Origin: an uncultured Peptococcaceae bacterium
GTDB lineage: Bacteria; Bacillota; Dehalobacteriia; UBA4068; UBA4997
Direction of reading: 5' to 3'
NCBI GenBank assembly: GCA_947647555.1
Contig: CANSKT010000006.1
Span: forward strand, 1 to 39,579
Length of the DNA stretch: 39,579 bases
The notes beneath the pieces are model-generated. The model had not been told where the DNA came from and did no database searches. It worked only from the letters and a program-made list of their open reading frames with translations. The stretch's first letter is position 1; the number at the start of each line of letters is the position of its first letter. A program made the position numbers and the translations under genes. Shown piece by piece: positions 1-39,579 of the stretch.

Positions 1-62
1 ACCATGCCGAGGTCAATCGCATAAGCTTCCACAACCGTAGCAATAGACAGACACTTCAACAT
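1..62 (-). CDS. Truncated hypothetical protein (N-terminal 20 codons only)
   Basis: An ATG at 62-60 opens a frame that runs off the left edge; the visible peptide begins MLKCLSIATVVEAYAIDLGM. The start lies 3 nt beyond the stop of the 43-codon ORF upstream, a spacing typical of translationally coupled genes. The family is not recognised and no function is assigned. The main doubt is whether this short stretch is coding at all. Confidence 0.4.
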   Translation of the reverse strand, partial: MLKCLSIATVVEAYAIDLGM

Positions 63-65
63 GGT

Positions 66-197
66 TTATTTATCATATTGCTGATAATAAGCCTGCCATT
101 CAGCAATAACCTGTTTGAAATAGGTCGCAAATTCCGCATAGGGAATTTCATCTTCCATCTGCAAATATTCACAAAGCTTAGCGAATAAAGCTTCCAT
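66..197 (-). CDS. Small hypothetical protein, 43 aa
   Basis: The frame starts at the ATG at 197 (MEALFAKLCEYLQ...), preceded by the good ribosome binding site AAAGGGAGAA. A longer frame extends upstream to 290, but it would begin inside the RNase P RNA gene, so the short start is preferred. The product is acidic and aromatic-rich (several Tyr and Phe), with no membrane segment or cysteine motif. It sits about 50 nt downstream of the 3' end of rnpB and just upstream of the truncated gene at the window edge, so the three may share a transcript. No family is recognised. Existence rests on the ribosome binding site and tight spacing only. Confidence 0.5.
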   Translation of the reverse strand: MEALFAKLCEYLQMEDEIPYAEFATYFKQVIAEWQAYYQQYDK

Positions 198-249
198 ATA
201 TATTCTCCCTTTCATTGTATAAGAACAGTTATTAAAGCCAAAAAGCAAG

Positions 250-613
250 CCAAGCAAGCCTATAAGCCGGGTTCTGTCGTGAATGAACATCTATCTGGGA
301 CGACTGTTGCCAGCCGCCTCCTGCGGCCTTTACCCGAAAACAAGACGGGCCGCCTTTTGCGTTTTCTTCTTTGGCCTTGCTTCAGGTGGGGTTTACCTAG
401 CCGGTTGGTCTCCCAACCGCTGGTGCGCTCTTACCGCACCGTTCCACCCTTGCCGGTCTGGCCTTGCGGCCAAACTTAGGCGGTTTGTTTCTGTGGCACT
501 TGCCTTAAGATTACTCTCACCGGCCGTTAGCCGGCACCCTGCCCTATGAAGCCCGGACTTTCCTCAGAGAGAGCCTTTTGGGATTTCCCTCCGCGTTCAT
601 TCAGCTTACTTGG
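250..613 (-). ncRNA. rnpB: RNase P RNA (M1 RNA), bacterial type A
   Basis: This is the catalytic RNA of RNase P, which removes 5' leaders from precursor tRNAs. On the minus strand the hallmark conserved blocks appear in order: GAGGAAAGTCCGGGCT near the 5' end, AGGGTGCCGGCTAACGGC, a GAACGGTGC segment, GGAGACC followed by GGTAAACCCCAC, and ACAGAACCCGGCTTATAGG near the 3' end. The ends were placed by the terminal P1 helix: CCAAGTAAGC (5') pairs with GCTTGCTTGG (3'), with one wobble pair. The length of about 364 nt is normal for a type A RNA. The frames at 279-549 on the opposite strand are shadows of this RNA. Confidence 0.97.
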
Positions 614-630
614 TTTTATTTTTTTGGCAA

Positions 631-660
631 AAGTCAACAAAAATTTATTTTTATTGACTT
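631..660. repeat. Inverted repeat between the rnpB promoter and mature 5' end
   Basis: Read on the minus strand, AAGTCAA and TTGACTT form 7-bp arms around an inner AAAAAT/ATTTTT stem with one mismatch between the two stems. It would fold at the very 5' end of the rnpB primary transcript, since the start predicted from the -10 box is near 657. It could be a 5' leader hairpin removed during processing, or a protein-binding operator. Confidence 0.5.
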
Positions 661-663
661 CTC

Positions 664-692
664 ATTATAGCATTTTTTTTTAGCATATGCAA
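664..692 (-). promoter_or_regulatory. Sigma-70-type promoter of rnpB
   Basis: On the minus strand a TTGCAT -35 box (692-687) and a perfect TATAAT -10 box (669-664) are separated by 17 nt. They lie 51 nt or more upstream of the mature rnpB 5' end. The sequence around the -35 is nearly identical to that of the korD promoter. Confidence 0.75.
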
Positions 693-733
693 TCAATTTT
701 GCAGATATTTTTAATAATTAAGAAAATAAATAA

Positions 734-1378
734 TCAAAATCCAAGTTTTTCATCAATCAAAACAATTTCCGCTTCAGCTCGCTTCAGGCAATGCAAATGA
801 ATTACCAGCGCATTACAAATACGATCCGGGCTTTGGCAATCATAACATTTATCGCCCTTAACAGCGCAAGGCGTGCGATACCCCTTACGAGAGGTATTTT
901 GCGGCGCCGCCACATTGCGCGCCCTCCAAATGGCCTGCTCCAAATCCGCGCACAGCTTGCTGACGCTGAACACAAAGTAAACCTTGCCATGCCCATAAAG
1001 CGTACCGGCCACACGATTGCCGATAGCGTCAATATTAACTAACTCGCCATTAACCGTCGCCGCATTAACCGAGGTCAAAAAAATCTCTCCCTGTGTAGTC
1101 AGAGGCAGAACCTCAAAAAAATCCTGTCCCGGCTCCGGGTGCATCGGGTCAATCACCTGATTATGCTTGGCCAGCAAATCATAAACACCCATATTGTATA
1201 GTGTACGTGAATCACCAAAAGAAACCGTGCAGCCGTCAATCTGCTCGTTCAGATATGCCGCCGCAGCCGCACCATCAGCAAAATGCGCCGTTTTGTAACC
1301 TTTTTTGACAAAAGCCGCCAAAACCTGCTCAATATCAAAATTTTGCATAATATCATTATTCTGTTCATTATTCAACAT
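734..1378 (-). CDS. LUD-domain protein (DUF162 / LutC-YkgG-like)
   Basis: The 214-residue product resembles the LUD (lactate utilization, formerly DUF162) family. It has the typical N-terminal helix bundle with GDSRTLYNMGVYDLL and the core segment FLTSVNAATVNGELVNIDAIGNR, followed by GTLYGHGKVYFVFSVSKL. LUD proteins occur alone or with LutA/LutB in lactate oxidation; no lutA or lutB lies nearby, so this is a solo LUD protein of unknown substrate. The C-terminal region has several Cys (CAVKGDKCYDCQSPDRIC) that could bind a metal, which is inference. The ATG at 1378 is chosen over the GTG at 1387 because the GTG lies inside the ribosome binding site AGGGGTGA. The gene follows the Nif3-like gene by 14 nt, suggesting co-transcription. 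Confidence 0.85.
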   Translation of the reverse strand: MLNNEQNNDIMQNFDIEQVLAAFVKKGYKTAHFADGAAAAAYLNEQIDGCTVSFGDSRTLYNMGVYDLLAKHNQVIDPMHPEPGQDFFEVLPLTTQGEIFLTSVNAATVNGELVNIDAIGNRVAGTLYGHGKVYFVFSVSKLCADLEQAIWRARNVAAPQNTSRKGYRTPCAVKGDKCYDCQSPDRICNALVIHLHCLKRAEAEIVLIDEKLGF

Positions 1379-1392
1379 ATGTATCACCCCTG

Positions 1393-2190
1393 TTATGAAC
1401 GGCTATAAAATTGCCAGCTATCGCCCACTTCCGCATACAAAACTTCTAAATCCGGCAAAGCCTCGGCCAATTTAGCGCCCAGACGTTTAATGCCGATAAT
1501 CTCCGTGGCAAAATGCGTACCGTCAATAACGGTAAAACCATTGTGCGCCGCCTGCAAGCCAATATGATGCTTGCCGTCTGCGGAAAGCAGAGCATCACAA
1601 CCGGCCGCCTGCGCCTGCGGCCACAAATCCAGACCAGCGCCGCCCACCACAGCTAGTTTCTGATAGATTTTATCCGGCTGACAACTAGCCGCACGCACCA
1701 CCGGTAAATCCAACGTCTGGCAAACCAGATTCAGCAAAGCCTGTCCCGACAAAGGCTTTGACAGTTGACCGGCCAACAGCAGAATTTCTGTCGCTGTGTA
1801 ATTGGGGTCTAAAATCGGCGTAATATTCTGCAAATCCAGGGCTTCTGCCAGCGCCCAGTTGATACCGTCCTGAGCATTATCCCAGTTGGTATGCGCTGCC
1901 GCCGCGGCAATGCCCTGCCGAGCCAGCGCCATAATCAAATCGCCCTCATAACCGCCAGCCAAAACTCGCTTCTGCCCGGTAAAAATAAACGGGTGATGTG
2001 TTAAAATCAGCTGACAATCCTGTGCCGCTGCCTGCTCCAACACCGGACAGGTTAAATCCAGCGCCACCATAACCCGGCGACAATCGGCCGTCATATCGCC
2101 CAGCAGCAGGCCGGGATTATCCCAATCCGCCGCCAACTGCGGCGGCGCCAGACGCTCCACCACTGCCATAATATCCTTAATCTTTCGCAT
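1393..2190 (-). CDS. Nif3-like dinuclear metal centre hexameric protein
   Basis: The 265-residue protein belongs to the Nif3/YqfO family, toroidal hexamers with a dinuclear metal site and disputed biochemical function. The metal-binding motifs are visible: LTHHPFIFT (paired His), AAHTNWDNAQDGIN, and the C-terminal DGTHFATEIIG. The length matches the short form without the extra inserted domain. The ATG at 2190 has the ribosome binding site AGAGGTGA. It lies 42 nt downstream of trmK; the trmK-nif3 pairing is a conserved arrangement in Bacillota and supports both calls. Confidence 0.93.
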   Translation of the reverse strand: MRKIKDIMAVVERLAPPQLAADWDNPGLLLGDMTADCRRVMVALDLTCPVLEQAAAQDCQLILTHHPFIFTGQKRVLAGGYEGDLIMALARQGIAAAAAHTNWDNAQDGINWALAEALDLQNITPILDPNYTATEILLLAGQLSKPLSGQALLNLVCQTLDLPVVRAASCQPDKIYQKLAVVGGAGLDLWPQAQAAGCDALLSADGKHHIGLQAAHNGFTVIDGTHFATEIIGIKRLGAKLAEALPDLEVLYAEVGDSWQFYSRS

Positions 2191-2232
2191 TATTTCACCT
2201 CTACAATATGCGTAATTTGCGCCAGGCCACTG

Positions 2233-2925
2233 CTAAAGCGTGCCAATCAGCTTGCCAATGCGTGAAATTTCATCTTCCAACTGCTGCTTGCGCCGCAGAG
2301 AATCCGGACTGTTACTCTCAGCCATAGAAACCAAAAGTTGGGTCATATCAGCTTCTTTCAAAATCAGAAAATCCCTGAACAGCTCATGTCCCTCGGCCAA
2401 CAGCAATGGGCCAAAATCAGCCTCATCATCGGTCAGAGTCATCATACCCGGCTCCGCGGCAATGATTTCATAATAGAAACCATCATCTTCAGCCAAGTCC
2501 TCCGCGACAATCTTAAAGCCGTTGGCCGCCAGAAAACGACGCACCGCCGAAACATTGCGCTGCGGCTGCAAAACCAGACGCTTCGCCGCCTTAGCTAAAG
2601 ACAGATTAGCCGCTATTATTTCCTTTATCGCCATGCCACCCATGCCAGCCAGACAAATAACCTCTGCCTCCGCCGGCTTTAACACGGACAGTCCATCACC
2701 CAGACGTATGTCAATTTGACTTTCCAAAGACAGCAAACTCACCAGCTGCTGCGCTGAATCCAAAGGCCGCTTGCCACGGTCAGCCGCAATAACGCGCGGT
2801 GCAATATCATTTACTACCAAATAAACCGGCAGATAACCATGGTCCGTGCCAATATCAGCCACCGTCAGACCGGCCGGAATTTGCCGCGCCACGGCCTGTA
2901 AACGATTGGACAATTTTATTCTCAT
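2233..2925 (-). CDS. trmK: tRNA (adenine(22)-N(1))-methyltransferase
   Basis: TrmK methylates N1 of A22 in the D-loop of bacterial tRNAs, using S-adenosylmethionine. The 230-residue protein has the Rossmann SAM-binding motif VADIGTDHGYLPVYLV at about residues 22-37, a second-strand acidic residue followed by RGKRPLDSA, the motif ICLAGMGGMAIKEII, and LQPQRNVSAVRRFL in the position of the catalytic loop. The C-terminal part is a helical (coiled-coil) tail, as in the Bacillus YqfN protein. It starts at ATG 2925 behind a GGTGATGAG sequence. It stands between gltX upstream and the Nif3 gene downstream; the usual rpoD neighbour is absent here. Confidence 0.93.
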   Translation of the reverse strand: MRIKLSNRLQAVARQIPAGLTVADIGTDHGYLPVYLVVNDIAPRVIAADRGKRPLDSAQQLVSLLSLESQIDIRLGDGLSVLKPAEAEVICLAGMGGMAIKEIIAANLSLAKAAKRLVLQPQRNVSAVRRFLAANGFKIVAEDLAEDDGFYYEIIAAEPGMMTLTDDEADFGPLLLAEGHELFRDFLILKEADMTQLLVSMAESNSPDSLRRKQQLEDEISRIGKLIGTL

Positions 2926-3018
2926 CTCATCACCATCACTTTCCCAACTGTATTTTTAACATATCCGCCCACTTTCAAACTATTTTTTTCAGAATATTTT
3001 TATGCTCAAACGCAAATT

Positions 3019-4488
3019 TTATTGCAATTCTGCCATGGCCAACTCAATGCGCGCCAGACTTTCCGCCTTGCCAAAAACCTCCATAAGTTCAGTGGCGCCG
3101 CCCGGCGTTACGGCCTGTCTGGCCACCGCCAGACGCACCGCCAGCATCACCGCGCCGGCTTTAACGCCGCTTTCCGCCGCATAGGCTTTTAAAAGTTCAA
3201 AAAGCGTATCGTTCTGCCAATCCTCACAGGCGGCCAGCAGCGGCTGCACCTCCTGTAAAATGCGCAGGCAAAGTTCCGGCGTGGTCTTATTCTTTTTATT
3301 GGTATAGTTGGCCAAATCCAGCGGCAGACGTTCCGCCACAAAATCCACCATATTTGCTGCTTCATTAATCGTGCTGACGCGCGTATGCAAAAGATGCGCC
3401 AGCTTGTCCAAATTCAAACCGTCCGCCGGACATTTCTGCTTTAACAGCGGCATAACGCGTTCAGAAAAATCCGTTGGCGGCAACTGCTTAATATATTCAG
3501 AATTAAACCAATTCAGCTTACCATAATCAAACACCGAGGGGGATTTGCTGATGCCATTAATCGAAAAGGCCTGACAAAGTTCCGCCAAATTAAAAATCTC
3601 CTGATTGCTGTCTTTCGGGCACCAGCCCAGAAGCGCAATATAGTTGACAATCGCCTGCGGCAGATAACCGGCCTGTAATAAATCCTGAAAACTAACTGCA
3701 CCATGCCGTTTGGAAAGTTTGGAAATTTTGCCGTCCTCATTTTGCCCCATCAACAGCGGCAGATGAACATAATGCGGCCGCGGCCAGCCAAAAGCGTCAT
3801 AAAGCAACACATATTTAGGCGTTGAGGTCAAATATTCGCTGCCACGCACCACATGCGTAACCCCCATCAAATAATCGTCCACCACATGCGCAAAATTATA
3901 GGTCGGATAGCCGTCTGCCTTTAACAGAATTTGGTCCTGCATTTCCTTATTCTCCATGGAAATCTCGCCAAATACCTCATCGATATAGCTGGTTACACCC
4001 TCCAGCGGAATTTTCTGGCGTATAACATAGCTTTCGCCCCGAGAAAGGCGTTCGGCCACTTCTTCCGGCGAAAGGTTGCGGCAATGCCGGTCATAACCGC
4101 CCACGCTGTCCGCCGCCGCGGCCGCGTCATGTAGCTGCTGCAAACGCTCCGGCGTGCAGAAACAATAATAAGCCTGACCTTTCGCCACCAACTCCTCCGC
4201 ATATTTACGATATATTTCCTTACGCTCGCTTTGCACATAAGGCCCATGCTCGCCGCCGACTTCCGGCCCCTCGTCATAATCCAGTCCTGTCTGGCGCAGC
4301 GTCTGCAAAATAACCTCCACTGCACCCTCCACCAAACGCACCTGGTCGGTATCTTCAATACGTACAATAAAGCGTCCGCCGTTTGCTCGTGCCAGCAACC
4401 AGGCATAAAGCGCCGTGCGCAGATTGCCGATATGCATAAAACCAGTTGGCGAGGGCGCAAATCTGGTTACAATTTTTTCTTCATTCAT
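3019..4488 (-). CDS. gltX: Glutamyl-tRNA synthetase
   Basis: This class I aminoacyl-tRNA synthetase charges tRNA-Glu; in organisms lacking GlnRS a non-discriminating form also makes Glu-tRNA-Gln. The 489-residue protein has the N-terminal APSPTGFMHIGN signature (HIGH-type motif at residues 19-22) and the KLSKR (KMSKS-type) loop at 257-261. The anticodon-binding helical domain fills the C-terminal third. A cysteine cluster (CFC...CRN, residues 109-136) lies in the region where some GltX bind zinc; the full ligand set was not confirmed. The ATG at 4488 is preferred to the preceding TTG. The AAGGGAAG upstream serves as ribosome binding site. The discriminating or non-discriminating nature cannot be read by eye. 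Confidence 0.97.
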   Translation of the reverse strand: MNEEKIVTRFAPSPTGFMHIGNLRTALYAWLLARANGGRFIVRIEDTDQVRLVEGAVEVILQTLRQTGLDYDEGPEVGGEHGPYVQSERKEIYRKYAEELVAKGQAYYCFCTPERLQQLHDAAAAADSVGGYDRHCRNLSPEEVAERLSRGESYVIRQKIPLEGVTSYIDEVFGEISMENKEMQDQILLKADGYPTYNFAHVVDDYLMGVTHVVRGSEYLTSTPKYVLLYDAFGWPRPHYVHLPLLMGQNEDGKISKLSKRHGAVSFQDLLQAGYLPQAIVNYIALLGWCPKDSNQEIFNLAELCQAFSINGISKSPSVFDYGKLNWFNSEYIKQLPPTDFSERVMPLLKQKCPADGLNLDKLAHLLHTRVSTINEAANMVDFVAERLPLDLANYTNKKNKTTPELCLRILQEVQPLLAACEDWQNDTLFELLKAYAAESGVKAGAVMLAVRLAVARQAVTPGGATELMEVFGKAESLARIELAMAELQ

Positions 4489-4553
4489 CAAAAATAACTT
4501 CCCTTCAAATTCTCTTGTTCCAATATCTTAATTTCAAATTTATATTATAAAGT

Positions 4554-5543
4554 CTAGACGCAGGGTAATTTATTCTCCCCATTTGTCGTATCCGTTAAGG
4601 GCAGATAAAAGACCTCGTCACTGTATGGCAAAGCATAAGCTAACATTACCTGATAATCCAAGCTGATCAATACGGCCTCCAGCTTACCAGGCTGGCCGTT
4701 TGGGTTGGTTCTGGTCAGCCAGTTGCCATTTGTTAATATTTCTTTTTGCTGTTTCAGCCAATCCAGACGCATTTTGGAAAGGCCAGCTTCATTCTTATCA
4801 AAAACTATCTGCACCGGGTGCATTTGTACAGGATAATAAAAACTGCAATAAGGTTCCGTAGTAAGCCAGTCTTTAATCTGAAACATCAGGCGCACACCAT
4901 GCAGTCCGGCCTCATTAAGCGTGATACAGGAAATTGAGCGCATTTTATCGTCTGCATTAGGATCCAGACCCTGCTGAAGCTGGGCGTCATTCTCCGGATT
5001 AATCAAATGATATTCCATCTGCTCGATTGTCGCGCCCTGCTCAATTTCCTGACGCAGATTATTGAACTCATAATCACCCGGCACCAAAGCCAAACCCTGC
5101 TCCACCGCCGCCAAAGCGCCGGACTTATCCCCAAAATGACTGCGCAGCTTGGCCACCTGCAACCAGACCCAGGGATAATCCGGCTCCTGCCGGGCGCCCT
5201 CCTCGGCATATTGTTGAGCCTGAACCAAACGGCCGCAATACATCAAGGCCACGGAATAGCGATAATACCAGGCGCCGCAGCCATTTGCATAAGGCTCTGA
5301 AGCCGGCAGCCACTGCACAGTTTTGTAATAATAATCATAATCATCAATATTATTACAGGCATAAGCATACCAAAGTGCAAACTGTAAATCTGTCTGCGCC
5401 TGCTCCCGGGTAAAACGCTCCTCTGCAACGCCTTTAGCAACAATATCTTCCAAATATCCAACCATTTTATAATAATAACCGCTTCTATCGTCCTCACAGG
5501 ACTGCAAAAACTCAATATCCTGAGCGGTTAACAAGGTATCCAT
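4554..5543 (-). CDS. Tetratricopeptide-repeat protein of unknown function
   Basis: The 329-residue product has no signal peptide or membrane segment. The middle part carries TPR-like helical repeats: WYYRYSVALMYCGRLVQAQQYAEEG, then PWVWLQVAKLRSHFGDKSGALAAVEQGLALVPGD, the classic A-G-A-P spacing. The C-terminal half (about residues 190-329) is a beta-rich domain with aromatic residues that is not recognised. TPR units usually mediate protein-protein contacts. The ATG at 5543 is preferred over 5558 because only it has a spaced ribosome binding site (GGGAG, 9 nt). A 12-bp hairpin separates it from the ferredoxin oxidoreductase operon. Function unknown. Confidence 0.75.
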   Translation of the reverse strand: MDTLLTAQDIEFLQSCEDDRSGYYYKMVGYLEDIVAKGVAEERFTREQAQTDLQFALWYAYACNNIDDYDYYYKTVQWLPASEPYANGCGAWYYRYSVALMYCGRLVQAQQYAEEGARQEPDYPWVWLQVAKLRSHFGDKSGALAAVEQGLALVPGDYEFNNLRQEIEQGATIEQMEYHLINPENDAQLQQGLDPNADDKMRSISCITLNEAGLHGVRLMFQIKDWLTTEPYCSFYYPVQMHPVQIVFDKNEAGLSKMRLDWLKQQKEILTNGNWLTRTNPNGQPGKLEAVLISLDYQVMLAYALPYSDEVFYLPLTDTTNGENKLPCV

Positions 5544-5579
5544 AGTGGGTTCTCCCATCGTGATTAAAATATTTTATTA

Positions 5580-5617
5580 GATAACCTCTCCAATCTGCCA
5601 GAACCGGAGAGGTTATC
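5580..5617 (-). terminator. Hairpin terminator after korC
   Basis: GATAACCTCTCC (5580-5591) and GGAGAGGTTATC (5606-5617) form a perfect 12-bp stem with a 14-nt loop, 6 nt past the korC stop. On the minus strand it is followed by TAATAAAATATTTTAA, AT-rich but not a clean U-tract. It probably ends or attenuates the operon. Confidence 0.7.
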
Positions 5618-5623
5618 CACATA

Positions 5624-6187
5624 TTACTTATTTAAGGCCGCCGCCTGACTTTGCGCCATTTGAAAACCCTCTTGATAGGCAGTTAAATTAAGAGGCAAAA
5701 TTTTGGCCTTAAAATTATTAGCCAGGGCTCTGTGTACTGCCGCCTCTGACACCACATTCGTCAGACCAACCAGCACGCCCAACGCCAGAACATTGGCGGA
5801 AAGTTCATTTTGCAGCTTATCCCGGGCTGTTTCCAGCATAGGCAGACGACAAAGCTGCACCGTATCGCCCTCCCGACCGTCCGGCTGCACAAAATCGCTG
5901 TCACAGATTAAAAGACCGCCCTCGGCAATATCTCCGGCATATTTATTATACGCTTCCTGGGAAAGACAAAGCAACACGTCCGGCACTGTTACCTTGGGAT
6001 AATAAATTGGCGTATCCTTGATAACAACCTCACCCTGACTGCTGCCGCCGCGTGATTCCGGCCCGTAAACCTGGCTTTGCGCAGCAAAATAACCGTCATA
6101 AAGCGCCGCCTCTGCCAGCAGCACCGCACAGCGAATAATGCCTTGACCGCCGGTGCCGGAAAATCTAACCTCATACTTCATTTTCAT
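5624..6187 (-). CDS. korC: 2-oxoacid:ferredoxin oxidoreductase, gamma subunit
   Basis: This is the gamma subunit of a thiamine-diphosphate, iron-sulfur 2-oxoacid:ferredoxin oxidoreductase, which converts a 2-oxoacid plus CoA to acyl-CoA, CO2 and reduced ferredoxin. The N-terminal VRFSGTGGQGI motif, SQVYGPESRGGSSQGEVVI and the final helical region are typical of the gamma domain family, and the size of about 185 residues is normal. ATG 6187 (MKMKYEV) has AAGG at 6 nt; ATG 6181 (MKYEV) is the alternative. The start overlaps the 3' end of korB. Gene order delta-alpha-beta-gamma matches 2-oxoglutarate-type enzymes, but a branched-chain (Vor) specificity cannot be excluded. Confidence 0.93.
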   Translation of the reverse strand: MKMKYEVRFSGTGGQGIIRCAVLLAEAALYDGYFAAQSQVYGPESRGGSSQGEVVIKDTPIYYPKVTVPDVLLCLSQEAYNKYAGDIAEGGLLICDSDFVQPDGREGDTVQLCRLPMLETARDKLQNELSANVLALGVLVGLTNVVSEAAVHRALANNFKAKILPLNLTAYQEGFQMAQSQAAALNK

Positions 6188-7013
6188 CACCAGCCTTTTC
6201 ATTATCTGCCTGCTTGTCTGCCAATAAACGCGCCATTTCCTCGCAGTATTCCACAGCTTCAGTTTCAAAATGCTTGCCGATTATAATTTTATCCGTAAGT
6301 TCTTCATCACTCATTTTAGCGGCCTGCTGCACCGTAACCGTGTTATCGCGCAGCCAGAACAGCATATCAGCCGGCTCCGGAATATTATTGTAACGTCCAA
6401 AGGAGATTGGACAGGTAGCAACAGCCTCCACCACAGCAAAGCCTTTGTGCCGGCTGGCTTCAACCAGCAGATTGGTCAGCTGTGCCGCATGGAAAACATC
6501 ACCGCGCGCTACATAAGTGGCGCCGGCGCCTTTAGCCAAGTCCACCAGATTAAAAGCGCGGTCTATGCTGCCATAAGGCGCGGTGGTGGCACGCTTGCCC
6601 GTCGGCGTCAGCGGCGAGAACTGGCCGCCGGTCATGCCGTAAATGCTGTTATTGATAACGATTGCCGTCATATCTATGTTGCGGCGGCAGGCATGAATAA
6701 AATGATTGCCGCCAATAGCCGCCGCGTCGCCATCACCCATCACTACAAAGGTTTTCAGACGCGGTTCACAAACCTTAGCGCCGGTGGCAAAAGCCAAAGC
6801 CCGGCCATGCGCCGTATGCACGGTATTTAAATCCATGTAGCCGGACATACGCGAGGAACAGCCAATGCCGGAAACCAGCAGAATATCGTCCTGCGGATAG
6901 CCCAGCTTATCCAGGGCTCTGGCCAGCGCCGACATTACAATGCCGTTGCCGCAGCCCGGGCACCAGATATGCGGCAGATTATCCCGAAAATACTTTTCAT
7001 ATACAGCCTCCAT
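6171..7013 (-). CDS. korB: 2-oxoacid:ferredoxin oxidoreductase, beta subunit (TPP-binding)
   Basis: The 280-residue beta subunit binds thiamine diphosphate and Mg. It shows the WCPGCGNG motif (Cys18, Cys21), the TPP motif starting GDGDAAAIGGNH and continuing through NNSIYGMTGGQ, and the downstream SPLTPTGK that family members share. The start ATG at 7013 overlaps the korA stop by one base (TGATG), indicating translational coupling, and has an AGGGAGGTGG ribosome binding site. The exact 2-oxoacid used (2-oxoglutarate, branched-chain, or other) is not decidable here. Confidence 0.95.
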   Translation of the reverse strand: MEAVYEKYFRDNLPHIWCPGCGNGIVMSALARALDKLGYPQDDILLVSGIGCSSRMSGYMDLNTVHTAHGRALAFATGAKVCEPRLKTFVVMGDGDAAAIGGNHFIHACRRNIDMTAIVINNSIYGMTGGQFSPLTPTGKRATTAPYGSIDRAFNLVDLAKGAGATYVARGDVFHAAQLTNLLVEASRHKGFAVVEAVATCPISFGRYNNIPEPADMLFWLRDNTVTVQQAAKMSDEELTDKIIIGKHFETEAVEYCEEMARLLADKQADNEKAGDENEV

Positions 7014-8212
7014 CAGCGCCCACCTCCCTGTTTAACACTATGTTCCGCCATTTGTTCAATCACAGCCTGCATTATTGGCGCCGGCGCAATCAAACGACCG
7101 TTTACCTGGGTTATTGAATGGAAAGGCACGCCGCTGCCAATTAAAGCCGCCTTTGCCTCCACTGCCAACTGACCCATATTCATCTCCGGCATCACTACCA
7201 GCTTTTTATCGGCGCATATCTCCCGGATTTGTTCCGCCGGGAATGGCCAGATTGTTTTCAATCGCAACAGACCAACCTTATAGCCCTGGCTTTGCAGTTC
7301 CACCATGGCCTCCTGCGCAGAACGCGCCACTGCACCATAGGCGATGATTACGCAGTCCGCACCGGCACAATCCAGCTGCTCAACCTCGGCAATTTCATTA
7401 ACATGGTCCTCAATTTTATGGCACAACCGATGCATAAAAGTTGCCACCTGCTCCGCATCTGCCGTATAAAAACCAGCCTGATTATGGGTTAAACCAGTAA
7501 AATGATAACGCTCGCCCTGGCCCAAAGGCACAAAAGGCGGCACGCCGCTTGGCGTGTTAGCAAAAGGCAAATATTTACCGCCGCCGGCGCTGGTTGCCGC
7601 TTTATCGACAAAATCAGCCCGGTTAATGATTTCCGGCTCCAAATCCTGTGAAATATCAAAACCCTCGCGCAAATGACCGATTTTTTCGTCTAACAACACT
7701 ACCACCGGCGTACGATACTGCTCCGCCAGATTAAACGCGCGAATAGTTGTATAATAAGCCTCCTGCACTGATGACGGTGAAAGCGCTATAATGGAATGAT
7801 CGCCGTGCGTTCCCCAACGCGCCTGCATAATATCACCGGATTGCGGCATGGTGGGCAAGCCGGTGCTGGGGCCAAAACGCATAACATCAATAATCACCAG
7901 CGGAATTTCCGCCACAGCCGCATAGCCGATTAACTCCTGCATCAGGGAAAAACCCGGCCCGGAAGTGGCCGTAAAGGCTTTATGACCCACCATGGAAGCG
8001 CCAATCATCGCACCAATAGAGGCAATCTCATCTTCCATTTGCATAAAATAACGCCCCAGTTTGGGGAATTCTCTGGCAATATATTCCGCAATCTCCGTAC
8101 TGGGCGTAATCGGATAACCGCCGAAAAATGAAGCGCCGGCTTTAATTGCGCCCAAAGCACAGGCTTCATTACCCTGCATCAACTGAACATGCTTATTTTT
8201 AATTTCAGTCAT
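7013..8212 (-). CDS. korA: 2-oxoacid:ferredoxin oxidoreductase, alpha subunit
   Basis: The 399-residue alpha subunit contains the pyrimidine-binding domain of the TPP site and the transketolase C-terminal-like domain. Visible motifs are GNEACALGAIKAGASFFGGYPITPSTEI at the N-terminus, MEDEIASIGAMIGASMVG, and SGPGFSLMQELIGYA. These are typical of 2-oxoglutarate and branched-chain type enzymes with separate alpha, beta, gamma and delta genes. Its first codons overlap korD by 8 nt. The enzyme is cytoplasmic and oxygen-sensitive in known members, which fits an anaerobe. Confidence 0.95.
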   Translation of the reverse strand: MTEIKNKHVQLMQGNEACALGAIKAGASFFGGYPITPSTEIAEYIAREFPKLGRYFMQMEDEIASIGAMIGASMVGHKAFTATSGPGFSLMQELIGYAAVAEIPLVIIDVMRFGPSTGLPTMPQSGDIMQARWGTHGDHSIIALSPSSVQEAYYTTIRAFNLAEQYRTPVVVLLDEKIGHLREGFDISQDLEPEIINRADFVDKAATSAGGGKYLPFANTPSGVPPFVPLGQGERYHFTGLTHNQAGFYTADAEQVATFMHRLCHKIEDHVNEIAEVEQLDCAGADCVIIAYGAVARSAQEAMVELQSQGYKVGLLRLKTIWPFPAEQIREICADKKLVVMPEMNMGQLAVEAKAALIGSGVPFHSITQVNGRLIAPAPIMQAVIEQMAEHSVKQGGGR

Positions 8213-8414
8213 CAGCCGACACCTCCTTTATCTCAAAACAAAAATCCGGGCAGTGCAAAGAACAGCTTTGGCAGCCGATACAGGCCGCCGGCTCCGCCAC
8301 CTCCGCTTTACCGTCCGGCCGAATTTTCAAAACGCCTTTCGGGCAAAGCGCCGTGCAAATGCCGCAGCCCTTGCAGGTTTTAGCATTAAGAACAACTTCA
8401 AATTTTTTCCCCAA
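8205..8414 (-). CDS. korD: Ferredoxin-like delta subunit (2 x [4Fe-4S]) of 2-oxoacid oxidoreductase
   Basis: The 69-residue protein carries two classical cluster motifs: Cys14-x2-Cys17-x2-Cys20-x3-Cys24-Pro and Cys45-x2-Cys48-x2-Cys51-x3-Cys55-Pro. It is the electron outlet of the four-subunit enzyme. The only in-frame start is a TTG at 8414; AAGGGG lies 10 nt and GAGGAG only 2 nt upstream. In-frame stops preclude an upstream start. It is the first gene of the operon, about 50 nt from the predicted transcription start. A weak TTG start for the smallest subunit may tune stoichiometry (inference). Confidence 0.93.
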   Translation of the reverse strand: MGKKFEVVLNAKTCKGCGICTALCPKGVLKIRPDGKAEVAEPAACIGCQSCSLHCPDFCFEIKEVSADD

Positions 8415-8471
8415 AACTCCTCAACCCCTTTTTATAATATGAAACAGATACCTCCTGAAAAATATAAACTC

Positions 8472-8500
8472 ATTATACCATAAAAATAAGCCATGTGCAA
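8472..8500 (-). promoter_or_regulatory. Sigma-70-type promoter of the korDABC operon
   Basis: On the minus strand TTGCAC (8500-8495) and TATAAT (8477-8472) are 17 nt apart. Sequence around the -35 (AAAATTGATTGCAC) and the GAG after the -10 match the rnpB promoter. Confidence 0.78.
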
Positions 8501-8519
8501 TCAATTTTAGAAATTGCAC
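8495..8519. repeat. Inverted repeat overlapping the korD -35 box, possible operator
   Basis: GTGCAAT (8495-8501) and ATTGCAC (8513-8519) are perfect 7-bp arms separated by 11 nt, and one arm coincides with the -35 box. The placement suits a repressor or activator site, but no regulator is identified. Confidence 0.45.
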
Positions 8520-8555
8520 CAGTTTGCCGCTGAAAAAGCATAATCAAACTCTTAT

Positions 8556-9101
8556 TTAATTAAAATCCTCAATACTTTCTGCATATTCTTCAGCAGCTTC
8601 CTGACTGTTCAACAAAGCAAAAATTTCCGTACGCGCTTCACTATCTAAATACTCACTAATATTAAAGGTAATTAACAAATCCGGAAAATCATTGCTTATA
8701 GATTGCTTAAAACGCACCAAAGCTTTCTCACATGCTTCGATAATATTATCGCAATGCTCGTCAAAAATCGGCAGATATTCAAAAGTTTCCGGGTTGGTAA
8801 AGCGCTCGTCGTTTTCTTCCACAAACTTATTCATATATGCAGAAATTTCTTTTAATAAACCATCGGCCTCCCACAACTCCCATTCCGCTTCACAGTACTT
8901 GTAATACCAATAATCTTCTGACTCCTCATCAGTCTGCTCGCTTAAATATTCTCGGGTATTGGCGATAATACCGATAGAGGTCATATCTCTTGCGCAGTCT
9001 AAAGACATTATATAAATATCGTCATGCTCCCACACCCATTTTTTCAATGTGTTTTCCATGGCAAGTACTATATCGTCTTCAAACTTTTTATAATCAAACA
9101 T
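8556..9101 (-). CDS. Acidic protein, DUF4303-like
   Basis: The 181-residue product is strongly acidic (many Glu and Asp) and has no signal peptide or membrane segment. Its layout resembles DUF4303 family proteins: an N-terminal FDYKKFEDDIVLAMENTLKKW, an IYIMSLDCARDMTSIGIIANT strand, then YYKYCEAEWELW and a helical C-terminal half. Such proteins are uncharacterised; some acidic families of this general look act as immunity proteins for secreted toxins, but no toxin gene is nearby. Start ATG 9101 has GGAGG at good spacing. It follows ligA by 29 nt and is probably the last gene of the gntR-arsC-ligA unit. The family assignment is by eye and uncertain. Confidence 0.55.
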   Translation of the reverse strand: MFDYKKFEDDIVLAMENTLKKWVWEHDDIYIMSLDCARDMTSIGIIANTREYLSEQTDEESEDYWYYKYCEAEWELWEADGLLKEISAYMNKFVEENDERFTNPETFEYLPIFDEHCDNIIEACEKALVRFKQSISNDFPDLLITFNISEYLDSEARTEIFALLNSQEAAEEYAESIEDFN

Positions 9102-9130
9102 TTGCGTTATCCTCCAACCCCGGTTTATTA

Positions 9131-11167
<2,037 letters not shown>

Positions 11168-11175
11168 TTAAACTG

Positions 11176-11526
11176 TTACCGCAAAACCTCTGCCCACTGC
11201 TCTGGCTTAAAGCCAACCAATACGGTGTTTTCCAAAACCAACAGCGGTCTTTTCACCAACATGCCGTCGCTGGCTAAAAGTTCCAGCTGCTCCTGCTCGC
11301 TCATCTGCGGCAATTTATCTTTTAAATTCAGGTTTTTGTAAAGCACGCCGCTGGTGTTAAAAAACTTCTTCAGCGGAAGACCGCTCCGCTGATACCAGGC
11401 CGTCAGTTCCGCCTGGGTGGGGTTTTCTTCTTTAATATGCCGGTCAGTGTAAGAAACTCCCTGCTCGTCCAGCCACTTTTTGGCCTTTTTACAGGTTGTA
11501 CATTTAGGATATTCAATAAACAACAT
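11176..11526 (-). CDS. ArsC/Spx/MgsR-family thioredoxin-fold protein
   Basis: The 116-residue protein has the N-terminal Cys9-Thr-Thr-Cys12 motif (YPKCTTCKKAKKWL), then the DRHIKEENPTQAEL segment and KRPLLVLENTVLVGF. These mark the ArsC-like family, which includes arsenate reductases, the RNA polymerase-binding regulators Spx and MgsR, and YffB-like proteins. With a CxxC at the N-terminus it could be redox-sensing, but the key Spx contact residues cannot be judged here. It lies 17 nt from both the GntR gene and ligA, so it is part of one operon. The start at ATG 11526 has GGAGAAATA upstream. Confidence 0.88.
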   Translation of the reverse strand: MLFIEYPKCTTCKKAKKWLDEQGVSYTDRHIKEENPTQAELTAWYQRSGLPLKKFFNTSGVLYKNLNLKDKLPQMSEQEQLELLASDGMLVKRPLLVLENTVLVGFKPEQWAEVLR

Positions 11527-11543
11527 TTTTATATTTCTCCTCT

Positions 11544-12242
11544 CTAGTGCTTTTCGGCCGCGGCAAATTTGGCTTTAAGCATATTTATCAGGCTCTGCTT
11601 GGTATTTTCAATATGCATAGCCACGGCAGTGGCCGCGGCCTCACTGTCATGCCGTTTTAATGCTTCTATCAGTTCCTGATGCTCGCTCAATGAATTATGG
11701 CGCACTTCCACATTGGCCAATGAAATAATTCGATAACGGGAAAGCTGCTCCATAATATTGTTCATCATAGCCACCAAACGCTCGTTACGACTGAATTTAT
11801 ACAACAGTTCATGGAAGCTGGCGTCCAGGCTTACCCAGTTATCCACATTACCCTCCTGCCAGGTGGCACGCATCTTTTCAGATAATTCATCAAGCTGCGC
11901 ATAATCAGCCGGCTGCATGCGCTGCGCCGCCAAACGCACGGCCAGCGTTTCCAGCACGGTTCGAATTTCATAAACTTCCTCCACATCATTGATGGAAAGA
12001 CCGGCCACATAAGCCCCTTTGCGCGGCACCATCACCACAAAGCCCTCCAACTCCAGCCGTCGGATAGCCTCTCTGACTGGCGTACGGCTTACGCCCATTT
12101 CATCAGCCAGCTGCACCTCCAACAGACGCTCGCCCGGTGAAAGCTGACCCTGCATAATTGCGCTCATCAAAACATCAAAAACCATATCTCGCAAGGGTTG
12201 ATAGCCCTCCAAGCGGATTGGCGATAATTTTTCCCTAGACAT
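11544..12242 (-). CDS. GntR-family transcriptional regulator (FadR/FCD subfamily)
   Basis: The 232-residue protein has an N-terminal winged helix (about 10-78) with LADEMGVSRTPVREAIRRLELEGFV, and a C-terminal FCD ligand-binding domain (about 85-225) with EVYEIRTVLETLAVRLAA, a central DASFHELLYKFSRN and HQELIEALKRHDSEAA. FCD regulators sense small carboxylic acids, often through a metal site formed by Asp and His. The ligand is unknown; its operon partners (ArsC/Spx-like, ligA) are not catabolic, so the target may lie elsewhere. It starts at ATG 12242 with AAGGAGA. A small inverted repeat (CAGTT/AACTG, 12276-12289) in its leader could be an autoregulatory site. Confidence 0.92.
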   Translation of the reverse strand: MSREKLSPIRLEGYQPLRDMVFDVLMSAIMQGQLSPGERLLEVQLADEMGVSRTPVREAIRRLELEGFVVMVPRKGAYVAGLSINDVEEVYEIRTVLETLAVRLAAQRMQPADYAQLDELSEKMRATWQEGNVDNWVSLDASFHELLYKFSRNERLVAMMNNIMEQLSRYRIISLANVEVRHNSLSEHQELIEALKRHDSEAAATAVAMHIENTKQSLINMLKAKFAAAEKH

Positions 12243-12316
12243 AAGCTCAAATCTCCTTAATTTATTCTAAACAGACAGTTATAAAACTGCTTATGAAATA
12301 TTTTTCTTAAAAGTAT

Positions 12317-12345
12317 ATTTTAACCATTTTAAAACAATTTTGCAA
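12317..12345 (-). promoter_or_regulatory. Promoter of the gntR-arsC-ligA operon
   Basis: TTGCAA (12345-12340) and TAAAAT (12322-12317) on the minus strand, spaced 17 nt, lie about 75 nt upstream of the GntR start and downstream of the ispE stop. Confidence 0.6.
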
Positions 12346-12375
12346 GCGTTTTTTCTGGTAAATTATGGACAGCAA

Positions 12376-13245
12376 CTAAAAATTTTGGCTGGTAACCGCA
12401 CGCACAAAGGGATATTTGCCCTGTAATTTATCGGCGGCAATCGCTGCGCGTTTTTTGTCGGCGGCAATACCCATAACCGTAGCGCCGCTGCCGCAAAGCA
12501 AAGCGCTTAAACCCAACGCCGTCAATTCCTGCTTAAGCGCCGCCAGCGGCGGAAACAGCTGAAAGGCTGGCGGCTCCAGCGCATTAAACAAACGCTCTCT
12601 AATCTGCGCCGGGTCGCCAGACTGTAAAGCCTGAAGCATTGACTGCGTGGCCGCAGAGTATTTTCCGTCCGCCCTATCCTCTGAAGCATTATTATTCAAA
12701 TCATATTGAGCATAAACAGACGCTGTATTGACAGCAAAGCCGGGATTTACCAGCACCAGACGTAATTCCGGACAAGGCGGCTGCGGCTGCAAGTCTTCAC
12801 CAATACCGCAGGCCAGCGCTGTACCGCCCTGCAAACAGAACGGCACGTCTGCCCCCAGTTGAGCCGCCAGTTCTATCAATCTGGCTGGCGGCAATTTAAG
12901 CGCAAAAATTTCATTAACGGCCAGCAAAACCTGGGCGGCATTGCTGGAACCACCGGCCAACCCACCCCCAAGCGGTATCTGCTTATGCAAAGTTATTTTC
13001 ACTCCAGCATCTAAATTATATTCCTTTTGCAACAGCGCCCAAGCCCGCCAGGCCAAATTATCCTCCGCACAGGACAACTCCGGCATATCACATGACAATG
13101 TGGTCTGGGCGGCTGGCTCAACCTCAACAATGTCACATAATGAAAGCGTTTGCATCACACTTTCCAAAAGATGATAACCGTCTGGCCGCCGCCCCTTAAC
13201 GTCCAAAGTCAAATTAACCTTGGCCGCTGCAATTCCCTGATACAT
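12376..13245 (-). CDS. ispE: 4-diphosphocytidyl-2-C-methyl-D-erythritol kinase
   Basis: IspE phosphorylates CDP-methylerythritol in the MEP (non-mevalonate) isoprenoid pathway. The 289-residue GHMP-family kinase shows AAAKVNLTLDVKGRRPDGYHLLESVMQT at the N-terminus, the ATP-binding loop PLGGGLAGGSSNAA (residues 91-104), LGADVPFCLQGGTA, and the C-terminal LCGSGATVMGI. The start at ATG 13245 is supported by an AAGGAGG ribosome binding site and by family alignment; an in-frame upstream extension to 13335 would overlap the promoter. In many Bacillota ispE neighbours a GntR regulator, as it does here. Confidence 0.96.
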   Translation of the reverse strand: MYQGIAAAKVNLTLDVKGRRPDGYHLLESVMQTLSLCDIVEVEPAAQTTLSCDMPELSCAEDNLAWRAWALLQKEYNLDAGVKITLHKQIPLGGGLAGGSSNAAQVLLAVNEIFALKLPPARLIELAAQLGADVPFCLQGGTALACGIGEDLQPQPPCPELRLVLVNPGFAVNTASVYAQYDLNNNASEDRADGKYSAATQSMLQALQSGDPAQIRERLFNALEPPAFQLFPPLAALKQELTALGLSALLCGSGATVMGIAADKKRAAIAADKLQGKYPFVRAVTSQNF

Positions 13246-13306
13246 TTTGCCAACCTCCTTATCCTTAAACTCAAATTTTTTAGAATACAAAAGCAATCCT
13301 TTGTAT

Positions 13307-13335
13307 ATTGTATAACAAAAAATACGCTTTGGCAA
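13307..13335 (-). promoter_or_regulatory. Promoter of ispE
   Basis: TTGCCA (13335-13330) and TACAAT (13312-13307) are separated by 17 nt on the minus strand, about 60 nt upstream of the ispE start. The AT-rich region between this and the divergent promoter at 13436 has no gene. Confidence 0.68.
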
Positions 13336-13435
13336 TATCTCCGCCGCTTTATTCCCAATAAAAAATACAAAAAATAAAAACTTTTTCAGCTTATGAGTTT
13401 TTACCGCAAATTTGCAGAAAAAAACAACTTTTCCC

Positions 13436-13465
13436 TTGTCAAATTTACAGTAAACGTGCTATAAT
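13436..13465 (+). promoter_or_regulatory. Promoter of the DUF342-cheX-cheY operon
   Basis: TTGTCA (13436-13441) and TATAAT (13460-13465) are separated by 18 nt, about 57 nt upstream of the DUF342 gene start. It is of vegetative sigma-70/sigma-A type rather than the TAAA/CCGATAA motility type. Confidence 0.75.
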
Positions 13466-13521
13466 ATTAATAGAAGATAAACAGAGGAGATGAGCAAAAC
13501 AAAAAAAGGAGGTGTTGAATT

Positions 13522-15351
13522 ATGGCAAAAAAAGATTCATTTTTCACTCGCCTTGGTACAACACTAAAAAACACTTCCCTATACAAATTTTCTCAAAAAG
13601 GTTTTGGTAAACCTAATGGGACGGAAACAGCGGAAGACAATTTAACCGAAAGCAGCCTTGACCAGGAACACTCAGCTGACGATTTAACTGAGCAGCTGGC
13701 TGAGAACCAACAAGATGCAGATAATTCAGGCCTGACAGAAGCGCCAGAACCACCCGAGCCGGAATTTTATCCTGACGAACTTGAGCTGGAACATGACAAT
13801 CCCCTGTTACAACTTTGGACAATGCATCTTGACCTGGGGCGGAACCTGCCTAAGCCGCGCCTGCGTCTGCAAAATGCCCCTGATAAACCAGAGGCTTTAA
13901 CTGAGGAGCAAATTGGCAGAGAGTTACTTCGCCTCGGCGGCGTTATCAGTTCATCTGCCCATAAACGCCTGAAAAGTGCTGTGCCCAAGAATGAGGAGGA
14001 CCCATTGCCAGATTTGGACGCACAGGTTGTGGTCTTTTTAACCAACGGCCAAATGTCGGCTTGGGTTTTAGTTTATCCGCCGGTTGGTCAGGGGCAGGAA
14101 GTTAATTTGGAAATGCTGGAAAATGCGTTGGAAGAAAAACATGTTACTTATGGACTAGATACGGATTTGTTGCATGAAATTCCGGAAAAGGACAATCGCT
14201 ATTTCCACCTTTATCTTGTTGCCCAGGGGCTGCCGCCTGAACGCGGTCAGGACGGCCGTGTGGAAGAATTATTCCCAAGAGTCATCAAGCATGAATTGAC
14301 TGTTGACGAATTTGACCGCGTGGATTACATGTCGCTTAACTTTATCCGTAATGTAAGCAAGGGAGAGCCTATCTGTAACATTTTCCCACCGACGCCCGGC
14401 GTTCCCGGACGTACTGTAATGGATAGAGAACTGACAGCTGTGGACGGCAAAAAAGCCAATGTCCCGATGGGACGCAACACGGAAATTTCTGAAGACGGCA
14501 TGCATTTGATAGCCAGTATGACCGGCCATGTGGAATTTAGCGGTCGCGGTTTTCAGGTTAAACCGGTTCTGGATATTGACGGAAATGTAGATTACTCAAC
14601 CGGTAACATTAATTTCTTGGGCGATGTACATATCCATGGTGATGTTTGCAGCGGTTTCACTGTTCGGGCTGTCGGCAGTATAACCATTGACGGCGTTGTG
14701 GAATCCTGCTCGATTGAGGCCGGCGGCGACTTAATTATGGTTAAAGGCGTTATGGGTAACAACCAGGCAATTATCCGCTCCCACCGCAGTATTTTCACCA
14801 AGTATCTGGAAAGCACCAGCGTTTGTGCCAGGGGAGATTTACAAGCCGATTATATCGTTAACTGTGAAATTTATTGTGATGGCGTTGTGCAGGTACGCAC
14901 TGGCAAAGGCATAATTATGGGCGGTAATATCAACGCCGCCAAGGAAGTCAGCGCCAGTATTGTTGGTGCCAAATCGGAAATTTTAACCAACATAACTTTG
15001 GGCGGCAGGCCTTGTGAAAATTTTGAAAGAGGTCTGCTGGAACATGAACTGGAAGAACTGGAGAAGGAACTGGAAAAAACTGAACGCCAAATAAACAGCC
15101 CCACCAAATTATCTACAATGTCTAAACTGCGCATGAAAATTGTTGTTTCCAAAAGCAAGCTGGCGCAGCTGGACAAAGAAAAAGAGATGCTTCAGGAAGA
15201 AAATACGGCAGAACAGCCCAAAGGCAAATTGGTTTGCGGCGTGGCCTATCCTGGCACCCAAATTAACATCAAAGGTGTCAGCCTGCGTTTAACGCATGAA
15301 ACACATATGTGTAATGCCAGACTGATTGCCAATGAAATATGTTTGATGTAG
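13522..15351 (+). CDS. DUF342 / FapA-like protein
   Basis: The 609-residue protein carries a DUF342 (flagellar assembly protein A family) core. The N-terminal 110 residues are acidic and low in complexity. The middle contains FPPTPGVPGRTVMDREL, a family signature, followed by a right-handed beta-helix of short Gly-rich turns (GNVDYSTGNINFLGDVHIHGDV, GSITIDGVVESCSIEAGGDLIMVKGVMG). Near 500-565 is a charged coiled coil (EHELEELEKELEKTERQ), then a final beta segment. In Vibrio, FapA-type proteins affect flagellar assembly; in Bacillota the role is unknown. It has an AAAGGAGGTG ribosome binding site and lies 36 nt before the CheX-like gene. No flagellar structural gene is nearby. Confidence 0.85.
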   Translation: MAKKDSFFTRLGTTLKNTSLYKFSQKGFGKPNGTETAEDNLTESSLDQEHSADDLTEQLAENQQDADNSGLTEAPEPPEPEFYPDELELEHDNPLLQLWTMHLDLGRNLPKPRLRLQNAPDKPEALTEEQIGRELLRLGGVISSSAHKRLKSAVPKNEEDPLPDLDAQVVVFLTNGQMSAWVLVYPPVGQGQEVNLEMLENALEEKHVTYGLDTDLLHEIPEKDNRYFHLYLVAQGLPPERGQDGRVEELFPRVIKHELTVDEFDRVDYMSLNFIRNVSKGEPICNIFPPTPGVPGRTVMDRELTAVDGKKANVPMGRNTEISEDGMHLIASMTGHVEFSGRGFQVKPVLDIDGNVDYSTGNINFLGDVHIHGDVCSGFTVRAVGSITIDGVVESCSIEAGGDLIMVKGVMGNNQAIIRSHRSIFTKYLESTSVCARGDLQADYIVNCEIYCDGVVQVRTGKGIIMGGNINAAKEVSASIVGAKSEILTNITLGGRPCENFERGLLEHELEELEKELEKTERQINSPTKLSTMSKLRMKIVVSKSKLAQLDKEKEMLQEENTAEQPKGKLVCGVAYPGTQINIKGVSLRLTHETHMCNARLIANEICLM

Positions 15352-15387
15352 GCAGTTTATATTTTTAATCAGAAAAGAGGGATACCC

Positions 15388-15846
15388 ATGACAACGACAA
15401 TCTCTCAAGCAAAACTGCAGGAAGTATTAGATAAAATTACACAGGAAGTAACCGAAAAGGTAGCCGGCATAAGATTATACCAGGCTGTTATAACACCTGG
15501 CGAAAAAACTTGCACCGTACATGCAGATTTTCACAGTGGTTTTCAATTTGGGCTTTCAATGTGCGCTGATTTAGCGCTTTTTACCAGACTTACTCAATAC
15601 ATGATGCAGCAGGAAGAAATTGAACAACAGGATATTGAAGATTTTGTTAAAGAATATTTTAATGTCCTTTGCGGACACATCGCAGCCGGCTTGTTTCAAG
15701 CCACAATGATAGCTTCGCGTTTTGATGTACCGTCTTTTCATACTGGGTTTTATCAACCGGAAAGTATGCAGGAACAGATTACACTAAACTACGCCAGCGA
15801 TAAAAATGAATCAGTCCAATTAACCCACAATCTGGCTGTTAGGTGA
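15388..15846 (+). CDS. CheX-like chemotaxis phosphatase
   Basis: The 152-residue protein matches the size of CheX. It contains the phosphatase consensus D-x3-E-x2-N at Asp85-Glu89-Asn92 (DFVKEYFN) within the long helix, followed by CGHIAAGLFQ. CheC, CheX and FliY use this Glu and Asn to dephosphorylate CheY-P. Only one such motif is present, as in CheX, which acts as a dimer. The adjacent CheY-like receiver (40 nt downstream) is the obvious substrate. No CheA or receptor gene lies nearby. It starts at ATG 15388 behind AGAGGGA. Confidence 0.8.
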   Translation: MTTTISQAKLQEVLDKITQEVTEKVAGIRLYQAVITPGEKTCTVHADFHSGFQFGLSMCADLALFTRLTQYMMQQEEIEQQDIEDFVKEYFNVLCGHIAAGLFQATMIASRFDVPSFHTGFYQPESMQEQITLNYASDKNESVQLTHNLAVR

Positions 15847-15886
15847 CAGCTACCTAAATCAATCAGAAGATAAGGAATGATATTTT

Positions 15887-16252
15887 ATGAGAAAAAGAAT
15901 CATGCTGGTAGATGATTCTAGAGTTGTGTATATACAAATGAAGCAGCTATTGGCAGAAAGCAGCTATGAGATAGCAGAATATTGCAGTTCCGGTGAAGAA
16001 GCATTGGAAAAATATGCCACAGTGCGCCCGGATTTGGTAACAATGGATATTATCATGCCGGGTATGGACGGCCTGGAAACGGCCAGGATACTGAAAAATG
16101 AACACCCAGAGGCTAAAATCATCATGCTTTCATCATTGGCCTATGCGGATACCTACAAAGAGGCTGATGCGATTGGAGCCAAAGCTTTTATCCCCAAACC
16201 CCTAAACAAAGATGATGTTTTACAAACACTGGATAAAGTTTTGCAGGGCTAA
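15887..16252 (+). CDS. CheY-like single-domain response regulator
   Basis: The 121-residue protein is a stand-alone receiver domain with no output domain. The active-site residues are all present: Asp9 and Asp10 (LVDDS), phosphoacceptor Asp54 (TMDIIMPGMDG), Ser82 (LSS) and Lys104 (FIPKP). The MDIIMPGMDG and KPLNK patterns are those of CheY-type proteins. It is the last gene of the DUF342-CheX unit and is followed by a strong terminator. Its cognate kinase is not in the window. The start at ATG 15887 has AAGGAATGA upstream. Confidence 0.93.
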   Translation: MRKRIMLVDDSRVVYIQMKQLLAESSYEIAEYCSSGEEALEKYATVRPDLVTMDIIMPGMDGLETARILKNEHPEAKIIMLSSLAYADTYKEADAIGAKAFIPKPLNKDDVLQTLDKVLQG

Positions 16253-16273
16253 TCTTAAAACTGCTTACAAAAT

Positions 16274-16314
16274 AAAAGGAACCCTTTGCATCTTAAACAG
16301 AGGGTTCCTTTTTA
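16274..16314. terminator. Bidirectional intrinsic terminator (cheY / adhE)
   Basis: AAAAGGAACCCT (16274-16285) pairs with AGGGTTCCTTTT starting at 16301, giving a 12-bp stem. On the plus strand it is followed by TTTTTATT, and on the minus strand by TTTTATTTTG, so it can end both the chemotaxis-like operon and the converging adhE transcript. Confidence 0.88.
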
Positions 16315-16351
16315 TTGCGTAAACACTTAGCAGACCATTTTAATGGCTAAA

Positions 16352-18943
16352 TCATTCTGCCGATGAACCATAATAGGCCTGCAAATACATCTCCTTAATC
16401 TCACTAAACAGCGGATAACGCGGATTTGTACCCGTGCATTGGTCATCAAAGGCCTGCTCCACCATTTCATCAAGCGTATCCAGAAAATATTTTTCCTCAA
16501 CACCATATTCTCTGATAGTGGCTTTAATGCCCACTGCCCTTTTCAATTCCTCAATTTTAGCAATCAGCTTTTCCACCGCCAGCTCATCATTTTCAGCATT
16601 GATACCACAGAAACGCGCGCACTCTGCATATCGCGCCAATGCATGCGGATAAGTATACTGGGAAAAAGTGCCCATCTTCGGCGGACATTCCTCACTGTTA
16701 TATTTCACCACCAGAGAAATCAGCAAGGCATTCGCCACGCCATGCGGTAAATGATGAAAAGCGCCCAACTTATGCGCCATGGAATGGCAAACCCCCAAAA
16801 AAGCGTTGGCAAACGCCATACCGGCCATACAGGAAGCGTCAGCCATTTTCTGCCGCGCCAGCAGATTATTACCATCATTATAAGCGGTCGGCAGATACTC
16901 AAAAATATTGCGCATGGCGCGCAGCGCCAAACCGTCGGTGTAATCGGTAGCCATCATCGAAGCATAGGCCTCCAGCGCATGAGTAAGCGCGTCCAAACCG
17001 CCGGCGCTGGTCAGACCGGGCGTTTGAGTCATCATATTATCAACGTCAACAATCGCCATATTCGGCAAAAGCTCATAATCAGCCAGCGGATACTTAACGC
17101 CGCTGTTCTGCTCGGTAATAACCGCAAAAGGCGTAACCTCGCTGCCCGTGCCAGAAGTGGTGGGAATAGCAATAAAATAGGCTTTCTCACCCATTTTGGG
17201 AAAAGTATAAACGCGCTTGCGGATATCCATGAAACGCATTGCCAAATCCTGAAAATCAACTTCCGGGTGTTCATACAGCACCCACATAATTTTGGCCGCG
17301 TCCATGGCAGAACCGCCGCCCAGCGCAATTACCACATCGGGCTGGAAATCGTTCATCACTTTGGCGCCCTCCTCGGCATTAGCCAAAGTTGGGTCTGGCT
17401 GAACATTAGCAAAAACCGTGTTGATAATGCCCAGCTGATCAAGCTTTTCCGTAACCGGCCGCGTATAACCGTTATGATACAAATAAGTATCCGTAACAAT
17501 AAAGGCTCTTTTCTTATCCATAACTGTGCGCAGTTCATCTAAAGCCACCGGCATACAACCCTGCTTAAAATAAACCTTTTGCGGTGTGCGGAACCAAAGC
17601 ATGTTCTCTCTCCTCTCAGCAACCGATTTGATATTCAGCAAATGCATCGGGCTGACATTTTCGCTCACAGCATTATTGCCCCAAGTGCCGCAACCCAGAG
17701 TCAAAGAGGGACGCAAACGGAAGTTATATAAATCACCAATCCCGCCATGGCTGGAGGGTGTGTTTACCAGAACGCGCCCCGTCTGCATAACATTAGTAAA
17801 ATGCTCCAGTTTTTGCTGCTCGCCAGGGCCAATATACAAAGCAGCCGTATGCCCCAAACCGCCGTTTTCCACCAGCCGTTCCGCTTTAACAACCGCTGCT
17901 GCAAAATCCGCCGCATGATACATTGCCAAAACAGGCGAAAGTTTTTCATGCGCAAAAGGCTCGTCTGGTTCCACACTTTCCACTTCGCCAATCAAAACCT
18001 TAGTTTCAGGAGGCACATTTACCCCAGCCATGGCGGCAATTTTTACCGCCGATTGACCGGCCAACTGCGGATTAACCTCACCATCTCTCAAAATTAAACG
18101 GCGCAGTTTATCCAACTCCTCACCCTGCAAAAAATAACAGCCACGCGCCGCAAACTCCTGCCGCACTTTCTCATAAACAGAGTCCAAAACCGTAACCGAT
18201 TGCTCACTGGCGCAGATAACGCCATTATCAAAGCTTTTGGAATGAACAATAGAACTTACGGCCATCTTAATATCAGCAGTTTCATCAATCACCGCCGGCA
18301 CATTGCCGGGGCCAACGCCCACCGCCGGCTTGCCGGAAGAATATGCTGCCCTGACCATACCCGGGCCGCCGGTAGCCAGAATTAAATCAGCTTCACGCAT
18401 AACCAGATTGGTTAAATCCAGGCTGGGCTCATTAATCCAGCAGATAACATTCCGTGGCGCCCCAGCCTGAACCGCCGCGTCACGCATCACCCGGGCCGCG
18501 GCAATCGTGCTTTCCTTGGCGCGTGGGTGTGGTGAAAAGATAATAGCGTTGCGCGTTTTCAGCGCCAACAACGCCTTAAAAATCGCGGTAGAAGTCGGGT
18601 TTGTGGTTGGTATAACAGCCGCCACCAAGCCAACCGGCTCGGCAATCTTCTTAAAACCATAGGCTCTGTCTTCTTCAATTACACCGCAGGTTTTCATATC
18701 CTTATAGGCATTGTAAACATATTCCGCCGCATAATGATTTTTCAAAATTTTATCTTCTACAATACCCATGCCGGTTTCTGCCGCCGCCAGCTTGGCCAGC
18801 GGAATACGCTGACGGTTAGCCGCCATGGCCGCCGCAAAAAAGATTTTATCAACCTGCTCCTGCGTAAACGATGCAAAAATATGTTGCGCCGCACGCATTT
18901 CCTGAAGCTTTACCGCCAAAGTTTCCGGGCTGTCAATCTGCAT
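16352..18943 (-). CDS. adhE: Bifunctional acetaldehyde-CoA/alcohol dehydrogenase
   Basis: AdhE converts acetyl-CoA to acetaldehyde and then ethanol, re-oxidising two NADH during fermentation; known members form filaments (spirosomes). The 863-residue protein fuses an aldehyde dehydrogenase domain (about 1-440, catalytic Cys244 in [11 protein letters not shown]) to an iron-dependent alcohol dehydrogenase domain (about 450-863), with [17 protein letters not shown], and metal ligands in [15 protein letters not shown] and in the [16 protein letters not shown] segment. It starts at ATG 18943 with AGGAGG. It lies only 30 nt after the RNase G gene, so it seems to be read from the upstream operon rather than from its own promoter. 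Confidence 0.97.
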
Positions 18944-18973
18944 ATTTCTTACCTCCTAAAAGTAAAAACGCTC

Positions 18974-20668
18974 TTAAACCAAATCCGGCGTGCATAATTC
19001 AGCACAGGCATAAGTTTGCTGAACCTCTGTAATGCGCAGCAGACACTTCTGCCCCACCAGATGCGCTCCATTTTGCACCAAAATTACATAACCATTTACC
19101 CGACAAATTGCATCGTTTTTATTGGCATTATGCCGCTCACATAAAAAGCAGTCGATAACTTCTCCCACGGCAAAGGGAGCCTTATCCAGACCGGCCACAT
19201 CGCCCACAAACGGCCGTACCACAAAATCGGCCATTTTCAACTCCGGATTGCCTTTAATACAAAGTTTTTTGCCAAAGCGTTTCTCCAACAATGACTTATT
19301 CTCACCGGCCGGGCCAATAATATAAGAAGAAACAATCGGATTTGTTTCAATATAAATGGCTGGCTGCTCGGAATTTTCGGCCATTTTAGCCAGATTAGCC
19401 AAAATATCAATAAAAACACTGTTTTCAGAAACCACACTGCCCTTGCCGCCGCAAAATGGACAGGGGCGCTCAAAAAGTTCCTGCAAGCTGTACCCGTTCT
19501 TTTTGCGCGTCATCTCCAAAAGCCCAAGCTGCGTAAAACCCAACACATTGGTTTTTATACGGTGCTTTTGCAGTTCCTCGTTCAAAGCCTGCAAAACGCT
19601 ATTACGGTCTTCGTCCTCTTTCATATCAATAAAATCAACAATGATAATACCGCCCAGATTGCGCAGCTGCATTTGACGCGCCACCTCTCTGGCCGCCTCT
19701 ATGTTAGTGCGCAACACCACGTCAGCAAAACTTTGATTGGAGCCGCCCACGTATTTGCCGGTGTTAACATCAACAATCGTAAAGGCCTCCATATGCTGAA
19801 TAACCAGATAACCGCCGCATTTCAGCCAAACCTTATCCGCCAGCGCCTGCCGCAGCTGAACGGACATATTATATACTGCCATAATATCGGTTTGCGGCTG
19901 CTCAATCTTAGGCACACAATCCGGCGCTGTACAGGCCGTTAATTCAGCCAGATGAGCGGCCGTTTGCGGATTATTGACATAAATATGCGCAATATCGCTG
20001 TAAAATACATCGCGCACCATGCGCTCCAACAGACCAGAATCCTGATACAGCAGAGATACAGCTGACGCGCTGGCGCTTTTGCCAAGCAGCCACTTCCATG
20101 TTTTCAACAATGTGCGCACATCATGCGCCAAATCCTCCGGGCTGGCCGCCAAAGCCGCCGTGCGGATAATCGCACCCATGCCAGTAGGCAAAAGCTGGCG
20201 CACCTGCGCCAAAAGGCGCTGACGCTCTGTTTCATCTTCAATCCGGCGGCTAATGGTCACACTGCCATTGTTAGGTAACAGCACCAGAAAACGCCCCGGA
20301 AAACTTGGGTTCATAGTCAATCTGGCGCCTTTATTGCCTGTGGCTTCTTTAACCACCTGCACCATAACCTCCTGCCCCGGCCGCAAAACTTTATCAATGC
20401 TCATTTCCGGCTCCAAAAGATGACCCTCAGCGTCCAGACGCGGCGCCAGAGTATCACGCAGGTGTAAAAAGCCGTTGCGCTCCGCGCCAAAATTCACAAA
20501 AGCCGCCTGCATACCCGGCAGAACATTATCCACCCGAGCCTTATAAACATTGCCCACAACGCTGCGGTCATGCTCTCGCTCAAAAAAAACCTCGGTCAGA
20601 ACATCATCATCTAACAGCGCCACCATTGTTTCAAATTCGTCCTGCTTGACAATTATATTTTTTTCCAT
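18974..20668 (-). CDS. rng: Ribonuclease G/E family endoribonuclease
   Basis: This protein is related to RNase E/G, which cleaves single-stranded AU-rich RNA and matures rRNA. The 564-residue product has an S1 RNA-binding domain (about 35-125, GNVYKARVDNVLPGMQAAFVNFG), the catalytic RNase H-like part with TIVDVNTGKYVGG and IVDFIDMKEDEDR (Asp residues for Mg), the zinc-link CPFCGG, and the KSLLEKRFGKKL region. The C-terminal 70 residues look like a small OB/TRAM-type domain, as seen in clostridial homologues. It has AAGGG upstream of ATG 20668. In Bacillota it normally follows the two radical-SAM-linked genes, as here, but rplU and rpmA, the usual next genes, are absent. Confidence 0.94.
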   Translation of the reverse strand: MEKNIIVKQDEFETMVALLDDDVLTEVFFEREHDRSVVGNVYKARVDNVLPGMQAAFVNFGAERNGFLHLRDTLAPRLDAEGHLLEPEMSIDKVLRPGQEVMVQVVKEATGNKGARLTMNPSFPGRFLVLLPNNGSVTISRRIEDETERQRLLAQVRQLLPTGMGAIIRTAALAASPEDLAHDVRTLLKTWKWLLGKSASASAVSLLYQDSGLLERMVRDVFYSDIAHIYVNNPQTAAHLAELTACTAPDCVPKIEQPQTDIMAVYNMSVQLRQALADKVWLKCGGYLVIQHMEAFTIVDVNTGKYVGGSNQSFADVVLRTNIEAAREVARQMQLRNLGGIIIVDFIDMKEDEDRNSVLQALNEELQKHRIKTNVLGFTQLGLLEMTRKKNGYSLQELFERPCPFCGGKGSVVSENSVFIDILANLAKMAENSEQPAIYIETNPIVSSYIIGPAGENKSLLEKRFGKKLCIKGNPELKMADFVVRPFVGDVAGLDKAPFAVGEVIDCFLCERHNANKNDAICRVNGYVILVQNGAHLVGQKCLLRITEVQQTYACAELCTPDLV

Positions 20669-20737
20669 AAATTAACCCTTCATATCAGCAATATCAGATA
20701 CAGATTTCAGTTCAGGCATTTTCAGACCAAACTTTTT

Positions 20738-21400
20738 TCAAGGCTCTCGTCGCTGGTTATCCGCCGACTGCACAAACAAACCCACGCGCGCCAGACGATA
20801 AGCCGCGCCACAACCCGGCGGCAGCAGATACTGCAAAACCTCGGCCGGTTTCACACTACCAGTTTCAGCAAAAGGAATTTCCAGACACAAAGTATTGTCC
20901 TGCCATTCCAGATACTGCACCCCAGCACGCAAATCAATCATTTTATCACGCTTTTTAGGTCGTTTACGCAAAATTTCCACTCTATCTGCCGCCCAAAATG
21001 CCGCCGCCTTATCCTTAACCGCCGCCAGCAAAGCCGGCTCCAAGATAAATTCTGCTTCGTAAACCGCCAGATTAATTTCCGCCATCAAGGCCGGCGCATC
21101 ATCAGCTATCTCTTTGGCAGCCACAACACGTAAATTTTTCGGCAAGGCCAAATTCAAACGCTGCATAACCACCTCTGGCTGCAACGGCTCTTTCAGCTGC
21201 AAATCCCCCAGTTCTCGCCGCCCCTCCTGGCCAACGCCACGCGGCGGCCCAAAACTGATTTTGGGGTGTGGATTAAAGCCCTCGGAATAAGCCACCGGCA
21301 AACTGGCTCGCAGCAAGGCGCGATTAAACAGCTTCAGCAAATCCAAATGAGAAAGAAATTTTAACACGCCGTCCACTTGATAAACAAAACGTATGCTCAT
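20738..21400 (-). CDS. Radical-SAM-associated protein (TIGR03936 / DUF2344 family)
   Basis: The 220-residue protein begins MSIRFVYQVDGVLKFLSHLDLLKLFNRALLRA and contains YSEGFNPHPKISFGPP, which are signatures of the DUF2344 family. It is always found with, or fused to, a B12-binding radical-SAM protein; here the two genes overlap by 4 nt (ATGA), implying 1:1 expression. The role is undefined, but the strict pairing and adjacency to RNase G suggest RNA or ribosome modification (inference). It has no membrane segment or signal. Confidence 0.9.
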   Translation of the reverse strand: MSIRFVYQVDGVLKFLSHLDLLKLFNRALLRASLPVAYSEGFNPHPKISFGPPRGVGQEGRRELGDLQLKEPLQPEVVMQRLNLALPKNLRVVAAKEIADDAPALMAEINLAVYEAEFILEPALLAAVKDKAAAFWAADRVEILRKRPKKRDKMIDLRAGVQYLEWQDNTLCLEIPFAETGSVKPAEVLQYLLPPGCGAAYRLARVGLFVQSADNQRREP

Positions 21401-23307
21401 TCCGCCACCTCGCTTTCACAGTAGCGGTTCTCACAGCCCAGCGCCGGACATATTCCACAACCGTTGCAGGGCCCCTGCCGGCAATCCAGCGTTTTTTCCG
21501 CTCTGGCCGCTTTCTCCCACTCCTGCCATAGCCATTTTTTGCTGACCCCACAGTCGATATGCTCCCAGGGCAAACAATCCTCCTGCGCAAACTGGCGCTC
21601 CGCGTATTCGGCCGGGTCAATGCCTGCCTGGTCAAAGGCTTGCAGCCATTTATCATAAGCAAAATGCTCATGCCAGCTATCAAACTTACAACCCAGCTTA
21701 TGTGCAGCCAGCAGAACCTGCCCCAAACGACGGTCACCCCGGCTGAACACGCCCTCCAAAAAGCTTAACTCGATATCATGACAATTTAAGCGCGCGCCGC
21801 GAATATCTTTAAATTCAGCAAACAACAATTCTCGCTTGCGCTGCAATTCTGTCCGACTGTTTTGGCCAAACCACTGAAAAGGAGTATGCGCCTTGGGAAC
21901 AAAAAAGGCCACGCTAACCGTGATATTCAGCGGCCGCCGCGGTTTGGCGTCCATATCCGCAGCAGCGGCGCGAGAACGCCCCAACGCCAAAATCTGCCGC
22001 GCCAGCTGGGCAATACCGCGCAAATCATCATCAGTTTCATATGGTAAACCGGCCATAAAATAAAGCTTGATAGTATTCCAGCCAGCCGTCAAAGCCGCCT
22101 GCACCGCCGCAAAAATATCTTCTTCATTAACACCTTTATTGATAATATCGCGCAGGCGCTGCGTCCCGGCCTCCGGCGCCAACGTCAGACCGCCCTTGCG
22201 TACAGTTTGCAGCTTATCCGCCAAACCAACCGAAACCGCGTCCACACGCAAACTGGGCAAAGATACGCTTACACCGTCCGCGCTGTGATCCGCCAAAAGC
22301 TGGTCAATTAATGGGCTGACGCAGGAATAATCCGCTGTGGAAAGACTAATCATACCCAATTCATCATAACCGGTGGCCGTCAAAGCCTTAGCAGCCTGGG
22401 CGCGCAAAACCTCCGGCGATTTTTCACGAACCGGGCGATAAATAATCCCGGCCTGACAAAAACGGCACCCCCGATTACAGCCGCGCATAACCTCAATAAC
22501 CGCCCGGTCATGCACAATCTGCGCAAAAGGCACAATCTGACACTCCGGAAAAAGCGCCGTATTCATATCCTGCACCAAACGCTTCTGCACGCGTGCCGGT
22601 GCGTCCGGCTCAATCTGCATAGCCTTTAAGCGTCCGTCTTCCGTATAAACCGGCTGATAAAGCTGCGGCACGTAAATCCCCGGCAAAGCAGCCGCCCGGT
22701 GCAAAAACTGCTCCCGGCTTAAACCGGCACGCCGACATTCCGTATACAAATCCAGAAGTTCCGGCTCCACATCTTCACCCTCGCCGATAATAAACAAATC
22801 AAAGAAATCAGCCAACGGCTCCGGGTTATAAGCACAGGGACCACCGGCCACCACCAACGGCCATTGCCAGCCGTCGCCTGCCCTATCCGCCGCCAACAGC
22901 GGCAAACCGGCCAAATCCAGCATATTCAATATATTGCTGAAACTCATCTCATATTGCAGCGTTACCCCCACAATATCAAAATCACGTACAGCATGATAAT
23001 TATCCCAGCTAAACAATGGAATATGCTTCTCTCGCATCAGCTTTTCCATATCCGTCGCTGGCGCAAAAACACGCTCCAGCAAATATTCCGGCCGCTTATT
23101 TACCACCTCATACAAAATGCGCATGCCTAAATGCGACATGCCAATTTCATATAAATCAGGAAAAAGCAGTGCCATCGTAGCCGCGGCCTGCTGCCAATCC
23201 TTTTCAACCGTATTATATTCACCGCCCAGATACTGAGCCGGCTTGTCCACATAAGGCAACAGTTGGCTTTCCACCTCTGCCGCCCAGCTTTTTGCCGTTT
23301 TATACAA
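21397..23307 (-). CDS. B12-binding-domain / radical SAM protein (TIGR03960 family)
   Basis: The 636-residue protein has an N-terminal cobalamin-binding-type domain (about 1-200, with VGVTLQYEMSFSNILNML and GGPCAYNPEPL), the radical SAM cluster motif Cys277-x3-Cys281-x2-Cys284 (RGCNRGCRFCQAG), and an alpha/beta TIM-like barrel. The C-terminal 30 residues carry an extra Cys-rich segment (CRQGPCNGCGICPALGC...C) that could bind another iron-sulfur cluster. The family is uncharacterised but widespread in Clostridia, always beside the DUF2344 partner. The only suitable start is TTG 23307 (MYKTAKSW), with GGGGAG at 9 nt. An AT-rich inverted repeat overlaps the edge of this ribosome binding site. Confidence 0.92.
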   Translation of the reverse strand: MYKTAKSWAAEVESQLLPYVDKPAQYLGGEYNTVEKDWQQAAATMALLFPDLYEIGMSHLGMRILYEVVNKRPEYLLERVFAPATDMEKLMREKHIPLFSWDNYHAVRDFDIVGVTLQYEMSFSNILNMLDLAGLPLLAADRAGDGWQWPLVVAGGPCAYNPEPLADFFDLFIIGEGEDVEPELLDLYTECRRAGLSREQFLHRAAALPGIYVPQLYQPVYTEDGRLKAMQIEPDAPARVQKRLVQDMNTALFPECQIVPFAQIVHDRAVIEVMRGCNRGCRFCQAGIIYRPVREKSPEVLRAQAAKALTATGYDELGMISLSTADYSCVSPLIDQLLADHSADGVSVSLPSLRVDAVSVGLADKLQTVRKGGLTLAPEAGTQRLRDIINKGVNEEDIFAAVQAALTAGWNTIKLYFMAGLPYETDDDLRGIAQLARQILALGRSRAAAADMDAKPRRPLNITVSVAFFVPKAHTPFQWFGQNSRTELQRKRELLFAEFKDIRGARLNCHDIELSFLEGVFSRGDRRLGQVLLAAHKLGCKFDSWHEHFAYDKWLQAFDQAGIDPAEYAERQFAQEDCLPWEHIDCGVSKKWLWQEWEKAARAEKTLDCRQGPCNGCGICPALGCENRYCESEVAE

Positions 23308-23320
23308 TTAAATCGACTCC

Positions 23321-23349
23321 CCAAAATAAATTAACTATATTTATTTCGG
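23321..23349. repeat. AT-rich inverted repeat before the radical-SAM gene
   Basis: AAATAAAT (23324-23331) and ATTTATTT (23339-23346) form perfect 8-bp arms around a 7-nt loop, with CC/GG pairs beyond one mismatch. On the minus strand the 3' arm ends in the GG that begins the GGGGAG ribosome binding site, so folding could reduce translation of the downstream gene. Confidence 0.45.
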
Positions 23350-23384
23350 CAAATTTTTGGTATTTCCTTTTAGAATATAGCTTT

Positions 23385-23957
23385 TTATTTGTATTTATCA
23401 GAATTTCCCGGCTCTATATGCGCCAATTCTAATAAATGCAGCATATGCAGATACGGCAGATTGCGCTCCTCACGCCAGGCCACCAGATACAGCCACACCG
23501 CCAACAGCAGCAACCAGCGGTGCAGCCCAAAATAATATATAACACCGGCAAAAGCCAACGCCGCCGCCTTACCCCAAAACAACAGAACACGAGAAACTGC
23601 CAGCCAGTCAAAAACACTGCCAGCCAGACCGCGTAAAACCTTGCCGCCGTCTAAAGGCAAAAACGGCAGTAAATTTACCGCCCCCAATACAAAATTAGCA
23701 GCTAACAGCGACGAATAATCCCAGCGCCAGGCGAAAACGGCCAAAAGCAGATTAGCCAACGGCCCGGCCACAGCCACATAACTTTCTCGCCAACCCTGAC
23801 AGGCCGGCGGCACCTCCAGCGCCACCCCTAAAAACCAGCGATTATGCAGCCGCCCGGCCATGCCCAAACTGCGCAGCGCCAGCCAATGCCCCAACTCATG
23901 CAGCAGCCAGGCTGTCAACAGCGCCATAATTAAGCCGCCATTCATTTCCGCGCTCAT
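23385..23957 (-). CDS. M50 family membrane metalloprotease (SpoIVFB-like)
   Basis: This intramembrane site-2-type protease has 190 residues. It carries the zinc motif HELGH (His20, Glu21, His24) in the first membrane helix and the LDGG motif (Asp103), with about four to five hydrophobic segments overall. In Bacillus, SpoIVFB cleaves pro-sigma-K in the mother cell, held by SpoIVFA. The order with the SpoIVFA-like gene (ATGA overlap) is as in sporulating Bacillota. Related M50 proteins exist in non-sporulating relatives, so a sporulation role is inferred only. No CBS domain is present, consistent with the short SpoIVFB form. Confidence 0.88.
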   Translation of the reverse strand: MSAEMNGGLIMALLTAWLLHELGHWLALRSLGMAGRLHNRWFLGVALEVPPACQGWRESYVAVAGPLANLLLAVFAWRWDYSSLLAANFVLGAVNLLPFLPLDGGKVLRGLAGSVFDWLAVSRVLLFWGKAAALAFAGVIYYFGLHRWLLLLAVWLYLVAWREERNLPYLHMLHLLELAHIEPGNSDKYK

Positions 23958-24730
23958 TCCGGCCCTTTCACAAACAGAAAGGGATCAAGCGGCTGCTCGT
24001 CACGCAACACCTGAAAAAACAGCGTGCTTTCCGTAATCCGCCCCAGGAGTTGCCCCTGACGCAGCGTTTCGCCCACCTGCACCGCTGGCTCAATCGCTCC
24101 CTGATAATAACTGAGAACCCCGTCCCGGTGGCGCAGCACCACCTTTTCTCCACTAACAACCTCGATAACCTCGCCAATGGCGGCCGCTTTAACCTCCTGC
24201 TGATTTTGACAAAATATTTTCAGGCCGTCAACGCTTAAACCCTGCTCGTCAATATCGCCAAAAGCACTCTGCATTAAACCACTGGCCGGCAAAATCATAA
24301 TCAAATTACCCTCTGCATTGCCAGGCGCCACCTGCAAATAGTCTGCGTCCGGCTGATAATCCACCGCCGCCACCTGACCGGGGACTGTTTCCGCCGACTC
24401 GTCTGGCTTATCATTCGGCGCCTGTGCGTCAGGATTTTCGCTGTTTTCGCCCTCGGTTTTATGTAACAAATCCTGCCAGATGTCCGCAAAACTGTTTACC
24501 GCCATAATCTGCTGCTCATTCGTGGTGGCCAGCGCCACAACATAACGCACACCGTCGCCCAATGCGCTCTCCTGCTCATAAAGATAAACCACGCCGCAAA
24601 ACAAAAGCAAAGCAGCAGCAGCCTGAGCGATAAGCCGCCGCCCCCAGGCCTGCCAAAAAGGGCTGACCGCATTATCACGCCGCTGGTTTTCATATGTGTC
24701 CATTCCTCTGAATAAATCCCGGTTTGCCAT
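23954..24730 (-). CDS. M23-fold membrane protein (SpoIVFA-like, probably non-catalytic)
   Basis: The 258-residue protein has a short cytoplasmic N-terminus, one membrane helix (about 34-52, LIAQAAAALLLFCGVVYLY), a linker rich in Asp, Glu and Pro, and a C-terminal LytM/M23-like beta domain with KVVLRHRDGVLSYYQG and VQVGETLRQGQLLGRI. The zinc-binding H-x3-D and HxH residues of active M23 enzymes are not present (the HxH site reads FFQV), so it is most likely not a peptidase. SpoIVFA, which tethers and inhibits SpoIVFB, has the same plan. It overlaps the M50 gene by 4 nt. It starts at ATG 24730 with AAGGAGG. Confidence 0.85.
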   Translation of the reverse strand: MANRDLFRGMDTYENQRRDNAVSPFWQAWGRRLIAQAAAALLLFCGVVYLYEQESALGDGVRYVVALATTNEQQIMAVNSFADIWQDLLHKTEGENSENPDAQAPNDKPDESAETVPGQVAAVDYQPDADYLQVAPGNAEGNLIMILPASGLMQSAFGDIDEQGLSVDGLKIFCQNQQEVKAAAIGEVIEVVSGEKVVLRHRDGVLSYYQGAIEPAVQVGETLRQGQLLGRITESTLFFQVLRDEQPLDPFLFVKGPE

Positions 24731-24802
24731 AGCCTAAATGCCTCCTTATCCTGCTAAAAGATATGCTTGGCAATGGCAAAATATACTAGCCCTAAAATAT
24801 TA

Positions 24803-24833
24803 ATATCGACACCGCAAAACAGGGTGCCGATAT
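24803..24833 (-). terminator. Hairpin after yqeG, end of the nuo operon
   Basis: On the minus strand ATATCGGCACC and GGTGTCGATAT form an 11-bp stem (one G-U pair) with a 9-nt loop, starting 8 nt past the yqeG stop. The sequence after it is TAATATTTTAG, AT-rich with a short T-run. It is a likely though not strong intrinsic terminator. Confidence 0.62.
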
Positions 24834-24841
24834 TACAAATT

Positions 24842-25357
24842 CTAAAAATGATTATGCGGCGTGCGCGCCAACACGCCTTTTATAAACAGCTTTTCAATCC
24901 GCCGGTTAACATACGTCCAGCGAAACTCCTGCGCCAAAGAAATAGGCTTAAGCAGCACAGAATCCAGACCGGCCAGCCCAGCGCCCATGATGTCCGTCAG
25001 CAACTGGTCGCCAATCATCAATGTGGCCGAGGGCTTCGCACCCATCTGCTTAACCGCGCGCCAATAACCTTGCGGCAATGGTTTGCGCGCTTTGGCGCAA
25101 AAATCAATCCCCAGACTTGCCGCCAAACCCTGCAAGCGCTCCGCCGAATTATTAGACAGCAAACAGGCATGCAGACCAGCGGCCGATACCGCCATAAACC
25201 ACTGCTTCACCGCCGGCGTCAAATGTCGATTATTCCAGGTGGTAATCGTATTATCCACATCAAGCAGCAACCAGCGGTAACCCTTAACCAACAAAACCTC
25301 TGGCTCTAGCAATTCCAGCTTGTCAAAATAGGCCACTGGCCTGAAAAGTCCGCTCAT
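24842..25357 (-). CDS. YqeG family HAD-IIIA phosphatase
   Basis: The 171-residue protein is a HAD-superfamily phosphatase of the YqeG type. The motifs are present: LLLDVDNTIT (nucleophile Asp33, acid Asp35), LLSNN (motif II), KARKPLP (motif III Lys) and MIGDQLLTDIMGA (motif IV). Some family members are phosphatidylglycerophosphate phosphatases; the substrate of the bacterial protein is not settled. The usual Bacillota neighbours (yqeH, aroE) are absent. It follows the last nuo gene by 23 nt and precedes a hairpin, so it is probably transcribed with the complex I operon without a known functional link. Confidence 0.9.
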   Translation of the reverse strand: MSGLFRPVAYFDKLELLEPEVLLVKGYRWLLLDVDNTITTWNNRHLTPAVKQWFMAVSAAGLHACLLSNNSAERLQGLAASLGIDFCAKARKPLPQGYWRAVKQMGAKPSATLMIGDQLLTDIMGAGLAGLDSVLLKPISLAQEFRWTYVNRRIEKLFIKGVLARTPHNHF

Positions 25358-25380
25358 TATACCAGCCTTTCCTTACAGCT

Positions 25381-26859
25381 TTAAGCCTCCATATCCCAAT
25401 ATGACAGACCTGTCAGGCTCTCTACCGAGCCTTCCATGTATTCCACCAAAACGTCCGGCTGCAAACCAAAATAAATTGTCAGCACTAAAAGCACCAGCAT
25501 GGGCAACATCTCATACCAGTGAATATCCTTGCACCCGGCCAGTTCCGCCGGCATAGTGCCATAAGCCACGCGCTGAAAAGCCCACAGATAATAACCCACG
25601 GCCAAAACCGCACCCAGCGCCACCAGCAGCACCACCCAGCCAAATGAGCGGAAAACACCCAGCATTACTGAAAATTCGGCGAAAAAGCCCATAAAACCGG
25701 GAATGCCCATTGAAGCAAAGAAAGCCAAAATCAGCATTGTCATGGCGGCCGGCATCTTGCTATAAAGACCACCCAGCCGACTGATTAAACGCGTGCCGGC
25801 ATGGTGCTGAATAACGCCACAGCCCATAAACAGCATGGCGGAAATCAGACCATGCGCCACCATCTGGAAGACCGCGCCCATAATGCCTATTTCATCAAAA
25901 CTGGCAATACCAATCAACACAAAACCCATATGGCTGATTGAGGAATAAGCAATCAACTTTTTCAAATCGTCCTGCTTAAAGGCTACAAACGCACCGTAAA
26001 CAATGCTTAACAGCGCCAGAATTACCACCAGCCAGGTATATTGCCGGGCCGCCGTAGGGCATAGCATATAGGCCACGCGGATTAAACCGTAGCCGCCCAT
26101 CTTCAGCAGCACGCCAGCCAGCAACACCGAAGCCGCCGTGGGCGCTTCCACGTGCGCGTCCGGCAGCCAGGTATGCACCGGCACCACCGGCAGCTTGACG
26201 CAGAACGCAAAGAGCAGAGCCGGGAAAACCAGCAGCTCAAAGTTCAAATCAAAGCCAACCTCCGTAATCTCCGGAATGGAAAAGGTATAATAACCCAAAA
26301 CGTCCGCCGCTTTGAAGAACATGGCGCCAATCGCCAACAGCATTATCAGTGACGCCACATGCGTATAAATCAGGAACTTCATGGAAGCATAGCTACGACG
26401 TTCTCCGCCCCAAATGCCAATCAGGAAAAACATCGGGATAAGCACAACTTCCCAGAAAATATAAAACAGGAAGAAATCCAAGGCCGAAAAAACGCCCAAA
26501 ACACCAGTTTCCAGCACCAGTAAAAGGCCGTAATAAAACGGCGCACGTTCAGTAACGTCCCAGGAATACACAACCACCAAAAAGCAAAGCAAAGTTGTCA
26601 GCATAAACAGCGGCAAGGAAAGGCTATCCAAGCCCACCGCAAAGGAAACGCCAAAAGCCGGGAACCACTTTGTTTCCTGCAAAAACTGATAACCGTCAGC
26701 AGCAGCTTCATAACCGGACAGCATCACCAAACTGCCGATAAAAACCGCCCCAGTGCAGATTATTGCCACATATTTAGACAGCTGCGGCTGACTGCGCAAA
26801 AGCAGCAACAGCAACGCGCCAACTAATGGTAAAGCAAGCAAAATCGTGATAATACTCAA
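25381..26859 (-). CDS. nuoM: Complex I subunit NuoM, second copy (antiporter-like)
   Basis: The 492-residue protein is a 14-helix MrpD-like antiporter subunit of complex I. It has the hallmark charged residues of the proton channel: Glu in LFYIFWEVVLIPMF (helix 5), Lys in VKLPVVPVHTWLPDAHVEAPT (helix 7), Lys in LLKMGGYGLIR (helix 8) and Glu in GFFAEFSVMLG (helix 12). Sequence and motifs are of NuoM type (chain M), so with the copy at 28345 the operon has two NuoM. It begins at TTG 26859 with AGAGGTGG at 7 nt. It lies 27 nt after nuoN. This additional gene is what makes the complex unusual. Confidence 0.94.
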   Translation of the reverse strand: MSIITILLALPLVGALLLLLLRSQPQLSKYVAIICTGAVFIGSLVMLSGYEAAADGYQFLQETKWFPAFGVSFAVGLDSLSLPLFMLTTLLCFLVVVYSWDVTERAPFYYGLLLVLETGVLGVFSALDFFLFYIFWEVVLIPMFFLIGIWGGERRSYASMKFLIYTHVASLIMLLAIGAMFFKAADVLGYYTFSIPEITEVGFDLNFELLVFPALLFAFCVKLPVVPVHTWLPDAHVEAPTAASVLLAGVLLKMGGYGLIRVAYMLCPTAARQYTWLVVILALLSIVYGAFVAFKQDDLKKLIAYSSISHMGFVLIGIASFDEIGIMGAVFQMVAHGLISAMLFMGCGVIQHHAGTRLISRLGGLYSKMPAAMTMLILAFFASMGIPGFMGFFAEFSVMLGVFRSFGWVVLLVALGAVLAVGYYLWAFQRVAYGTMPAELAGCKDIHWYEMLPMLVLLVLTIYFGLQPDVLVEYMEGSVESLTGLSYWDMEA

Positions 26860-26886
26860 TTTATAGCCACCTCTCTTTCGCCTATT

Positions 26887-28344
26887 TTACCAGGGCAACA
26901 TACTATTAAACAATGCGCTGCTGCAAATTTCTGTCAACCAGTTAGGCAACAGACCAAAGGCAAGCAACAAGGCCACAGACAACCACAATGCCAGCTGATA
27001 AGAACGTCCGCTGGGCTTGATTTTATCAGCAGCCGGCGGCAGCAACTCGATTTCCGCCGGACGCATATACATCTCCCGAATTACGGCTGCATAATATACC
27101 AGCGAAAGCGCACTGTTCAACACCAAAATCAGTGCCAGCACCAGATACCAGCCACCCAGACCAACAGCCGGCACCACCATCAGCATTTTACCCCAGAAGC
27201 CCAGCAGCGGCGGCACACCGCCGAATGATAACAGCAACAGCATCAGAGCAGCCGCCAACCCCGGCATTTGTTTGCCCAGACCACGGAAGTGCTGCATCAT
27301 GGTACCGCCCTTGCGCTCCAAAACAATTTGCAGCGCAAAGAAGCAGGCAATCGCCATCAACGCATGCGCCAGAATATGCACGAAAGAACCCACAATGGCA
27401 GTTCCGCCGACCACAAAACCAACGCCAATATTACCGGCATGCGCCACACTGGAATAAGCAATCATGCGCTTAACATCTTTCTGCTTTAAAGCCAGCACAT
27501 TGCCAACCGTCATGGTAACAGCGCACAAAACACCCAACAGCAACGCAGCCAGCGGCGCAAACACCGCCGAATAAACCACGATAATTTTCAGCGCCACCAC
27601 AAAAGCACCCTTCTGCGTTACGCCAGACAAAAAGCCCGTGGTTGGCGAGGGAGAACCGGTGTAGGTATCCGCCGCCCACCAGTGAAACGGCACCAGCGCC
27701 ATTTTATAGCCAAAACCGGCCAGCAGTAGCACCAAAGCCACAATCAGCAATGGGTGCGCTCCCAATATGGCCATCGCCTGCGCGCAGTTCTGCAAATTCA
27801 TCGTGCCGGTAAAACCATATAATAAGGAAAGACCATACAAAATCAAAGCTGAAGCAAAGGCGCCGCTGATAAAATATTTCAGTGCAGCCTCGCCGCCCTG
27901 CGAATTGTTCAACTCTGCCAGCGGCAACACATATGTGGTAATGCTCACCAGTTCAAACGCCACCACCAATGTGATAAAATCCGTGGAACTGGGAATAATC
28001 AGCAAACCAAGCATCGCCATTAACAGCAGCGCATAATACTCTCTGGCCCGATAAACCCTGGCCGTAAAATCATGCGAGCCGATAACATTCAACAAGGCCA
28101 GCCCCAGCAGCATCACCTTAACCAGCACGGCAAAATTATTAACCGCATAAGCGCCGCCCATAATATAATCATTTACCCCCCAAAGGGATAAACACATCAG
28201 CAAATCCGCCGCCAGACCGCCGGCCGCAACCAGCCAGGCCATAGTCCGCGCACGCCCGGGCAGCAACATAATTATCACTGCCAACACCAGCAGCAGCAAT
28301 TCCGGCAAAAGCATAATCAACTGTTCAAGAGTCAGTGAATTCAT
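26887..28344 (-). CDS. nuoN: Complex I subunit NuoN
   Basis: The 485-residue protein is the NuoN antiporter-like subunit, normally located next to NuoK in the membrane arm. Characteristic segments are LVVAFELVSITTYVLPL (helix 5 Glu), KMALVPFHWWAADTYTGSPSPTTGFLS (helix 7 Lys and the NuoN-type signature WAADTY-GSP), and KDVKRMIAYSSVAHAGN. It starts at ATG 28344 directly at the end of nuoM1, with GGGAGG upstream. Only one NuoN is encoded here. Confidence 0.95.
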   Translation of the reverse strand: MNSLTLEQLIMLLPELLLLVLAVIIMLLPGRARTMAWLVAAGGLAADLLMCLSLWGVNDYIMGGAYAVNNFAVLVKVMLLGLALLNVIGSHDFTARVYRAREYYALLLMAMLGLLIIPSSTDFITLVVAFELVSITTYVLPLAELNNSQGGEAALKYFISGAFASALILYGLSLLYGFTGTMNLQNCAQAMAILGAHPLLIVALVLLLAGFGYKMALVPFHWWAADTYTGSPSPTTGFLSGVTQKGAFVVALKIIVVYSAVFAPLAALLLGVLCAVTMTVGNVLALKQKDVKRMIAYSSVAHAGNIGVGFVVGGTAIVGSFVHILAHALMAIACFFALQIVLERKGGTMMQHFRGLGKQMPGLAAALMLLLLSFGGVPPLLGFWGKMLMVVPAVGLGGWYLVLALILVLNSALSLVYYAAVIREMYMRPAEIELLPPAADKIKPSGRSYQLALWLSVALLLAFGLLPNWLTEICSSALFNSMLPW

Positions 28345-29862
28345 TTATCTCACACCTCCCAGCAAGTCGATAATGTAACCGGTGCCCTGCGCCACCATAT
28401 CCGTAATCGGCGCCGGCCAAACGCCAAGCACCAAAACCAATACGCCCAAAACCAGCAGCGGCACTGTCTGAAACCACTGCAAATCATGCGGCTTTTTCTC
28501 CTGCAAATCCGCGGAGGGCTGGCCAAAATATGCCCTTTCCAAAGCCCAGAGATAATAAGCCGCCGTTACAATCATGGAAAGCATGGCAATCACCGTCAAC
28601 AGCTTGTTAACACTGAAAGCGCCCAGAAAAACCTGCAACTCTGGAATAAAACCAAGCAGGCCGGGCAGACCAACCGAAGCAAAGAAAGTGAATACCGTAA
28701 TCGCAGAAAGCCGCGGCAGCACGGAAGCCACACCGCCCAAATCGCCAATTCGCCGCGTGCCAACGCTATGCTGCAAAATACCGCAAACCATAAACAGCAT
28801 GGCAGAAATCAGACCATGCGCAAACATTTGCAAAACCGCACCATTAAATGCCCTCTCCTGCAACATTGCCATGCCGAAAAGCAACAAACCCATATGGCTT
28901 ACCGAAGAATAAGCAATCATCTTCTTTAAATCGTCCTGCGCCAGCGCCAAAACCGCGCCCCACAACATACTGATAATACCCAGCACCGCCATAGGCAGCG
29001 CATAATGCACCGCGGCCTCCGGCATCAAACCAAAAGCAAAGCGCACCAAGCCATAACCGCCCATTTTCAACATCACGGCCGCCAGGAAAACGGAACCACC
29101 CGTCGGCGCTTCCACGTGTGCGTCCGGCAGCCAGGTATGAAACGGCACCGTCGGTATTTTCACCGCAAAACCAAAGAATAAGGCCGGGAAAATCAGATAT
29201 TGCAAATTGAGCGGCAGACTAACCCCACCAGAACGCAGCATTTCACTAATAGCCACAAAATCAAAGGTAAAAATGCCCGTCTGCTGGAAATTCCAAATAA
29301 CAATGGCAAAAATACCCACTAACATCACCAAAGACGCCACATGTGTATATATGAAGAATTTAATTGCCGCATAACGCCGCCGGGGGCCGCCCCAGCCTAA
29401 AATCAGGAAATACATGGGAATTAAAACCAGTTCCCAGAACAAATAGAACAGGAAAAAATCCAGCGCCACAAAAACGCCAATCAGACCACATTCCAGCAAC
29501 AGAAGCAGCGTGAAAAAGGTACGCAAATCCTTATGCTCATCATAGGAAAGCAGCACCACCAACGGCGTCAGCAGGCTGGTCAGAAAAACCAGCGGCATGC
29601 TAAGACCGTCCAGACCGACTGTGTAGGTAATACCCAAACTGTCAATCCAATTCACCGAGCCGAAGAATTGATAATTACCAGACGGCAACTGCCAATCATA
29701 CAAAGCCAGCATATAAAGATTAACCGCCAATGGCAGCAGTGAAACAGCCAGCGCCAGACCCTTAATAAAGGCCGGTTGTTTATTCAGCGTACCGCCGATA
29801 AAAACCACGGCCGCGCCAAGCAGGGGCAGAAACAGCAGAATGTTCAGCAAATCAAAACTCAT
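28345..29862 (-). CDS. nuoM: Complex I subunit NuoM, first copy (antiporter-like)
   Basis: The 505-residue protein is a NuoM-type subunit. The channel residues are present: FLFYLFWELVLIPMYF (helix 5 Glu), VKIPTVPFHTWLPDAHVEAPT (Lys), LKMGGYGLVR (Lys) and GFIPELQVFLG (helix 12 Glu). It is clearly different from the second NuoM in many positions, so this is not a recent or assembly duplication. The start is ATG 29862 (MSFDLLNILLF), overlapping the nuoL stop by 4 nt (ATGA); the open frame extending to 29994 lies inside nuoL and is not used. Gene order L-M-N is canonical, with the extra NuoM placed after NuoN. Confidence 0.95.
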   Translation of the reverse strand: MSFDLLNILLFLPLLGAAVVFIGGTLNKQPAFIKGLALAVSLLPLAVNLYMLALYDWQLPSGNYQFFGSVNWIDSLGITYTVGLDGLSMPLVFLTSLLTPLVVLLSYDEHKDLRTFFTLLLLLECGLIGVFVALDFFLFYLFWELVLIPMYFLILGWGGPRRRYAAIKFFIYTHVASLVMLVGIFAIVIWNFQQTGIFTFDFVAISEMLRSGGVSLPLNLQYLIFPALFFGFAVKIPTVPFHTWLPDAHVEAPTGGSVFLAAVMLKMGGYGLVRFAFGLMPEAAVHYALPMAVLGIISMLWGAVLALAQDDLKKMIAYSSVSHMGLLLFGMAMLQERAFNGAVLQMFAHGLISAMLFMVCGILQHSVGTRRIGDLGGVASVLPRLSAITVFTFFASVGLPGLLGFIPELQVFLGAFSVNKLLTVIAMLSMIVTAAYYLWALERAYFGQPSADLQEKKPHDLQWFQTVPLLVLGVLVLVLGVWPAPITDMVAQGTGYIIDLLGGVR

Positions 29863-31751
29863 AACAGGCTCACACCCCCAATCGCCACCAGCAGCAACAC
29901 AAACACGCCGCCCAACACCAGCGCCAAATAGCCCTGCAAACCGCCGGACGCATAACGCCGCATATAACCGCCGAAGCCGCTGACTACAAAGCAAAAGCCG
30001 CGTATCAGGCCATCGACCACATAATAATCAAACCAACGGCAGAAAGTTGCCAGCCCCAGGTTAACCCTGGCTACCAAATTCACCAGCCCGTCAATTACAT
30101 ATTTATCAATCACATCGGCCAACTCCGCAAAACGCACAGCAAACCAGTAAGAAATCTTTTCATAAAGTCGGTCTATATAATAACGGTTCAGAAGCAGCTT
30201 ATGCAACGGCGCGGCAGCTTTGGCCGCCTTATCCGCCGAGAAAACATTGAATAAATAAACTGCCGCCGAAAGACCAATGCCGATTATCACCGCAAATATG
30301 GAAACTATCATCGGCAAATGCGTGGACGCACTGTGCGTATGCCCCGTTAAAAGTACGGTTATCGGCTGCGTCAAAGCGCCACTACCCAGCGCGAAGAATG
30401 ACAACACCACCAACGGCGCAATCATCGGCACACTGCTTTCATGGCCATGATAATCGCCGCGCTTTGGGCCACAGAAAACGACAAAGAACAAACGGAACAT
30501 ATAAAATGCCGTCAACAAGCTGGTCAAAGCCAGCAGCCAGAAAACTGGCGGCGCGGCCAAATATGCAGCCAACAAAATTTCGTCCTTACTCCAAAAACCA
30601 GCAAAAGGCGGCAGGCCGGCAATAGATACCGTGGCGCAAAGGATAGTCAGGCCGGTTACTTTCTGATATTTGAGCAAACCGCCCATCTCATAAATATCAT
30701 TGGTACCGGTACCATGAATAGCCGAACCAGCGCCCATGAACAGCAGTGCCTTAAAGAAAGCATGGTTAACCAGATGCAAAATAGCAGCCACATAGTTCAA
30801 CGCGCCCAGCGATACCACCATAAAGCCCAGTTGGCTCAGAGTGGAAAATGCCAGAATACGCTTGAAATCACGATTAACTACCGCCATCAAAGCCGTACCC
30901 AGTGCGGTAACCGTACCGATAATCAGCATGAAATCCGTAGTTTTGGGCGTTAAAGCAAACAATGGGAAAAGCCGCGCGCACAGATAAATGCCAGCCTTAA
31001 CCATGGTGGCCGCATGAATTAAAGCAGAAACCGGCGTGGGGCCCTCCATAGCGTCTGGCAGCCAGACATGTAACGGGAACTGGGCTGATTTGCCAATCAC
31101 ACCGCCAAAGATACAAAGCGTGGCAATCGTCAGCCAAAATTCATCATAATTACCGGCCGCCGCCTGGCTCAACATGACACTATATTCCACACTGCCAAAC
31201 ATATCAAACAGCAGAATAATGCCAACCAACATAACCACATCGCCGACACGCGTTACCAGAAAGGCCTTTTTGGCCGCAGCCGCCGCACTGGGCTTAAAGA
31301 ACCAGAAACCAATCAGCAAATATGAGCAAAGACCCATAATCTCCCAAAAGATAAAGGCTTGCAGCAGGTTATCGGCCAATACCACCGAAAGCATGGAAAA
31401 GACGAACAACTGCACCTCTGCAAAAAAGCGCAGCAAACCACTTTCATGCTCCATATAACCATAGGCATAAAGCAAAATCAGAGTTGCCAGAAAAGCCACC
31501 AGCAACAGCAAAATCAGCGATAGCTTATCCAGCAGAAAACCAAATTGCAAATTATCAAACCAGGTGAACGACAAACTGGCAGACTCCCCTGCAAAAACCG
31601 CCGGCGCACAGGCCAGCGCCAGGCAAAATGAAAGCACCGTGCCGCACATACCCAGCCAGGCAGATTTCAGTCCCAGCTTTTTGCCTAAAAGCAGCGTTAA
31701 CAGCAATGTGACCAAAACCGGCAATGGTATTAACCAAAAATAACCCAGCAT
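29859..31751 (-). CDS. nuoL: Complex I subunit NuoL with elongated lateral helix
   Basis: The 630-residue NuoL is the distal antiporter subunit, with LPDAMEGPTPVSALIHAATMVKAG (family signature), and the C-terminal amphipathic helix that runs along the membrane arm. From the Tyr of RLYEK (residue 530) to the final anchor helix motif GGLQGY there are about 79 residues, compared with roughly 50-55 in typical NuoL proteins recalled from other bacteria. The excess is a near-tandem repeat: DKYVIDGLV (549-557) and DYYVVDGLI (575-583), 26 residues apart. A longer lateral helix fits a membrane arm with one more antiporter subunit. It starts at ATG 31751 with GGGAGAAA. Confidence 0.95.
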   Translation of the reverse strand: MLGYFWLIPLPVLVTLLLTLLLGKKLGLKSAWLGMCGTVLSFCLALACAPAVFAGESASLSFTWFDNLQFGFLLDKLSLILLLLVAFLATLILLYAYGYMEHESGLLRFFAEVQLFVFSMLSVVLADNLLQAFIFWEIMGLCSYLLIGFWFFKPSAAAAAKKAFLVTRVGDVVMLVGIILLFDMFGSVEYSVMLSQAAAGNYDEFWLTIATLCIFGGVIGKSAQFPLHVWLPDAMEGPTPVSALIHAATMVKAGIYLCARLFPLFALTPKTTDFMLIIGTVTALGTALMAVVNRDFKRILAFSTLSQLGFMVVSLGALNYVAAILHLVNHAFFKALLFMGAGSAIHGTGTNDIYEMGGLLKYQKVTGLTILCATVSIAGLPPFAGFWSKDEILLAAYLAAPPVFWLLALTSLLTAFYMFRLFFVVFCGPKRGDYHGHESSVPMIAPLVVLSFFALGSGALTQPITVLLTGHTHSASTHLPMIVSIFAVIIGIGLSAAVYLFNVFSADKAAKAAAPLHKLLLNRYYIDRLYEKISYWFAVRFAELADVIDKYVIDGLVNLVARVNLGLATFCRWFDYYVVDGLIRGFCFVVSGFGGYMRRYASGGLQGYLALVLGGVFVLLLVAIGGVSLL

Positions 31752-31775
31752 CTTATTTCTCCCATTTGTTTATAC

Positions 31776-32255
31776 TTAATTCTTCACATTCTCCGTGTTA
31801 TCCTGAATAACCTGGTCGGCCTCTGGCTCCGGTTCTATCTCTCCTGATAAATCCTCCACCACTTGCCAATCCTTATCTTCCTGCATAGCCTCCAGCATCT
31901 CCGCATAGGTTTTGGTTTCCCATGGCTCAATGCTGATATTATAGCTTAATGTTGTATCTTCCAAACTCAGCTGACCAAAATCGCCCAATTCCCTTTCTCT
32001 TATCAAATAGGCTGTGGCGGCATGGTCCTGTGTATCATAAGTCTGCGCAAAACGCATGGAAACCAGCTTGCCCTGCTCCCAGGTCATGGTATTGGTAACA
32101 TACCGCAGACCGTTTTCCTTGTTCACATTCTGCTCCACCACCAAAACCGCGTCCTTGCCCGGTTCCGGCTCGGTGCAGGCCGTAAGGCCAAACAACAAAC
32201 TTAAAAGCAGCAGTGGCCAGAACAATCTTTTTAAGTTTTTTCCTTGCATTCTCAT
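31776..32255 (-). CDS. Predicted lipoprotein inside the complex I operon
   Basis: The 159-residue product has a basic N-terminus, a hydrophobic stretch (LFWPLLLLSLLFGLTAC) and a lipobox LTAC with lipidated Cys27, followed by TEPEPGKDAVLVVEQNVN. The mature domain is acidic, beta-like in pattern, without cysteines beyond the lipid one, and ends in an acidic tail rich in Glu. No family is recognised and it is not a known complex I subunit. It lies 44 nt after nuoK and 24 nt before nuoL, so it is co-transcribed. ATG 32255 is chosen with the GGGGTGAGG region; 32249 is the alternative. It could be an accessory or assembly factor on the outer face, which is inference. Confidence 0.82.
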   Translation of the reverse strand: MRMQGKNLKRLFWPLLLLSLLFGLTACTEPEPGKDAVLVVEQNVNKENGLRYVTNTMTWEQGKLVSMRFAQTYDTQDHAATAYLIRERELGDFGQLSLEDTTLSYNISIEPWETKTYAEMLEAMQEDKDWQVVEDLSGEIEPEPEADQVIQDNTENVKN

Positions 32256-32299
32256 GCGCCTCACCCCTAAATACATAAATCCCCAAGCAAACCGGCATA

Positions 32300-32725
32300 T
32301 CAGCCGCGCAATGTATGGAACTGTTCCACATCAATAGTTCCGTTTCTTCTATATAAATACAGGCCAATCGCCAGCCCAACCGCAACTTCTGCCGCGGCCA
32401 GCGCCAACACCAGCACAGCCATTACACTGCCGGAACTTTGGCCAAGATATTGACTGAAAGCCACAAAATTAATATTAGCGGCATTAAGCATCAATTCAAG
32501 AGAAATAATCAAAGCAATCAGATTACGGCGCGTCATCACACCAAGCAGGCCAATCGTGAAAAGCGCGGCCGCCAAAAGCAGATAATGCGTCAGGCTTAAA
32601 TGAAAAACAAAATACACGCCCTGATGAAACATTTCAGCCAGGTCAAAATTGCTTAACCAATTGACAACGGCCGCCAAACAAGGCAACAGCACACGGTCAA
32701 AAATTCTTTCAATCGTTTCAAGCAT
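32300..32725 (-). CDS. nuoK: Complex I subunit NuoK with N-terminal extension
   Basis: NuoK is the small MrpC-like subunit with three helices. The core from residue 44 (SLTHYLLLAAALFTIGLLG) matches normal NuoK, including the essential membrane Glu residues in IISLELMLNAANINF and ALAAAEVAVGLAIGLYLYR. The gene starts at ATG 32725 with AGGGGG at 8 nt. This gives 141 residues, about 41 more than typical; the additional N-terminal part (LETIERIFDRVLLPCLAAVVNW...) is amphipathic to hydrophobic. Internal starts lack a ribosome binding site, so the extension seems to be translated. Confidence 0.93.
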   Translation of the reverse strand: MLETIERIFDRVLLPCLAAVVNWLSNFDLAEMFHQGVYFVFHLSLTHYLLLAAALFTIGLLGVMTRRNLIALIISLELMLNAANINFVAFSQYLGQSSGSVMAVLVLALAAAEVAVGLAIGLYLYRRNGTIDVEQFHTLRG

Positions 32726-32737
32726 TTCCGCAGCCCC

Positions 32738-33289
32738 CTACTCGGTTTTTTCCCCGGCTTCCAACGGCTCCGGCTCCATTTTGCTGGAAGTCACAATCGC
32801 CGCCACCAACGCCGCCAACAGCAACGCCGCCACTGTTTCAAAAGCAATTACATATTGATTTAACAGGCCGTCCGCCAACTCGGTATAAGGCAGTGGCGCA
32901 ATATCGGCGGTGTCCATAGCCAGCGGCCAACCGCTGAAATGCGTATAGAAAATCGCCCCGGCCAAACTGCCGCCCACCAGTATGGCCGCCAAAATACTCG
33001 TCAGCCATTTATGCCGCCACTTATTGGTCTGGCGCATATCCGCCGCGCTACGGTTAATCAAAAACAGCGCCAACACAATCAAAATCGCCACCGAACCGGC
33101 ATAGACAATCACCTGTACGCCGCCCAGATAATCAGCCTGCAAGCTGAAATAAATCCCGGCCACACAAAGCAGCGCCGCCATAAAGGATAAAAAAGCATGT
33201 ATCATATTACGAAAAATCAACGTACCCAGAGCAAAAAGCAACAACAGGCCGCCTAACGCCCAAAAGGTTAAAGTTTGTAAAATCTGCAT
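32738..33289 (-). CDS. nuoJ: Complex I subunit NuoJ
   Basis: The 183-residue membrane subunit has five predicted helices and the conserved block LGGVQVIVYAGSVAILIVLALFL around the pi-bulge helix TM3. Length equals that of other NuoJ. The start is ATG 33289, sharing one base with the nuoI stop (TGATG), with AAAAGGAGGGG upstream. It ends with a short acidic tail. Confidence 0.94.
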   Translation of the reverse strand: MQILQTLTFWALGGLLLLFALGTLIFRNMIHAFLSFMAALLCVAGIYFSLQADYLGGVQVIVYAGSVAILIVLALFLINRSAADMRQTNKWRHKWLTSILAAILVGGSLAGAIFYTHFSGWPLAMDTADIAPLPYTELADGLLNQYVIAFETVAALLLAALVAAIVTSSKMEPEPLEAGEKTE

Positions 33290-33798
33290 CACTTTTCCCC
33301 TCCTTTTGGCAAATCCGGCGCGGCCACTTCAGCCGCCGGCGATACAGCTGGCCGCGGTGGTACCGGCTTTGGCAGAGGCGGCTTGGCTCCATACGTGGAA
33401 AGCTGCTTATCCATATTATTATTCGCCAGCAAATCCTGCGGCACATCGGCCGAATTATAAACTGCCGTTTCAAACTCCAACGTCAGGTGCAGACAACTCT
33501 TGGGACAAGCCTCCACACAAAGACCGCAATAAAGACAATACTGCCGCTCCATCACAAACTCGGTGCAATACTTTTTATTATTTTCGTCTTTCTCAAATTT
33601 CTGCCGAATAACCTTATTAGGACAGGCCATGGCACAAAGTCCGCAGCTTATGCAGGCTTCCTGATCAAGCGCGAACATACCGCCGCGCCAACGTGTTGGC
33701 AAATGCGGCTTTTCCTCGGGGTATTTTTCCGTCAAACGCGGACTTACCGCCTCCTTGACCGTCACCCCCAGGCCCTTGAGAATACCCTTTCCAAACAT
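33289..33798 (-). CDS. nuoI: Complex I subunit NuoI (2 x [4Fe-4S])
   Basis: NuoI carries clusters N6a and N6b, which pass electrons to NuoB. The 169-residue protein has Cys49-x2-Cys52-x2-Cys55-x3-Cys59-Pro and Cys88-x2-Cys91-x2-Cys94-x3-Cys98-Pro. The C-terminal 45 residues or so are Pro/Ala/Lys-rich (PPLPKPVPPRPAVSPAAE) and appear disordered, an unusual tail. In the absence of NuoEFG, NuoI is a plausible docking site for ferredoxin. It follows nuoH by 15 nt. Confidence 0.95.
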   Translation of the reverse strand: MFGKGILKGLGVTVKEAVSPRLTEKYPEEKPHLPTRWRGGMFALDQEACISCGLCAMACPNKVIRQKFEKDENNKKYCTEFVMERQYCLYCGLCVEACPKSCLHLTLEFETAVYNSADVPQDLLANNNMDKQLSTYGAKPPLPKPVPPRPAVSPAAEVAAPDLPKGGEK

Positions 33799-33813
33799 TT
33801 TGTGAATGCCTCC

Positions 33814-34860
33814 CTATATTAAATACAGCACAACACCGGTTACCAACATATTAAGTAAGGTTAATGGCACCAGAATTTTCCAGCAAAAACTAAGCACATA
33901 GTCAGCCCGGATACGCGGCAACGTCCAGCGCACCCAGATAAACACCGACATAATAACAAATGTTTTTAAGATAAACCAGAGCCAACCCGGCAGAAACGGA
34001 CCGCTAAAACCGCCCAAAAACAGCGTAGTCGCCAAACCGGCCGCCACAAACATATTACAATATTCCGCCAGATAAAACAGCGCATAACGCATGCCTGAAT
34101 ATTCAGTGAAAACGCCGGCCGTCAACTCACTCTCACCCTCCGGCAGGTCAAACGGCGCCCGGTTACATTCCGCCACAGCGGAGATAATGTAAACCACAAA
34201 AGCCAGCGGCTGCACAAATACCAACCACAAATGCTGCTGCTGAAAATGAACAATTTCGGTCAGGTTAAAAGTTCCAGCCACCATAATCACGCTTAAAAGC
34301 GCAAAAGCCTGTGGCACTTCATAACTGATAGCCTGATTAACCACGCGCATGCCGCCAATCAGCGAATATTTATTGTTAGAAGCATAACCGGCCAGCAACA
34401 CCGGCAAAGAAGCCAGCGTGGTAACAGCCAAAACATAAACCACACCCAGTTTCAAATCCAGCGCCGCCATGCCCTCGCCAAAGGGAATAGCCGCCAACGC
34501 CAGCATCGGCGGTACAAAAGCCAACAGCGCCGCCAGTAAATGCACTGGCTTATCCGCCTTATCTGGCACAATATCCTCTTTCATTACCAGCTTGATTGCA
34601 TCGCCAATCGTTTGCAGCCAGCCGTTCGGCCCCAGACGGTTCGGCCCTGGTCGCCGCTGAATATAACCAGCCAGCTTGCGCTCCCAGATTACATAAAACA
34701 AAGCGCAAAGCACACAGACAACAACAATAGCAACCCAGTAAACCGCCGTCATCAAAACGTCGGTCAGGCCAAGCGGCAGCCCCAGCCACCCCAACAGCCA
34801 ATTAAAAACCCAGCGCACCAGGCCGGCAATATTAACAAAAATATTGTTAATAAATTCCAT
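33814..34860 (-). CDS. nuoH: Complex I subunit NuoH
   Basis: The 348-residue membrane subunit forms part of the quinone cavity. Conserved segments are ERKLAGYIQRRPGPNRLGPNGWLQTIGDAIKL, the loop MRVVNQAISYEVPQ, and AECNRAPFDLPEGESELTAG with the acid cluster, plus FIWVRWTLPRIRADYVLSFCWK near the end. The lipophilic quinone could be menaquinone, as usual in this group. It starts at ATG 34860, 49 nt after nuoD, the largest gap in the first half of the operon. Confidence 0.96.
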   Translation of the reverse strand: MEFINNIFVNIAGLVRWVFNWLLGWLGLPLGLTDVLMTAVYWVAIVVVCVLCALFYVIWERKLAGYIQRRPGPNRLGPNGWLQTIGDAIKLVMKEDIVPDKADKPVHLLAALLAFVPPMLALAAIPFGEGMAALDLKLGVVYVLAVTTLASLPVLLAGYASNNKYSLIGGMRVVNQAISYEVPQAFALLSVIMVAGTFNLTEIVHFQQQHLWLVFVQPLAFVVYIISAVAECNRAPFDLPEGESELTAGVFTEYSGMRYALFYLAEYCNMFVAAGLATTLFLGGFSGPFLPGWLWFILKTFVIMSVFIWVRWTLPRIRADYVLSFCWKILVPLTLLNMLVTGVVLYLI

Positions 34861-34909
34861 GATATTTTCCTCAAATTTTTAATTTATTTGTTTAGCTTTG
34901 CTATTAATA

Positions 34910-36040
34910 TTAGCCATCAATCTCGCCCAGAACAATATCAAAGCTGGCAATAATGGAAACCAAATCCGCCACCTTATGCCCGGGCATAATTTTTTCAAAA
35001 ATAGCAATATTGTCGAAAGACGGCCGCCGGAAATGCACACGCAGCGGATTGAGTTTGCCCTCTGATGCCACCAGACAGCCCATAATACCCTTGGGATTTT
35101 CCGTCTGAGCATAGGCTTCGCCTGCCGCCGGCTTTAAGACCTTGGGAATTTTCGCCATAATTTCGCCTGCCGGTTCCTCTTTCAATGCCGCATAAATTTC
35201 TTTAATCAGCTGAAAAATCTTTTCAACCTCCAGCATACGCTGCACATATCGAGCATAGCAATCGCCGGCCGTCAACACCGGCACTTCAATTTTAAAGCGG
35301 TCATACAGACAATACGGCGCGTCGCGGCGTAAATCATAATCCACGCCAGAAGCGCGCAGGTTCGGCCCGGTCAGCGCATAATCCATTGCGTCCTCCGCAC
35401 TGATTACGCCAATCCCCTTGGTACGGCGCAGAAAAATTTCATTTTCATCGACCAGCTTATGATACATCTCAATAAAACGCGGCGTTTCTGCAACCAGCTT
35501 TTGATAAGCCACATCAAATTCTTCATTAATATCCGCCTGCACGCCGCCGTAACGAATATAACTCTGCGTCATACGGGCGCCACACAGCGCCGACATACAA
35601 TCCAGCGCATATTCACGCTCCTGAAATGGATAAAACACGCCAGAAACAGCGCCCAAATCCATGATATAAATGCCAACGCCTACCATATAAGAGGCCAAAC
35701 GCATAATCTCACAGGTCAGCATGCGCAACAGACTGGCCCTCGCCGGAACCTCCACACCCAGCAGCTTTTCCACCGCCAGTACATAAGGCAGGTTATTATT
35801 AACGCCAGCCAGATAATCCAAACGGTCAGTATAAGGCAACCCCTGCAAATAGGTGCGACTTTCCAGCAGCTTTTCCATACCCCGGTGCAGATAACCGATT
35901 TTGGTATCCACGCCAATACAGGTTTCACCGTCCATTTCCACCAGCATATGCAAAACACCGTGCGTGCTGGGGTGTTGGGGGCCAAAATTCAGCTGATAAA
36001 CCTCGCTGTAACGGCCCTGCTTATTTGTTTCAGTGTTCAA
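34910..36040 (-). CDS. nuoD: Complex I subunit NuoD (49-kDa type)
   Basis: NuoD lines the quinone-binding pocket together with NuoB. The 376-residue protein has LNFGPQHPSTHGVLHMLVEMDGE near the N-terminus with the quinone-site His, MERTY-type context altered to MEKLLESRTYLQGLPYTDRLDY, and the C-terminal block ASFDIVLGEIDG. Most NuoD end in an Arg at this final position; here it is Gly. It is a stand-alone NuoD rather than a NuoCD fusion. The start is TTG 36040 with AGGAGG at 8 nt, overlapping the nuoC stop by 4 nt. Confidence 0.96.
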   Translation of the reverse strand: MNTETNKQGRYSEVYQLNFGPQHPSTHGVLHMLVEMDGETCIGVDTKIGYLHRGMEKLLESRTYLQGLPYTDRLDYLAGVNNNLPYVLAVEKLLGVEVPARASLLRMLTCEIMRLASYMVGVGIYIMDLGAVSGVFYPFQEREYALDCMSALCGARMTQSYIRYGGVQADINEEFDVAYQKLVAETPRFIEMYHKLVDENEIFLRRTKGIGVISAEDAMDYALTGPNLRASGVDYDLRRDAPYCLYDRFKIEVPVLTAGDCYARYVQRMLEVEKIFQLIKEIYAALKEEPAGEIMAKIPKVLKPAAGEAYAQTENPKGIMGCLVASEGKLNPLRVHFRRPSFDNIAIFEKIMPGHKVADLVSIIASFDIVLGEIDG

Positions 36041-36507
36041 TCCAGCTGCCTCCTGCCCTGATATTTATTGGGCTGATGCACATAATCTTTGCGCAGCGGC
36101 CAGCCCTCAAACCCCTCCCAAAGCAAAATACGCTCCAGCCGAGGGTGATTTTTAAACACAATACCAAACATATCATAAACCTCGCGTTCCAGCCAGTTGG
36201 CGGCCGCCCAAACCGGGCAAACGCTCTCCACCACCGGCTCCTCGCGCGAAACATCAACTTTTAAGGTAATCGTATCGCCATTCTGATAGTTGCAAACCTG
36301 ATACAACAGCCGGAAATAGCCCTGCTCCAGATAATCTACCGCTGTTATATCCGCCAGAAAAGCATAACCGCCGGCTTTTAACTCCCGGCACAACGGCACC
36401 AGCGTCATCAAATCAACTTTATACTCACAATCGGTATCCGGCAGCGGCTCCACCATTAAACGAAACTTTTGCTGCACCATCGCAGCAACTTCCTGCTTAT
36501 TTAACAT
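36037..36507 (-). CDS. nuoC: Complex I subunit NuoC (30-kDa type)
   Basis: The 156-residue protein shows the family block [40 protein letters not shown] near its end. It is a peripheral-arm scaffold subunit. ATG 36507 (MLNKQEV) is used instead of the adjoining GTG; AAGGTGG lies upstream. The start overlaps the nuoB 3' end by 11 nt. Confidence 0.95.
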
Positions 36508-37069
36508 CACGCACCACCTTCTGCCTTTCCGGGTGCCGCAATTTGGCTTTCAGTTGCAGCATACCGTCTATAATCGCTTCTGGCCTAGGCGGACAGCCCG
36601 GAATATAAACATCAACCGGCACCACCTTATCCGCACCAGCCACCACAGCATAGGAGTCCACAAAGGGCCCGCCGCTGATAGCGCAGCTGCCGATAGCAAT
36701 AACCCATTTAGGCTCCGGCATCTGATGATATAAAAGTTCCACCGAGGGACGCATCTTCTCCGTTATTGTACCTGCCACCAGCATAACATCGGCCTGCCGG
36801 GGCGAGTTGCGAAAAACCTCAAAACCAAAGCGCGACATATCAAAACGCGTCTGCGTGGTACAAATCATCTCAATCGCGCAACAGGCCAGACCAAATTGTA
36901 GCGGCCAGAGTGACCAGCCCGTACCCCAGCGAAAAAGCTTATCCAGACTGGTAAACAAAATACCGCGGCTTTCCAACTCCTCCGGCGTCAGCAAATCATG
37001 CGTATTGGCTGGGTCGCCCTCCGGCATACCAACCCGACGCGGAAACAAAATATTAGTTTTCAGTGCCAT
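36497..37069 (-). CDS. nuoB: Complex I subunit NuoB (cluster N2)
   Basis: NuoB holds the terminal [4Fe-4S] cluster N2 that reduces quinone. The 190-residue protein has all four ligands: the tandem Cys63-Cys64 ([10 protein letters not shown]), Cys129 (GSCAISGG) and Cys159 ([10 protein letters not shown]). The N-terminal 40 residues ([27 protein letters not shown]) are longer than in many NuoB. Start ATG 37069 has AGGAGG at 10 nt and overlaps nuoA by 10 nt; an in-frame extension to 37180 lies inside nuoA and is rejected. Confidence 0.96.
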
Positions 37070-37416
37070 TGCAAGGCGCCCTCCTTCCAAGCATAAACCA
37101 AACCAGCTGCTAAAATTCCAATAAACACAAACATCTCCAGCAAGGCCGCCAGCCCCATCTCTGTAAAGCAAAGCGCCCACGGCAGCAGAAACATGGTTTC
37201 AACATCAAATAAAAGAAAAATCAAACCGGTCACAAAATAGGACGGTTTGAAGCGTACCCAGGCATCACCCAAAGGCAGCATACCACACTCATAGGTGATA
37301 TTCTTCTGTTTATAAGGATTATGGGGCTGCAAAAGACGCGAAACAATTAAAGCCGCGCAAGCAAAAAAAACAGCACCAATAAATAGCAAACCCACAGCCG
37401 CATACTGAACCAACAT
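37060..37416 (-). CDS. nuoA: Complex I subunit NuoA
   Basis: The 118-residue subunit has three membrane helices and the motifs [48 protein letters not shown], including the Cys-containing loop and the conserved DVE. It is the first gene of the operon. ATG 37416 (MLVQYAAVG) is chosen because GGGGAG sits 8 nt upstream; the ORF could begin at 37446 or 37431 but without a spaced ribosome binding site. Confidence 0.95.
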
Positions 37417-37472
37417 ATTTATTCTCCCCATTTCAGCTGCGCCCAAACCGCGCCGCCATATATAATATATCT

Positions 37473-37501
37473 ATTATAGTATATTTTACGCAAATAGTAA
37501 A
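37473..37501 (-). promoter_or_regulatory. Promoter of the nuo operon
   Basis: TTTACT (37501-37496) and a perfect TATAAT (37478-37473), spaced 17 nt on the minus strand, are 57 nt upstream of the nuoA start. The 145-nt intergenic region to the amidase gene is very AT-rich and holds no other gene. Confidence 0.6.
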
Positions 37502-37591
37502 TAGCAAATTGCAAATTGGTGCATAAAATAAATTAAATTCTCCTCTCTTTGAGGAAAAAATCCCAAAAAACGAAAGAAAGGTGATTTTTCC

Positions 37592-38173
37592 ATGGCAATA
37601 AAAATTTTTATCGACCAGGGTCACAATCCACAAAATCCCAACGCCGGCGCTGAAGCCAACGGTCTGCGCGAACAGGACATTAATTTTGAAGTAGGCATGC
37701 GGCTGGCCGCCCTCTTAAACGCCAACCCCAATTTTGAAGCCAGAACCTCCCGCAATTATCCTACGGAGCAGTTGGGAACCAGCACCACCAGCAGTCTGCA
37801 AGCCAGAGTGAACGGAGCAAATTACTGGGGAGCAGATTATTTTATCAGTATTCACTGCAACGCCAGCAATATTACCAGCGCCAGCGGCAGCGAAGCCTAT
37901 GTTTACCGGCTGGATTCAGAAAGCGCCGTCTTTGCTGAATATATGCTGGTAGGACTGCACAACGCCACTGGTCTGACCAACCGCGGCGTAATGCTGAACA
38001 CCGGACTTTTTGTGCTGCGTCATACCTATATGCCGGCTGTACTGCTGGAAATTGGCTACATAACCAATCCAGACGATGCTTTTTTGATGAGTACCGACCC
38101 TGAAGCCTTTGCTAGAGGCATCTATAATGGTATCGTCGTTTATTTTGACGTTGACGGAGAAATAGAGGTCTGA
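37592..38173 (+). CDS. N-acetylmuramoyl-L-alanine amidase (Amidase_3 family)
   Basis: The 193-residue protein is a single zinc-amidase domain that cleaves the bond between MurNAc and L-Ala in peptidoglycan. The zinc ligands are His11 (IFIDQGHN), Glu27 (REQDIN) and His88 (FISIHCN); the catalytic Glu is 153 (LLEIGYITN). There is no signal peptide and no cell-wall-binding repeat: the domain starts at residue 3. Signal-less amidases of this kind (CwlC type) act on the mother-cell wall after lysis in sporulating Bacillota, or are phage-derived; no phage genes are near. Start ATG 37592 has AAAGGTGA. Its 3' end overlaps the converging DHHW gene by 34 nt. Confidence 0.93.
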   Translation: MAIKIFIDQGHNPQNPNAGAEANGLREQDINFEVGMRLAALLNANPNFEARTSRNYPTEQLGTSTTSSLQARVNGANYWGADYFISIHCNASNITSASGSEAYVYRLDSESAVFAEYMLVGLHNATGLTNRGVMLNTGLFVLRHTYMPAVLLEIGYITNPDDAFLMSTDPEAFARGIYNGIVVYFDVDGEIEV

Positions 38174-39204
38174 GCAATCACCGGCTGAATAACCGTCGGC
38201 CGGCGTGTAGTCAAATCCAGCAGCGCCTGAGAAAACTCCGGCAAGCAGACCACACGCGTATAATTAACAAAAAGCACCTCTTTCAAAGCATTATCCTCAA
38301 TTATTTCCAGCGCGTTAAAATTGCTGTTTCTGGGGTCAATCACATATATTTCATCATAATGCGCCGTCAGAAAAGGAATAATCGTATTGGCATAGGAGTC
38401 CTTAATAATGGCCAGCCGCCGCCCGGTTCCGGCCTGAGTTTGCAGCTTGATATAGGGCAAATCGCCGCCCATGAAAAAAGCATATTTATTGCCCTGCGTC
38501 AGCCACCAATCCTTATATAAGCCCTTGGAGCTAAAGGGCTGGCCATTGTTGTTCCAATACGTATAGGTAACCTCCACCGGCAGTTGATAATAATAAATCC
38601 TATCCGGATTAACGGTCAGGCTGTCACTTTCCGTTACCGCATAAATCGAACCCAGATAATCTACACCGCTGTCCTGCAACGGATAATTCTGCAAATCAAC
38701 CGGCGGCAGACCCAGCTTTTTCGCCAGCTCCAGATAAGCCAGATAACCGGCGCGCGCCGTCCAATGATGGTCAGTGCGGAAATAAAGATATTCGTCACTG
38801 TGCGCAGCCAGCGTATCATAAATATTGATATGCTGAAAACGCTCGTTCAGCTGCGCCTGCACCCGGGCAATCAGCTTTTGTTGGTTGGGAAAATAACAGG
38901 TATAATCAGGCGCAACGCCATAAGCCGCCGAAGTTGGCGCCAACAATGAATACAGCTGGATATCTTCCGGCAGCTGCGCCGCAAAATTATTGAGCGCCGC
39001 AGCATAAGCCGCCTCTTTTTTATCGCTGAAAGACAAATAATGCGCATACCCCTGCCCACCAATCACATAATAATCGGTATAAATTTCCATTTGCCCATCT
39101 GCCGCCAGTGCGCGCCCCGGGCAAACAACCAGATAGACAAGCACCAATAACAATATCGACCAATTACACCATGTCACTCTGATTTTCTGCAGAATTCCAA
39201 TCAT
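38140..39204 (-). CDS. DHHW-family exported protein (SGNH/AlgX-like)
   Basis: The 354-residue protein has a signal sequence or membrane anchor (about 14-30, ILLLVLVYLVV, then ALAADG as possible cleavage site) and the diagnostic motif TDHHWT with Asp145-His146-His147-Trp148. C-terminally, RRLAIIKDSYANTIIPFLTAHYDEIYVID carries the KDSYAN block of the catalytic-Ser region of SGNH-like, AlgX/AlgJ-related proteins. Such proteins may be acetyltransferases or esterases acting on extracellular polymers; DHHW genes are frequent near spore or cell-envelope genes. No MBOAT acyltransferase partner is within the window. The start at ATG 39204 has a close AAGGGG. The 3' end overlaps the amidase gene. Confidence 0.85.
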   Translation of the reverse strand: MIGILQKIRVTWCNWSILLLVLVYLVVCPGRALAADGQMEIYTDYYVIGGQGYAHYLSFSDKKEAAYAAALNNFAAQLPEDIQLYSLLAPTSAAYGVAPDYTCYFPNQQKLIARVQAQLNERFQHINIYDTLAAHSDEYLYFRTDHHWTARAGYLAYLELAKKLGLPPVDLQNYPLQDSGVDYLGSIYAVTESDSLTVNPDRIYYYQLPVEVTYTYWNNNGQPFSSKGLYKDWWLTQGNKYAFFMGGDLPYIKLQTQAGTGRRLAIIKDSYANTIIPFLTAHYDEIYVIDPRNSNFNALEIIEDNALKEVLFVNYTRVVCLPEFSQALLDLTTRRPTVIQPVIAQTSISPSTSK

Positions 39205-39233
39205 GCCCCTTTTTTCGTTATATTACTACTATT

Positions 39234-39263
39234 ATTATATATTATATTTAAGGCTTTTCACAA
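39234..39263 (-). promoter_or_regulatory. Possible promoter of the DHHW gene
   Basis: TTGTGA (39263-39258) and TATAAT (39239-39234) are 18 nt apart on the minus strand, about 30 nt upstream of the start codon. The region is highly AT-rich, so chance matches are likely. Confidence 0.45.
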
Positions 39264-39324
39264 TAGCTTAAAGTATTTTTTTATAAAAAAATTAAAAATT
39301 TTTACTAAATTTGCCATAAACCTC

Positions 39325-39353
39325 TTGACAAAACGCTTTTTTTTGTGTAATAT
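39325..39353 (+). promoter_or_regulatory. Promoter of the tRNA pair
   Basis: A consensus TTGACA (39325-39330) is followed after 17 nt by TAATAT (39348-39353); TATAAT at 39351-39356 is an alternative -10 with 20-nt spacing. The tRNA begins at 39370. Confidence 0.75.
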
Positions 39354-39369
39354 AATAAAGCACAGCAAC

Positions 39370-39446
39370 GGCGGTGTAGCTCAGTTGGTCAGAGCACACG
39401 GTTCATACCCGTGGTGTCACTGGTTCAAATCCAGTCACCGCTACCA
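39370..39446 (+). tRNA. tRNA-Met (anticodon CAU), elongator type
   Basis: A 77-nt cloverleaf with encoded CCA. The acceptor arms GGCGGTG and CACCGCT pair, with a terminal G-U; the anticodon stem CACGG/CCGTG encloses TTCATAC (anticodon CAT at 39404-39406), and the T-loop is GTTCAAATC. The sequence resembles elongator tRNA-Met of Bacillota rather than the initiator, whose 1-72 pair is mismatched. A lysidine-modified tRNA-Ile2 would have the same anticodon, but the body resembles Met. Confidence 0.95.
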
Positions 39447-39449
39447 TTT

Positions 39450-39526
39450 GGCACGTTGGAGAAGCGGCTTAACTCACCAGCCTCTCACGCTGGCATTCAT
39501 GGGTTCGAATCCCATACGTGTCACCA
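39450..39526 (+). tRNA. tRNA-Glu (anticodon CUC)
   Basis: A 77-nt cloverleaf with encoded CCA, 3 nt after tRNA-Met. The acceptor GGCACGT pairs with ACGTGTC; the anticodon stem CCAGC/GCTGG holds the loop CTCTCAC (anticodon CTC at 39484-39486), and the T-loop is GTTCGAATC. The overall form resembles tRNA-Glu. It reads GAG only and complements the usual UUC isoacceptor encoded elsewhere. Confidence 0.93.
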
Positions 39527-39534
39527 GCCTGAAA

Positions 39535-39565
39535 CCCCTCTGTTAGAAATAACAGAGGGGTTTTT
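39535..39565 (+). terminator. Intrinsic terminator after the tRNA pair
   Basis: CCCCTCTGTTA (39535-39545) and TAACAGAGGGG (39550-39560) form a perfect 11-bp stem with a GAAA tetraloop, followed by TTTTTATTTT. It starts 8 nt after tRNA-Glu. Confidence 0.95.
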
Positions 39566-39579
39566 ATTTTGCAAAAACC

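Follow-up and report, generated by a model that had tools for sequence, protein, structure and literature searches.

The window, the whole 39,579-nucleotide stretch of DNA analysed here, belongs to a draft genome of 2.17 Mb (G000), in which it is contig C6; the source is an uncultured Peptococcaceae bacterium, a gut organism related to Dehalobacterium. Its minus strand carries a complex I operon in the order nuoA-B-C-D-H-I-J-K-lipoprotein gene-L-M1-N-M2. All core complex I genes, A to D and H to N, are present, and nuoL, nuoM1, nuoN and nuoM2 are intact. nuoE, nuoF and nuoG were not found within the operon, as in the 11-subunit forms of complex I. The N-terminal extension of NuoK is conserved in the genus, which is that of Candidatus Avidehalobacter, and in the alignment it is absent from G001, a genome of another family, and from G036 and G048. 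The lipoprotein-like gene, LppX, is conserved in the genus only (G001 lacks it), and its product drew no match in Pfam or NCBIfam; the AlphaFold2 (AF2) model (pLDDT 74.8) has a weak fold resemblance to YehR (2joe) and to a pneumococcal protein (2mvb), with E-values of 0.03 to 0.05.

Table 1. Complex I operon and neighbouring electron-supply genes in the window. HL, lateral helix of NuoL.
Feature	Position	Strand	Remarks
nuoA	37060..37446	-	family profile match and operon conservation
nuoB	36497..37069	-	start placed at the ATG giving MALKTNILF...; ORF opens further upstream
nuoC	36037..36510	-	family profile match
nuoD	34910..36040	-	operon conservation; used in H+D tree
nuoH	33814..34860	-	family profile match; used in H+D tree
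nuoI	33289..33798	-	two 4Fe-4S motifs
nuoJ	32738..33292	-	operon conservation
nuoK	32300..32725	-	Pfam PF00420 begins at residue 47; N-terminal extension of ~42 residues
LppX, lipoprotein-like	31776..32276	-	signal peptide with ...LTAC lipobox; between nuoK and nuoL
nuoL	29859..31751	-	630 aa, long-HL type
HL of NuoL	29952..30182	-	residues 524-600; one continuous helix predicted (AF2)
HL repeat copy 1, DKYVIDGLV	30081..30107	-	NuoL residues 549-557
HL repeat copy 2, DYYVVDGLI	30003..30029	-	NuoL residues 575-583
nuoM1	28345..29862	-	505 aa; channel residues EKKE; ATG start overlaps nuoL stop
nuoN	26887..28344	-	485 aa
nuoM2	25381..26859	-	492 aa; EKKE; TTG start behind AGAGAGG; sister of nuoM1
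2-oxoacid:ferredoxin oxidoreductase gamma, beta, alpha genes	5624..8212	-	Pfam PF01558, PF02775, PF01855; context, outside the complex

By their sequences, M1 and M2 are both true NuoM proteins with a full set of channel residues. They score 531 and 517 bits on the NCBIfam model NDH_I_M (cut-off 263.8), NuoL also scores above its own NCBIfam cut-off, and the Mrp and Hyf models give both NuoM about 140 to 215 bits, under those models' cut-offs. A first-pass annotation of this DNA had raised the possibility that one "NuoM" belongs to an Mrp or hydrogenase clade and is merely placed in the operon, and a complete-looking Mrp antiporter operon does exist elsewhere in the genome (L054, contig C5, 6450-13106). 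With both proteins above 500 bits on NDH_I_M, below the Mrp and Hyf cut-offs and inside the NuoM tree, this reading is refuted. Read against E144, K234, K265 and E407 of Escherichia coli NuoM, both M1 and M2 have EKKE, and NuoL and NuoN each have their own channel residue sets, as the first-pass annotation had seen. Pumping is held to require conserved Lys/Glu pairs in every antiporter subunit (PMC9271201). Both NuoM are thus intact in these residues, unlike the second NuoM of the hybrid "2M" complexes: in the 2M operons, M2 of Nitrospira (4/4) and of Chloroflexi (8/8) carries Leu or Ile at the K234 position. Most Bacillota with a short HL likewise have Leu or Ile there in their single NuoM. 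The same replacement of this TM7 lysine by Leu or Ile marks a large NuoM clade, which includes L050, L098, L096, L131 and other short-HL loci as well as the M2 of L126 and L149.

The L-M-N-M order recurs in seven species of the genus, the studied one included, and in G001, so the arrangement is no assembly artefact. Within the genus both NuoM persist even where identity falls to about 74-78%, and in the family of G001 M1 is 62% and M2 70% identical; this retention across the genus and a second family indicates that both are under selection. Every genome with a complete locus encodes M1 and M2 in one operon. In G027 the sequence breaks off inside nuoN, and nuoL contains a TGA; G032 (90% complete) gave an Mrp-like match only. 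Among 300 genomes sampled across the phylum, the 18 other operons inspected have one nuoM each, a few of their contigs ending nearby. The nearest named records by NuoL are Candidatus Avidehalobacter gallistercoris (74%), whose epithet points to the chicken gut, and a Bacillota metagenome-assembled genome (MAG) from goat caecum (78%). A comparison of the class Dehalobacteriia reported complex I from no order other than Dehalobacteriales (PMC10327494); the studied locus probably belongs to a different order.

Counted between the fixed YID and QxY anchors of NuoL, HL is 84 residues long here; in E. coli it has 55, and in each of four relatives from the same class, all with one NuoM, 58. The insert relative to the same-class relatives is exactly 26 residues, matching the first-pass estimate. 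AF2 predicts a single unbroken helix of 77 residues, after which comes the last membrane helix; the mean pLDDT is 84.3 for the whole chain, and local values are about 58-79 across the HL stretch. Within HL, the near-tandem motifs DKYVIDGLV and DYYVVDGLI lie 26 residues apart, at the positions first proposed for them, and the periodicity is significant in the studied NuoL alone (permutation p = 0.0008). In a self-comparison of 40 long-HL NuoL, 26 is the sole offset with a positive mean score, and a profile of long-HL NuoL matches both of its copies to the one motif present in solved NuoL (cyanobacterial and Paracoccus). Judged from these comparisons, the tandem repeat is common to the whole long-HL family and the insertion is an old internal duplication. 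The proposal that the insertion arose by duplication at this locus fails, as the repeat is older; the family-wide periodicity of 26 residues rules out a duplication in this lineage specifically.

All 13 of the other 2M operons that we found have an HL of 84-87 residues. Many operons with a single nuoM, from Bacillota, Omnitrophota and others, have the same 84-residue HL with the same repeat, so a long HL does not by itself identify 2M, and the first-pass use of the longer helix alone as the mark of a fourth antiporter falls. The related question of whether single-NuoM relatives share the HL length has a divided answer: these Bacillota, Omnitrophota and others do, and the taxonomically nearest relatives, of the same class, do not. 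One gene above the NuoM cut-off genome-wide accompanies a long HL in 11 genomes (G061, G146, G299, G233, G080, G228, G252, G333, G334, G335, G336), and six of them (G061, G299, G080, G228, G334, G335) yield no more than three antiporter subunits at E <= 1e-40. G228, a single contig that is 99% complete, has a long HL and only L, M and N. A second nuoM lies elsewhere in the genome for 13 of the 24 single-nuoM long-HL operons. Two further arrangements were seen in the survey: in L139, from an Actinomycetes MAG, HL has 86 residues and a further nuoM-nuoN pair, beyond L-M-N, lies upstream of nuoA, and L091 (G080), with a long HL and one nuoM in the order K-L-M-N-A-B-C-D-H-I-J, is another possible mosaic.

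The long HL of one-nuoM genomes means that HL length is no proof that both NuoM share one complex. M1 and M2 might instead be used in alternative three-pump complexes, each carrying either M1 or M2 and tuned, for example, to different ions or conditions, the long HL being inherited and unrelated to antiporter number. The 11 one-nuoM genomes with a long HL, six of which have only L, M and N as detectable antiporter subunits, show that a long HL is compatible with three antiporter genes. This reading nevertheless seems improbable to us: M1 and M2 lie in one operon wherever the locus is complete, every one of the 2M operons compared (13/13) has a long HL, and a three-pump arm would leave about 39 Å of the 26-residue HL step unexplained.

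The same genomes admit a further possibility, that long-HL complexes always hold two NuoM, the product of a single nuoM filling both places, with the studied locus a later split into paralogues. Two identical NuoM neighbours would keep both HL repeats alike, so greater likeness of the copies is expected in single-nuoM genomes. Over 19 positions, the copies share 7.8-8.9 identical residues in single-nuoM long-HL NuoL, versus 4.0 in hybrid and 5.8 in paralogous 2M NuoL (Mann-Whitney p between 3e-7 and 1e-3 by set and measure, a test that ignores relatedness). The sister relationship of M1 and M2 also accords with such a split. Against these points, the Myxococcota 2M locus L129 (9/19 identical) is off the trend, and for 13 of the 24 single-nuoM operons the genome has another nuoM elsewhere. 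No solved structure with a long HL turned up in the PDB copy searched, and we found no NuoM count for such complexes. HL insertions have already been noted in complexes I_1 and I_2 of Ca. Manganitrophaceae, where they were read as able to take extra pump subunits or as transitional towards or away from doing so (PMC9040806). We hold the later-split reading to be doubtful, if somewhat less so than alternative three-pump complexes; it is compatible with our preferred explanation and goes beyond it. Its generalisation, in which long-HL complex I would be a widespread four-pump architecture and one-nuoM genomes would install two NuoM copies side by side, is correspondingly tentative.

The two nuoM genes of this locus trace to a duplication of their own. 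A careful NuoM tree (LG+C20, 56 rows) unites M1 and M2 of the lineage in a single clade (100/100), and their split predates the branching of G001. A tree that puts M2 together with its counterparts in Chloroflexi and Nitrospira is rejected (p-AU 2e-63), as is one that joins it to those of Chloroflexi alone (8e-7). Gene conversion was considered as the source of the sisterhood and discarded, the identity between M1 and M2 showing no local conversion tract. The sister clade and the lack of such a tract together indicate that NuoM was duplicated within the lineage. The M1 and the M2 of Chloroflexi and of Nitrospira fall in distant clades, which suggests that their second NuoM was recruited. On these trees, the 2M architecture studied here is an independent origin by duplication of its own nuoM, answering the first-pass question of a separate origin. 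The 2M kind is described as having arisen several times, so a separate origin is compatible with the 2M label. The Myxococcota/deltaproteobacterial locus L129 is a 2M operon in the order L-M-M-N with E-F-G; both of its NuoM belong to one clade and have EKKE, and it is perhaps a further independent NuoM duplication.

NuoH and NuoD have a different history from NuoM. In a tree of NuoH and NuoD (H+D), the lineage groups with G048, a short-HL, single-NuoM member of the Bacillota (100/100), and grouping with long-HL Bacillota is rejected (p 4e-102). For NuoM, it is the short-HL Bacillota that are rejected (p 1e-7), and the long-HL Bacillota are borderline and not rejected (p 0.053). The disagreement between the NuoH/NuoD and NuoM trees indicates a mosaic operon. 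NuoL was dropped as a witness of long-HL ancestry: a quick tree favoured a long-HL home, and a careful one allows a short-HL home (p-AU 0.365). The mosaic claim, a reading of gene trees, therefore stands on NuoM and H+D, and we name no donor of the antiporter module.

Taken together, the locus probably encodes a complex I with four antiporters (L, M, M' and N) and no NADH module, arisen by duplication of nuoM within the lineage and encoded by a mosaic operon. The two NuoM would be neighbours, flanked by NuoL and NuoN, and the long HL of NuoL would span all three inner subunits, one repeat of about 26 residues beyond the usual. NuoH and NuoD would derive from the short-HL Bacillota enzyme and NuoM from elsewhere. 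Electrons, most likely from reduced ferredoxin, would enter via NuoI and reduce menaquinone, and the menaquinol would be re-oxidised by an SdhCAB-type fumarate reductase. A fourth complete channel would add one ion per two electrons (about 5 versus 4).

Family searches of the genome found a MenA-like UbiA prenyltransferase and an SdhCAB-type fumarate reductase/succinate dehydrogenase. A 2-oxoacid:ferredoxin oxidoreductase, encoded 17 kb away within the window, is a possible source of reduced ferredoxin. With ferredoxin at about -0.42 to -0.5 V and menaquinone at about -0.07 V, each pair of electrons releases roughly 65-80 kJ, which about matches the need of five protons near 0.15 V; NADH to menaquinone gives about 47 kJ, too little for five protons. 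This energy span would make a fourth pump plausible with ferredoxin as donor. Most likely the enzyme is a menaquinone-reducing pump that is fed by ferredoxin and has one additional channel, its higher stoichiometry being a prediction. In Desulfitobacterium the 11-subunit enzyme appears to produce menaquinol, and ferredoxin is among the candidate donors (PMC11238625). An unlinked cluster of the genome (L190, 737-6516) encodes a NuoE-like protein, a NuoF-like protein and then a 1165-aa protein in which a GltD-like NAD(P)H oxidoreductase is fused to a NuoG-like part; it resembles an uncharacterised third cluster described for the class (PMC10327494). Its products more likely form a soluble electron-bifurcating enzyme, one that has no characterised close relative, but they could in principle dock, so that ferredoxin is not the sole possible donor.

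The 2M complex I of Nitrospira and Chloroflexi was reportedly treated by Chadwick et al. in 2018 (ISME J). It is also described in PMC9040806, PMC6606698 and PMC7117926. The present locus shares with it a second NuoM in the cassette, an HL longer by about 26 residues and the core nuo genes, and with several of its members a missing or incomplete NADH module. With a second true NuoM and the lengthened HL, the locus bears out the 2M assignment of the first-pass annotation. It differs in gene order (L-M-N-M versus L-M-M-N), in having sister paralogues where the other M2 comes from a distant clade, in keeping the TM7 lysine in both NuoM, and in the lipoprotein gene and NuoK extension. The short-HL Bacillota complex I, within which NuoH and NuoD are nested, likewise lacks nuoEFG in its operon and is likely menaquinone-reducing, but its HL measures 58 residues and its one NuoM has no TM7 lysine. 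The long-HL single-nuoM enzymes of Bacillota and Omnitrophota, a grouping from the present work, share the 84-residue HL, the 26-residue repeat and EKKE, and differ in having only one nuoM gene. A long HL is also found in Complex_I_1, _2 and _3 of Ca. Manganitrophaceae; in Complex_I_3, MrpD-like subunits replace NuoL and there are five pump subunits (PMC9040806).

These results would add an independent origin of four-pump complex I, here in gut anaerobes, through the copying of a complete NuoM. Since the duplicated NuoM is complete, and not recruited without the TM7 lysine, it is a cleaner candidate for a real extra channel. They also correct a sequence rule, as a long HL need not mean a second nuoM gene: either HL length drops as a marker, or many ordinary-looking operons build four-pump complexes. 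If long-HL complexes do always hold two NuoM, the inner pump subunits could be counted directly from sequence by their HL repeats, and the studied locus would be a homomeric NuoM pair split into two paralogues.
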